The translations under genes and the position numbers were made by a program. A model generated the notes under the pieces. That model saw only the letters and a list, made by a program, of their open reading frames with translations. It had not been told where the DNA came from and made no database searches. Shown piece after piece: positions 1 to 64,000 of a DNA stretch of 64,000 nt (position 1 is the stretch's first letter; each line of letters starts with the position of its first letter). The stretch comes from Eunapius fragilis (lineage: Eukaryota > Porifera > Demospongiae > Spongillida > Spongillidae): positions 4,558,317-4,622,316 of the forward strand of contig OY811981.1 in assembly GCA_963681505.1 (NCBI GenBank), in the 5' to 3' direction.

Positions 1-35
1 ATGTACTAGCAAGGTCTGGACTTTGTGATGTGCAG

Positions 36-168
36 GTTCAGCTGAAGCAAAACGATGACATCTTGTTCTGCTGGTCAGTACTGACAGCTTCACGGAACGA
101 TGAAATTGCCACCACAATCCTTGATATGATCATTTGCCTCTGGATGCTGGTGTGTGGCACAAGATGAC
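36..168 (+). pseudogene. possible exon remnant of an unrecognised (probably repeat-derived) gene
   Basis: After a possible acceptor (tgtgcag, 31-35) an open frame runs to a TGA at 166-168, reading VQLKQNDDILFCWSVL and onward. It vaguely resembles a segment seen in transposon-derived animal proteins that contain a WSVLT...MI..LW pattern, but I cannot name the family. The frame stops abruptly, so it looks like a broken copy. It lies on the strand opposite to FBXW7 and probably inside that gene's downstream intron. Confidence 0.2.
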
Positions 169-591
169 CCAAAAGAAAGACAACTCAGAAGTCAAAAGCT
201 CTGATGAAAACACTGATGTGCTTTGTTCTGTTATCTATTCACTATTTCTGTTGGTTTTCTTTTTTTTGTGTGCAGAATTTTCTTTGTAACAACTTCAACG
301 GCTCATTTCACCCTTTAATTGCTTCTACCCAGTGCCCCTGCTTTCAACCCCCTACTACATGTATATTACCTTATCAATTTCCACTATGGTAAAAAGTTGG
401 AATATTTAATAATTTTAGATTAACATTTACATTTACAATTGTGGTTTACTTTGTTCATGGAAATACTACTGGATCACATCCATGCTTTAAAAGGTCTGCA
501 CGTACATTTCGACCATTAGTTGATGCCCACAAAACGTGTGCTTTCCAAACAAACAACCTGGGTACTTCATATACATGTCTATATAGCTTAC

Positions 592-3500
592 CAATCAGTG
601 TGTGAATGCACTGTCCAGTCTCCACATTCCAAACTCTTATAGAAGTATCTAATGAACCACTTACAATATGCACTCCATCGAACTATGGAAGGGTAGAAAA
701 GCAAGGTAGCAGAGTACACACACACACACACACACACAACACACAGACACACACACACACACACACACCACACTCCACGATTCCTAAATACACACATATT
801 GTACAACAGGGAAAACCCCTTATACTAGACCTCTCTACATTGATCACTTGATCACACTCACCCTCAAGGAGTAGACTCTGTTTGTGTGGCCTTGCAGTGT
901 ATGCACACAGGTACCCTGGATAGGATCCCAAACTTTGACTAAGTAGTCATAAGCACCGCTAACAGCATAGCGACCATCAAACTGGATACTACAACAAAGA
1001 GCAGTTACATGTATCTAAATTCAATAGCCATTTAAAATATTTGTTTACTCAGCCACCAGATCCACTGGTAAAAAATAAATAATAAAGAAACAGGATTGTT
1101 AGATTGCCACACTACATTTCATTCATTATACCCTCCAATCATGTATTAAATGGCCTGCTGCAGTACCTACTGATGGCTACCAATACTGTAGGTCATAAAC
1201 AGTTAACTGGTTTTGTTGTGCAAGGTTTGCTGTTGCCACGGACCTGTTACTGAATGTGAGTTGCTTTCTATTATGTGTTGATGAGGGACTTTTAGCAGTG
1301 CATTTAGGTAATGTGTGAAAATGAATGCAATGTACAACGTACTGTTTGTTGTATGGATAGTGGAGTCCACAATATTCTGATTCAGGGTGATGGAGACAAA
1401 TGATTCTCCCTTTGTCTAAAGGGACTACTGTAACAGCTCTGTTTGGATGTCCTCTAGCCTTGTTCCCGGGCCATATTTTTAAATTAAAATCAGGGGGGAA
1501 AAAATACGGCCTGGAAGCGATTGGCTATGTTTTAGTGCGCATGCATTAGGGCTTTACCAAACTACTTGGTAATTGTATACTGTCTGTTATACTATTTTCT
1601 CATTGCTAGCTTTTCCTGATCCCAGGCTGTCGCGCATGTAGAGTTTCATAGTGCTCCATTTCGAAATACACACCATGCACACAAAAATAACACAACTAGT
1701 TACATAGGAACATGCTTGTAGTGAAATCCATAGGTAGCTGGTTCATTGTTCATTAAAAAAGCCTGAGAACGCGGCTAACAGGGAACATGTGAGTGTGTAT
1801 CCCCTTGGATCGCTAGCTCATATAGAGTACGTTTCTGTACATGGTTCTTCGAGCCAGGATGAACCAGCTATCTATGGATTTCACCACAAGCATTTTCCTA
1901 GTAACCATGTACGTAACAAGTTGTGTTATTTTTATGTGCACGGTGTGTATTTCGAAATGGAGCACTATGAAATTCTACATGCACGACGGCCTGGGATCAG
2001 GAAAAGTTAGCGCTGAGAAAGTAGTATCCGGAAAATTAGCAGACCAAAATTACTATAGTATATGATTTACCAAGTTTCTTGGTAACGGCTACCAGGCCAT
2101 ATTCTCCCCCCCCCCCCCCCAACTTTAGGCCTGGGAACGAGGCTAGATGTCCTTACAATGCTCATCCATTTAAATACACTTCTAATTATCTCTGGCCAGA
2201 AGTGATGCACTAGTAGAAAGTTTGAAAACTACGGGTATACATGTAAATAGATTCTTGACTGCATTTTGAAGCATGCCATAAATTTTGACACTGGTGTATG
2301 TTGGAATGTACCTATGACTCTTTAAAATTGTCACTCCCAACACAACCTGCAAGTACACATTATCCACCTGAGAACAAAAAATGTTCTCTTTAAGAATGTA
2401 CATGTGTGCCCACGTGGGAAATGTAGCCTCACACAGTAGCAACTACTGTTGCTATTTGGGATCTGAATAATATGATTACATGCCCATGCAAAATATAAAC
2501 TGAAAGACTCGTGTAAATGGAGCTACACTGGAAGTTCAAGCCTTGTTTCTGTTTCTTTGCACCACTGGACCCCATACATGTGCATGTGCATATTTTTATA
2601 CATATATCTACAGTAATAAATAGGATGGATTAAATTGCTGAAGACAGTCAGTTATGGTCATAGGAGATCTAAATATAACAGGACATCAACTCATTTATTC
2701 ATTAACGTTAGCTAAAGAACCAACTAAAGAATGTAGGTCTCCCAGTATTGTCATTACATGTATCAGTTTTTTAAGCATGCATAGAAACAGTGACTCTTCC
2801 ACAATGACATGTTAAACTTCTGCAAGTTTTATAGATCTGCACACGCATAAGATGCACTTGAGTAGCTTACCACCTGACAGCTGCAACATGTCCCTGCAAG
2901 ACCTGCTTGCACTTCCCTGTCTCTATATCCCACACTCGCAATGATGCGTCCCTAGATCCGCTAACCACTGCAAAAACAAATGTAATGCTTAACAGCTGCC
3001 CCTACCATACATACAGTATGCCAATGTAGTTATACAACAATATTAAAAATAACAGTCAAATAATGTAGCTGAGGGATGAGGCAAAAAAAAAAAAAAAAAA
3101 CAGCGGAAGATATAATTCTGAACTTGCTGGGCTCATTGAGAGCATAGCAAATCTTTTTTTTTCAGGGGTCATTCCGTGACACATCTCACCCTGTGGCTTC
3201 TCACATCAATTAATGTCTTATCATTGCAACTTGTCCCTTTTGAATAATATTCTGTAGAGCCATTAAAATGCAAATGTTCTTATGACATAATTGTGTTTGC
3301 GGTGTGGCTGTATATTGGTATTATGTTTGCTAAATTGTTGCTGCACTATACAACATTATGAAACCTGAATACTGATCAGATAATTTTAATCAAGTATTTA
3401 CCAATCAGATGTGGGTGTGGTCATACAATTCAATACAGTGACTCCCCCCAACCATAATTTATATCCCAATATGAGGTGCGGTGTTAATGGTTAGGTGATC

Positions 3501-6500
3501 TGTGCAAGTGACACTATTGTTCATAGGTCCTAGTCTCTGTGGTTCTTAATTATTCATGCATATAGTGGGAGGGACTTTATCAAGTGGCCAAGTTTGATTT
3601 GCACAATCACCGAATTATAATTATAAACAAAATATTTGCAAAGGACAGCTTCAAAACAATTTACTATGACTCACAGACTCATTCAGCAGGGATCAAAATA
3701 CTCACCTGCACCAGGTATGATAAATGTTACATAACCGCGTGGTTTCTTATCTATTGTAATGGTTCAGCACCCCCATATTTGATTACATAAGACTACACAT
3801 TGATTACATAAGGCTACACACATAATTATTGCATTGCAGTGTAAACTGTGTACAGAAAGGATAAGAGTTATGTAACATTGACCACAGAATGAACTAGTTG
3901 CTCCTTCACTGCAATATGTACAGTATCAGAAATTGAGGAGTTTCAAAGTTAAAAGCAAACACGAACCTGTAATTCATTTTAGACCCCAAGTGGTTATACT
4001 AGAGCTGCAGGAGTCCTTGTTTTGAAGTAAGTTAATGAAAGAATCATTGGGTGTGTGATGAATAATGGATGGTGTATGGGAGCAGGGGGGGCGGAGACAA
4101 TTGGTCTTAATTTTAGGAAAGTCACTAGCATCCTTGTAGTACTGTGAGGTAATATGTGCTGTGCTTGTCCTTAGTGGTTTATAGTAAGTACTAGACTGTA
4201 GCCTTTAAATGATTATAGTGGTGTTATATACGTAAGGTGCATGCCGACCACATGTATAAACAGGTCAATTATAGTAGGGTGTAGAAAGACTACACCACAG
4301 ATACGCACCTAACTTTCCACTCATGGACATGCAGCGAACAGTTGAAGTATGACCATGGAGTACAAAACGACATAGACCACTCTCTGCATCCCAAACCTGG
4401 AGGTGGAATAGAAGAAGTACCATCAGCTACAAGGCCACATGGACACCGGCATAGAACACCACTATGCCACCACGAAGCTAGTACATGTTTGACTGAGGAT
4501 TAGCACAAATGATATATCATCTCAATCAAGTACCCTTAATGTTCTGTCCGTAGAACCACTGACGACATCAATTCCATCAAACTGAGAGCACCAGACACCT
4601 CCTGTGTGACCCATCAATGTTTTCAAGAGCTGCCAAACAAACACAGTATGCCTGCATGAGGCTAAATGAGACCCAAACACTGCACCTTTCCAGTACTGGC
4701 ACTCCAAATGCGTAATGTGTTGTCATCTGAACCACTGACAATCCGATTACCGTAGAATTGTAAGCATGTGACCTGTCAAAACGAAGCACAAGTGTAGGTA
4801 CTGTAACAAATTATCACCTTGGGGTGGGTGAGGAATACACTAATACACACCTAGGATCACCAAGATGCCAGGGATGGCCCTACATGTAAGGCCATCCCTG
4901 GCATCATGATGGCCCTACATGTAAGGCCATTCCTGGCATCATGATGGCCGTACATGTAAGGCTGTACATGTAAGGCCATCCATGGCACCATGATGACCCT
5001 ACATGTAAGGCCATTCCTGGCATCATGACGGCCCTACATGTAATTACATAATGCAGAGAGCCCTACATGTAATTACATAATGCAGAGAGAGCTCTTGACC
5101 ACAACATATGAAGCAATAGTAGAACAACAAACAAGTTTACTAGGTTGTGGTTAGTTTGCTGCCCGCAGCTTCCACACCAGGGCTGCACAAGTGTGTGGAA
5201 GGATGCACCCCTTCTGTAAGGCATCATTTGAACAATCGTACAAACCACAGGTTATGGTAGACATTGTAACCTAAGGTAAATATCACCTCCCAGCGCCCCA
5301 ACAAAAAAAAATGGTTGTGTTTAAACATACATATCGTCATAACTGTGAAGGTTTCTGTGTACCTTTTGTTACAATCCTGTAGGAGTACTATTTTACTTCC
5401 TACAATGTTCTGAAAGGTTGTGAAAGCATTAACCATGATGGAGATACAATCTTTTAAACATGAGCCTTTTTTCCGATGGGAGGGGTTATAAGCAATACTT
5501 TATGGTACATGAAGTTACAGGTACTAAGTACATGTAACACAAGTCAGGCTGCTAACAGTAAATGTGTATTACATACTAATGACCACAGATAGTGGGGATT
5601 ACATGAACACACTAGAGGCATCATGCCTTACCACATGATCTTCATGACCTTTAAGGGTCTTTGTTCTATTAGCTTGAGTTAAGTCTGCATGCTTCCAGTT
5701 GAATGCGATTCTGTGCTTTCGGAGGTACATCTGCAACGCAATAATGTATTATGTAAGGCCAAACACATGCGTAGAAATCTTACAAGTAACAATGCCTATT
5801 CTCTGCATTGTTCATGAATAAACATTATGCCATAGACATATATCCCTAACCAACGTGCTTGGGTACATAACGTGTGTGTGTGTGTGATACATTCTTAGGT
5901 TTACATGTCTATACAGTTGTATGTATATATACATGCATGCAGTTGCGAGGTCACAGCTAAAAAAAAGCAATACAACAAGAACACATGCCTGCTTCCATGG
6001 GTTTTTTGTGACAGGCACTAATGTTTTTCTTTTTGCAGGTGACTTCACTAATGACTCCATATCTTCCACATCAAATTCTTTACATTTGTCTCTCCACAGC
6101 CTAGAAGTGATCAAAAAAAGTAAATCAGCAACTACACACAATGACCAGACAGCACCAGAAAAGTCATTTACAAGCACACAGCGTGTACAGTAAGGTATGA
6201 GTGCACATAGTGTGTACAGTAAGGTATGAGTGCACACAGCGTGTACAGTAAGGTATGAGTGCACACAGCGTGTACAGTAAGGTATGAGTATGAGTGCACA
6301 CAGCGTGTACAGTAAGGTATGAGTGCACATAGCGTGTACAGTAAGGTATGAGTGCACACAGCGTGTACAGTAAGGTATGAGTGCACACAGCGTGTACAGT
6401 AAGGTATGAGTGCACACAGCGTGTACAGTAAGGTATGAGTGCACACAGCGTGTACAGTAAGGTATGAGTGCACATAGCGTGTACAGTAAGGTATGAGTGC

Positions 6501-8919
6501 ACACAGCGTGTACAGTAAGGTATGAGTGCACAGAGCGTGTACAGTAAGGTATGAGTGCACACAGCATGTACAGTAAGGTATGAGTGCACATAGCGTTTAC
6601 AGTAAGGTATGAGTGCACAGAACGTGTACAGTAAGGTATGAGTACACACAGCATGTACAGTAAGGTATGAGTGCACACAGCGTGTACAGCAAGGTATGAG
6701 TGCACACAAAACTTACAAGCTGTCTTCACAAAGTGTATACCATGTCCTGCATGTCTGGGCTGCTATTAAAAGATCCTTTGCATCAAGAAATGAAAGAACA
6801 TGTAGAGCCAGCTAGAGGTGGGAAAATAGTGATACGGATGGATGTACGCTGCACATATACATGTAGATATCATGCATCGATGTATTGAGTAACAGAAACA
6901 TTACAGTATATGTTTTGATGACCCACCTCCTTTGGTAGTAATAAAATGAAGTCTCTCTGAAACTGTGGTCTAAACAAAACACATTATGCTAATATTCAAC
7001 ACCTGCCACACCTCAGCACACATACAGTAAAGATCCAACAATAGCCTCCAGATCTCCACACAGTGTCATTGTCACATTCAGCTTATTAAGACAAACTAGA
7101 TCTACAGTACAATCAAACAAGGGTGCACAGCTGACTTGCCTTATCAATTCCATTAAGTGCTTGAGATGTGTGGCATTACAGCTACAGATGAACAAACGAT
7201 ACATGTATGGATATAAGCTTGTGTACATCTCAATGTATGCTAACACAAAATACATTTTATTTAGATGGCTATAACATTTATAATTAAATGTTATAGCACC
7301 CCAGGACAAAAGTGTTTGCACAGCAATGTGCTAAGATGTGTCAAATGTTTGCTATCGACAACATGTTGCCATGGTGGAAAATTGTGATGTTTTAATGCCA
7401 CGTGCACGTGATATGATGAGCTCATAAAGTTGGCCCGTAAATGTAATGTGCACCAAATATGCATAATACACTTAGGGACATTTCCTTATGTAATATTATG
7501 CAAGAGGACACTGTTCAATATGTGGGAGAAGGGAAGGGTTCAGGCATGAGACGTGTATACCCACCAAGGAACCAGTCCTTGCAGTGCTGTCATTTTATGC
7601 TCTGCCGAGAACAATGTAAATGTCTTCCACCATCTTTCAATATAAGGAGAGGCTGGGGATGAAGATGAACTAGGTGTTGCCTGTTGGGGTGTTGCCTGTC
7701 CTTCCACTGAAGATTCAGGGCTTGCTGGTTGACTAAAGAGAGCCAGTAAGTTATAGGTGGGCATTACACCAAATTTTACATAGCATGCAATTCGTGGTGC
7801 ATCAGAACAGTTGTAGAATAGATAATGGCTGGAAGTGCATACTTAAGAAATCCCATGACAGTTAGATCTACAAACACAAATGCACAGCTCCCACCAGCAA
7901 CCCCCCCCCCCCCTTTTCAGAGAGATTGTAATTGCACGACAGGTATAAATGCTTCAGTCCCAAGTGCTTTGTCAAACATATACAACGTCAAGCCCGCATG
8001 CCTCATTCCACTGAACTACTGCAAGCCACACATGAACAAAAGCAATAAAGAGAAAGAACAATGTTACAAAATAACTGTTGGTGACAATGATATGACTGAG
8101 GCTAATGCACATGTAGTCATTGACTACAGGAACCATTAACATTCCATCCATTTAATGATGCCTCAATACATATTAATTCAGTTTCATAATAGTGTCTGTG
8201 ACATGTAGCTTCACTCATAAAGCATTGTAAACAACAACACATTGTAATTGCATACCAGATTGATTGGAGACAAGCACGCTTGGTTTCACCATCAACATCT
8301 CGTTCACAATCTGAAGAGCGTGAGTTTCGTTTCTGAAAAAGTAATAATATTATACATGCACACATGTTACATAATATTCAGAAGGACATAGTGGAGAGAA
8401 TCACCAACATACACTAACCCCTTATACATCATTCCCCTTATACATCATTTTGTCACACCTGATGTAGTCCTGCATGTTAATATTCCAACGTGTTAATTTT
8501 TACTTCCAGCTTTAAACAGGGTTCTTATTATTCAGTTGAGCATTGATGTATATGTGTGCCTAACGTTTACATGTACTTGCAGTACGCACATTGATTATGC
8601 TCATTTTTAACATTGCAAGCCAAGGCATGTAAAAAAAAAATCCACGGTCGGCACAAACACGTGTTAACCACAACACCTCCCCTTGTACAGATTTACGACA
8701 AGTTTTGCGTCTATTCCTACACATTCGTTAAAAATTGTGCCATGCTGCTGAGCAGACGCATACAACACATCGCGTGAAACAGCTTTGAGGACTATCTGAC
8801 GTTTGTTAGAATATCTTACAAACGAAAATTAGAAAAAAGGCAACCATGAAACGTCGATATGAGCTGCGACTAACCTTTATGGAGGCACTGGACATGTCAA
8901 CTTCTGGTGCCCACGGCAT
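592..8919 (-). CDS. FBXW7: F-box/WD40 protein of the FBXW7 (Fbw7/Cdc4/archipelago) type, 3' end beyond window
   Basis: Substrate-receptor subunit of an SCF ubiquitin ligase. It binds phosphodegrons with its WD40 propeller and Skp1 with its F-box. Exons, in coding order: 8919-8875, 8332-8256, 7732-7565, 7181-7140, 6969-6927, 6811-6717, 6100-5989, 5730-5632, 4772-4686, 4629-4534, 4396-4309, 2967-2871, 988-862, 682-592. They give about 422 codons in phase throughout. Domains in order: a short basic/acidic N-terminus, a dimerisation (D) domain ([17 protein letters not shown]), the F-box ([26 protein letters not shown]), the [10 protein letters not shown] linker, then WD repeats with family signatures such as [28 protein letters not shown] and [19 protein letters not shown]. 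The last two or so WD repeats are not found in bases 1-591 and must lie to the left. Two introns appear to start with GC (at 7139 and 5988). The start at 8919 is the first ATG of the exon behind a TATA-like element. Confidence 0.93.
715..774. repeat. (CA)n microsatellite in FBXW7 intron
   Basis: Nearly pure CA dinucleotides with small interruptions, lying just upstream (in gene orientation) of the WD-repeat exon 682-592. Its GT-rich complement accounts for the Cys/Val-rich open frames read across it. Confidence 0.9.
1454..2145. mobile_element. 692-bp hairpin MITE in FBXW7 intron
   Basis: Long terminal inverted repeats: the left end begins CTAGCCTTGTTCCCGGGCC and the right end closes ggcctgggaacgaggctag. 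The inverted similarity runs inward for about 300 bp per arm, for example gtgctccatttcgaaatacacacc against ggtgtgtatttcgaaatggagcac in shorter form. A 7-bp direct repeat ATGTCCT flanks it on both sides and looks like a target duplication. No coding capacity is visible. The superfamily is not identified. Confidence 0.8.
4867..5090. repeat. 35-bp minisatellite, then a 27-bp duplication, in FBXW7 intron
   Basis: Four to five imperfect copies of a unit of about 35 bp containing ggccctacatgtaaggccat and tggcatcatgat, followed by two copies of a unit of about 27 bp (ccctacatgtaattacataa...). It sits between the exons 4772-4686 and 5730-5632. No function is evident. Confidence 0.85.
6174..6712. repeat. 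29-bp minisatellite next to the F-box exon of FBXW7
   Basis: About 18 near-identical copies of a 29-bp unit (acagtaaggtatgagtgcac + acagcgtgt). The array fills the intron between the F-box exon (6811-6717) and the [10 protein letters not shown] exon (6100-5989), ending only a few bases from the F-box splice donor at 6716. Because 29 is not a multiple of 3 and the unit lacks stops, the array is open in several frames on the minus strand. The Cys/His/Thr-rich ORFs there are artefacts. Confidence 0.92.
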
Positions 8920-8983
8920 GTATATATTTTTTACTCCCGCCCAGCGTTATTTCATCATTCCATTTCGACGCCCGCGCTCCCAT

Positions 8984-9010
8984 CCGTTTATAAAACGTCA
9001 GCGCACGTGA
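8984..9010 (-). promoter_or_regulatory. compact FBXW7 promoter region between CCDC40 stop and FBXW7 start
   Basis: On the minus strand this segment reads an E-box CACGTG, then a CRE-like TGACG, then TTTTATAAACG (TATA-like), about 65-90 bp before the FBXW7 ATG at 8919. The whole space between the CCDC40 stop (9051) and this ATG is only 131 bp, so the CCDC40 3' end and the FBXW7 promoter must share it. The motif calls are by eye. Confidence 0.45.
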
Positions 9011-9050
9011 TTCTAGTGATGACAAAACGATAATAATTATACCCTTGTAA

Positions 9051-12000
9051 TTATCTACTTGCTGCAGACTTCATTATGCGATTGTTCACGGATGTAAGTG
9101 CAGGTTGTAGGGTAGCTTGAAGAATGGGAAAATCAGCTTCCAGCTTCTGTATAATCGTTTGGACAGCTTGAAGCTTTTCGAACTCGCGTTGAGTATCTTG
9201 GCTACGTTTTACCTCTCCTTTCGCTAACCACTGGTATTTTCCATCCTTCGCCGATAGCAGTTGCTTCAGTCGTAGTTGTTTAACGGAAAGCTCAGTGATG
9301 CCCTATATAAAACCATTGGAATATAACATAAAGACGTAGCAACATTACCGTCCACTTAAGTCCGTTAGATTTTTGCAGAGTCCTGTCCGTTTCTTCTGAA
9401 TCCATCTTTAGTTTCTGGGTCATCTGAAGCGTATCCGTAAGTTGTGAAGAAAGGGTTTTCTGCGTTTCGGATAAGTGCTCAATTTGACCGTCATACCTGC
9501 GCAGCTTATATTCGGTTTTACATGCACCAATAAACTCGATATACGTACTGAGCTATGTCTGCAGAAGTTTGCTGAATTGAACGCTGTGTATCAGCTATCT
9601 TCCTCCGCAGAGCACCATGTGTGTTCTCGGTGTTTGCCTTGGTTTGTGCATCTTCACTGATGGGGGAAAAAGTTGATTAACATTTTAATATCGTAATTGA
9701 ACTGCATTAACGAACCTAAGGATGATGGTCTCCCGTCTGTAAACGCATTTTTCCATATCTTGAATCATCTTTTCTTGCTGTTTCATCAGTTGCTCATAAC
9801 GCACCTGCAATAAATAAAGGCAGGACCACCCTCAACAGGGAAAGAATACACATACCTATCTAGCTCACCTGCATTCGATGAATTTCTGATTTCATTCCCT
9901 TTATTTCAGCTTGCCCAACATCTGAGTCTACAGCATCATGAGTCTCCTTAGCAATTTGTATTTTCTTTTCCCACAACATAATTTGATTTCTATGGTGTAT
10001 TAGTTTATTCATGTTAGCAATAGCAAAATTGTTTTTTTTTTTTACTGATGTGGCATTATACATGTACAGTGTATTTGATGATCAAAAAAATTCCATTAAG
10101 CCCAGCACAAGGCAATATGAAATAATTATGAGAATCAGGCTATAGCTACTAAACTTTGGTTTGCAAACCACTTACTCTGCTTCAACCAAACTGTTCAAAA
10201 GCCTCTCCTTTTCCTCATTCAGTTGTTCGACTTTTGTTTGCAGCTCAATGCACTCTAACTCAGCTTCCTAAATGAGATGGCGATAGGTAAGGTGCAAGTA
10301 ATACAAAACACCTCTAGACCTTTAGTGCATGGGTGAAGTCATTTTCTGCTAATATGTTCTTTTCCTCTAGCCTCTCCTGCAAACCCCTCTCTTCTGCAAT
10401 GAGGGTGTTGAGTTTAATCATATCATTTCGATGTGAGGCGATGCTATGCTGAATTTGAGCACATTCCTTCTGTTCTTGAAAAAGGGTACCTGAAAGAAGA
10501 AGCATCAAGATCACGCAAAAAAAATAGATAGAAGGATGTACCATCAACTCTCAGCTTTTTCTGTTCTAAAATAAGCAGCTGTTTTCTCAAGTTGTCAACC
10601 AGTTTTGCTTCCTCATCCATGGCAAGTGTAACTTTAACAACATCATTTTGCTGACGTAGCCAAAACTGCTGTAATTGTAAAGATGCTTCAAGGCTATCTG
10701 ATATCTTCTTCTGCAGCTCTTCAATTTTAATTTCAAGTGGACCATAATCCTCGCCCTAAACAATTGAGAGGAAAACCATTATTGTAGGTAAAAACCAAAA
10801 TTGTGGTTGCCATCATCAATTGATTGATTGATTGTATTATGTATTTTTGAAGATGAAATAAAAGTGCGAATTGATAGAGGCAGTGTAATAGTTTCTTAGC
10901 CTTATCTAGATTTGATCTACAAATGCAAGTTTGCATAACATGTATGACCAACATGTAATTAAAAACATGTGGTTCCCTACTGTGGTTAAAACATTTGGTC
11001 CTCTGTCCTAATTGACCTATTGTAGGACCAATTGTTCATAATGTCATATACATGTACTTTAAATGGCTTTGAAGGTATGCAAAGTACACGTACATGTGTG
11101 TGTATATGCAATATCTAAACACTTATTGTGCGGCTACTTTGGTGCATTGCATGATGCATTGCATCTTCACAGTCATATTTTGTCACCTCACATGCCTGTC
11201 CAGCTTGGTATAGACCACAAAAAATTGATTGGTATTGATAACAGACATTCGTTCACAGTGTATTAAGAATAGGGGTCATGTAGACATTAGTGAATTGAGA
11301 TAAATAAATTATACAATGTAATTAATCTTATTATATGAAACAAACTATGTTAATTATTTAATGATGGTTAATAAATAATGATTATAAAAGTAAAAGATTT
11401 CAAGCCAAAATAATCAAGTTCTATTTCAGTTAATTATTAAAATGTTAATGTAACCCATTTATGTTTGCAGACATTCTTATTAGTTTACACAAGTGACAGA
11501 AAAAAAATAGATATGAACCTTACAATAAAAATGTAAAATCAAGAATTGACCAATATCCTCGCTAAAGAAGTTTAGCTTGATAATACATACAAAGTTGACT
11601 TTTATGAACAAGATTATGTTCCTGTCTTCTGATCAACTGCAAACATGCTGGTAAGTAGATGTTAAAGAGAAGCAACTTGATCTTGCATCAGTTGCATGCT
11701 TTTGAGCACATAAAAAACTGAACATTGTGCTCCTCACCACAAAACGAGCATTGAACAGCATATTGAAAACTAATAACTATAGGATCAGACTTAATCCATA
11801 AACGTGTTATAACATCAGATCAGTTTCATGCTGGTAGTTTTCCAAGCTAAATGCTATTTGTATACGCGCAGATTTCATTTGGCAAGTACTATAAATTGTT
11901 CTACTGCGTCGGTATTACTACTTGTAAACCGCTTTACATATCTCCCAAGCTTTGTGTAGCAAGGTGTTTTAAAAATAATAATATAATAAAATATATACAG

Positions 12001-14405
12001 TCTCCAAAATCAAAGAGTAGCTGTGTGTATGAAATAACCTTGACCAGATATATTGTGAGAGCAATAATGGTCCGACTCTCGTATCTCAATCTATTTTATC
12101 TGTAGGTGTATATTCCATGCTCATGTATTACTATCTAATCATGGAGTTATTATTGTCAGATACATTATACCCAACTCAAATGTCGGGGTCCTAAGACACT
12201 GTGCCGTTGTAATTAATGAAGTACATGTACATGATTGTCTTACCAATATTTCATGTTGTGTATAAATTAAGAGATGTGCATAAATACTTACCCCTTCCAT
12301 TTTGCTGATCTTCAGCAATATCTTTTTATTCAACTGATCAGTCTGTGTTTGCTTTCTCTCTATTAGGGCACTATTTCGCACTATTTCTGCCTCAGATGTG
12401 GTAATCAAGTTATTTTGCTTCTGTAGTGCTTCATTTTGGTCATCCAACATCTGATGTAATATTTTTATTTGAGAAGTGACTCCTGAAATCTGTAGAGCCG
12501 TCTGTGCAGAGTCATTTTCAACAACAGAGAGTGCTATTTCCTGCAAAGATAAAAAGGTAAAAATAAAGAGTTTGGAATCGTTATTATAGCGAAGCATATA
12601 TGCATTGATTTTTATGCAACGGTCAATTAAACACATACTGTTATTATCCTTTGTAATAAACTCACCATTTCTTCAGTTCTTTTTCGAAGCTTCTCGACTG
12701 ATTTTCTTGTGTACTTGGTTGCCTTATCCATTGTCAGTTGTTGCATCAACTTTTCCATTACAGCATCTTCTAGCTTCCTTTTTTCTGCTGCTTCCCTTTC
12801 AATTTGTATGCGCAGCATGTCTAGTTCATTCATCTTCATAGTGCAATCCTGCAATATTTAGCACCTTTGAACAATACTGCTTGTTCTATGCCGTGATTAC
12901 AAGCACACAAACTTACAGCCGTTGTTTTGGCCAATGATTGCTCAGCTTCATGCAGCATACTTGTGAAGGTCATATACTCTTTTTGAAGCAGGTCTTTCTT
13001 AACATTTGACTGCTCTATTTGATGACAGACATGTTTGATATCAGCATCAGCTTTGTTGACAAGCATGGTGAGGTTTTCATTTCTTTCTTGCTCTTTGATA
13101 ATACTTTTCTTGAGGTTTTCTATCTCTCCATCCATATTGATGATTTGCTGTGTTTGAAGACTGTTGAAGAAACCAAGTTGTTATAAGATTGATCACTGAC
13201 AATATATACCCTACTTCATTGCAGCAAGCATAGCACTATATGCCTCATCCCGCCTTGCCATTCCAATTAGTGAGCTGTTCCATTGCTGTAAAAGCTTCTT
13301 TTTTTCCATTTGTAGTGTCTGTGTGTGTGATAGTTATGATTAGAAATCCCAACCTCAAGCTCTCTATGAACAGAAGTACAGGGTACTAGTCATACTTCTA
13401 ATTCCATGTTAGCTTCAGACACTGCTTCTCTGAGAAACTTCTTCTCCTCAGCCTGAGCAGTATGTTGAGCATGATAAAGCTTTATTTGATCTTCCAATTG
13501 GTATATTTGCTTGTTCAGTTGCTCCAAATACAAATCCTGAAAGAAAAAAACATACTGTAAATGCATGTACACCAGGCATTAGTAAGTCCACCTGCTGCAG
13601 CTTTTCATTTTGAGCTTTTTGTACATCAGCAACAGTTTTCTCAGCAGCTCTCTTGGTTACAGCTATGTCACTCTTTACTACCAGGTAAGCATCATCGAGG
13701 TAGTGTAACTTGGCTCCTGTGCTTTCCATTTCATCCCTAAGCCTATCAGCTAAATAAGGGAACTCCAGTTACCACGATATACCAGTCTAGTATGGTATAC
13801 CTTGCTCTTCAGTTTTCTTTAGTTGCATTTTTAGTTTTTGGTGTACCTCTTTCACCTGGGAAAGGTTTGTTTGTTTCTGTTCTCTCATCTGCTTTAATGT
13901 AGCTAGTTCATCCAACTCCTTCTCCATGAGCATCTGTTGGCGTGCCAGTTGTTGCTGAACTCCGTACAGTTCAACTCCTAGGTTCTCTCTCCTCTGACAC
14001 ACTTCTTTGAGTGTTTCAAGCTAGTGGATACAAAAAAGAATATCCTGATTCTGTTGTAAAGTAAGGCATGACCAATACCTTTTCCTTCAGCTCCACTTCC
14101 AACTTGTCATTTTGACGATTCAGCTGCACATTAAGTGCTGCTTGCACCCTGGTCATCAAAGGCTGTATAGAAAAGTAGCGTCATTGTTAGCCGATGTAGA
14201 TACGGAAAAGGAGCCACTTACATGACTGGGATCAAGAATTACTAGCTCATCCTCATCCTCTCTCTGTGGTTGTTCGTTACTGTCCAAAGCAATATCACCT
14301 TCCGCATCTGACCTTACTGCATATTCCAATAGGTAAGTTGAACATTTGAACGCTCCGATAACTAATAGACCTACATGATATCTCCGATGCAGCTGATTCT
14401 GCCAT
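9051..14405 (-). CDS. CCDC40: coiled-coil axonemal ruler protein CCDC40
   Basis: With CCDC39 it forms the molecular ruler that sets the 96-nm repeat of motile cilia and positions inner dynein arms and nexin-dynein regulatory complexes. Exons, in coding order: 14405-14375, 14316-14222, 14162-14079, 14020-13801, 13749-13592, 13536-13396, 13318-13215, 13160-12917, 12848-12666, 12540-12292, 10755-10542, 10489-10320, 10267-10176, 9989-9869, 9804-9716, 9656-9549, 9496-9349, 9302-9051. They encode 900 aa and keep phase at all junctions. Family signatures: [14 protein letters not shown] near the N-terminus, [47 protein letters not shown] and the diagnostic [15 protein letters not shown]...[15 protein letters not shown]. 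Almost the whole protein is coiled coil. It lacks the long, poorly conserved N-terminal extension of the roughly 1140-aa vertebrate protein. It is head-to-head with VPS16. The 1.5-kb intron 10756-12291 is AT-rich and holds nothing I recognise. Confidence 0.95.
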
Positions 14406-14501
14406 TGTGCCCGTATTTCCGTTGTTATGACAACAGGCTAATTTGTGTCCAAATCCATTTCTTGTGGTTCCGCTTCGGGACATTATTAAGAAGATACAGA
14501 C
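14406..14501. promoter_or_regulatory. 96-bp bidirectional spacer between CCDC40 and VPS16 start codons
   Basis: The ATG of CCDC40 (14405, minus) and the ATG of VPS16 (14502, plus) are separated by 96 bp. Both 5' UTRs and both core promoters therefore overlap or are extremely short, unless transcription starts inside the opposite gene. I see no clear TATA box on either side. This fits a TATA-less divergent promoter of broadly expressed genes. Confidence 0.55.
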
Positions 14502-17500
14502 ATGGCAGAACGTGTAGCGGATATTCAGGCAAGCGCCACTGCAGACTGGAATCCACTTGGAGACATCTATGTGAAGTGAGTGATGTGTAGACATCCACCA
14601 TTGCATGTTAAGAGTACGTATGCGAACGTCGGGGCGTAGCGGGCCGTTATATACAGTGCACGCCTCTCTGGCGCTGGGCGTTCAGAGTGAGATACCAGTA
14701 AGTGAGGGCCAAGATGTGGTCACGATTGCGCTGATACCTGCCCATGAAGCCTGCTGAAACGAATGTACTAACTGCAAGAACAAGCACATGTGAAGCCTAC
14801 AGTGTACTAACTAATTTAGATTATACCTTCTGCTTGCTTACGCCGGATGAGTAATTCCTCCCCTCCCCCCCCCCCCCCCCCCCCCAATCTCCTGGATAAA
14901 TACTTCTTCGCCCCTCCTCCCTCCCAATCTGGATGGCGCATGGGCAGTACTGCCCAGTTTTAATACCTGCTCATGGATGGTACTGTCGTGTGGCACACAA
15001 ATGAGCTGTGGTTGGTGTGGTTTTGTGTGCTCTGTAAGTAGATGAATGGCATTTTTTACACCAGGCTGAAATGTTCATCTATGAATCTGCTGTGACACAT
15101 CAGCTAGGCCACACCCATCTTCCTCCCTTCCTGTTTGCGTTTGCACACAGGAAGTACATGTAGTTGAGTGATATGATTGGACTACCATCCCTTAATCTCA
15201 CACAGATGACATCCATTTCTGATGCATGCATTTTGTCCATTGTTTGAATTTGAATATTGAAAGAGACATGTACATATACATGTATTTCTACATGTTATTT
15301 TCTTGATAGTGTTGCACTTGTGCTATGCATGGCTTAGAAGAATCTGTTTGTGGCTGTTGTACATGTGAACTCCTTGCAGATGTCAATTGAGGCGAAATTC
15401 TTTGTAATGCATATCACATTTGTACATGTGTCCTCAATTATTTTGGGGTTAGATTTTGGGAGTTACGCTACTACCTGTCAGTCTTTGCTTGTAAGGACCA
15501 TTTACATGGTGTGGTTTCTGATTGATTCTCTTTGGCTGTACTTCTCTCTGTAATTTCAGGCGTTACATGAACTATGACTTGGACTGGGGAATTAACCTGG
15601 CAGACTACTTCGTGGCTATGTCTCCCTTTGCAGGGCCTGTTGGTATGTATTGGGTTGTGTGGTGGGCTTGATACGGACCCGTTTGTGATCCCTTACCTGA
15701 AATGAGCACTGGTGATTTTTGCTAACTAGCTTTGTCCTATGTTGTTGTTGTCTAGCTCTGATGCCAAGGCAAAGGCAGGTTAAACCAGAGATAGCTATCT
15801 ATACACTTGCTGGGAAAAAGTTTATGACAATTCCTGTAAGCATTTACATTTTGTGTCTTTATGAATATGCATGTGTGTGTGCTGTGTGCTTTTTTTTGTT
15901 GTTGTGCACTTTAATTTGATGAATTCTGGCTTTATGTTGTATCAGTGGGAAGGTGGACAAGTTGTGGACCTTGGTTGGACTACTGCAGAAAATCTAGTGT
16001 GTGTACTTAAGGATGGATCGATGATCGTCTATGATATTAATGGACAGTTGTTCTACAGCCGCATAATTCAAAGGGTGAGTATGATATAAACATTTTTGAT
16101 CTGACTACATGGAATACTGGTACTTACATCTACCTCCTGTTCAGAAACAATGCAAAGTTTTGATTGAAGATTCAATAACAATGTATTTGCCCAATCAAGT
16201 TTTAAATTATTCATTTTTATAACTCATTGATCTGTTACATTATACTTGTATTAAATACTATAATTTTCAACGTATGTACGGACGTATGTACGTTCGTCCG
16301 TACATCCGCGTAACTTATTTATATACTCGACCTAGCGCCATTGGTTGCTAGGTACGCATACCTAGCAACCAATAGGAACGACCACCTCCCACACAAAAGT
16401 ACATAGCAACGCGTACTTAGCAACCATGCTTGCCATAAAACCTACATGCCTGTACAGGCCATCACAATTAAAGCAACACTATTGTGGTGGTTCACTCTCA
16501 AGTCTCATCGTACAGGCGAAGAACATGTAGTTACTAGTAAATCTGACAAGAATATTCCATGAAGTATCTGTATTGCGCGGGCATGTTATAGCGGTTGCGT
16601 AGTAACCGTTTGTTAGAACATTATATACATGTATGCAGCATTGGGTAAAACACTAAAACAGTATTATTATTAAAATAAATAAATTATAACTTATTGTAAG
16701 GATCTGGGAACCCTTTGTATTAATTACGTCACACTAACGCAACCATGGCATATAAATGTTTTAAGCTGCTCTTGGCGGGACGCCACAGAAGGATGCAAAG
16801 AGTGATCCAAGTGTGCGAACCACTTCGTAAAACGGTCAACTAATGTGATTGGGTGATCTAGCACAGGGCATGCATGTTAAAGACTATTTAAAATAATCAG
16901 CCTGTGATTTTTCATGGGTGCATGCTAGTATTATATAATCCACATTCAGAAGGCTAGCTAATTGAATAATTTAACAGATAACTATTTAAACATTATGGGG
17001 ATCTTGTATATGTGTTTTGTGTTGTCAAGTGAGTAGTAACATAAGGTCTGACAATAAACCATTGGTGCATTTGTAATGTAGCTTTGCATACATTGGCACA
17101 TGTGTGAATTGTTGTTACAATTATATTGTCACTTGCGTACATTGTGTAGGAGATCCAAGCTAACTGTGTGCAGGAGTGCAAGTTCTTCTACACTGACAAG
17201 GGATTTGGTGGCTTTGCTGTGATGACCACCAATGTAGAGTTCTACATCATTACTGACATCGACAAGGGGAAGGATGAAATGCGTGTCAAAAAGGTGTCAC
17301 CACTGCCGGGTAATGCCATTGCATGTGCTCAGCATGCATCCATTAAGATGGTTGGAATGTACCTGTTAAAATCACTCACTTCTTCCAGATACGTGTTCAG
17401 TTCAGGTTGCATAGTTTGTTTTCTCACGAAATTAAATGACATTCTATCTTGCGTTACTGTTATTCATGTGTTAATTTTCACCTTGATCACATTTGTTATT

Positions 17501-20500
17501 ATCAAAACAATGATTGTGATGACAAACATTTGCTTGTGTTATTTATTTTATCAAAATCGTGTACATTGTACAGATGGGACCAAACCTGGTTGCTGGGCGC
17601 CTCTGTATAAAGACAGCACCTGTGTCATTGTTACTGTTGATGACCGTGTGTATCTGCTCAATCACCTTGATGCAACATCATTTGTAAGTCACATCATTTT
17701 GTGGTACATTGGCTTTGCATTTCTGATATAAAATTGGAACTTTCTACGAGAAAAGGGGCGTTGTGGATTTATATATATATATAGCATCCAAATCAAATTG
17801 ATATACATTAATCTTCTGAAATATTAACTCTAATCAGGTTCCTATTTTTACATACCTCACCATTATTATATGTGGAACTGCATTTTGGTGTCTTAATCAA
17901 CAAGGTCTGATACCCCATAGGGTTCTAAACAGCCATATCTTCAGGTAGGAGTATTCAAATCGCTACAAATTGGGTATGTACATAGAAGGGTGCTGTCGCT
18001 ATTGATTTGTTCTGTTCGTTGATTTTTATTTTATCCGTTACAGAGATATAGCTGTGCACAGTGCTTGCACAGTTTCCTGCTCAATTTGCGCCAATGATTT
18101 AGGCACCCACCTCCCATACATGTATATTGAATTGCCTAAATCATTGGCATGAATCGAGTAGGAAACCATGCACACACTTTGCACAGCTATATCTCTGCAA
18201 CGGATGAATTAACAAACAGAACAAATCAATAGTACAGGACTATTCTACATACATATGCAATTTGGATGCTCGTACCTGAAGAAGTGGCCGTTGGAACCCT
18301 ATTGGGTATCGGACCTTGTAATGCCAGTACCCCGCATGTGAGTAAGACACCAAAATGTATTTTCACATATAGTAATGGTGTGTTACATGTATGCTGTGTT
18401 AAATAGGCACATGATTAACCTTAATATATGATTTGATTTAGATGTTATTTATATAAATCCACAACACCCATTTTCTCGTAGAACGAACAGTATGCATATA
18501 AATTGCCTGGTACAAATTTCTATACCAATGCTTATAACAATACCTATACAGATGTGTACGTATAAAAATGGATAAGTGAATGCACAGAGAATATTTGGGA
18601 TCATTGCTGCAAAAAGGGACGTAATGCATGTTCAATAATAAATGAATAAATATATTCAAAGGTTCTCTACATCTTCTTTCTTTTGGACTGGAAATTTGTC
18701 TGTCCTGGATCATGGAGTCACAATGGCATTATGCATACATTGAGCACCCCGTCAACTGTGATGTTCTTTCTGGAAATATCTGGTTTGGTCCCTTTTCGCT
18801 GCAATGATCCCAGTTTTTTTTGAGATTCCAAATTTAGGTGACCCGGCACAAAATATGATTGATGCTTTGTATTATATACACTGTGGGGTATTACATTAAC
18901 CTTGTGTTGTCTGTCAATTTGCTGTAGCTGTCATGTACATATACATGTAGCTAGCCTTGTGGGTCCCTGGCAATAGTAGTAATCTGTTTGCAGTTGTTTG
19001 TTATTCAAAACACTGTAGGGCAACAATGTATCTGTATATTGCAAATTCACTAAGTGGATGATGGGTTATTGCAATTGATTCTGTGAATATGCTGTAAGAA
19101 TGTACTCACATAGGACATCCATGAAGAATTCTAACCCCTGTTGTACCCATACATGTATCTCTTTATCCTGTAAAAGTATCCCGTAATTTATGTTTAACCC
19201 TACCTGATTGGCACAAAATGTGAAAGGAAAGTGTTTTTTTTTGCATGTTGTGGGAAATATACCACTGTTTGAAGAAATAAATGCTAACAACCAGTTAAGT
19301 AATTAGACTGGGCTAATAGCTACCTGTACATGATGCTTTGCCTTGGGAATGAGAGCTTGTCTTAGTGAAGGGAAAACATTTTTAAGATGTGGAGGTAAAA
19401 TATATTGCAAGCCACTTTGCTGAAGTCACTGATTATAATACTTATCAATCATTTATTTAGGAAGTCAACTGTGGGAAAAAGACCCCAGTATGTTGGGTGG
19501 AGATTGCTGTGACGCTAAATGGAAAAGCTGTGGCCTTGATTGACAAAGATGGATACATGTGGGCAGGAACAACTGACTTTAAGGTAAATACGCGTACCAA
19601 TGAACGTTATGAACAACTGTATTTCATTCTCTGTTTTGAAACTATTTTAGTCTAATGATACGGAGTTTGATCTTCAGCTAAAACAGAAGGGGCGGGTACA
19701 ATTGCAATGGTAAGTGTTGTGTGCCTGACGTATTTATTATTTGCAAGTGTGTGTATTTGTATATCATCCCGTAATTCATCCCGTAATTTTCTGTTGTATT
19801 TTAAATGCCATGGATACTTGCACATATGAATGCAACAAGGTAATAGTTTTCTAATTTCATATTAGTCCTTGTATTTCTATTTCTGTTGCCTACAATTTTT
19901 TGTTATCTTTTTGTGGTCCACAAAATTTTAAGACAGTGGATAATTGTGGTGCATAAATCAGTACAAGTACTCAAACCTGTTCTTGCATTGTCCTTATAAA
20001 GCTGTGGGGGTGGGGGGGGGGCCTCAATTCTGTACATAGTGGGCTTTTTCTTTACACTTGTTGTGGCTCAACTGGTATCCACCTTGCCCCCTCTGCAAGC
20101 TAGCGAACCTGGAACCAATGTTTCACCCATGTTTCCAATTTATCACCTTGCTGTGGGACATGTACAATGCATTGTGTCTTTGTGTGTGCTATTTGTGGTG
20201 ACAGTACATATATGTGCATATAAATGTTATCGTGAAATGATGTCTTATTATATTTAGGTAAGAGAGATCTGGTCATTTTAAAAATGAATGACCTTTTAAA
20301 GAAAACCAGAAACATCATTTAATGTTTTTAAAGTAGGAGGTTTCATACCCTATTCTGATTTGCATGTGCACTGGGCGTATACAAGCAGTCATTTTTCTGT
20401 CGTACTGTATAAGGGTACAAGCAGCCATTTTGCTGTATGTTTGAATGATACTATACAATACCTTCCTACCTCTTATAAATATAACCTCGTCTTCTTCCAT

Positions 20501-20993
20501 TGCAGGGGAGAGAGTGATTATTTTGTCCTTGTGATTGACAGGATTATGTTTGTGAAGGGCTTGGGGAAGCACTGGTGCAAGTATCCTTTCCTCAGCTATG
20601 CACAGGAGCATGTGCATGTAAGGTTTTATTATGATTCCTTCACTGTGAAACATGTACCCAATGAATGGACCATGTTGTCTGCTGGCTGAGGTGGATGGAG
20701 TGAGGATTCTCACTAACACTACTTGTGAATTCATTCACAGGGTTTCAAGTAGGTTTGAGTCGACTACAAATGTACATCCTGTACATTTAGTGAGCTTGCT
20801 GTACAACAGCTGTGTTTGTGGTGGCTGGGAATTGTTTAGGTTAGGTCAATGTAGTGGTATTGATGTGCAATGGAGACTTGTTGAAGGTGTTTAAAGAGTG
20901 GTTGTCCTCTAAGGATTATGTCAATAATTTACTTAGCAGCACTATGCTGACTGTGGTTAAAAGCTTTCAGGCTGGGGTACCATTTTTTTCCCT

Positions 20994-21036
<43 letters not shown>

Positions 21037-24000
21037 CCAAAACATAACTTATCATTTCTGCATGTATCTGTGGTACATGAACCAGTGATAATTCCCGATG
21101 AAGCATAGATTTGTAAGCAATGCATTAAGTTGAGTTATATGTTTGCTAAATATTTTGTTGTCACACTGGAAAATTTTAGCGCCACGTGTTTGGCAAGGCG
21201 TGCTAACGATGAGTTCATGAAATTCAAAACCATGTATACACAAGTAAATAAAAACCTTCTCTAACGAGAAAGTTGGTGGGCATATAGGATTGACAATGTT
21301 GGTGTAAAAAGCACGGAAACAAGTGTGACAGAAATGTTACTGGAAAATTGAAATAGGCCTATATTTAGCCCATTTTCTCAGGCGTGCGCTGCCTAAATGT
21401 GACTGGGCTAAATATAGGCCTATTTCAATTTTCCAGTAACATTTCTGTCACACTTGTTTCCGTGCTTTTTACACCAACATTGTCAATCCTATATGCCCAC
21501 CAACTTTCTCGTTAGAGAAGGTTTTTATTTACTTGTTTCATAAGTTTTTTTTTTCTCCGTGTCAACGAAGCTTCATAACTGTAATGTGATGAGGAACGAT
21601 GTGCAATGGACAAAATGTCTATACCTTACGAACGCTTTGTGCATTGCCCCGACCACAAGTTACTATATAACTTTAATAAATACGTATGTATTTATTGTAG
21701 CTCTCGCGTACAGAGGCCTTCTTTTTTTCAGGATCGCCTTGTAGCTCTCGCGTACAGAGGCCTTCTTTTTTTCAGGATCGGCCTTGTAGCTCTCGCGTAC
21801 AGAGGCCTTCTTTTTTTCAGGGTCGGCCTTGTAGCGCTCTCGGGCTTTAGCCTTGTTCTCTTCTTGCTTTTGGAGGTATTCCGCTCGTTGCTTCGTTCTC
21901 TTCTTTCGATTACGCGAAGGCATTTTTAGAAAAACAACTTCACTAGCCAAAATAAGTAACGACTAAACTGACACCAAAATAAATTTTGTGCCTGTTGGAG
22001 TATTTATACTGCCTAAAATTATCCATACTCCTGTATTTAGAACAAAGTAATATACCCATACCGTATATAGTACTTTTTCGTTGTAGCTTCTTTATTACCT
22101 TAAGGGGCACCGCGCCGGTAAATTCTGAAGCGATTGGTACTATCGCCGTTCTTTAAAACCATTCCTAGCGTGAGTTATACTTGACGGAGAAGAAGAAGAA
22201 GAAGAAGACGACGACGACCAACAATTTTTTTGGGCATGGGCACGAGAAACAGGTTCTTAGTTGGTCTAGAAGCGCATAGTTTTATGACATGAAACTAGCA
22301 CCAAAACGTAGATCTTGGTGTTGTCGTTCGATTGCTGCAAAGAGAAAAGCTATCCGTTTCTTCGTTGTCCCTCGCGACGCAACTGAAATTTTTTAATGAC
22401 ATTCATGACTCCTCAATCAATCCTATATTGAACCTGCTGACGCAGGTTCAGATATACGTCGTAGCCTCAGTATGGAATAGATGATATTAAATCGTAACAT
22501 GGAAATATGTATAATACGCATAATAGTTTTCACCCAGGAGTGCTTCTAATTTCATAATAATGTTACCTCGAGGTATATGTATTTAAATAACCAATAGATT
22601 TTTGCTGTTCAAATCATTAGACACATCAGATTAAAGTTGTGGATGGTCATTTTCTTTAAGGTTTGTGTTTTGTTTTTATACATGGGACAGTGTACAGCAA
22701 AATTGGCCATCTAGGTTTATAATTTTATCAATATGTTACATGAATCAATGTATCATCGCACCTGTAAAACACTTCCTTTCAAATCTCGTACACGTATCCA
22801 CACACCATTTTGCTCTAATTTATCTGATTTTGATGCTCTAGCTATTTTCGTTGCTGGGAGTACAAATTTTGCTAACCTATTGGTTTAGAATTCCACATAT
22901 CTCCAGGTTTCGAGTGTCATAACTCATCATATATATGTATAGAGGAGTCATGTTGCTATTTAATACTCCAGGTCGTTGACTTGAATGTTATCCTTTACAT
23001 AGATTTTGCTGTGCAAACTGAGTGCATGCTTTCCTGCTTGATTCGCACGAATGTTTTAAGCAATTCACGTCCCATTCAATGTACGCGAGGCATGTGCTTA
23101 CATCACTGTGTAAAAAGGGTTACAACTTATATGTTGTTTATAACTTTAATTAGCGTGTATGACATATATATAACAGTGTGTATGGAGACATTATACGCAA
23201 TATTGCATATTACGTCTCCATATGCACTGTTATATAGTATCGTATAACAACCTTTTTACACCGTGTATTGGCACAAATTGAGTGGGAAAATGTTCACTTA
23301 CTGTACACAGCTATCCTCGTAATGGATAACATTCAAGTCAGCAATCTGAGCAATTAAATAGCTACAGGACTCCTTGACATACCAAATTTGACAAGCTTAT
23401 GACACTTCTATTTAGATATACATGTACGTGGAATATAACTGGATGTGTTTGGGAACTTGTATTCATGGCGGAGAAAATATCTACAGCACCAAAATTTGAT
23501 TTGCATAGAGAAAAATGATGTGAGAATTGAAAGGAAAGTGTTACAAGGTTGCATAGGTATACAGATTTAGCATACAATTTATTTGTAGGGATAAAATTAT
23601 AACTCCCAGAAGGTTGATTTTTTGCTGGACACTGTCCTATATGTATGTTATCGTGCTGTCTGTTTTTATAGTTATTGTTTATATATATTTTTTCTATTCA
23701 TGGCCATTATTTATTATTGATGAATTAAATAAAATATTTGTCTGAATATTTAAGTTAGTGTTCAAGCTCTGGCAGAAAACTGTACATACTGTATGTTCTG
23801 CCTGCATGTACAGGTTGTATACCTGTGCAGGGTACTGGGTGTATATGTTTTGAGAGTATCATTGCCTTCATAATTTCTCAGCAAAATCTCTTAGTGTATT
23901 GCGCATTGGTGTAATGGATCCTGGAGCACTTCTGAATGATGCATACAAGGAATACGAGGTTAGTGTGGGCGATTTAGTACATAGTGTTTCATTACATGCA

Positions 24001-27000
24001 TGAGAACTATTGTGTATATCGCTATTGCTTCTAGGCTGTGATGTGCCTTCACTTACCTTCTTTTCCAATTTTTTGTTGTTAGGGAGATGAAAGCCACAAA
24101 GCTGATGAGTTTGTTCGTTTCATCAAGGACAAGCTGTCTGTTGCTGTGATGCAGTGCATCGATGCAGCTGGAGAGGAATTTGTCCCTAAAGTTCAGAAGA
24201 GCCTTATGAAAGTGAGTACCTTTGGTATATCAATACAGTGCGTGGACTGTGGTTGATGTTGGATGTACATGTAAATGTAAAACTTATCATCTATCTAGTC
24301 AGCAAACTTTGGAAAAGGATTTCTTGGTTCAGAAATCCAGCCCGAAACTGTGAATGCATTTTTGGAAACAAACCGTGAGCTTCGTGTTCTCAATAATGTG
24401 AGGCTCAGCAAGATAGGCATTCCAATAACCTTGCGACAGTATCCTTTATCTATTTATACATATATGAGCAGTTCCCATGGAATTGCTTGTGTATTATAAA
24501 ATTTTATGCAACACTTCACTTCCTGTGTTAAATGCATCATGCCACATTATTTGTCAATGGTTGGGAATTTTTTCTTTACAGGACAAGTAAGCAGTATTGC
24601 CCTTAAGGGTCAAAGCATTGTTCAAATTGCTTCAGAATTGGTAGAGATCATTACCTGTTACGAAGGTATGGCTGGGCAAAGCGATTGCACATTCCACCAG
24701 CACCAATGATTCAGAAGCCCACCTGCCATAAATTGAATGTGACACTATTTGCCTAATTTGTTAGGTTGAAATATCTTCGTAATTGGTAAAATAAAATTAA
24801 CGAACAGGACAAATTACATCTCTATGTACATACGGATGTGAAGCAATTCCCAGCAGAGATATATTTATGCTTGAACCCATAATACTCTTTGCATATTCTA
24901 CAGGAAGGACAAAAATAATTTCAACCATTGAGAAATTGTGTGCTATGATGTGTTGAAAATAGGAAGCCAATAACTTTAATGGTTTGGAGGTTATAGTAAT
25001 TGAAATGCAGAACATTTTTAAATGACATTTTACAAAGGGCAATTTTATTTGAAACTCTGTTCTATATACATGTACGTATATGTATGCATGGGCTCACATA
25101 CACATTGAGAGCAGGGTGGGGGTTGGCATTTGCCCCTCCCCCTTGGCAATTCCATTGTCTGCAGAGTTGTCTTAGCATCAAAATTTTAATTGCCTCTAAT
25201 TATTAAAGTTGAACAGAATTTGCCCCCCCCCCCCCCCCTTGACGTGTCATCACGATGAACCATGGACGTGCACCATGTGTTTTAGTTCCTAAATTTTTTT
25301 TTTTTTGCAAAAGATATCATCGGCTCTCAAGTGGGGTGTTTGTTGACAGGTATTGTTGCGACATTCCTTCTTCTCTTTTGCTTTCATAGTGGTTTTATGT
25401 TTCAGGCTGATATATCGAGGACTGTACCATCTGGCCTTAGAAATCTGTGGCTACCTAAAAATACCTTCTGCAGATGGAGCCGTTAAGGTTTTACGGAAGT
25501 GGGCATTGAGAATGGTATGATCTCAGGCGTGCCATGATCTGTATGCACATACACCATGTCGTGTATATGTATGTACACATATGTATATATATGTATGGTG
25601 CAAACATACCCATTAATGAAACAAAAGGAGTGATAGACAACGGAAAGTCCTTCATTTTACATCCAACTCCACTGCACAAAGATGTGCATGGTTTATAAAA
25701 ATAGAGTTTGAGGGGTTAGTGTACTTATTGGTTCCTGCACAGACATTAAGTATGCCTGCCGCTCCAGTGGTGTGCTTGCATGAATGCCATTATTGCCATT
25801 TTTCCCAGGTTCAGGACAAGAAATTGACAGATGCTGAAGTGGCCCAGAAGATTAAGAGGAGACTCAAAGATGCCAATGTTAATGTTTCCTATGGCGAGAT
25901 TGCTCGTGCAGCTATGGCTGAGAAGAGGCTTTCTCTTGCTGCAGATGTATGTGGGGCATGAAGCTGTTATACTTTAGTGTGCATGTTTGTTCGCATTGCA
26001 GTAGCATGTACAATGCTACAGCTATCCATGTATAACATGTACATACAGTACCCACAACAGCACATGCACGTGCATGTGTAGTAGTTACATGTTATTTTGT
26101 GCCTTTGTAGAAATTCATTATAGTTGTAGCTTAAATTAAACAGGGTATCCATGATGTAAAGATGACATATATGTATGAGTTGTAAGGACTGTACATGTGG
26201 GAGCTGTTGTCCACCTACATGTTCCTGTACACAACAGGAATATTATTGTAATGAATATTTAATAAGGTAAGGTTATGGTTTCTCAGTCATAAAACACCCC
26301 ATATGTGGTGGACTTGAGTAGAGTTGTTGGGCCAATTCTAAACGCAATGAAATAGGTGTGGTGTATTAACCACAGGATGTCTGTATTCAAGTACATCTAT
26401 TTCAATCTGTACCATAACTGTGAAACATGTATATGTAACGTTCTATGTGAAAATGGGTCTTGTGGATTTATATATATAGCATAAAAAGCAAATCAATATA
26501 TCTTCCGAAATATTAATGTTTTGGGTTCCTATTTTTAACACAACATACCACACCATTACTATATGTGAAAATGCATTTTGGTGTCTTACTTGTGCGGAGT
26601 ACTGACGTTACAAGGTCCAGTATCCCATAGGGTTCAAAACAGCCACTTCTTCAGGTAGAAGTGTCCAAATCGGTTCAAATTCAGTACGTACGTAGAAGGG
26701 TCCTGTCGCTATTGACTTGTTCTGTTCGTTAATTTTTATCCGTTACGGAGATATAGCTGTGCAAAGTGTGTGCATGGTTTCCCACTCGATTCGCGCCAAT
26801 GATTTAGACATTTAATGTATGGGAGGCGAGTGCCAAAATCATTGGCATGAATTGAGCGGGAAACCGGGCTCGCACTTTGCACAGCCATATCTCCGTAACG
26901 GATAAAGTAAAAATTAACGAACAGAACAAATCAATAGTGACAGGACCCTGCTTAGTAAATACTGAATTTGAACCCATTTGGACACTCCTACCTGAAAATG

Positions 27001-30000
27001 GGGCCGTTTTGAACCCTATGGGGTAATGGACCTTGTAACGCAGATACTTCACATATGACACCAAAATGGATTTTCACATATAGTAATGGTGGGGTATGTT
27101 GTTTTAAAAATAGGAACCCGATAGCGCTAATATTTTGGAAGATATATCGATTTGCTTTTTATGCTACAGTATATATATAAATCCACAAGATCCATTTTCC
27201 CATAGAATGTTCCATATGTCCTTTAATTTACTGACCTAGAGGTTGAAAGTTATTGTGGATAATGTTTGGATGCGCATTGCGATTGATTCAGTGTCATTTT
27301 TATTGAAAAGTTTATATTCCAGACATGCTCTGTAGGGTATGTATTATAAGCTTGTTGTGTGTGTGTGTATTTGCAGCTGTTGAAGAATGAAGTGTTTGCA
27401 CAAGATCAAGTCCCCCTTCTGATGGAAATGGATTCAGATTCAGCTGCTCTAGAGAAGGCCATTGAAAGTGGAGATCCTAAGCTAAGTATGTTGTTCTATT
27501 GGAACATCTTAACCCCATATCTGTTAACCCTTTATCTATCATCTTGAACAGTTCACCAGGTATTACGCCAACTGAAGCAAAAACTAACAACAGAGAAGTA
27601 TTATCAGCTGCTTCATTTTCGACCAGTTGCTGCTGCACTCTGTTGCAAGGTAAGTAGGCATTCTTGTTTGAAAGTGTCCATGGATTCAATGGGTTCATAG
27701 TATGTGTCTGTGCACTGTAAGGGTAATGGTATGTGTCTGTGCACTCAAAGGGTTAGTGGTATGTGTGTGCACGCTAGGGGTTAATGGTATGTGTGTGCAC
27801 TCTAAGGGTTAATGGTGTGTGTCTGTGCATTCAAAGGGTTAATGGTATGTTTCTGTGCACTCTAAGGGTTATTGGTGTGTGTATAAGGGTTAATGGTATG
27901 TGTCTGTGCACTGGTACATGTATTTGAAATGGTAGTCTTTTTGACTTGCATGTGATTTTTTTAATAGTTGTTGAAGGAATCAGACCAGGAACAGTTGTTG
28001 CGTTTGTATCGGCAAGAAAGCCTGTTTGTTGAGAGTGGATGTATGTACTTCTCGCAAAGCTTTACAGCTCGTGTAAGTGTTAGTATTAAAACTATGTACA
28101 GTATGTGTCACCTGTAATTTGCTTCAAAGGACCCTGAAACACGAAAACAACGACTTTTTGATGCCCAAAGGGAGTTCAGAGATTCGCTAGATGTTTATGC
28201 TGCCAAGGTATAACCACCTAATTAATAGCATGTAATTGCAGAGATGATATTTGATATTGTGTCTATCTACATGCATATTAGGCCATTGAAGAGCATTCAA
28301 AGCTGGCTGTAGACGTTGTTAAGTTGGGATTGAAGGAGACAACAACCCTCTCTGAGGCAGTCATTTGGGTTAGTTTGATGTAAAGGAGCTATTGTCAATT
28401 ATCGTCGTATCACCTTAGCTTTTGGATGTGTGCAGACCAGTTCAATGCAATGCAACAGTACTAAATCTACTTTCCAATTTTTATCCTAGACTTGCATCTG
28501 GTGGCAATATGATATTTTAGTGTATTAATATAGCTTCACTGACTCACCATTCACCCTTAAGTTCCATTGTGCCTTTATTAATGTACTCATTGTGCTGCAA
28601 ATGGTTGGAACAGTGTTGACCACAGACAAAATTTTATTTGTCTATGTGTGTTGGTTATTGCTGAATATATTAACTGCACTTGTCAGGCACCTACATAAAT
28701 GTGCTTGCACAATACTGGTGTCCCACAATCAAGGAAATTGAACTGTAAATAGTAATTTAACTGTTAATTGCTGCCAGATATGAATACATTAGAATTCATA
28801 ATTCCAGACAACATTTTGCCAAAAAGACTTTCATGTTCTATAGTTCCATAAACATCTGTTGCCTCGAAAAGGGACATAATATATATTTAAGATAGGCTTT
28901 TGGTGCTCCAGTTTGATTGCTTCATACCATTTGAATGAATAGTAGTTGTGTTTGGACACAGGAAGTATTTCATTCTTTTATGCATGTGTGTGCAGTGTGT
29001 GAAGAATAGACAGCAAAGGCAGGCTGAACAGCTCAGGAAAGATTTCAAAATGACGGATCATCAGTAAGCAGGGTCATTTAGTGGTGGCATGTTGAGCCTG
29101 TTACTGCTATGCACATTTGAATGCTCCGTATACATTGAATTGCAGGTATTGGTGGGCAATGATCCGTGGTCTGTGTGATATTGGAGACTATGCAGAACTA
29201 GATAGATTTTCCAAACAAAAGAAACCACCAATTGGATATGAAGTACGTTTGTACTTGTGTTTGTCTTTGTTCCAGTCCAACTTTTTGTATAGTGAAAATT
29301 GTGTATTTCTAATCAAAAGAAATGTTTTGTAATATGACAAATTGCATTTGGTATCTTCCAATGTTGGTTCACCTGCATCCTTAGCATTTTTGAGTTGGTA
29401 TAATTTAATCAGTTATTGTTGGCACTAAGTACGGATTAATTAGCGTATTTAATAGTCCACAGATGATGTATTTTAACCATTGTATAATATTTTGGATTTA
29501 GTTATAAGGGACATCTCCCACTACTATTTACTCTTAGCATGGTTGTTTTTTTTAGGGGTTTAGCTAGTGTATTATTGTTATGTAATATTAATTAAAATAA
29601 TTAATAAACCAAGGAATGTATTGAAATTTTCAATCAAATTATTCATGAGGGAAAAACTACCTCAAGATAAAACTTATTAGAAAAGAGCGGTATGAATTTT
29701 TGCTCTATTATCTGTTTACCTATCCTAATTATAATGATATGTGACAGGGTCTGTGAAAACGGTATTTATATAAAAGGACTCACGTTTGAATCGCTACAAC
29801 GTCAGAAGCCATTGACTTCCTATTTTCAACACTTCATACTACACCATTTCTATATGATAAAATAGATTTTGGGGTCTTGCATTAGCTTCGTGCCACTGGT
29901 GCAATGTCTGATACCCCTTGGGGTTCAAACTGGCCATATCTTTTGGCAGGAAATCTAAATTCAGTTTATACGCAATACGCAGAGGGATCCTGTACCTATC

Positions 30001-31225
30001 AATTTGTCCTGTTCATTAATTTTTACTTCATCCATTACGGAGATGTAGCTTTGCAAAATGTGTGCATGGTTTCCCGCTCAATTTATGCCAGTGAATTATG
30101 CATTCAATGTATGGGAGGTGAGTGCCTAAATCATTGGCGCGAATCGAGCAGGAAACCGTGCACACACTTTGCACAGCTATATCTCCGTAACGGATGAAGT
30201 AAAACTTAACGAACAGGACAAATTGATAGGTACAGGATCCCTCTGCGTATAAACCAATTGAAGTGAATTGAGATTTCCTGCCAAAAGATATGGCCATTTT
30301 GAACCCCAAGGGGTATCGGATGTTGCACCACTGGCACGAAACTAATGCAAGCCCCATATTGTATTTTATCATATAGAAATAGGGTAGTATGAAGTGTTGA
30401 AAATAGGAAGTCAATAGCATTTACCGTTCCGACGTTATAGCGATTCAAACATGAGTCTTTTATATAAATATAGCGATGTGCCATTTTCACAGACCCTGTC
30501 CTGTAATTATTTTACACTATTTTTGGATCTTGAATATTTGGATGTTGGTTTTCAAATTACAGGGTACCTGTATAAGTTAGAACTCAACTAAGCGAAATAA
30601 AGATAGTGCTACAAAAATTTTAACAGCACTGCAAGGGATTAAATTGCAATTATTTTATAGCTCTTAATGAAAGTTAATTACTAACGAACTAAACATTCCA
30701 AGTTAATGAAGTGTGTATATCATGCATATGCAGTTACTCTAATTGGGACTACTAGTATGAATGCCCGGTCCCACAAAAACAAAAGCAGGCCAGTTTTTTG
30801 GGTTGCAACCTAAACATGTGTGCAACCATCTAGCAGTTCCATCTGTGCTGATATTTCGTGTGCTGTGTAAGCGTTTGTAGTCCGAGTTACATTACATGTG
30901 CTGCACTTTTTCAGGCCTTTGCAGAGGTGTGCATTGCACATGGAAACTACAGAGAAGCCGCCAAGTACATTCCAAAAGCTGCAGTGGAAAACAGACATCA
31001 TCTTTATCTGAAAATCCAGTAAGTCCTATTAAGAGTTGTGCATAATGACTGCAGCTGACAGCAGTGCAATCTGTGATGAATATCAGGGACTATCAGAAAG
31101 CAGCTGATGCAGCATTCCAGGCACGAAACATTGGTGCTCTGGATGAGGTTGCACTAAAGGCTGCTAGGATGCCTGAAATTGTTGATCTTGTGAGACAGAT
31201 GAAAACAAAACTGGAAGGCAGATGA
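14502..31225 (+). CDS. VPS16: VPS16, core subunit of the HOPS/CORVET tethering complexes
   Basis: Class C Vps protein that binds VPS33 and serves as backbone for endosome/lysosome tethering and fusion. Exons: 14502-14575, 15560-15642, 15756-15835, 15946-16074, 17150-17309, 17574-17683, 19461-19583, 19651-19709, 20506-20580, 20654-20748, 23882-23958, 24083-24211, 24299-24438, 25314-25349, 25406-25514, 25809-25946, 27377-27485, 27552-27649, 27968-28072, 28130-28207, 28282-28368, 28996-29063, 29146-29242, 30915-31018, 31087-31225. They total 833 aa against about 839 in human, in phase throughout. Signatures: TADWNPLGD at the N-terminus, the beta-propeller half (GWTTAENLVCVLKDG, AEVDGVRIL), then the alpha-solenoid (MDPGALLNDAYKEYE, SANFGKGFL, KAIESGD, QYWWAMIRGL, KKPPIGYE). 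Introns 9 and 13 begin GTATCCTTT, the U12-type donor; intron 9 (20581-20653) needs an unusual AT 3' end. Exon 14 is only 36 bp. An alternative U2-type reading of intron 9 is 20618-20690. Confidence 0.95.
17742..18482. mobile_element. 741-bp fold-back MITE, family 1, in VPS16 intron 6
   Basis: The terminal inverted repeat starts TTCTACGAGAAAAGGGGCG and ends with its complement. The arms continue inward (ttgtggatttata..., catatagtaatggtg...). The centre is an inverted pair around gcgccaatgatttaggca, flanked by gtgcacagtg and atctctgtaacgg words. No ORF of note. The same ends recur in the element at 26441-27207. Confidence 0.8.
20998..21034. repeat. G homopolymer of about 37 bases in VPS16 intron 10
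   Basis: An uninterrupted run of G on the plus strand just upstream of a hairpin MITE. Homopolymer length in an assembly is unreliable. Confidence 0.85.
21241..21535. mobile_element. 295-bp near-perfect hairpin MITE, family 2 (copy 1)
   Basis: The arms begin caagtaaataaaaacctt and end with the complement. Each arm is about 130 bp and shares tgaaataggcctatatttag with three other copies in the window (36330-36605, 37122-37300, 47465-47754). The centre loop is short. At all three full copies the right end continues into tttcataagttttttt and then a lysine-rich or proline-rich exon of the composite repeat, so this hairpin may mark one end of that larger unit. Confidence 0.88.
21700..22480 (-). 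pseudogene. truncated copy (C) of the lysine-rich repeat gene, with 5' flank, inside VPS16 intron 10
   Basis: Reading minus from an ATG at 21923, the frame starts MPSRNRKKRTKQRAEYLQKQ and continues through about three 17-residue repeats (KADPEKKKASVRESY type) before it degrades at about 21660-21700. Upstream come a TATAAATA box near 22001-22008, a conserved 5' flank, a GAA/GAC trinucleotide run near 22190-22215 and a small hairpin with cctgctgacgcagg near 22434. The same arrangement is seen at 50843-52110. Proteins with these repeats are, as I recall, numerous in sponge genomes and probably belong to a mobile element. This copy is a fragment. Confidence 0.65.
22683..23639. mobile_element. 957-bp TIR element of the TGGGACRGTGT family, VPS16 intron 10
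   Basis: The left end is TGGGACAGTGTACAGCAAAA and the right end is ttttgctggacactgtccta. These are the same termini as the 242-bp element at 31681-31922 and the giant palindrome at 38841-47220. The interior carries a diverged version of the hairpin core (gtgcaaactgagtgcatgc, cttgattcgcacgaatg). No transposase is visible. It looks like a non-autonomous DNA element. Confidence 0.7.
24770..25025. repeat. decayed half-element related to the 29742-30500 fold-back MITE
   Basis: Segments such as taaaattaacgaacaggacaa and atgtgttgaaaataggaagcc match the right arm of the MITE in intron 23. The ends and left arm are missing. It lies in intron 13 of VPS16, the intron with a U12-type donor. Confidence 0.5.
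26441..27207. mobile_element. 767-bp fold-back MITE, family 1, in VPS16 intron 16
   Basis: Ends TTCTATGTGAAAATGGG and ccattttcccatagaa, with arms through ttgtggatttatatata. The centre is an inverted pair: ggtttcccactcgattcgcg with ccaatgatttagaca on one side, and attggcatgaattgagcggg on the other, bordered by gttacggagatatagctgtg words. Same family as 17742-18482. Confidence 0.82.
27705..27910. repeat. about 30-bp minisatellite in VPS16 intron 18
   Basis: About seven imperfect copies of gggttaatggtatgtgtctg followed by tgcactctaa. No coding or regulatory signal is evident. Confidence 0.85.
29742..30500. mobile_element. 759-bp fold-back MITE with the shared core, VPS16 intron 23
   Basis: Terminal inverted repeats are gacagggtctgtgaaaac and its complement near 30483-30500. 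The arms continue through cacttcatactacaccatttc and terminate at a palindromic core (tccattacggagatgtagct, cgctcaatttatgccagtg and the reverse). The core is shared with the family-1 MITEs although the ends differ, which suggests recombination or common descent. Confidence 0.8.
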
Positions 31226-31680
31226 ACTATTGAAACACTGCTCTATTTAAGTGTGACCTTGTTGTGTACTTTGATGTGGCATTTGTTTCGTTACTATAGT
31301 AGAGACAAGAGGGGCAAAGCCTGTCCCTGGCTTTTATATAGAATTCTACATTTTTAAAACACTGTTAAAGTCATTACATATGCATTGACTCCATAAACTT
31401 CACACTTAAGAGGTCAGTATACACGTCCTAATGATACAGTGGGTGTCTTCTGCCCCCCCGCCCACCCCCCAAAGCAATTTAGAATTTGTTCGGTATACAA
31501 TATACATTGCATACATGCTATTGAATGGAGCAACGTTATGGTAACATAGTAGACAGTGAACGTGTGCTGGTGCTCGTGGACATAGCAATTTTATGCATAC
31601 ACAATTGATGCTATGGCTCAAAATAGGTTCGTGTGACGCCAAATGACGTCGACATTGATAGAAATGCCAATATATATATA
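31226..31680. other. VPS16 3' flank, no further gene seen
   Basis: AT-rich sequence after the VPS16 stop. It should hold the 3' UTR and polyadenylation site, but I do not see an unambiguous AATAAA close to the stop. No ORF here looks coding. Confidence 0.5.
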
Positions 31681-31922
31681 TGGGACAGTGTCCAGCTAAA
31701 TCACCCTTATTAAAATTTCCAGAACAAGCAAAAGAAAAGTAACGCTCGCATTGAAATGTATGGCTATATATAAATTCAGTGCCTAATAACTTTGTGATGG
31801 ATAGTCCGATTTAGGATGCGTAAGGACCATTTGACAGAAGCTCATGAGTGTTCAAGGAAAATCAAAAAATTTGAAAACTTGAAAAACTAGCCAGAAGGGT
31901 GATTCTGCTGAACACTGTCCCA
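31681..31922. mobile_element. 242-bp MITE of the TGGGACRGTGT family
   Basis: Left terminus TGGGACAGTGTCCAGCTAAA and right terminus with ctgctgaacactgtccca. It is bordered on both sides by tatata sequence, consistent with a TA or TATA target duplication. It has the same ends as the palindrome at 38841-47220 and is probably a minimal non-autonomous member. Confidence 0.8.
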
Positions 31923-32050
31923 TATATATACATATATATGTATAATATAAGGATATACAGTGATACACAATACTGACTGACACAAAAAAAATTACATGCA
32001 GATGCAGCAGACAATAGTGTATGAGGTCAGTTATACATTATAATAACGCT

Positions 32051-33232
32051 CTATGGGGCATTCACGTATATCTCCGCGCAGAAAATTACTTGAGGGTCGA
32101 ATCGTTCCAAAATTGTCGCTCGTACTATTTCCATTGACTTCTCCACGACACCCTTGAACACGCAAACATCATTGAAGTAAACGCACACCGGATGTTGAAA
32201 ATTTAGCATATGATCATTCAGCCTAATCCCTATTCTTTTAATGTCACTTGATTCAATATAAACACAGTTTTCTCTTAAGGAAGCTGTAACAAGCGTCCCC
32301 GCCTTCATTTGTTCCACAGGTAGCACTAACCAGTAAAACGCCTTTCTTGGTAGGTCATTGCACTGCTTCCACACAACTTTATCAGGTAGTGGTGTGCGGG
32401 TCTTAGTTAAAAGCCATTCAAAACCCTCAAAATCGCGAAGGTTCATCCAATGCCCGCATCCTTGTTGAACTTTAACGAAATGATCGTATCCTGATGGGTC
32501 CCTTTGTTTCTCGACTTTAAACCTCTCTCCGTATTCCATTCCGACGCCATTTCGGTTATAGGCATTGTCGTACTCGCCTATGTGCAGCGTGAAGGCTATA
32601 TCCCGAAGGGATAGGATTGAAGCTCCGTTAGGATGGCCCCCGCACATCGCTGCTCCCGCAAGACGGTCTGCCATCCTAGGTGCAAGTTTGTATACGCCAT
32701 CCCCGCCAGCCGAATAACCAGTCAAGAAAACTTTATTGGGATTGGCAATGCCGCAAATGATGAACGATTGGATCATGAAATCGAGCATTGTATCTATGTA
32801 TGGCAGGTGCCACATATTCCACGCGTCTTCGGGAGCTCTCGGCACAAACCAAACGACGCCTTCCGGGAAATCGTACAGGTGCATGTGGTTTTTGTATTGC
32901 CCATCATTTACTGCTTTCGGGCAGCCACCCCCACCGTGAAGACCGATGAAGAGTGAGTATCCGTTCTTCGGCCGACTTCCATAATAAACAACAGTGAACG
33001 GCATAATGTGTCCTTCTAGAACTAGTTCGCCGCTGTCGAGAATTGTTCTTCGAGTGGGTTTTTCCAAATTGACTAACGATTTCAGAAGGATGTCAACTTG
33101 TTCGTTGAACAACAAAAGGTTCGGATCCATGTTTTGTTCTTCAAAGCCGATGCGGTTATAATTAGCTGTGCGCAAGTGTGAAATTAAGCATCTCTGACGT
33201 GATCTAGGGTGGAGTGCAATATAAATAAACAT
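32051..33232 (-). CDS. bacterial-type alpha/beta hydrolase (esterase/depolymerase-like), intronless
   Basis: One uninterrupted exon of 393 codons ending in TAG. Visible motifs: the oxyanion-loop-like GLHGGGG around H99, the nucleophile elbow GYSAGGDG with S174, an acid-containing GEYDNAYNR segment around residue 220 and the catalytic histidine H261 in GCGHWMN. A C-terminal beta-rich domain of about 100 aa follows, typical of a family I know mainly from bacteria and annotated as PHB-depolymerase-like or prolyl-oligopeptidase-like hydrolase. Substrate unknown. No signal peptide is obvious, so it may be cytosolic. The first 34 residues are Arg/His-rich and unlike the family; the ATG at 33130 (MDPNLLLF) is a plausible true start, giving 359 aa. 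Lack of introns among intron-rich neighbours suggests horizontal transfer or retroposition. The sequence is undamaged. Confidence 0.85.
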   Translation of the reverse strand: MFIYIALHPRSRQRCLISHLRTANYNRIGFEEQNMDPNLLLFNEQVDILLKSLVNLEKPTRRTILDSGELVLEGHIMPFTVVYYGSRPKNGYSLFIGLHGGGGCPKAVNDGQYKNHMHLYDFPEGVVWFVPRAPEDAWNMWHLPYIDTMLDFMIQSFIICGIANPNKVFLTGYSAGGDGVYKLAPRMADRLAGAAMCGGHPNGASILSLRDIAFTLHIGEYDNAYNRNGVGMEYGERFKVEKQRDPSGYDHFVKVQQGCGHWMNLRDFEGFEWLLTKTRTPLPDKVVWKQCNDLPRKAFYWLVLPVEQMKAGTLVTASLRENCVYIESSDIKRIGIRLNDHMLNFQHPVCVYFNDVCVFKGVVEKSMEIVRATILERFDPQVIFCAEIYVNAP

Positions 33233-34733
33233 GTACGTAATTATATATTAAGAGTGAGTTTATTTATAGCCTGCGAAAAAATATCCATTGCAGGCTGCCT
33301 TTGATGGTTATCTTGTACACATGTTTTCAACCATGCAATGAAAATTATTTTTTGGCGAATACAAGTCCTATGAAACGCACCGTTATGCACCCCTGACGTA
33401 TGTACGTAATAATAGTTTTATTTGGCTGAAAGATGGCTCTTGTAATGGCCGGATCGGGGCGGGTCTTTTTACTGCCGCAAAGACACGAAAAACAACCGAA
33501 GGTTATATTAGTTACGTAATCACGAAGTCTTATATTTACTATAGAATGTACTTGTTGAAAGAAAATTTAAATTGATTGGACTGAACGATTTTAGCACATT
33601 TAGAAATAGTTAGTAAAAAGATCAAAATTACCTCTGAACGCGATGTAACGTCATATATATGAAGTTACGATATAGCAAAATTGCGCCTCCATACATTTCA
33701 ATGGCCCGGTCTTGCGCAACAATTTTTGTGACCGCAATTTGAAACGCTATAACGTATCAGTCATGCATATAATTTACCGGCATATGCATTGAGTATAAGC
33801 ATTGACCTCTTACCAATATAATATATATGCCATCTGTTAGCATGCGTGTGTTGATGCTTGTACGTACAATGCAGAACTGCATGATTTACAATAAAACGAA
33901 GTCCCCAAACACGGCTATGTCCGCTCCATGCAAATTCGTATTTAGTCAGTTCAAATTCTTCTGCATCATCGTAACGTTTTTGTAATGACATTCATTATAC
34001 CGTATGAACCCGCTTCCGTAGATTCCGATAAATCGCACTGTAATAAGTTGCATATAAATCACATCTTCTATGAGTAGGTAATAGAGCATATAAAAATTAA
34101 ATGAGGGCACCAGACAGCGAAACATAAAGTGACAGCATTATTACAAGCTTTCTTATTTAATAGATGTGATTCGCGAGATCGGATTGGTCAATTTCAGGTA
34201 TCCATAAACGCAGCAGAAACCTCAAAATGGACTCTAAAGGGGGATTCTAAGTGCTAGAAACCTATGTAAAACTGTATTCAGATGAAAATAGTTAACCAAC
34301 CACCGCGCCCATCTATGATCACGTGACAGGTGGCACGCACGCGCATGTCAGAGCGTCAGCAAAGCAGTGCTGCCCAAATCTGTTTCTTTTAGTCCGATTC
34401 ACCATCAGGATGATGCGAATCTGCTGACAGGGATATGGCACGGTACGAGTGGGTTGTGCCATATCACCACAACCCCAAACACGCTGCGGCAGGCCCCAGA
34501 CCCCTGCCAAGTACGGGACAATATCGTGAGAGGAGGTTAACTACATGCATTGTTGCGAGTACGAGCCGTCAGCGATTATTATTTTTTCATCGGACTACTA
34601 ACCGTTTCTTTTGAACATCTGGCTGGCCTGGGTTTTACTAAGGAGTTCATGCTTGTAGGTAATATCGGAATACCTACAAGCAGCATAATCCTTGGGTACT
34701 ACTTAATATCCTTATGCCGCCTCCGCCCTTTCA
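33233..34733. other. intergenic, one weak candidate exon
   Basis: Mostly AT-rich DNA without recognisable repeats. On the minus strand 33991 to about 33886 reads MSLQKRYDDAEEFELTKYEF and onward to a possible GT donor. It could be a first exon of a small gene, but I found no partner exon. Other short ORFs here look random. Confidence 0.3.
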
Positions 34734-34739
34734 TTTATT
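34734..34739 (-). terminator. AATAAA polyadenylation signal of the histidine-tract gene
   Basis: TTTATT on plus is AATAAA on minus, 90 nt after the TGA of the small gene. Correct strand and distance. Confidence 0.6.
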
Positions 34740-34828
34740 ATTCCCTTGACTCTGATATTCCTACGTCCGCCTCTGACGCTGGCTATATTTATATTACTTC
34801 TGCAATATCATCAGACATACAGCATATA

Positions 34829-35206
34829 TCAATGATGATGGTGGTGGTGGTGGTGGCCATGAGCAAGGTCGTGTTGGATGTCAGCCCTGATTGCAGCATT
34901 CTCTGCCTGCTGTTCCTTACGTTCAGCTTTTTGCTGTGCAATGTATATGACGAGCCAAAAAAAAATTATACACTTATACGACTATACAGGTTCTGCTGTT
35001 TTACCTCCAGGAGAATAGTCTTTCCAATGTTTCCGTGGAGAGCAGCATTCACCGCCTGTGCTTCTAGGCGCTCAGCTTGGAACTCTGCGCGCGCTTCTTG
35101 CTATATATATATATAGTGCATGGTCGACCTTAAGTACGACAATGTGCTATCAACGACTTACGCGCAAGGCCTTTTCTTCCTGACGGTGATGGTGATGATG
35201 TGCCAT
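34829..35206 (-). CDS. 81-aa protein with histidine tracts at both ends (unrecognised)
   Basis: Three exons, 35206-35162 (45 nt), 35100-35005 (96 nt) and 34933-34829 (105 nt). All junctions are phase 0 with GTAAGT or GTAAAA donors and clear CAG/TAG acceptors. The protein starts MAHHHHHRQEEKALR. It continues with an Ala/Glu/Gln/Arg-rich helical middle built of two similar segments (RAEFQAERLEAQAVNAALHG and KAERKEQQAENAAIRADIQH). It ends DLAHG followed by eight histidines and a stop. There is no signal peptide or membrane segment. A TATA box lies 45-52 bp upstream of the ATG and an AATAAA lies 90 nt after the stop, so all parts of a small gene are present. I do not recognise a family. Histidine tracts at both ends suggest transition-metal binding or a pH-responsive helix, but that is inference. 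Confidence 0.72.
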
Positions 35207-35250
35207 ATTCTCCTTGTATTATTGTGAGACAGGATCGTTGCAATGGATCT

Positions 35251-35258
35251 TATTTATA
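35251..35258 (-). promoter_or_regulatory. TATA box (TATAAATA) of the histidine-tract gene
   Basis: TATAAATA on the minus strand, 45-52 bp upstream of the ATG at 35206. This puts a predicted transcription start about 15-20 bp before the start codon. Confidence 0.55.
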
Positions 35259-35477
35259 CTTAATTGTCTAATACCGGAAGCCCACCAGTACACATGACCA
35301 GCACAAAGTTATAAGTATTTTAGGGTAGGTGTTTTTTTTACAACTACATTCCAACACCCCCCCCCCCCCACCCCTCACTCCCCACTACGTTACCTTTTGG
35401 GTCACTTATATATACAGTACATGCAGCGCAAAACAAATATTGCTGCCTGTACATGTGAGTATATATGTGTGTGTGTG

Positions 35478-35527
<50 letters not shown>

Positions 35528-35935
35528 CGCGCGTATGTGCGTGCATCGGTGCATGCGCATGTCCCTTTAAATACAACATCCCACTTTTAGATACCAGTAC
35601 TTAGGGATCAGAATTTGCCATGTTTGGAGAAGCAGCAGAAAAAGAGCATTGCATTGATTTGTCTTAATTCTCCATGTATGCAGAAGCTGAAGTGATTCAA
35701 GAAGTGAATGTAATTACCATCCGATCATGAATCAGCAGGATAATATATGGCGCGAGACTGATTCGTGCCAAATGTATCACCGAGTCAGCTCTATATACGC
35801 TAAATCAATTATGTGTACCGCATTGGGTATGTACCTCCATTCATCAAAGTATATATACCCCTCATTTTTTATACTGCATACCTCAGCCTAGAGCTGCCCT
35901 CCACATTGGATGTATATATATATGCCTCCGCATTA
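35259..35935. other. intergenic with (GT)n(GC)n microsatellite
   Basis: Bases 35466-35533 are alternating purine-pyrimidine (gt repeats followed by gcgcgcgcgcgc), a classic Z-DNA-prone tract. A C homopolymer lies near 35357-35368. No gene is seen. Confidence 0.7.
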
Positions 35936-36200
35936 GGGTAACGTAAGTAGTGTTCGCCACCCACGGGTACCGATGTCGGTTGTCTTGAGTATGCAGCAAA
36001 AAGGATGGATAATTATACCAGATTTCAAGAGATCGTCGGCCCTTACTCTAACTACTACCGCTTCGTTTATTCAAAAACATGCTCTGTACGAAGGAAAACA
36101 ACTGTTTTATCTTATTAAACGGATTTCTAGTACAGTCGCCAGTGCGGTTGGTCTTTGGCCATGTAATGGTTGGAGTGTTCGCCACCCTCCTGTATCAGCG
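35936..36200. repeat. probable fragment of the GGGTARCGTA-type MITE
   Basis: Begins TAGGGTAACGTAAGTAGTGT and contains gtgttcgccaccc twice. This resembles the left end and interior of the TA-flanked element at 46418-46654. A matching right end is not visible. Confidence 0.4.
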
Positions 36201-36329
36201 GCGTAGACAACTTTTTTAAACTTGGGGGGGGGGGGGGGGCCAAATTTTAACCACTTGACTACTAATTAAATATTCTGATACATGTAGATATAAATTTGTT
36301 GATAAGCAATGAATGAACACATAATTAAA

Positions 36330-36605
36330 ATAAAAACATTCTCTAACGAGAGAGTTTTTGGTATATAGGATTGACCAATGGTGGTGTAAAAAGCACGGAA
36401 ACAAGAATTTTACTTGAAAATTGAAATAGGCCTATATTTAGCCCATTACTCAGGCATGTGCTGTTATATTGTGAGTGTGCTAAATATAGGCCTATTTCAA
36501 TTTTCCAGTAAAATTTCTGCCACTCTTGTTTCCATGCTTTTTACACCACCATTGGTCAATCCTATATACCAACAACTCTCTCATTAGAGAATGTTTTATT
36601 TACTT
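36330..36605. mobile_element. hairpin MITE, family 2 (copy 2)
   Basis: Arms from taaaaacattctctaacgag to the complement ending atttacttg. The outermost left bases have diverged. It lies 41 bp from the stop codon of the proline-rich exon of composite copy A. Confidence 0.85.
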
Positions 36606-36645
36606 GTTTCATAAGTTTTTTTTCGCCCTGTCAGCAGTATCGTAG

Positions 36646-37049
36646 TCAATAATCAAATGTATCATAATAATAATTATAATTATAAGAATTTGTTGAATGT
36701 ATTATAGTTAGTCCACGCCTGCGCCCTCTTCTTCTTTGGGGACGTCCTCCTCCCCGGCCTCCTCGCCATGCTTGTTCTGACCAGGCGGGCCAGGGTGGCA
36801 GTGGCCATGCAGGCCAGGGAGGAAGCACTGCTGTTGGTGGTGGGTCCATCGCTGCTGCTGGTGGTGGTGGGTCCATCGCTGCTGGTGGTGGTGGTGGTGG
36901 GGGCATCGCTGGTGGTGGTGGTGGGGGCATCGCTGCTGGTGGTGGCGGGGGCATCGCTGCTGGTGGTGGTGGGGGGGGGGGGGGGGGGGGGGGCATCGTT
37001 GGTGGTGGTGGTGGGTCCATCGCTGCTGGTGGTGGTGGGTCCATTGCTG
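36646..37049 (-). CDS. proline-rich/RGG last exon, composite repeat copy A
   Basis: Open frame from an acceptor (ctcccaccag, just before 37049) to a stop at 36646. It has runs of PPPPP with AAMDPPP and AMPPPP repeats, then LPPWPAWPLPPWPAW, a basic RGG segment (AWRGGRGGGRPQRRRGRRRG) and a Tyr/Asn tail (SYNYNYYYD). The paralogous exon at 47849-48349 keeps this frame and these C-terminal motifs, so the proline frame is the real one; the overlapping His/Gln frame is a shadow. The architecture suggests a low-complexity RNA-binding-like tail. Upstream exons are inferred, not proven, to be the lysine-rich exon at 38751-38212. Confidence 0.5.
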
Positions 37050-37121
37050 CTGGTGGGAGAAGGATATGGTTACAGTTATTTTCATTTCACCTATAGTTCT
37101 CAGCCCTTGCAACTGAAATTA

Positions 37122-37300
37122 TACAAGTATATAAAAACATTCTCTAACGAGAGAGTTGTTGGTATATAGGATTGACCAATGGTGGTGTAAAAAGCATGGA
37201 AACAAGAGTGACAGAAATTTTACTGGAAAATTGAAATAGGCCTATTTTTAGCCCATTACTCAGGCATGAGCTGTTATATTTTGAGTGTGCTAAATATAGG
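37122..37300. mobile_element. half hairpin MITE, family 2 (copy 3)
   Basis: Contains a complete left arm (acaagtatataaaaacattc onward) and stops at ctaaatatagg, so most of the right arm is missing. Confidence 0.82.
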
Positions 37301-37588
37301 TGCACTATTCAGCGGGTGAATGACTTTTACACCTTGCAAAGCCTTAACACGTGTGTAGACTGTGCTATAATTCTATTGGTCCAATTCCATCATATAAATG
37401 ACAGGGAGGGAAGGGGTTTCTGTGTATCAGTTGTGCTAAAAATCTATTGGTTAAATTTGATCCAGTAAAAATGCTCCCATCTAAACATGGAGGTGTAGCC
37501 GACTTGCGTATAGATGGATAGTGTGGGAACTCAGGAAGTGAACTACATGGCTCAGTGTAGATCGAAACGCGGTAGTAGGGCCGCCCGA

Positions 37589-38136
37589 TAGTCTCGTCCC
37601 CAGACCCAACGGACGCAGCTGCGGATGGATTACATCACCGCTACGCGTCAGTAGGGTCTGAGGGCACGTTGGATTCGATCGCTTCGCCTTGTAGAGAAGG
37701 ATATTAAAGCTTACCATCGCGTGTGCAGCCGTCACTTTCCTTTGGATGGACAAAGCGATCCCCTTGACCTGTATCCAGTTGGATTAAGTGCGGATGTAAA
37801 TGTCATTCCTGAAGGGAACAGTGGTCAGGATTCACTTGGGGTTCGAAGCCCATCTGAAATGGAAGTTCCTGTACATGCAGTTACATGTAGTGTGGCCACT
37901 AGTACTGTGGCGGCGACCTAGATACACTCTTGTCCAACTTACGAGTCATTTTACACACGACACATACGTCTCCCGTCATGATTCTACACAGGAAGAACTC
38001 CGGAAGTGACGCGTTTAAGAATAATTGCATTCCTTACGCCGTTAAAGGGAAGGGTCTATTTCTCCAGACCCTACTGACGCGTAGCGTTGATGTAATCCAT
38101 CCGCTGCTGCGTCCGTTGGGTCTGGGGACGAGACTA
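37589..38136. mobile_element. 548-bp P-element-like TIR transposon with THAP-domain remnant
   Basis: Inverted ends TAGTCTCGTCCCCAGACCC and its complement, extending about 75 bp inward through ggattacatcaccgctacgc (left) and its partner in the right arm. It is flanked on both sides by GCCGCCCGA, a perfect 8-9 bp target duplication. Inside, on the plus strand, 37668-37790 reads WIRSLRLVEKDIKAYHRVCS, then RHFPLDGQ, the second half of a THAP zinc finger (C..HF). A THAP domain together with 8-bp duplications points to the P-element superfamily. No catalytic region remains. It sits in the presumed intron of composite copy A. Confidence 0.78.
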
Positions 38137-38211
38137 GCCGCCCGACTATACTGTACAAATGTTGCATGCACAGCTTTTTAATGTTAATTAATACAACATG
38201 CCATAACATAC

Positions 38212-38751
38212 CTTTGGGTGGTAGTGGTAGTTCTGTGACCCCTGCGGTACCGCGTCCTCTCGGAAGCACATTTAGCCAATCGGACAGCGGGGTCATTCCA
38301 ATACCGACTCCTTTTAGATGCTTTAATGGCAGCTGAATTGTCCTCGTATTTCTGCCTGTTAGCAGGTGCAACGCGGTTTCCCTCGAGGTCCTCTACATAT
38401 CGCCGCCTTTTAGCAGCACGGTTCTCCTCGAGGTCTTCTTCATAAAGCCGCCTTTTAGCAGCACGGTTCTCCTCGAGGTCCTCTTCATATCGCCACCGCC
38501 TTTTAGCAGGACGGTTCTCCTCGAGGTCCTCTTCATATCTCCGCCTTTTCAGATCGCTTAGATTCAAGATCTGCGTTGTAGTTGTCACATACAGAGGCCT
38601 TCTTCTTTTCGGGATCGGCTTTGTAGTTGTCACATACAGAGGCCTTCTTCTATTCGGGATTGGCCATGTAGAGCGCTAGGGCTTTAGCTTTGTTCTCGTC
38701 TTGCTTCCGCTCGTTGCTTAGCTTGCACTTCTTTTGATTACACAAAGGCAT
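38212..38751 (-). pseudogene. lysine-rich repeat first exon, composite copy A (broken)
   Basis: Minus-strand reading from ATG 38751 (MPLCNQKKC) to a donor CAAAG|GTATGTTATGG at 38212. It retains KKASVCDNY repeats, then units of RYEEDLEENRAAKRR, then SKRSRYWNDPAVRLAK. Frameshifts and stops interrupt it (for example after the first KADPE-type unit), so it is not translatable as one frame. The undamaged design is clearer in copy B. Confidence 0.65.
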
Positions 38752-39599
38752 TTTTAGAAAAACAACTTCACTATGGCCAAAGTAACAACTGAACTACATT
38801 TAGTGCAGGTTAGAGACCTAAAATTATTAATAAATATATATGGGACGGTGTCCAGCAAAATCACCCTTCTGGAGTTTTAATTTTATCACTATAAAAATTG
38901 TACGTTACAAAAAGCAACATATCTTCACAACGGTTTCATATTTTCTTTTCAAATTTCGTACTCTTGTTCACACATCAGTTCTCTCTGTGCAAACCGAATT
39001 TGGTGCTCTAGATATGTTCCATGCCATGGTTATAAAGGTCTCTAACCCAATGGGTTAACATTCCACATTTCTCCAGATACGAGTGACGATAACATGTCAA
39101 ATTTGGAGTGTACATAGAAGGGTCCTGTAGCTATTGATTTCTGCAGATCGTTGCGTTTTTTCTTATCCGTTACGGAGATATGGATTTTCAAAGTAATTCG
39201 ACATTTCGCGCCACTCACCCTATTCCAATATGCCATTATGTAATGGCACGCCCTTTAAATTTGAAGTTAGGTAATTAACTCCGCTTTGATCGTATATAAG
39301 CGATCGTACCTCGTACGCTACGTTTCAACATAAAACAGTATCGTACATTCACATGTATCGCTTATGCTGGATCTGTGAATATTCATGGAGTTTATATTGT
39401 GCACCCTTTTTCTATATCTGCTCAGTTTGTGGCATGTACATGTAAGCATGCACGTACCATGCCTTCTAATCATGGGGCCCCTTCTTCACCCTCTACACTA
39501 GTCTGGGGACCAGATGACTTGCTTGCGACAGTCAGTTATCTGGTACACAAACTGCAGTACCTTTACTTAGTATGGCATATCACTCTAGACCATTCATAT

Positions 39600-41560
39600 T
39601 CACTGCCCTTCTTTCTTTCTTACCTCCCCCCCTCCTCCTCTTCCTATCTTCCTTCATCCACCCATCCTCCTCCTCCTCCCCTCCTCCTCCTTCTTTTACT
39701 CCCTCTCATTTTCCCTCCTACCTTCCCTCCTATTACACATAACACCCCTCCTCCTTTCTTTTGATTGCATCCACACCTCCCCCTCCTCCTCCTACTTCTA
39801 CGTTCCTACCTGTTGCATCCTCCCCTCCTCCTTTCTTTTTCCCGTTGCATTTACGCCCAACTTCTCCTCCCCCTCCTCTACGTCCTTCTCCTCCTCTTCC
39901 TATCTTCCTTCATCCACCCATCCTCCTCCTCCTTCCTCCTTCTCCCTCCTCCTCACCTCCCCTTCTCCTCCTCTTACTCCCTCTCATTTTCCCTCCTACC
40001 TTCCTTCTTATTACACCTACCCCTCCCCTCCTTTTTTTGATTGCATCCAAACCTCCCCTCCTCCTCCTCATCCTCCTACTTCTATCTTCCTACCCGTTGC
40101 ATCCTTCCCTCCTCCCATTCTTCTTCCCGTTGCATCCACTCCCCACCTTCTTCTCCCTCTTCTCTACCTCCTTCTCCTCCTCTTCCTATCTTCCTTNNNN
40201 NNNNNNNNNNNNNNNNNNNNNNNNNNNNNNNNNNNNNNNNNNNNNNNNNNNNNNNNNNNNNNNNNNNNNNNNNNNNNNNNNNNNNNNNNNNNNNNNNNNN
40301 NNNNNNNNNNNNNNNNNNNNNNNNNNNNNNNNNNNNNNNNNNNNNNNNNNNNNNNNNNNNNNNNNNNNNNNNNNNNNNNNNNNNNNNNNNNNNNNNCCTC
40401 CTCCCCTCCCCCTCCTACTCCTCTTACTCCTCTCATTTTTCCCTCCCACCTTCCTTCCTATTACACCTACCCCTCCCCCTCCTCCTTTCTTTTGATTGCA
40501 TCCACACCTCCCCCTCCTCCTCCACCTACTTCCACCTTCCTACCTGTTGCAACCTCCCCACCTCCCCCTCCATCCACCCATCCTCCTCCTCTCCTCCCCT
40601 CCCTCCTCCTCCTCCTATCTTCCTTCATCCACCCATTCTCCTCCTCTCCTCTCTCCCTCCTCCTCCTCCTCATCTCCCCCTCCTCTCCTCACCCTCCTCC
40701 TCCTCTTACTCCTCTCATTTCCCTCCTACCTTCCTTCCTATCACCTACCCCTCCCCCTCCTTTCTTTTGATTGCATCAAACCTCCCGTCCTCCCCCTCCT
40801 CCTCCTTCCATTCTTCCCATTGCATCCAGCCCACCTTCTCCTCTACCTCCTCCTCTTCCTATCTTCCCTCATCCACTCATCCTCCCCTCCCCTCTCCCTC
40901 CTCCTCCTCCTCCTATCTTCATCACCATCCTCCTCCTCTCCGTCTCCCCTCCTCTACCCTCCTCCTCTCCTCCTCCCCTTCCCATCCCCTCCTCGCCTCT
41001 TACTCCCTCTCATTTTCTCTCCTACCCTCCTTCCTATTAACCTAACCCCCTACTCCTCCTTTTGTTTTGATTGCATCCACACCTCCCCTCCTCCTCATCC
41101 TCCCGCTACTTCTACCTTCTACCTGTTGCATCCTCCTCCTCCTTCCATTCTTCCGTTGCATCCACACCCACCTTCTCTCCTCCTCTACCCCCTCTTCTAT
41201 CTCCATCATCCTCCCCTCCCCTCCCCTCCTCTCCTCTTCCTCCTCTCCCTCCTCTCCCTCCTTTTCTTCCTATCTTCCTTCATCCACCCATCCTCCCCTC
41301 CTCCTCCCTCCTCCTCTCTCCTCCCTCCTCCATTCTTTGATTGCATCCACACCTCCTCCTCATCCTCCTACTTTTACCTTCCTACCTGTTGCATCCTCCC
41401 TCTCCTCCCCCTCCTCCATTCTTCCTGTGCATCCACCCCCCACCTTCTCCTCCCCTTCCTCTACCTCCTTCTCCTCCTCCTACCCCCATCCTCCTCCTTC
41501 TACCTTTCTTCCCATTGCATCCACCCTCCTCCTCCTCCTCCTTTCCATTGTATAAATAAA
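39600..41560 (+). repeat. pyrimidine-rich array, left arm of the palindrome
   Basis: About 2 kb of almost pure C/T on plus, built of units of about 270-300 bp that each contain gattgcatccacacctcccc, cctgttgcatcc and atcttccttcatccaccc. It contains the assembly gap. Pyrimidine-only strands cannot form stop codons, so every frame is open and the long Ser/Pro/Leu ORFs have no meaning. Confidence 0.9.
40197..40396. other. assembly gap (200 N)
   Basis: Exactly 200 undetermined bases inside the tandem array, probably of placeholder length. Confidence 1.
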
Positions 41561-41783
41561 TGATAAGAGACATGTGTCGGAAGATACAATTCCTTATTTA
41601 TCCAGCTTTAAAACTATTGGTATTGTAAGTCAATGTGTTGTAAATTTGCAAGCACCCGGAATCATTTTGGCACTTCAGCATATATAATGTTCTAGCAATA
41701 TAACCTTTCATGGGTTATTAAAAAGGTGATGATGCAACAACCTAGTAGGCACTGCCAACAATTAGTCAGGGACATCAGATGCT

Positions 41784-41814
<31 letters not shown>

Positions 41815-42229
41815 TTACTTATAGTGTACTTTGTTTATGGAAAGACCTTAGTGCTATGACATGCACGCATGTAGTTCAAAACTACTTGTTCTAACTTCCA
41901 TGTAGAGCGTACAAGGTACTTGGATTCTACCATGTACCATTCTACCATGCTTGCTTGTCTAAGTAAACCACTGGCCACCCACAATCTGTACTGATAAGGG
42001 TATAATAATATTCATAAAGGCTTATACCAACATACATTCCCTTGTGTAGAGCTCTAGAGTTCAGTTCTTGCACAGGCTCTGTATATAATCTCTTATAATA
42101 GCCTTTTCTAGTTGCATGTAGTTTGCCCATCCCAAAAAATACATTCCGCTGACTCCTAGGTGAAAACATATATATCGAGGTGAACACTTCCTTTGAAACA
42201 AAGTGGTTTATATTAAATACCCTCCCTAC
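41561..42229. other. centre spacer of the palindrome
   Basis: About 670 bp of ordinary mixed sequence between the two arrays, with a C homopolymer near 41784-41811. I see no inverted symmetry and no gene in it. The open frame that enters from the purine-rich array ends here at 41942. Confidence 0.6.
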
Positions 42230-45200
42230 CCAAGAAGATGGAAGGGGAGGAGGAGAATGAGGAGGAGGTAGAGGAGGGGGGAGGAGGTAGAGGAGGGGGA
42301 GGAGGTAGAGGAGGGGGGAGAAGGTAGAGGAGGGGGAGTAGGTAGAGGAGGGGGAGGAGGTAGAGGAGAGGGAGGAGGAGGTAGAGGAGGGGGAGAAGGA
42401 GGAGGTAGAGGAGGGGGGTGGGGAGGTAGAGGATGAGGAGGAGGAACAGGAGGAAGTAAAGGAGGGAGAGGGATGGGTGCAACTGGAAGAATGGAAGGAG
42501 GAAGAGAGGGAGGAGGGGAGGATGCAACCAGTAAGAAGGTAGAAGTAGGAGGATGAGGAGAAGGAGGAGGGGGAGGTGTGGATGGAAGGAGGAGGGGGAG
42601 GGGGAGGTGTGGATGCAAGGAGGAGGGGGAGGGGGAGGTGTAATAGGAAGGAAGGTAGAAGGGAAAATGAGAGGGAGTAAGAGGAGGAGGATGAGGGGGA
42701 GGAGAGGAGGAGAGGAGGAGGAGGGGAGGAGGAGGGAGGAGGATGGGTGGATGAAGGAAGATAGGAGGAGGAGGGGGAGGGGAGGAAGAGGAGAGGAGGA
42801 GGATGGGTGGACGCAAGAAGATAGGAAGAGGAGGTAGATGAGGAAAAGGAGGTAGAGGAAGAGGAGGAGAAGGTGGGGGTGGATGCAACGGGTAGAATGG
42901 AAGGAGGAGGAGGGGAGGATGCAATAGGTAGGAAGGTAGACGTAGGAGAATGAGGAGGAGGAGGGGAGGTGTAGATGAAATTAAAAGAAAGGTGGAGGGG
43001 GAGGGGGAGGTGTAATGGGAAGGAAGGTAGGAGGTAAAATGAGAGGGAGTAAGAGGAGGAGGAGGGGGAGAGAGGAGGAAGAGTTGAAGATGGGAGGAGG
43101 ATGGGTGGATGAAGGAAGATAGGAGGAGGGGAGAGGAGGAGGAGGAGAGGAGGAAGATGGGTGGATGAAGGAAGATAGGAAGAGGAGGGAGAAGAGGGGG
43201 AGGAGAAGGTGGGAGTGGATGCAATGGGAAGAATGGAAGGAGGAAGAGGGGGAGGATGCAACGGGTAGGAAGGTAGAAGTAGGAGGATGAGGAGGATGAG
43301 GAGGAAGAGAAGGGGGAGGTGTGGATGCAATGAAATGAAAGGAGGAGGGGTAGGTGTAATAGGAAGGAAGGTAGGAGGGAAAATGAGACGAGTAAGAGGA
43401 GGAGGAGGGGAAGGAGAGGAGGAGGAGGAAGGGAGGAGGTGGGGAGAATGGGGAGGAGGATGGGTGGATGAAGGAAGATAGGCTGAGGAGGGAGAAGAGG
43501 AGAAGGAGGTAGAGGAGGGGGAGGATGCAACGGGTAGAATGGAAGGAGGAGGAGGGGAGGATGCAATGAGTAGGAAGGTAGAAGTAGGAGGATGAGGAGG
43601 AGGGGGAGGTGTGGATGCAATCAAAACAAAGGAGGAGGGGAGGGGTAGGTGTAATAGGAAGGAAGGTAGGAGGAAAAATGAGAGGGAGTAAGAGGAGGAG
43701 GAGGGGAGGGGAGGAGGAGGGGAGGGGAGGAGGAGGGGAGGGGAGGAAGAGGGGAGGGGAGGAGGAGGGGAGGAGGAGGAGGAGGGGATGAGGAGGAGGG
43801 AAGGAGGAGGATGGGAGGAGGAGGATGGGTGGATGAAGGAAGATAGGAAGAGGAGGGAGAAGAGGAGAAGGAGGTAGAGGAGGGGAAGGAGAAGGTGGGG
43901 GTGGATGCAACGGAAAGAATGGAAGGAGGAGGGGAGGATGCAACGGGTAGGAAGGTAGAAGTAGGGGAGGGGAGGAGGAGGGGAGGAGGAGAGGAGAAGA
44001 GGGGAGGAGGGTAGGAGGAGGAGGGGAGGAGGAGGAGGGGAGGAGGGGAGGAGGAGGGGAGGTGGAGGGGAGGAGGGAGGAGGAGGGAGGAGGAGGGGAG
44101 GAGGATGGGTGGATGAAGATAGGAGGAGGAGGAGGGGGAGAGGAGGGAGGAGGGGAGGAGAGGAGGAGGGGAGGAGGAGGATGGGTAGATGAAGAAAGAT
44201 AGGCAGAGGAGAAGGAGGTAGAGGAGGGGGAGGAAAAGGTGGGGTGGATGCAACGGGAAGAATGGAAGGAGGAGGAGGGGGAGGAGGGGAGGATGCAACG
44301 GGTAGGAAGATAAAAGTAGGAGGATGAGGAGGAGGAGGGGAGGTGTGGATGCAATCAAAAGAAAGGAGGGGGTAGGTGTAATAGGATAGAAGGTAGGTTG
44401 AAAAATGAGAGGAGTAAGAGGAGGGGAGGAGGGGAGGAGGAGGACGAGGGGAGGAGGAGGAGGGAGTAGGGGAGGAGGAGGGAGTAGGGGAGGAGGAGGA
44501 GGGAGTAGGGGAGGAGGAGGAGGGAGTAGGGGAGGAGGAGGAGGGAGTAGGGGAGGAGGAGGAGGGAGTAGGGGAGGAGGAGGAGGGAGTAGGGGAGGAG
44601 GAGGAGGGAGTAGGGGAGGAGGAGGAGGGAGTAGGGGAGGAGGAGGAGGGAGTAGGGGAGGAGGAGGAGGGAGTAGGGGAGGAGGAGGAGGGAGTAGGGG
44701 AGGAGGAGGAGGGAGTAGGGGAGGAGGAGGAGGGAGTAGGGGAGGAGGAGGAGGGAGTAGGGGAGGAGGAGGAGGGAGTAGGGGAGGAGGAGGAGGGAGG
44801 AGGGGAGGAGGAGGAGGGAGTAGGGGAGGAGGAGGAGGGAGTAGGGGAGGAGGAGGAGGGAGTAGGGGAGGAGGAGGAGGGAGTAGGGGAGGAGGAGGAG
44901 GGAGTAGGGGAGGAGGAGGAGGGGAGGAGGAGGATGGGTGGATAAAAGAAGATAGGAAGAGGAGGTCGGAGAGGAGGAGAAGAAGGTAGAGGAGGGGGAG
45001 GAGAAGGTGGGGTGGATGCAACGGGTAGAAAGGTAGAATTAGAATGAGGAGGAGGGGGAGGTGTGGATGCAATGAAACGAAACGAGGAGGGGGTTGGTGT
45101 AATAGGAAGAAAGGTAGGAGGGAAAATGAGATGGAGTAAGAGGAGGAGGAGGGGAAGGAGAGGAGGAGGGGAAGAAGAGGAGGAGGAGGAAGGGAGGAGG

Positions 45201-46195
45201 AGGGAAGAATGGGGAGGAGGATGGGTGGATGAAGGAAGATAGGAGGAGGAGGGGAGGAGAGGAGGAGGATGGGTGGATGGAGGGGGAGGATGCAACGGGT
45301 AGGAAGGTAGAAGTAGGAGGATGAGGAGGAGGGGAGGTGTGGATGCAATCAAAAGAAAGGAGGGTGAGGGGTAGGTGTAATAGGAAGGAAGGTAGGAGGG
45401 AAATGAGAGGGAGTAAGAGGAGGAGGAGGAGAGGAGGAGGATGGGAGGAGGAGGAGGGGAGGAGGATGGGTAGATGAAGATAGGAGGAGGAGGAGGGGGA
45501 GAGGAGGAGGGGAGGAGAGGAGGAGAGAGGAGGAGGGGAGGAGGAGGATGAGTGGATGAAGGAAGATAGGAAGAGGAGAAGAACGAGGTAGAGGAGAGGG
45601 AGGAGAAGGTGGGGAGTGGATGCAACGGGAAGAAGAATGGGAGGAGGGGAGGAGGGAAGGATGCAACGGGTAGGAAGATAGAAGTAGGAGGATGAGGAGG
45701 AGGAGGGGAGGTTTGGATGCAATCAAAAAAAGGAGGGGAGGGGTAGGTGTAATAAGAAGGAAGGTAGGAGGGAAAATGAGAGGGAGTAAGAGGAGGAGAA
45801 GGGGAGGTGAGGAGGAGGGAGGAGGAGGAAGGAGGAGGAGGGGAGGAGGAGGATGGGTGGATGAAGGAAGATAGGAAGAGGAGGAGAAGGACGTAGAGGA
45901 GGGGGAGGAGAAGTTGGGCGTAAATGCAACGGGAAAAAGAAAGGAGGAGGGGAGGATGCAACAGGTAGGAACGTAGAAGTAGGAGGATGAGGAGGAGGAG
46001 GGGGAGGTGTGGATGCAATCAAAAGAAAGGAGGAGGGGTGTTATGTGTAATAGGAGGGAAGGTAGGAGGGAAAATGAGAGGGAGTAAAAGAAGGAGGAGG
46101 AGGAGAGGAGGAGGGGAGGAGGAGGAGGATGGGTGGATGAAGGAAGATAGGAAGAGGTGGAGGGAGAGGAGGAGGAGGAGGAGGGGGAGGAGGTA
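42230..46195 (-). repeat. purine-rich array, right arm of the palindrome
   Basis: About 4 kb of almost pure A/G on plus, the inverted counterpart of 39600-41560, with the same internal marks (ggtgtggatgcaatcaaaa, ggatgcaacgggtaggaagg). It is about twice as long as the left array, so either the arms have expanded unequally or the gap hides sequence. Confidence 0.9.
44440..44925. repeat. 21-bp minisatellite nested in the purine-rich arm
   Basis: About 22 near-perfect copies of gggagtaggggaggaggag plus ga. A 21-bp unit gives Gly/Ser/Arg heptapeptide repeats on plus and SSSSPTP repeats on minus; neither is likely to be translated. It has no counterpart in the visible left arm. Confidence 0.92.
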
Positions 46196-46417
46196 AGAAA
46201 GAAAGAAGGGCAGTGAATATGAATGGTCTAGAGAGATATGCCATACTAAGTAAAGGTACTGCAGTTTGTGTACCAGATAACTGACTGTCGCAAGCAAGTC
46301 ATCTGGTCCCCAGACTAGTGTAGTGGGCCCCATGATTAGAAGGCATGGTACGTGCATGCTTACATGTACATGCCACAAACTGAGCAGATATAGAAAAAGG
46401 GTGCACGATATAAACTA

Positions 46418-46654
46418 GGGTAGCGTAGGTAGTGATCGCCACCTGCGATAACGTCAGGAGTGTTCGCCACCCCCCTGTTTATTCCACAGAGCAACGTTAC
46501 TTGCGTAAAACTGTGTATGGTACTAACTAAGGAGCCTATTAGGGTTGTTTTAAACTCATACAGAAAGATCTAAACTTACTATTTTTGTTTTTATACTCTA
46601 TTAAAAGTGCGGGTGGCGACTACTCCTCCCTGGCGAATATACCTGACGCTACCC
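46418..46654. mobile_element. 237-bp TA-flanked MITE inserted in the right arm of the palindrome
   Basis: Ends GGGTAGCGTAGGTAGTGATC and the imperfect complement closing cctgacgctaccc, flanked by TA on both sides. The left arm of the palindrome preserves the uninterrupted site (ataaactccatgaat as read on minus), so the insertion came after the palindrome formed. TA duplication suggests a Tc1/mariner-like mechanism. Confidence 0.78.
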
Positions 46655-47220
46655 TACCATGAATATTCACAGCAACCAGCATAAGCGATACATGTGAACT
46701 TACGATACTGTTTTATGTTGAAACGTAGCATACGAGGTACGATCGCTTATATACCACGTAGAATTAACGATCAAAGCGGAGTTAATTACCTAACTTCAAA
46801 TTTAAAGGGCGTGACCATTACATAATGGCATATTGGAATAGGGTGAGTGGCGCGAAATGTCGAATTACTTTGAAAATCCATATCTCCGTAACGGATAAGA
46901 AAAAACGTAACGATCTGCAGAAATCAATAGCTACAGGACCCTTCTATGTACACTCCAAATTTGACATGTTATCGTCACTCGTATCTGGAGAAATGTGGAA
47001 TGTTAACCCATTGGATTAGAGACCTTTATAACCATGGCATGGAACATATCTAGAGCACCAAATTCGGTTTGCACAGAGAGAACTGATGTGTGAACAAGTG
47101 TACGAAATTTGAAATGAAAATATAAAACCATTGTGAAGATATGTTGCTTTGTGTAACGTACAATTTTTATAGTGATAAAATTAAAACTCCAGAAGGGTGA
47201 TTTTGCTGGACACCGTCCCA

Positions 47221-47464
47221 TATATTATTAAATAGAACTTGCTTCCCGCCTTTCAGTCCAGGTTAACTCCTCCACTTCCACACTCTGGACAGCATTTATT
47301 CCAGACTAAACCTTTCCCTTGTGCGCTCGAATGCCAGAGCATTTCTTGCAAGGGCAGGTCCCCGTGCTAAAGTCTCAGACCTCTACTTAGTTGGTTGACT
47401 CATACATAGTTACATAGTTTACTAGTTAAATACTTGTTTATCCTGTACGTACATATCATTATTA
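47221..47464. other. short stretch between the palindrome and composite copy B
   Basis: The first about 25 bp (tatattattaaatagaactt...) belong to the 5' flank of copy A. The rest is unrecognised, without a convincing gene. Confidence 0.45.
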
Positions 47465-47754
47465 ACAAGTAAATAAAAACATTCTCTAACGAGAGAGTTG
47501 TTGGTATATAGGATTGACCAATGGTGGTGTAAAAAGCACGGAAACAAGAGTGACAGAAATTTTACTGGAAAATTGAAATAGGCCTATATTTAGCCCATTA
47601 CTCAGGCATGTGTGTTATATTGTGTGCTAAATATAGGCCTATTTCAATTTTCCAGTAAAATTTCTGTCACTCTTGTTTCCGTGCTTTTTACACCACCATT
47701 GGTCAATCCTATATACCAACAACTCTCTCGTTAGAGAATGTTTTTATTTACTTG
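47465..47754. mobile_element. 290-bp hairpin MITE, family 2 (copy 4)
   Basis: Both arms complete, from acaagtaaataaaaacattc to its complement, with the shared tgaaataggcctatatttag. It lies just beyond the 3' end of the proline-rich exon of copy B, as copy 2 does in copy A. Confidence 0.9.
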
Positions 47755-47848
47755 TTTCATAGGTTTTTTTTCACCGTCGATGAAATGTAGGAAGAGCATA
47801 TGTAATTTGGACGATCCCCTTTATCACGTAATGCAATAACAAATAACT

Positions 47849-48349
47849 TCAATAATAATAATTATAATTATATGAAGTAGTAGTGTTTATTGTTAATTGT
47901 CCTCGCCCGCGCCCTCGTCTCCTGCGGGGATGTCCTCCTCCCCGGCCTCCCCGCCATGCTGCATTCTGCCAGGGTGGCAGTGGGCATGCAGGCCAGGGAG
48001 GGAGCACAGGCGGCGGTGGTACCGGCGGGAGCGCAGCTGGTGGTGGTGGTGGCGGGATTATCCCTGCTTGTTGTTCCGCCAGGAACACCGGCGGGGGTAG
48101 CGCTGGTGGTGCCGGTGGGGGTAGCGCTGGTGGTGCTGGCGGGGTCAGCGCTGGTGGTGCCGGCGGGGGCAGCGCTGGTGGTGCTGGCGGGGGTAATGCT
48201 GGTGGTGCCGGCGGGGGTAGCGCTGCTGGTAGTGGTGGTGGGGGCAGTGCTGCTGGTGGTGGTAGGAGTGGCAGGGCTTCTGGAGGTGGTGGGGTGAAGG
48301 GGAGAGGAGTCGGAGGATGTATGTCATCCTCTTCCTCCTCCGACCCCTC
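47849..48349 (-). CDS. proline-rich/RGG last exon, composite repeat copy B
   Basis: Reads from an acceptor after a T-rich tract (about 48350) to a stop at 47849. It has an acidic start (EGSEEEEDDIHPPTPLPF), then repeated PALPPPAP units, PVPPPPVLPPWPACPLPPW, the basic RGG segment AWRGGRGGGHPRRRRGRGRG and the tail SYNYNYYY. Frame and C-terminus agree with copy A at 36646-37049. Glycine-rich plus-strand frames across it are shadows. Function unknown. Confidence 0.5.
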   Translation of the reverse strand, partial: EGSEEEEDDIHPPTPLPFTPPPPEALPLLPPPAALPPPPLPAALPPPAPPALPPPAPPALPPPAPPALTPPAPPALPPPAPPALPPPVFLAEQQAGIIPPPPPPAALPPVPPPPVLPPWPACPLPPWQNAAWRGGRGGGHPRRRRGRGRGQLTINTTTSYNYNYYY

Positions 48350-48741
48350 TTGATTAAAAAAAACCCGTAAGGTCTTCAGCTGACATCTATATGTACGTGA
48401 CAGAGACTGAGAGTATGATTTAAAATTTTTTTACCTTATTCTTTTTTCAAGCAAGTTTACACGTGAATCCACATAGAGTATATTATTAAATTCTTACCTC
48501 TTTTTGCAAATTCAGCGGGTGCATGACTGACTTTTATACCTGCAAAGCCTTAACACGTGTACAGACTGTGCTATATTTCTATTGGTCCAATTCCATCATA
48601 TTAACGGCATGCATGTGCTAAAACTATCAATTCATGATACATGCAAAAGTGTTGTATTCATGCACCTAACTTAAGCCAATCTCATGTACATTTCAAGTGC
48701 TTTGTCCATTGTACACACCACCAGCACTAGCAGCAGACTTT

Positions 48742-50038
48742 TGTAGTATCGCGAGGTGGCTGTTAGCGCACGCAGCCGCACGTAGCTGCATGGTGCAGCC
48801 ACGAGAACGTACTGGGCAGTCTCCAGCCAGGGGCAAACAACTCGAATAACACACGTGCAAACATACAATATATACACGTGCATCACATCCAGACTGTTCT
48901 ATGGCCGGCTGTGGCTGGCTTGCGCCCCGGCCGGCGCGGCCCAGACACACAATGGGACCGCCACATTGTCCCACATTACTACACTCCTCCCCCATTATCG
49001 TTTGCTTCCATGGGTGTGCGGCGGGTGCACTTTTCCATCCGGACTTGCATGAGCTTAGCTCCGTCAGTTGTCAGGCTCGCTCTCTCCTCTCCGGCCGCAG
49101 ACTCACTCTCTGTCCTCCCCGGTGGCAGGCTCTGACTGTCCTCCCCCTTAGTTCCTTGCAGTGTGGGCTAGGTTTCGGAATCGTCATGTGACATCTGTGA
49201 GCCTTTCCGACAGCTGCTGGCGTGACTTGTGCGGATCGTCCTCTTGACGTTACGAGCCTTCCGACAGGCGTGACTTGTGCGGATCGTCCTCTTGACGTTA
49301 CGAGCCTTCCGACAGGCGTGACTTGTGCGGATCGTCCTCTTGACGTTACGAGCCTTCCGACAGGCGTGACTTGTGCGGATCGTCCTCTTGACGTTACGAG
49401 CCTTCCGACAGGCGTGACTTGTGCGGATCGTCCTCCTGACGTTTCGAGCCTTCCGACAGGCGTGACTTGTGCGGATCGTCCTCTTGACGTTACGAGCCTT
49501 CCGACAGGCGTGACTTGTGCGGATCGTCCTCTTGACGTTTCGAGCCTTCCGACAGGCGTGACTTGTGCGGATCGTCCTCTTGACGTTACGAGCCTTCCGA
49601 CAGGCGTGACAGGCGTGACTTGTCCTCCGCGGCGGCAGGCAGCTTGTCCTCCCCGGCGGCAGGTCCCCTTTACAGCGGTGGAGCTTTTCTTCCAAGGCGC
49701 TGGGAGCGTTTGTCCTCTTACGGAGAGCTGGGGTCCTACCCTCCTCTCTCCGATGGGCTGGGATTTTAGTGGCTAGGTGTTTACCCTCGTCGCCAATGTA
49801 GTATCGCGAGGTAGCTGTTAGCGCACGCAGCCGCACGTAGCTGCATGGTGCAGCCACGAGAACGTACTGGGCAGTCTCCAGCCAGGGGCAAACAACTCGA
49901 ATAACACACGTGCAAACATACAATATATACACGTGCATCACATCCAGACTGTTCTATGGCCGGCTGTGGCTGGCTTGCGCCCCGGCCGGCGCGGCCCAGA
50001 CACACAATGGGACCGCCACATTGTCCCACATTACTACA
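48742..50038 (-). mobile_element. 1.3-kb non-autonomous LTR retrotransposon (TRIM-like)
   Basis: Two 242-bp direct repeats (48742-48983 and 49797-50038) start TGTAGTATCG and end TACTACA. I find one difference (g/a at 48758/49813). ACTTT occurs immediately outside both ends (48737-48741 and 50039-50043), a perfect 5-bp target duplication. Read on minus, the right LTR is followed by TTGGCGACGAGGGTAAACAC, a primer-binding-site-like start, and the left LTR is preceded by the purine tract GGGGGAGGAG, so transcription runs on minus. The 813-bp interior has no gag, protease or pol. Inserted in the presumed intron of composite copy B. Confidence 0.88.
49222..49605. repeat. 48-bp minisatellite inside the LTR element
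   Basis: Eight copies of a 48-bp unit (gtgacttgtgcggatcgtcc, tcttgacgttacgagccttc, cgacaggc). Because 48 is a multiple of three, both strands stay open: minus reads TSHACRKARNVKRTIR repeats and plus reads CADRPLDVTSLPTGVT repeats. Neither looks like a known domain. Confidence 0.9.
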
Positions 50039-50842
50039 ACTTTCTTGCCACCACATGCCGCCAATAGTCTTGTACTTTTGCAAATCAATTTGTTATAGCT
50101 ACCATAAGGTACTTCTACTCTCACATTTATGTAGTGAAAAATTCAGACATTCTACCCACACTCATAAAGCTGCAGACCCTGTCCACAGATATTACTTACC
50201 TGAATACATATCCTTATCAATCTACATGGTGCCATGTTATCCCAGATCTCCATGCAGTCATGTAGTTCACTTCCTGAGTTCCCACACTATCCATCTTTAC
50301 TTCATGTAGGCTACACCTCCATGTTTAGATTGGAGCCTTTTCAAATTTGACCAATAAAATTTTAGCACATAACAACCTTTTGAGCTAGCAATGGATGAGA
50401 CTTACAAAAGGCATCATTTACTTCACTTAGAAGCTCCATTAGTGCATGAGATTTGGGTTCATACAAGGAGTAGCTATATGGGAGAAGGATAAGGTTGCAG
50501 TTATTTTCATTTCACCTATAGTTCTCAGCCCTTGCAACTGCAATTATATTCATAGTTGCAACACATGTACATGGCTAGACAGATAAGGAAGCCTTCAAAT
50601 AAGCCTTTTTATACATCAGATTAAAACAATAGACACTATACTATTGTTATACACACAGTTGCATGCTTTACAAGTGAAGTGAATGGTTTTGTGCAGATCC
50701 GTGCTGTACATAGTTGTGCAGGCCCTACTACCGCGTTTGGTCAGGTAGTAGGGTGACAAGCCCGACCAAACACCGCCCGACTATGCTCTACAAATGTTGC
50801 ATGCACAGCTTTTTAATGTTAATACAACATGCCATAACATAC

Positions 50843-51568
50843 CATTGGGTGGTAGTGGTAGTGCATGCTGTGACCCCTGCGGTACCGCGTCCTCTCGGAA
50901 GCACATTTAGCCAATCGGACAGCGGGGTCATTCCAATACCGACTCCTTTTAGATGCTTTAATGGCAGCTGAAATGTCCTCGTATTTCTGCCTGTTAGCAG
51001 CGCGGTTTCCCTCGAGGTCCTCTTCATATCGCCGCCTTTTAGCAGCATGGTTCTCCTCGAGGTCCTCTTCATATCGCCGCCTTTTAGCAGCACGGTTCTC
51101 CTCGAGGTCCTCTTCATATCGCCGCTTTTTAGCAGCACGGTTCTCCTCGAGGTTCTCTTCATATCGCCGCCTTTTAGCAGCACGGTTCTCCTCGAGGTCC
51201 TCTTCTTATAGCCGCCTTTTAGCAGCACGGTTCTCCTCGAGGCCCTCATCATATCGCCACCTTTTAGCAGATCGCTTAGATTCAATATCTGCGTTGTAGC
51301 TGTCGCGTACAGAGGCCTTCTTCTTTTCGGGATCGACCTTGTAGCTGTCGCGTAAAGAGGCCTTCTTCTTTTCGGGACCGGCCTTGTAGCTGTCGCGTAC
51401 AGAGGCCTTCTTCTTTTCGGGATCGGCCTTGTAGCTGTCGCGTACAGAGGCCTTCTTCTTTTCGGGATCGGCCTTGTAGAGCGCTCGGGCTTTAGCTTTG
51501 TTCTCGTCTTGCTTTTGGAGGTATTCCGCTCGTTGCTTAGATCTCTTCTTTTGATTACGCGAAGGCAT
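50843..51568 (-). pseudogene. lysine-rich repeat first exon, composite copy B (one nonsense codon)
   Basis: From ATG 51568 the frame reads MPSRNQKKRSKQRAEYLQKQ, then five 17-residue repeats of the KADPEKKKASVRDSY type, then SKRSAKRWRYDEG and about seven 15-residue EEDLEENRAAKRRRY repeats. After these come SKRSRYWNDPAVRLAK and RTRYRRGH, and a donor CAATG|GTATGTTATGG at 50843. An in-frame TAA near 51206, where neighbouring repeats have CGATAT, breaks the frame. The TATA box TATAAATA at 51649-51656 lies about 80 bp upstream. The highly charged helical repeats suggest a nucleic-acid-binding or scaffold region of a mobile-element protein. This is recall of similar sponge proteins, not a search. 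Confidence 0.65.
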
Positions 51569-51648
51569 TTTTAGAAAAACAACTTCACTAGCCAAAGCAA
51601 CAACTAAACTGCGATAGGAACACCAGATATTTTTAGTGCAGGTTAGAG

Positions 51649-51656
51649 TATTTATA
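51649..51656 (-). promoter_or_regulatory. TATA box of the lysine-rich repeat gene (copy B)
   Basis: TATAAATA on minus within gagTATTTATActgcc (plus). The same word and spacing are present upstream of copy C, so the element is conserved between copies. Confidence 0.5.
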
Positions 51657-51699
51657 CTGCCTAAAATTATTAATAAATATCTATTACATACATTATTAA

Positions 51700-52417
51700 A
51701 TAGAACTTGATATGTGTCTATATGACATGTAAGGATAACGTGCCGGTAAATTTCGAAGCGATTGGTACTATTCCCATCCTTCTAAACCGTTCCTAGCTCG
51801 AGTTATACCTTCCTAAGAAGAAGAAGAAGAAGAAGAAGAAGACGACGACGACGACGACGACGATGGAGAATTATTTTAGGACTGGGCACGAGAAACAGGA
51901 AATTGTTTGTTTCTCTATAACCACACCGTTTTATGACACGGAACAAACGTAGAACTGTAGATCGTTGTGCTCTCATTCCGCCGCGATATAGAGATAAGCG
52001 ATCCGTTTCTCCGTTGTCCCTCCAGACGCTAGTTAAGTTTTATTAATGACATTCATCAACCCTCAATCAATCCTATATTGAACCTGCTGCCGCAGGTTCA
52101 GATTTGTACTTGATATATGTGTCTATATGACATGTAAGGATAACGTGCCGGCAAATTTCGAAGCGATTGGTACTATTCCCGTCCTTCTAAACCGTTCTTA
52201 GCTCGAGTTATACCTTCCTAAGGAGAAGAAGAATTAGAAGAAGACGACGACGACCAAGAATTATTTTAGGACTGGGCACGAGAAACAGGAAATTGTTTCT
52301 CTATAACCACACCGTTTTATGACACGGAACCAACGTAGAACTGTAGATCGTTGTGCTCTCATTCCATCGCAATAAAGAGATAAGCAATCCGTTTCTCCGT
52401 TGTCCCTCCAGACGCTA
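51700..52417. repeat. tandem duplication of the composite 5' flank, second copy split by Tigger
   Basis: Two copies of a segment of about 400 bp, 51705-52105 and 52112-52417 continuing at 54918-54985. Each contains ggataacgtgccggyaaatt, a GAA/GAC trinucleotide run, gggcacgagaaacaggaaat, and (at the end) tcaatcctatattgaacctg with a cctgctgccgcagg hairpin. A third diverged copy is at 22100-22480. No coding frame. Confidence 0.8.
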
Positions 52418-54193
52418 CAGTGGGTGTTCGATTATAAGACCACCCGATTATAAGACCATAAAGTGCCGCTATCGATGTTAGAATTTACCTAAATGCAATT
52501 AAGGCCACAATGATTATAATATGAATATTTGATTCTAAATATTCGCGTTTTTTTGGCGGGTTTGTCAGTGTGTGTAGTATGGAGACGCCTGGCTCTGCGC
52601 CTAAGGCAAAGGCAAAGAGAAAGAAGAACAGCGCTGGCAGCCCAGTAGAAGAGCAAAGAAATGAATTTCTTAAAGGTACCAGAAAGGGGAGAAGGGTGCT
52701 AGATGTACAGAAAAAGCTTGATGTCATCGAAATGCTTGATAAAGGAAAGACCCAGAGGGAGGTAGCAGCAGAGTTGGGCGTATCAAAAACTCAAGTTTTA
52801 AACATTAGTCGCTGCAGAGCAGCGCTATATAAACGTCAACTTACCTCAAAGGTAGCGAAATTTGGCAAATTTGCGGACATTGACAAGGCTGTATTTGATT
52901 GGTTTTGTCGCGTGAGAACACCAGTGGGACTCCGCAAGCCTTTACCCGTATCACTAGCTACTTTGCAAGCTCGTGCTCGCCATGAGGCAAGATTAAGAAA
53001 TGTTCATAACTTCAAAGCGTCAGATGGGTGGGTTAGGCGATGGCGTAAGCGATTTAATGTCCCACCAAGTGTTCACCTCCATGGTGAAGCGGGAGATATT
53101 TGTCTGATTGATGCTGAAAAGAAGATGGATGTTTTGCGTTCTCAACTTAGTGAGGGGGGCTATGCTTTACAGAATATATTTAACATGGACGAAACGGGGC
53201 TTTTTTACCGAGCGTTACCTAAGCGGAGTTATGTATTACCAGACGTTGATGTGAGGCAAAAAGGAAGAGGGACAAAAGCTTTGACTGCTAAGGATCGAGT
53301 GACTTTAGTGCTTTGTTGCAATGCTACTGGTACTTGTAAAGTAAAGTTGCCCCATTGATGATTGGTACATCAAAAAATCCCCGCTGTTTCAAAAAACAAA
53401 GGCCACCGTTTCCATATACCTCACAGCCCAATGCATGGAGTGATGGAGAACGCTTTAAATTCTGGTTTAATGATGTATTCCTACCCTGCATTCGAAAATG
53501 GACAGACTCCAAAGTGGCTCTCCTTTTAGATGGGTTCTCTGGCCATTGCAAAGACATTGGTGATCCTAAGGGTCAAGTCTCAGTTTTGTTTTTCCCACCT
53601 AATTTGACCTCAATGTATCAGCCGCTTGACCAAGGCATCATTTCAGCTGTAAAGTGTACTTACAAGTATTGTGTTCTGGACAGGTTACTGACAGGCATTG
53701 ATAAGTATGATGAATTGCACCTAATGGCTAGCCACATTGTAGCTGGATGTCGAGGGCTTGAATACTGCTTACCTCCAAATCTGCTTGATACAGCTATCAT
53801 CTGGAAAAATGCATGGGATGAATTGGACCAATCAGTTATTGTCTCTTGCTGGGTGCACTCTCATTGCCTTCCTGTTACAGATGAAGCCATTGTGGCAAGT
53901 GAACACCGTGACTATCGCAAAGCTACCACTGATAGTATTGTAACAAAAATGTGTGATCAACTGAAGAGTCTTGACTTGCAATCTGACAGCACTGTTGGTA
54001 CACTCCAATCAATTGGAATTTTAGATGCAGTCAGTGCTGTGGGGAAAGGGGACACCTCGCTGATGGAGAAATGGATAGACGTTGAGGATGACCAAGAAGT
54101 TGCAGCATCTATTGAATTGCAAGTCCTTGACAAAATTTGTAGTGATTTGGATGAAGCTGCAGTTGAACAGCCTGATGATGGTGGTGGTGGTGG

Positions 54194-54233
<40 letters not shown>

Positions 54234-54917
54234 GGTGACAATGGCCTGGAGAAGCCTCCTGTCACCAAAGAATTCAGTGAAAAAATGTTGATGGCTGCAC
54301 GTCAGGCACACTGCATTGCTGGTGAGCTCAACGATCCACAGCTGTTATCCATTGCCAAACAGTTATGGTTGTCTGCACACAGCAAATTGATCATAGCTGG
54401 TAAAGTGTAGCTCTCTTGAACATATACCACAACAACTTTGTATTGCTGTCTTGTGCTAGTTTGGGGACCAGCCCATAAATATGTTGGTCCCTATACTAGT
54501 TTCATTTTGTTCATTTATGGTTGAATATGTTATCACGTGTGCAGGTGAATGTGGGATCAGGTCTCTATGCATGTATAGGGTAGGAACGTACAAAGGTCTT
54601 TATTTCAAGCGAGACCGACCTATATAAGCACATGCAATGCGTTGATGATTGGCCGACCGGCGACCATGCATGCACAGCACCATCCTCAATCTCGTAATTT
54701 GTAGCAATGTAACGAAAGATTTGTAATATGGTGGTATCGATCGATTGATACAAACGTTTGCGATCGAGCGTATGCAGTTATTTAAAAAGTTATGTCGCGT
54801 GCACTGGATTTTCGGTACAATCCCAGTACATTGTAAACAACTGTGGTTTCTTAATCTCATCGATAGCGGCACTTTATGGTCTTATAATCGGGTGGTCTTA
54901 TAATCGAACACCCACTG
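52418..54917 (+). mobile_element. 2.5-kb Tigger/pogo-type DNA transposon
   Basis: Inverted ends CAGTGGGTGTTCGATTATAA and its complement. The inverted identity is about 60 bp and includes an internal duplicate ccgattataagacca. TA precedes the left end (52416-52417). The expected TA after the right end is not visible, although the tandem sister copy at 51705-52105 shows the unoccupied site (gacgctagttaagttttatt). It contains one transposase gene on plus. Confidence 0.88.
52579..54410 (+). pseudogene. Tigger/pogo transposase (CENP-B/DDE_1 type), one frameshift
   Basis: Cut-and-paste transposase of the IS630-Tc1-pogo group. In order: a basic N-terminus, a psq-type helix-turn-helix (LDVQKKLDVIEMLDKGKTQR, VAAELGVSKTQV), a CENP-B-type second DNA-binding helix bundle (SDGWVRRWRKRFNV), then the catalytic domain with NMDETGLFYR (first Asp), LLLDGFSGHC (second Asp) and MYQPLDQGII (third Asp). 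An acidic run (about 13 Asp) precedes the C-terminus. The frame breaks at about 53345-53358, where the upstream frame stops at TGA 53356 and the downstream frame takes over, so the gene needs a one-base correction. Otherwise it is intact and ends at 54410. A recent but inactive copy. The ATG at 52579 is the first in frame. Confidence 0.88.
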
Positions 54918-55107
54918 TTTTATTAATGACTTCATCAACCCCCAATCAATCCTTTATTGAACCTGCTGCCGCAGGTTCAGATTCATACAGTTAGTACATG
55001 CACATGGCTAGACAACAAGGTTTAAGATAAGGAAGCCTTCAGATAAGGAAGCCATTTTATACATCACATTAAAACAATAGACACTACTGTACACACAGTT
55101 GTCACCA
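54918..55107 (-). repeat. composite copy D, left part
   Basis: Continues the interrupted 5' flank with the hairpin (54955-54978), then matches copy B sequence around 50550-50660 (acatggctagac, gataaggaagccttc, aaaacaatagacact) up to the P-like insertion. Confidence 0.6.
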
Positions 55108-55292
55108 TAGTCGCGTACCCAGACCCTCAATCCCACAGCTGCGGGTGGATTACATCACCGCTACGTGGAAAGAGGTAGATCGAACTTTTTGGTTCTGAAT
55201 GTTATGCAATTATTGTGTCGTCATAAGTGTCGTCATCGTGTAATTAAGTGCGGAATGAATCCTGTTCGGTGTATGTGTCGAACTGCTCGCAA

Positions 55293-55458
55293 ACACAGGA
55301 AAAAAAATCGTGTTCCGGACCTTGGGTTTTAACCTATCGACCATGGGATCTGTTCCATCAAACGTATTCAAAGTCTTTGAATACGTTTGATGGAACAGAT
55401 CCCATGGTCGATAGGTTAAAACCCAAGGTCCGGAACACGATTTTTTTCCCTGTGAAAG
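55293..55458. repeat. near-perfect hairpin, arms about 75-80 bp, almost no loop
   Basis: The left half (55295-55373, with cgtgttccggaccttgggtt) is repeated in reverse complement from 55376 onwards, the turn being caaagtctttg. The right half runs directly into the PIGN-derived frame. It looks like an inverted duplication formed inside the transposon. Confidence 0.85.
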
Positions 55459-55469
55459 ACGACAATTGG

Positions 55470-56386
55470 GAAGGCATACGCAGGACTCTAGTCTTTGTAC
55501 CGCGCAGCTTAGGGTCAAGACGGAGCGCACACAGAACAGCTCTCCCTTTGCTCTTCAGACCCTTCCCGGGCTGTTGCCCGCCGAGCTTTCCAAGAGGATG
55601 GCCGAGATTGATACTCTAATAAACGCCCACCATGTCCAGAGGGCCGTGGACCTGTCCCGCAGGCTCATAGCTCTGTGCAAAGAGGGCATGAGGTACTACC
55701 ACACCTACTACAGGCTGCCCCTCAAGGTTGCCATGACGGCAGGCTTCGTGGGTTGGCTGGCGTGTGTGCTTGTGGCCATCCCCAGCAAAAAGTTCTTGAA
55801 CAAGATTCCTGCCCAAGATCTTGCCCAACTTGCCAAGATTATGCCGGCCAAGATCTTACCCAAGATATGGCAAGATCTCAGCCTCCTGGCAAGATCTCAG
55901 CCTCCTGGCAAGATCTCAGCCTCCTGGCAAGATCTTGGCCTCCTGCCAAGATCTTGCTCTTCTTGGCAAGAATCTTGCCCAAGAACTTTTTTCTGAGTCT
56001 TGGAGGAGAAGTTGCCTCCTTCTTGTAGGAGGGTGGGAGCTAATAGTGGAGGGGTGGGGCACTGCAGCCCTAAGATTATGCTAGTAGCCACAGTGGTGGC
56101 CATTGTTATGGTTCTTTGGTACCAATCCTCCCCCATCCAGTATTACTGGTACTACGCGCTGCCTCTCGTCTGTTTGTCCTATGTGTGGGTGCGGAGGTCC
56201 GCGTTCCGTGCCGCCTGGCAAGGGATGGCAACCAATCGCGTGCTGCTCTTGAAGGGGACAGTGCACCTGGTGGGTGTGGTGGTGGGCTTGGAAGCCCTTG
56301 TCATGAGCTTCTTCTATCGGGAGGTGCTCTCTGCTGTCCTTGTGGTTGTCTCCATCTTGCAGTCAGTCTTTGGGATGCACGAATAA
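55470..56386 (+). pseudogene. PIGN: captured fragment of a GPI ethanolamine-phosphate transferase 1 (PIGN)-like gene
   Basis: PIGN adds ethanolamine phosphate to the first mannose of GPI precursors in the ER; its C-terminal half is a multi-pass membrane domain. Here 55500-55800 reads AQLRVKTERTQNSSPFALQT, then VQRAVDLSRRLIALCKEGMR, YYHTYYRLPLKVAM and FVGWLACVLVAIPSKK. These match the family segment around LCKELI...YYHTY...FVGW. A degenerate 25-27-bp tandem repeat (caagatctcagcctcctgg, 55855-55985) interrupts, then 56075-56386 continues with MLVATVVAIVMVLWYQSSPI, WYYALPLVCLSYVW and LEALVMSFFYREVLSAVLVV to a stop. Only part of the membrane domain is present, the catalytic N-terminal domain is absent, and no host-type exons flank it. 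Confidence 0.75.
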
Positions 56387-56615
56387 TAATGGCGTCTAGC
56401 GAGTTAGTCCCCGACATTCTAATCGCTGCTTGACTCATTATTGCTATGGAATGCAATTACAATGTTGCAACCGTGACGTCAGACCATGCTGCAATCTGAT
56501 TGGTCCTCCGAAATCGAGGAAAGTCAAAACCAAAATGTTCGATCTATGCTCTTTCCACGTAGCGGTGATGTAATCCACCCGCAGCTGTGGGATTGAGGGT
56601 CTGGGTACGAGACTA

Positions 56616-56880
56616 GAGTCACCATGCATGCTTTACATGTGAAGTGAATGGTTTTGTGCAGATCCGTGCTGTACATAGTCGGGCGGGCCCTACTACCGCG
56701 TTTGGTCAGGTAGTACGGTGGCAAGCCCGACCAAACACCGCCCGACTACGCTCTACAAATGTTGCATGCACAGCTTTTTAACGTTAATACAACATGCCAT
56801 AACATACCTTTGGGTGGTAGTGGTAGTTCTGTGACCCTGCGGTACCGCGTCCTCTCGGCAGCACATTTAGCCAATCCATA
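56616..56880 (-). pseudogene. composite copy D, remnant of intron and end of lysine-rich exon
   Basis: Matches copy B at 50663-50900: gtgaatggttttgtgcagat, the inverted actaccgcgtttggtcagg segment, then the splice-donor region cataacatacctttgggtgg and the exon end encoding RLAKCAAERTRYRR. It stops abruptly at about 56878. Confidence 0.6.
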
Positions 56881-57296
56881 GATTAATGACCTTACGGAAC
56901 GGGATTGGAAACGCTATATCCCTTCCCATTCAGTGCAATGTTTCATCATCGTTTCGCATGAATATGATTAAATTCGCGCGGCTCTGTATACGAGGGGCGA
57001 TTAAGAAACTGGCTTGAGTAGAGACACCAAAGGTAGGAAAAGGCAAATTATGATCGTAAAAATCGTTTAGAAGCTTGTATATTCGGAAGCGCGTCCAAAA
57101 TAACCAGCTTTTAGAGTGCCTAATACAATGGTGCATGAAGCAGTGGATATAGCCTTGTGAATGTAAAGTGGAATTTTTGCACGGATTACTGTGGCAATGT
57201 GGAACAGGTCTAAGGGTTATAAACCAGATGTGTAGCATTACAACCCTCCTTTTTTCAGTTAACTCTTCACGAAATCTGCGTATCTCAATGGGTTCT
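56881..57296. other. no gene seen; possibly LTR or 3' region of the Ty3-type relic
   Basis: Mixed-composition DNA without convincing ORFs. It lies on the 3' side of the minus-strand pol relic, where an LTR would be expected, but I cannot identify LTR ends. Confidence 0.35.
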
Positions 57297-57299
57297 TCA

Positions 57300-57815
57300 C
57301 TAGTCTGCCTCTTGCTGTCCTGGGTGGTGGTGTTGGCCTTTCTTCCACTTGTGGTGAAGTTGGAAGGTTGTTGTCTGTGTTGATGCCTGCTGTTGGACTA
57401 TAGGGGGAACAGGTAGTCCCAACTCAAGTGGTTGATCCTCTTGCTCTGCTTGCACCACAGGTAGTGCAGGATCAGGTTGAACAGATTGTCCCATCTCAAG
57501 TGGTTGATCCTCTTGCTGTGCTTGCTCTGTTTGCACCACAGGTATTGATTGGATCAGGTTGTATTACTTTGTGATGGTTCCACTGGTACAGGGTCATCCC
57601 AAATATCTGTTGTATCCGCTGTTTCACTTGTGGAATTGGATGCTTGCTGAGGAGCTCTTTGCAGATGCCGACTGTTCCTACGGTACTCCTTCCCGTTTGC
57701 AGTTTAGACTACTAACATAGGATCTCGGAGATCCGATTTGCCTGTGACCGTTACAGGTACCCATTCTCCTCTCACTTGTATGTATGCTATATGTCTCCTT
57801 TCAATAGTGGAGGTA
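57300..57815 (-). pseudogene. 3' end of a Ty3/Gypsy-type pol (integrase C-terminal region)
   Basis: Minus-strand frames read a GEWVPVTVTGKSDLRDP segment, then KEYRRNSRHLQRAPQQ, the pattern found at the end of many Ty3-type polyproteins. A Gln/Pro/Glu-rich tail with two tandem units (QEDQPLE) follows, ending at 57300. A stop separates the two motifs and at least one frameshift is present, so it is inactive. The upstream part of the same relic lies beyond the CACTA-like insertion at 63363-64000. Confidence 0.75.
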
Positions 57816-58062
57816 CACGGCCAATAATTTGACAGCGAACCAGGGGCGTTTACGTTGGCGTTACGCTCGAGTATTTGTATCCGCGTAACGCTAGCGATCG
57901 GCACCGCTTTTTAAATTTATTAAAAGTAACATTGTTCGGCGTATCGGTGGCGTGTTGTTGTCAGTACGTGAACGTAAACGTCGATGTATAGCTAGTATTT
58001 TGCAAAAATCCTATACGGTAGCGTTTATGTGTAGTCAATAAGCATTAAAATAAGAATAAAAA

Positions 58063-61000
58063 TTACATCGCATTATGCATACAAAAAATATTAAAACAAT
58101 ACTTGTCATTGTTCCAGTTGTGATGAAACACAGTTTTCGTGACAGAAATCTTGTGCCTTTCAACAGTGGTAGCAGTAATGGTGTTCGTTGCTTTGCATCG
58201 AAGATCACATTGGTGTACCAAAGAAACTGATGTCTTGATGTCTTCAGAAGGAATAAACCGAAGAATGTTTGTACGTGTCATCAAAGGGCATTCAAATTCA
58301 TTCAGGACTGGTGCTCCTTCAGGTGTCAAGACAGACTCCATGTGACGTACAACACAAAAGGTTGCCATGTCGACTTGAAAACAAGCAACCAGAAGTCCGA
58401 TCTCCTAGTATGTATAAGTTTAAGGTTTAAAAGAAACTTCTACATTAATCAATACAAACTTACAGTAATATTGGCTTGTGATTTGTGTTGAATGATGTTA
58501 TTCAAGAGCCCATCAGACCCAACGATGGCACTGCCACTTGTCACTTGTTGGTCTCTGTCCAATCCATGAGGCAGTAGAACTGTGAAACTTGGGTCAAGAC
58601 TGTTCAAGGTAACCTCTCCAACCTCTGCAATGCTTAGCTTTATTAAGTCCAAACTGCATTTAATTGAACTTGAGTGCTACAATAAATGAAGTTAAAATGT
58701 AGAGATTAATTGTTTTGTTAATTGTAATCCCTCCCAAAAAAGCAAACATGCAGGCAAAACGTGCCTTACGCAATGTTCCTGGCTTATGTATATGCTTATT
58801 CTGTTTAGAATCAATTCCGTAGAGATATTCTTGTACTTCTGCTGATTCATAAAGCCTCACTAGGTCATCACCACACCTAAATCATAGAAGGCTAAAGGAC
58901 ATAATACACAAGTAAACTGCATATACCTTTCAGATGGATTGTAGTAACTTCCTGAAAACGTAAACCGTATGCTCTCTTGCACTGCAAAGTTGTTGGCAAT
59001 GTCTTTACTAGGTGCATGTCTGTTACCAAAGATGTTCCATGTTCGAATAAGAGAGTTAAAACTCTCACAACTGAAAGCAGAGATTTAAATGTACAAAAAA
59101 TGTGTTCATTGTACTGTTCTGTGTTAAATGCTGCAGTTGGGCCATACATCAACATATCATCTGGTAGATGGAGTACAAGGTGAACCTTTAGCTTAGTTTT
59201 CCATTCAGGAAGGTGAGTTTCAATTGCAGTGACAAAATTTTGGCACACAGTTTTGTAGTATTCCATCTTCTCTGGATCAAAAGGATCACAATATGCAATT
59301 TTGAACACCTAAAACAAAAAAAAGAATGCAGTAAATTATAACATAATTAAAATTATGAAATGCACACCTTAGACACAGCTATCCAAACTTCTAATTCTGC
59401 TGCAGACAAGTAAGGAGAGAGCACAAAAAGTGCCATCTGAGCCAATGCCTTAAAGTCTCTACATACAAAGGACTTGTAGTGTTTAGCTACATCAGTAGAC
59501 ATCTTCCCTATGTGACCTGATGTTTGAAAGGCAGAAATGCGTGCAGAAAGTTCTGCTCATTGTTGCTGTGAGAGTTGTGGTATTTTAGCTCTCAGCAAGT
59601 ACTTATACAATCCTAACAACAAAGTGTGCAATGTTTCCACTGGAGTACTCCTAAAAAATGCAGTCTGCAATGCACAATTGTTATTAATCCACTTAACAAT
59701 GTAACATACTCATGTAAGTCAAGTGACAATTCCAAGAAAGGATTCTCATACCGTACTCAGTCCTTATGGTACTTTATGCTTGATGGGTTTTAGCTGCCTT
59801 TATCCTCTGCACTTGCATCAGTGAATCATGATCTCACATCAGCCTATAACAGAGTAAGAACATGTAATCACATCAATGCATTCAATATTACACTTACCAT
59901 GCATATCCGACAAAACTTGTGAGTGCTAGAACCTAGATGATTGCATATCTCTGCTGCACGTGGGTTGTCACATAAGAAGCAAATGACTGGAGCAATCACT
60001 ATGACATTGGTGTTGAACAGTGCGTCAAACATCAAAATGCCTTCTTCAAGTGACTGTAATTCATGAACCAATGGAATAGCCATTTCCATAACTGGCACCT
60101 TATTTGATGTGCATGTAAAGTGAATGTTGTGAATTTGTGCATTACTTTTAACTGAAAGACCAGCAAGCTGAATGCAGTATGAGTCAAACTTTTGACTTGT
60201 TTCCACTGTTGTCATCACTGAAAACAACTTAAGGTACCATGACGGCTGGTACACCACCACAAAGAATAGACTTTAACTTCAATTGGTGTGTTGATATAAA
60301 TGCAGTGTACTCCTGTACATACGATGATTGACATTGAAGTATGAATCAAATCTGCATGCAATACTTACTTCATTGGTAAGTTTAACTAGCAAAGTCCCAT
60401 TTTCAGAGTACTTGTAAATGTGCCTTGCCCAGGTGTTGGCTTGTGGCATGACCGCTGTGATACTTGTGACTGGTATCAGCTTCAAATTTGCTATGATGTA
60501 AGAACTGGGCTCAGTTGGATGGTGCTCCAATAATGGTGCTTCTGCAAACACACCATCACGTTGTTCCTAAATATAGAAATGGAGTTACTTGCTTCTTCAT
60601 TACAGATACACATGCAGGCACACAAAGTTATACCTGACATAGAAACTTTTGTATGCAGCATAAATGTTTCACATCATTATAGACGCACTCAACAAAGTCG
60701 TTGAGAAATATATGACCAACAGCAGGTGACACAACCATTGGAGAATAGAACCTCCTATTTGATCTTCACTGCATACCATGGTACATTTCTCTAATGCATG
60801 TAAGAAAAACATCACATTGCTAATTCTTCTGGAGCATCAAGAATGGTACCTGAAATCTTTCAGGAAAACGCACAAGGTTCTTTGAAATTTGATGGTTTTA
60901 CATACATTTCTTTACAGTATCCACAATGGAATTGACATAAAATGGTATCCCACTAGATGTTGTATGCTGAAAATACATAGCCAATCAATAACAGGAGAAT

Positions 61001-61763
61001 GGATAATCAAATGTACCAAGGTTGGTGCTGTGTATCCTGTACAGAGGTGATGCTTCACCATTGTAGTCACACTTCGAAGGGATGAGTGCAGGCATCTTAG
61101 TGTGTGGAAGATGAATTTCAGGCTTCTTTGTCCCTATACATAATACATTTGCTATTCTATGGGTTGTACTGCATGGATTGGGATTTCGTGATGCACTTAT
61201 ATTTATACTCTAAAATGTAGCAATGCTTATGCACCGAGCATCAGATTCTACATCTAGCACAACACACTTTAATCGTAAATTCTTGGCAATGTCCATTTTA
61301 CTTACCATTGGTCAAGGACAATGAGCGATGAGATATGCCATTGCTTCAATCTTTGACGAAAATGGTTTGTACTGTCCATTGACATGAGGGTCACTTTGGA
61401 TGAGACTCATGATAGTAGCACTGTCATCTAGAACATGCACCATACAATTAATAGTATAGTAAACTTGAAAATCAGGATTGCATCCTTACCCTCATCTGTA
61501 CTAGAAGCGTCATCACTGCAACAATCATCAATACTGTTACCATCATCTGACTCACTTGGTTGTGAAGCTGAGACTCCAGACAAAGCAGAGCACGTGGCAG
61601 TAATTGGTTCTTTTATGTACGAGCTAGTTTCATTGTCCATGCTATCACAATAATCAAGTCTTTTCACGTTGTCCAGATGGTACTGCGTTTCTAAGTGCCT
61701 TTCATACTTCGATTTGAAACTGAAGACTTTTCCGCAAATCTCATAATTGTGAGCAGCAGCCAT
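58063..61763 (-). pseudogene. CACTA/EnSpm-type transposase, multi-exon, decayed
   Basis: First exon 61763-61490 encodes a C2H2-like finger (YEICGKVFSFKSKYERHLET) and a Ser/Asp-rich linker. Later segments: SLIQSDPHVNGQYKPFSSKI (61330-61420), TSSGIPFYVNSIVD (60900-60965), the block around 60551-60360 (EPSSYIIANLKLIPVTSI) and the block around 60260-59878 with APVICFLCDNPRAAEICNHL and GSSTHKFCRICM. Then KIGKMSTDVAKHY-type sequence near 59480-59560 and, at 59308-58930, HLVLHLPDDMLMYGPTAAFN followed by TEQYNEH. These are hallmarks, as I recall them, of animal EnSpm/CMC transposases. Nonsense codons (for example after LIAHCP near 61317, near 59557 and in 59700-59850) show it is inactive. The 3' part, 58063-58650, is open but unassigned. 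Confidence 0.65.
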
Positions 61764-61789
61764 TAAAAAACTCCAAAGTCATCCTGAAA

Positions 61790-62926
61790 ATGAACGCATC
61801 ACCTCGTGCGCCTGAAAGAAACAGACACAGAAGTTCAGAGGCTTCTTTCTCACGTACATTGCCCGGCAGTTCATTGGATTTTGAAGCTCGTCACCACCCC
61901 GCAGTGCGTTGGCTTCTGAGGTTTCGTCACTGCCCGGTAGTTCTGAGGCTTTGTTACCAGAGCAGAGATTGAGCACTAGTGGCAACTCGAGTGGCATTGC
62001 TTCGGAACAACACGTTACAAATTCGTCAGGAACATCAAGAGCCATTAGAATCGAGTTGACAGCGATCAACGAACGACTACGGACTATTGAAACAACATTG
62101 AACCGCTTAGAAGAATCTAATGCTGAATTGAAGGTTCTCATTGCTTCAATCGCAAAGGTTAACTTTACGATTAAAGGCAGCAACTACGAGGTATGTGCAT
62201 TTGTATACATGTATGTAAACAAATACAGATATTCATGATTTGCTTGGTAGCTGCCGTTAAAAACAGAGGTTGCAAGATTGTTTTGCATCACTTTATCCCG
62301 AATGCCTTCAAAGGAAGCAATTAGGGTTGGTAATTTGATTATTTGTATAAGTAACATATGTACATTTTTAATAGCAAACTGTTGCAAATGTGATGACATC
62401 TCAAGTGTTAAGGCACGAGTCTTATAAGTTTGATGCTGCTATGAAATTTGCCAAAAGTAGGCTTACTGATTATCGAACCGAGGAACAAAGGAAGGTAGTG
62501 TGCAAAAGATTTATGCATATGTATTATGGTTTATTTAAATACATGCAGTGTTTGGGTCTGCCACCTTACAAAAATCACAAGTCACTCCCAACACACCAAT
62601 TGTATGCTGCAATAATCAAATCTATGAATGGAAGTGAAGACCACGAGGCTGTGTATGTGCGTTACTTGGCACTGTTTGTAAGTATGTTTACATGTACTAT
62701 TTTTATGGCACCATTCATTATCTATTATAATTCTCTACAGCGCTTGTTTATTAGACACTGCAATTCAAAATCTCAAGCCACACATTCGAATTTTAACTCC
62801 TGGACGAGGAAGTACTATAATGAAATAGAAGAAGAGGAATGGATAAGCATAATGCAGTCGGACGTTGGTTATGACTACGAAAAGAATGGGCATGGTCTCA
62901 TTGAGGTTGCTATTGAACAAAGTTGA
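61790..62926 (+). CDS. 301-aa accessory protein of the CACTA-like element
   Basis: Five exons, 61790-61903, 61963-62190, 62251-62325, 62375-62677 and 62741-62926, with GT-AG junctions and phase 0 throughout. AATAAA lies at 62937-62942. The protein begins MNASPRAPERNRHRSSEASF, contains a predicted coiled coil (ELTAINERLRTIETTLNRLE) and a helical region (FDAAMKFAKSRLTDYRTEEQ). It ends in an acidic segment (YYNEIEEEEWISIMQSDVGY) before the stop. I do not recognise a family; its position divergent to the transposase suggests a role in regulation or end binding. The first intron (59 bp) is chosen because it alone joins the ATG frame to the downstream frame; a frameshift is the alternative. Confidence 0.55.
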
Positions 62927-63362
62927 TGAGGAACACAATAAAACAGAACTTTATGCACCCACAGTTCATCATCTCATGGTTAATTCTCATTATCACTGTT
63001 CTTTCAATGCATTGTATCCCATTTGTATGCTCTCGTGATTTCAATATGATTATGATTTATAAAACATTTCTACATTGAATACTACACCTGAAAACATAGT
63101 AATACATGTGTTTGCGTTGAATACCATTCCCATCGCAGCCGTAACGCCAGAGTTATTCATGCAAACAGCGTTACGCTTCGGATAATACCCTACGTAAATT
63201 ACCCGTTTAATTCGCTAGCGTATCCACCCCTATCAAAACAAGCGTAACGCTAACGCTTAAATCACGGTTGCGTATTCGGCACGAATCGATTATCAGGTAC
63301 GTAAATATTGTCAAAGTTTGACCTTCGTTAGCGTTACGCATCCGGTAGGAATTGGCCGTGTA

Positions 63363-64000
63363 GTTCCTTCGAGCCTCGGTCATGGTAGTACTTTTGCTGC
63401 ATCTTTTGTTGTTCCATTTGAGCTTGAGCGCTTTTGAAGTTGACCACTTCAGGTTTCAAACGATTTGATACAGTAGGTATACATGTGCGTAGTGTCTGCG
63501 ACTCATCAGAAGTTGGGCAGGTGAACCAACATTGTCAATTTAGGAGTGTTCCTGTACTCTAGTCTACTCAAGTATGGATCCTGATGGTCTGCTTTGGCCT
63601 GTTTAGAAGTCGTTTCACTGTTTGCACAAATTTCTCTGCCAATCCGTTTGCTTGTGGATGGTAAGGGCTTGTGGTTATGTGTGTGAAACCCTATTCATTT
63701 CCAAAACTCTTGAATTCAGCTGATGAGAACTGTGGACCATTGTCACTTCTCAGGAATCTAGGTATTCCATGGCTGGCAAAGATGGATTTGGTGTGAGTGA
63801 TGACTGTCCGGCTAGTGTGTCCTCCAGTTGGCAAAATTCAAAGTATCGTAAGTAGTAGTCAACTATGAGTAAATAGTCATTGTTGTTCCATTGGAATAGG
63901 TCCATTGCCACCGAGTCCCATGGTTTGTCTGGTGTTGGTTCTGATATCAGTGGTTCTTTGCTGTTTGATTCACGGTACCTCTGACATATTTAATACTTTC
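63363..64000 (-). pseudogene. Ty3/Gypsy-type integrase fragment, frameshifted and stopped
   Basis: Reading minus from the window edge: the end of the HHCC finger (CQRYRES), then the catalytic core with its first Asp in VAMDLFQW, second Asp in SDNGPQF and Glu in NGLAEKF, then the connecting region with HDRGSKEL just before the nested element. A one-base frameshift lies near 63826 and an in-frame TAG after KSFGNE near 63688. The 5' part of pol and the 5' LTR are beyond the window. Confidence 0.8.

Follow-up and report, generated by a model that had tools for sequence, protein, structure and literature searches.

The window analysed here, 64,000 nucleotides of the Eunapius fragilis genome (C11:4558317-4622316 of a 219-Mb, 24-contig assembly), contains a non-autonomous transposon of 1508 bp at positions 55108-56615. 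Its cargo is, by profile and alignment, a fragment of PIGN, a gene that helps to build membrane anchors for proteins. A first-pass annotation of this DNA had described a single capturing element. The capture stands, but its extent was understated, as the PIGN segment occurs at about 62 places on 20 of the 24 contigs (matches merged within 3 kb). Given this number, and given that 34 of the 35 places that we read carry at least one of the element's termini, it is an amplified Pack-type element. Altogether, it is very likely a cut-and-paste transposon that spread with its PIGN cargo, presumably mobilized in trans, and that also took in nested insertions.

The inverted termini, which the first-pass annotation had recognized, measure about 91 bp and enclose the element. 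The outer arms (55101-55174 and 56549-56622, 74 nt) are 95% complementary and a second pair (55176-55198 and 56524-56546, 23 nt) is 91% complementary. The left terminal inverted repeat (55108-55198, plus strand) starts TAGTCGCGTACCCAGACC, and the right one (56524-56615, minus strand) starts TAGTCTCGTACCCAGACC when read on the minus strand. Target-site duplications, assigned to neither strand, flank the element as TTGTCACCA on the left (55099-55107) and GAGTCACCA on the right (56616-56624), and agree at 7 of 9 positions. A flanking duplication had been recognized correctly, but it had been described as a near-perfect repeat of 8 bp. Its length is 9 bp, because 25 of the 37 elements with these termini that we tabulated have a perfect duplication at 9 bp. 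With up to one mismatch the figure rises to 29 of 37, a table in which one element (C15) ends at the locus edge and does not allow its duplication to be judged. Perfect matches of 6, 7, and 8 bp occur once each, all at a single poly-C site.

Comparison with L086 (C14:2251200-2252600), an element whose ends are the same as those of the window element and whose inside is different and lacks PIGN, places the edges of the capture. On the left, identity ends at GGAAGGCAT (55477), and on the right it resumes near 56365. The left transposon backbone (55199-55477, plus strand) is therefore common to L086 as far as that point and is interrupted by a palindrome. The right backbone (56365-56523, minus strand) has a minus-strand reading, MSQAAIRMSGTNSLDAIIIRASQRL, that by eye recalls how a RecQ-like gene in L086 begins. 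No transposase was found within the element, in agreement with the first-pass annotation; the two ORFs scanned against profiles match PigN over the cut-off and otherwise two families far below their cut-offs, and the remaining ORFs were judged by eye. Just upstream, at 52525-54410 of the window, two ORFs resemble by eye a pogo/Tigger-type transposase. The window also holds several kb of low-complexity repeat (39589-46227), in which both strands have very long ORFs and a run of N is present.

Two ORFs in the same frame (55415-55996 and 55997-56386), separated in the window copy by an in-frame TGA, match the PigN profile PF04987 with E 2.2e-10 and 3.3e-15. Both matches exceed the curated cut-off, and they cover profile positions 1-37 and 58-156. 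By the profile and the alignment to human PIGN, the captured coding sequence lies on the plus strand in two parts, 55500-55780 and 55998-56346. The captured segment comes to about 600 bp. Between the two parts sits a nested fold-back/minisatellite insertion (55780-55997, without assigned strand) with termini beginning CCCAGCAAAAAGTTC. A cargo peptide assembled by hand aligns with residues 370-576 of human PIGN at 64 of 215 identical positions (E 4e-22), colinearly and with no intron-like break. GC content at the three codon positions is 0.58/0.43/0.76 and 0.58/0.39/0.72 in the two parts, close to the values for the first exon of host PIGN (0.59/0.44/0.67); the backbone (0.47) and the window (0.42) differ from it. 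Searches of the PDB with the two cargo ORFs gave nothing useful. The profile and alignment bear out the earlier description of PIGN-like coding sequence inside the element. Together with elements that share the termini and lack the fragment, they also support the broader claim of a transposase-less transposon with a captured piece of PIGN.

How widely has this cargo spread? As the searches scored the best candidates, the count of about 62 places is a minimum where weak copies are concerned. It also includes some segmental duplicates or weak rows (a C9 pair is identical, and C1:16269074 has E 2.76 with PF04987 and 0.2 with human PIGN). Genome-wide, PF04987 has 86 matches, none starting past profile position 93, and the three that extend past position 165 do so through stop codons. 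Both termini flank the cargo at 24 of the 35 places read, and the sole place without a terminus, L088, is a broken fragment. The 37-element table includes 18 elements with cargo, 13 of which show perfect 9-bp duplications that all differ from one another. Adding C2_2321 (10-bp duplication), C4_7050 (8/9), the window copy (7/9), and L097 (perfect) brings the number of separate insertions to at least 17. In view of the termini at 34 of the 35 places read and of the differing duplications, we set aside a host gene family or plain pseudogenes. Copies differ by 0.7-4.2% from their majority sequence, and the family is recently amplified. One of the places, L097 (C20:3342600-3344200), represents a sub-family of several near-identical copies that holds the first cargo part only, with a poly-G tract bordering the cargo on its left.

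The PIGN element belongs to a much larger family defined by its termini. Genome-wide, the terminal pattern TAGTCNCGTACCCAGACC is found 1008+958 times and its reversed control 0+1 times, a frequency beyond chance. Among the 100 terminus places listed, which span the first 7.6 Mb of contig C1, there are 31 inward-facing pairs of under 12 kb, 19 of which measure at most 206 bp. The first-pass annotation had suggested a search for other copies of the termini, and elements L068-L083 and L086 indeed share them and lack the PIGN segment. L086 itself has seven copies of a minisatellite of about 31 bp plus RecQ-like stretches (LPTGSGKS and SPLTALMKDQV, RecQ-like by eye); two of its ORFs had no match in Pfam. 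Another relative, L072, matches a DEAD helicase (E 1.2e-6) and RecQ structures (best E 6.6e-5). The PIGN element's own backbone, compared by eye, resembles RecQ. The window holds a second element with related termini at 37589-38136, with a perfect 9-bp duplication, GCCGCCCGA, and a fragment that resembles THAP (PF05485, E 0.0027, a sub-cut-off match). A search of a phage collection with the THAP-like ORF, which was of little use, found nothing.

The first-pass annotation had noted an internal hairpin and a small minisatellite. Both are present where they were described, but they are later nested insertions and stand outside the capture. The hairpin (55294-55454, 161 bp, no assigned strand) has 80-nt arms that are 99% complementary with 1 nt between them. 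It is a palindromic mini-transposon with ends CACAG..CTGTG and a 3-bp duplication, AAA. Among the 35 read places it is found at one, the window copy, and L089 and L090 retain an intact empty site, GCTCGCAAA/GACGAC. Elsewhere in the genome the palindrome forms a family of its own. Scoring 40 of 214 candidates gave at least 40 places, and seven of them, including the window copy, are at 100%. All three places read have 3-bp duplications and the same ends, which recall CACTA elements. This palindrome family is young, and its separate existence led us to reject a functional role for the hairpin within the PIGN element.

The minisatellite (about 55868-55962), in which four 38-nt copies overlap and follow one another every 19 nt, is the older of the two insertions. 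A block matching it over at least 60 nt is present at 26 of the 35 read places. It is cleanly absent from L047, L049, and L090, which retain the empty site GCCATC/TTGGA. These three cluster in a midpoint-rooted FastTree of 23 copies, in which support inside the group is low. We rejected an intron as the explanation, as no GT-AG edges are visible by eye and the empty site exists in three copies.

Where did the cargo come from? The first exon of the host PIGN gene lies at C6:1396561-1397160, is 59% identical to human residues 7-209 (E 6e-74), and runs for more than 200 codons without an intron. The other 48 of the 49 matches to human PIGN cover residues 366-488, and all lie at cargo places. A 200-N stretch directly follows the first exon. 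The next 6 kb, within L096 (C6:1396300-1403300), yielded no further PIGN and are largely minisatellite-like. The human query did not find the better-conserved residues 210-365 either. It also overlooked the second cargo part, which dozens of copies contain, and its misses are therefore weak evidence where exons have diverged. The phosphodiesterase profile PF01663 gave nine rows in the genome. The row on C6 is PIGN exon 1, and the regions read on C10, C19, and C22 have no convincing PIGN match; one of them, L095, gave a weak row to human residues 209-286 (E 0.015). The first-pass annotation had counted the absence of an intact PIGN gene as an argument against capture. This does not apply here: the first exon exists, and the part that matches the cargo is not assembled.

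We infer that the capture was from this host's own PIGN. Alternatively, the piece could have arrived with the transposon from another species by horizontal transfer, a view favored by the fact that no place in the assembly holds the cargo-matching part of PIGN outside the element copies. However, the first host exon has similar GC by codon position. Moreover, the host gene enters the 200-N stretch right after that exon, which accounts for the missing donor. We therefore consider horizontal transfer very unlikely.

In the history that we propose, an internally deleted member of the large terminal-inverted-repeat family would have had its interior replaced by about 600 bp of PIGN, perhaps through gap repair or a template switch. 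A full-length relative may then have provided, in trans, the transposase that carried the element to dozens of sites, with a 9-bp target duplication at each. One lineage gained the fold-back minisatellite insertion in its cargo and then amplified, and the window copy later received the palindromic mini-transposon.

Does the cargo do anything? The first-pass annotation had raised the idea of a useful protein or of transcripts, an idea that finds no support here. With 431:1063 expected, the distinct changes from the majority among 30 copies comprise 49 synonymous and 124 non-synonymous ones, a ratio of 1.03; five of the changes are stops. Stop codons interrupt several copies, and the in-frame stop between the window copy's ORFs has been described above. 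At the level of sequence, the cargo appears to be under no clear coding constraint. A function for the copies, as a protein or as an RNA that regulates host PIGN, could appeal to the several copies that retain open frames of at least 300 codons. It could also appeal to a third-position excess in the differences to the majority when these are summed over copies (83, 97, and 145 at codon positions 1-3), although summing counts inherited changes many times. The summed figures leave room for some old coding constraint on the cargo, although distinct changes, which number 62, 49, and 64 at the same positions, show none. We regard a present function as highly improbable. The cargo is most likely a passenger, and the element family is probably without function for the host.

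Which enzyme moves these termini? A composite element at C1:3453603-3464071 (L091, L092; 10,469 bp) ends in the same terminus on either side, with identity over 64 nt, and has an 8/9 duplication. Its internal inverted repeats mark it as two fused elements. Half A encodes DUF6589 (E 3.9e-36), Helicase_C (3.4e-15), and RecQ_Zn_bind (8.9e-6), with a sub-threshold zf-AD match (0.078). Half B encodes P-type RNase H domains (PF21787, E 2.6e-19; PF21789, E 7.4e-9), which lie 3 kb from the right end of the composite. L072 is a deletion derivative of half A that has both termini and a perfect 9-bp duplication. We lean, tentatively and well short of conviction, toward a DUF6589/RecQ-helicase transposon lineage in which DUF6589 would be the transposase or assist it and the P-type half of the composite would hitchhike. 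DUF6589 has 116 matches in the genome. In the first 7.6 Mb of C1, an exact, inward-facing terminus is no more than 3.1 kb away from three of six DUF6589 loci, one of four P-type loci, and none of four MULE loci, where chance predicts 0.039 per locus; the locus numbers are small, and the 3.1-kb cut-off was picked after the distances had been seen. At 5 kb the same stretch gives three, one, and one, respectively, where chance predicts 0.060. One of the three supporting DUF6589 loci is the composite itself, however, and the other two (C1:1363557 and C1:7282987) are known by their terminus distance only. Against this lineage, DUF6589 has no solved relative (phmmer, E up to 1), and our literature search gave no paper that names it. 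We know of no described transposase activity for this domain.

The P-type domains between these termini in the composite bear on the first-pass annotation's view of the element as P-like. In its favor, a P-type transposase occurs once between such termini; a strict P-superfamily identity, with mobilization by a P-type (THAP9-like) enzyme, is plausible but somewhat doubtful. The second element in the window, with its related termini and weak, sub-cut-off THAP match, adds to it. However, only one of the four P-type loci on C1 is near an inward-facing terminus, that one being the composite, and the link between the termini and DUF6589/RecQ-type elements is no weaker. A PDB search with the P-type piece gave nothing useful (the best row, E 0.017, is an unrelated reductase), and a literature search for P elements combined with RecQ found nothing. 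Mutator-like elements show 9-bp duplications and long termini. These traits are present here, and the genome has 46 matches to the MULE domain, which would fit a true animal Pack-MULE. However, the termini are present in none of 15 MULE loci read with 1.5-kb flanks, and the one C1 MULE locus within 5 kb of a terminus is near a 139-bp element. No MULE locus that was read carries the termini; we set this identity aside as quite unlikely, and we consider any enzyme other than the DUF6589/RecQ and P types, MULE included, less likely than either. As for the signature of a P element, described members, including zebrafish Pdre2/THAP9, have 8-bp duplications and termini of 13 or 31 bp in the available parts of PMC7776569 and PMC10983969. 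Like P elements, the family has internally deleted copies in abundance and, in one composite, the P-type RNase H domain. Unlike the P elements in those parts, it has 9-bp duplications, termini of about 91 bp that start TAGTC, and ends common to the DUF6589/RecQ half. We have therefore set aside a true P element by signature.

High-copy gene-carrying transposons are usually counted as a plant phenomenon. Plant Pack-MULEs combine capture of coding fragments and amplification with long termini and 9-bp duplications, and the PIGN element shows each of these traits. Unlike Pack-MULEs, it has termini with which no MULE transposase was found. In animals, the available part of PMC8277862 reports 370 Pack-TIRs in 100 genomes, mostly hAT (208) and TcMariner (115), and no Pack-MULE among the animals surveyed. 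Four multicopy cases are given there and attributed to transposition after template switching; the one detailed has three copies, and the fly Ssk-FB4 family is also given. Like these animal Pack-TIRs, as that part of the survey describes them, the PIGN element is a non-autonomous inverted-repeat transposon that carries a host gene fragment in multiple copies. Unlike them, it occupies about 62 places and its termini fit neither hAT nor TcMariner. Our literature search found no description of a PIGN-carrying family with these termini, which may still have been described. An amplified element that carries PIGN is unusual for an animal transposon.

Why might such an element arise here? One speculative and, in our judgment, rather unlikely scenario is that the termini mark a previously undescribed lineage of animal transposons, one that makes 9-bp duplications and has genes for both DUF6589 and a RecQ-like helicase. 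DUF6589 would be the transposase, and the helicase would make template-switch repair unusually frequent, so that pieces of host genes such as PIGN are captured and amplified. More generally, an animal family of recent origin that numbers dozens of copies, with a datable order from capture through minisatellite to amplification and a candidate autonomous relative, would let the mechanism of capture be tested. The family could also be used to test whether the copies affect their parent gene. Finally, termini that are common to DUF6589/RecQ and P-type elements pose a clean question as to which enzyme moves them.
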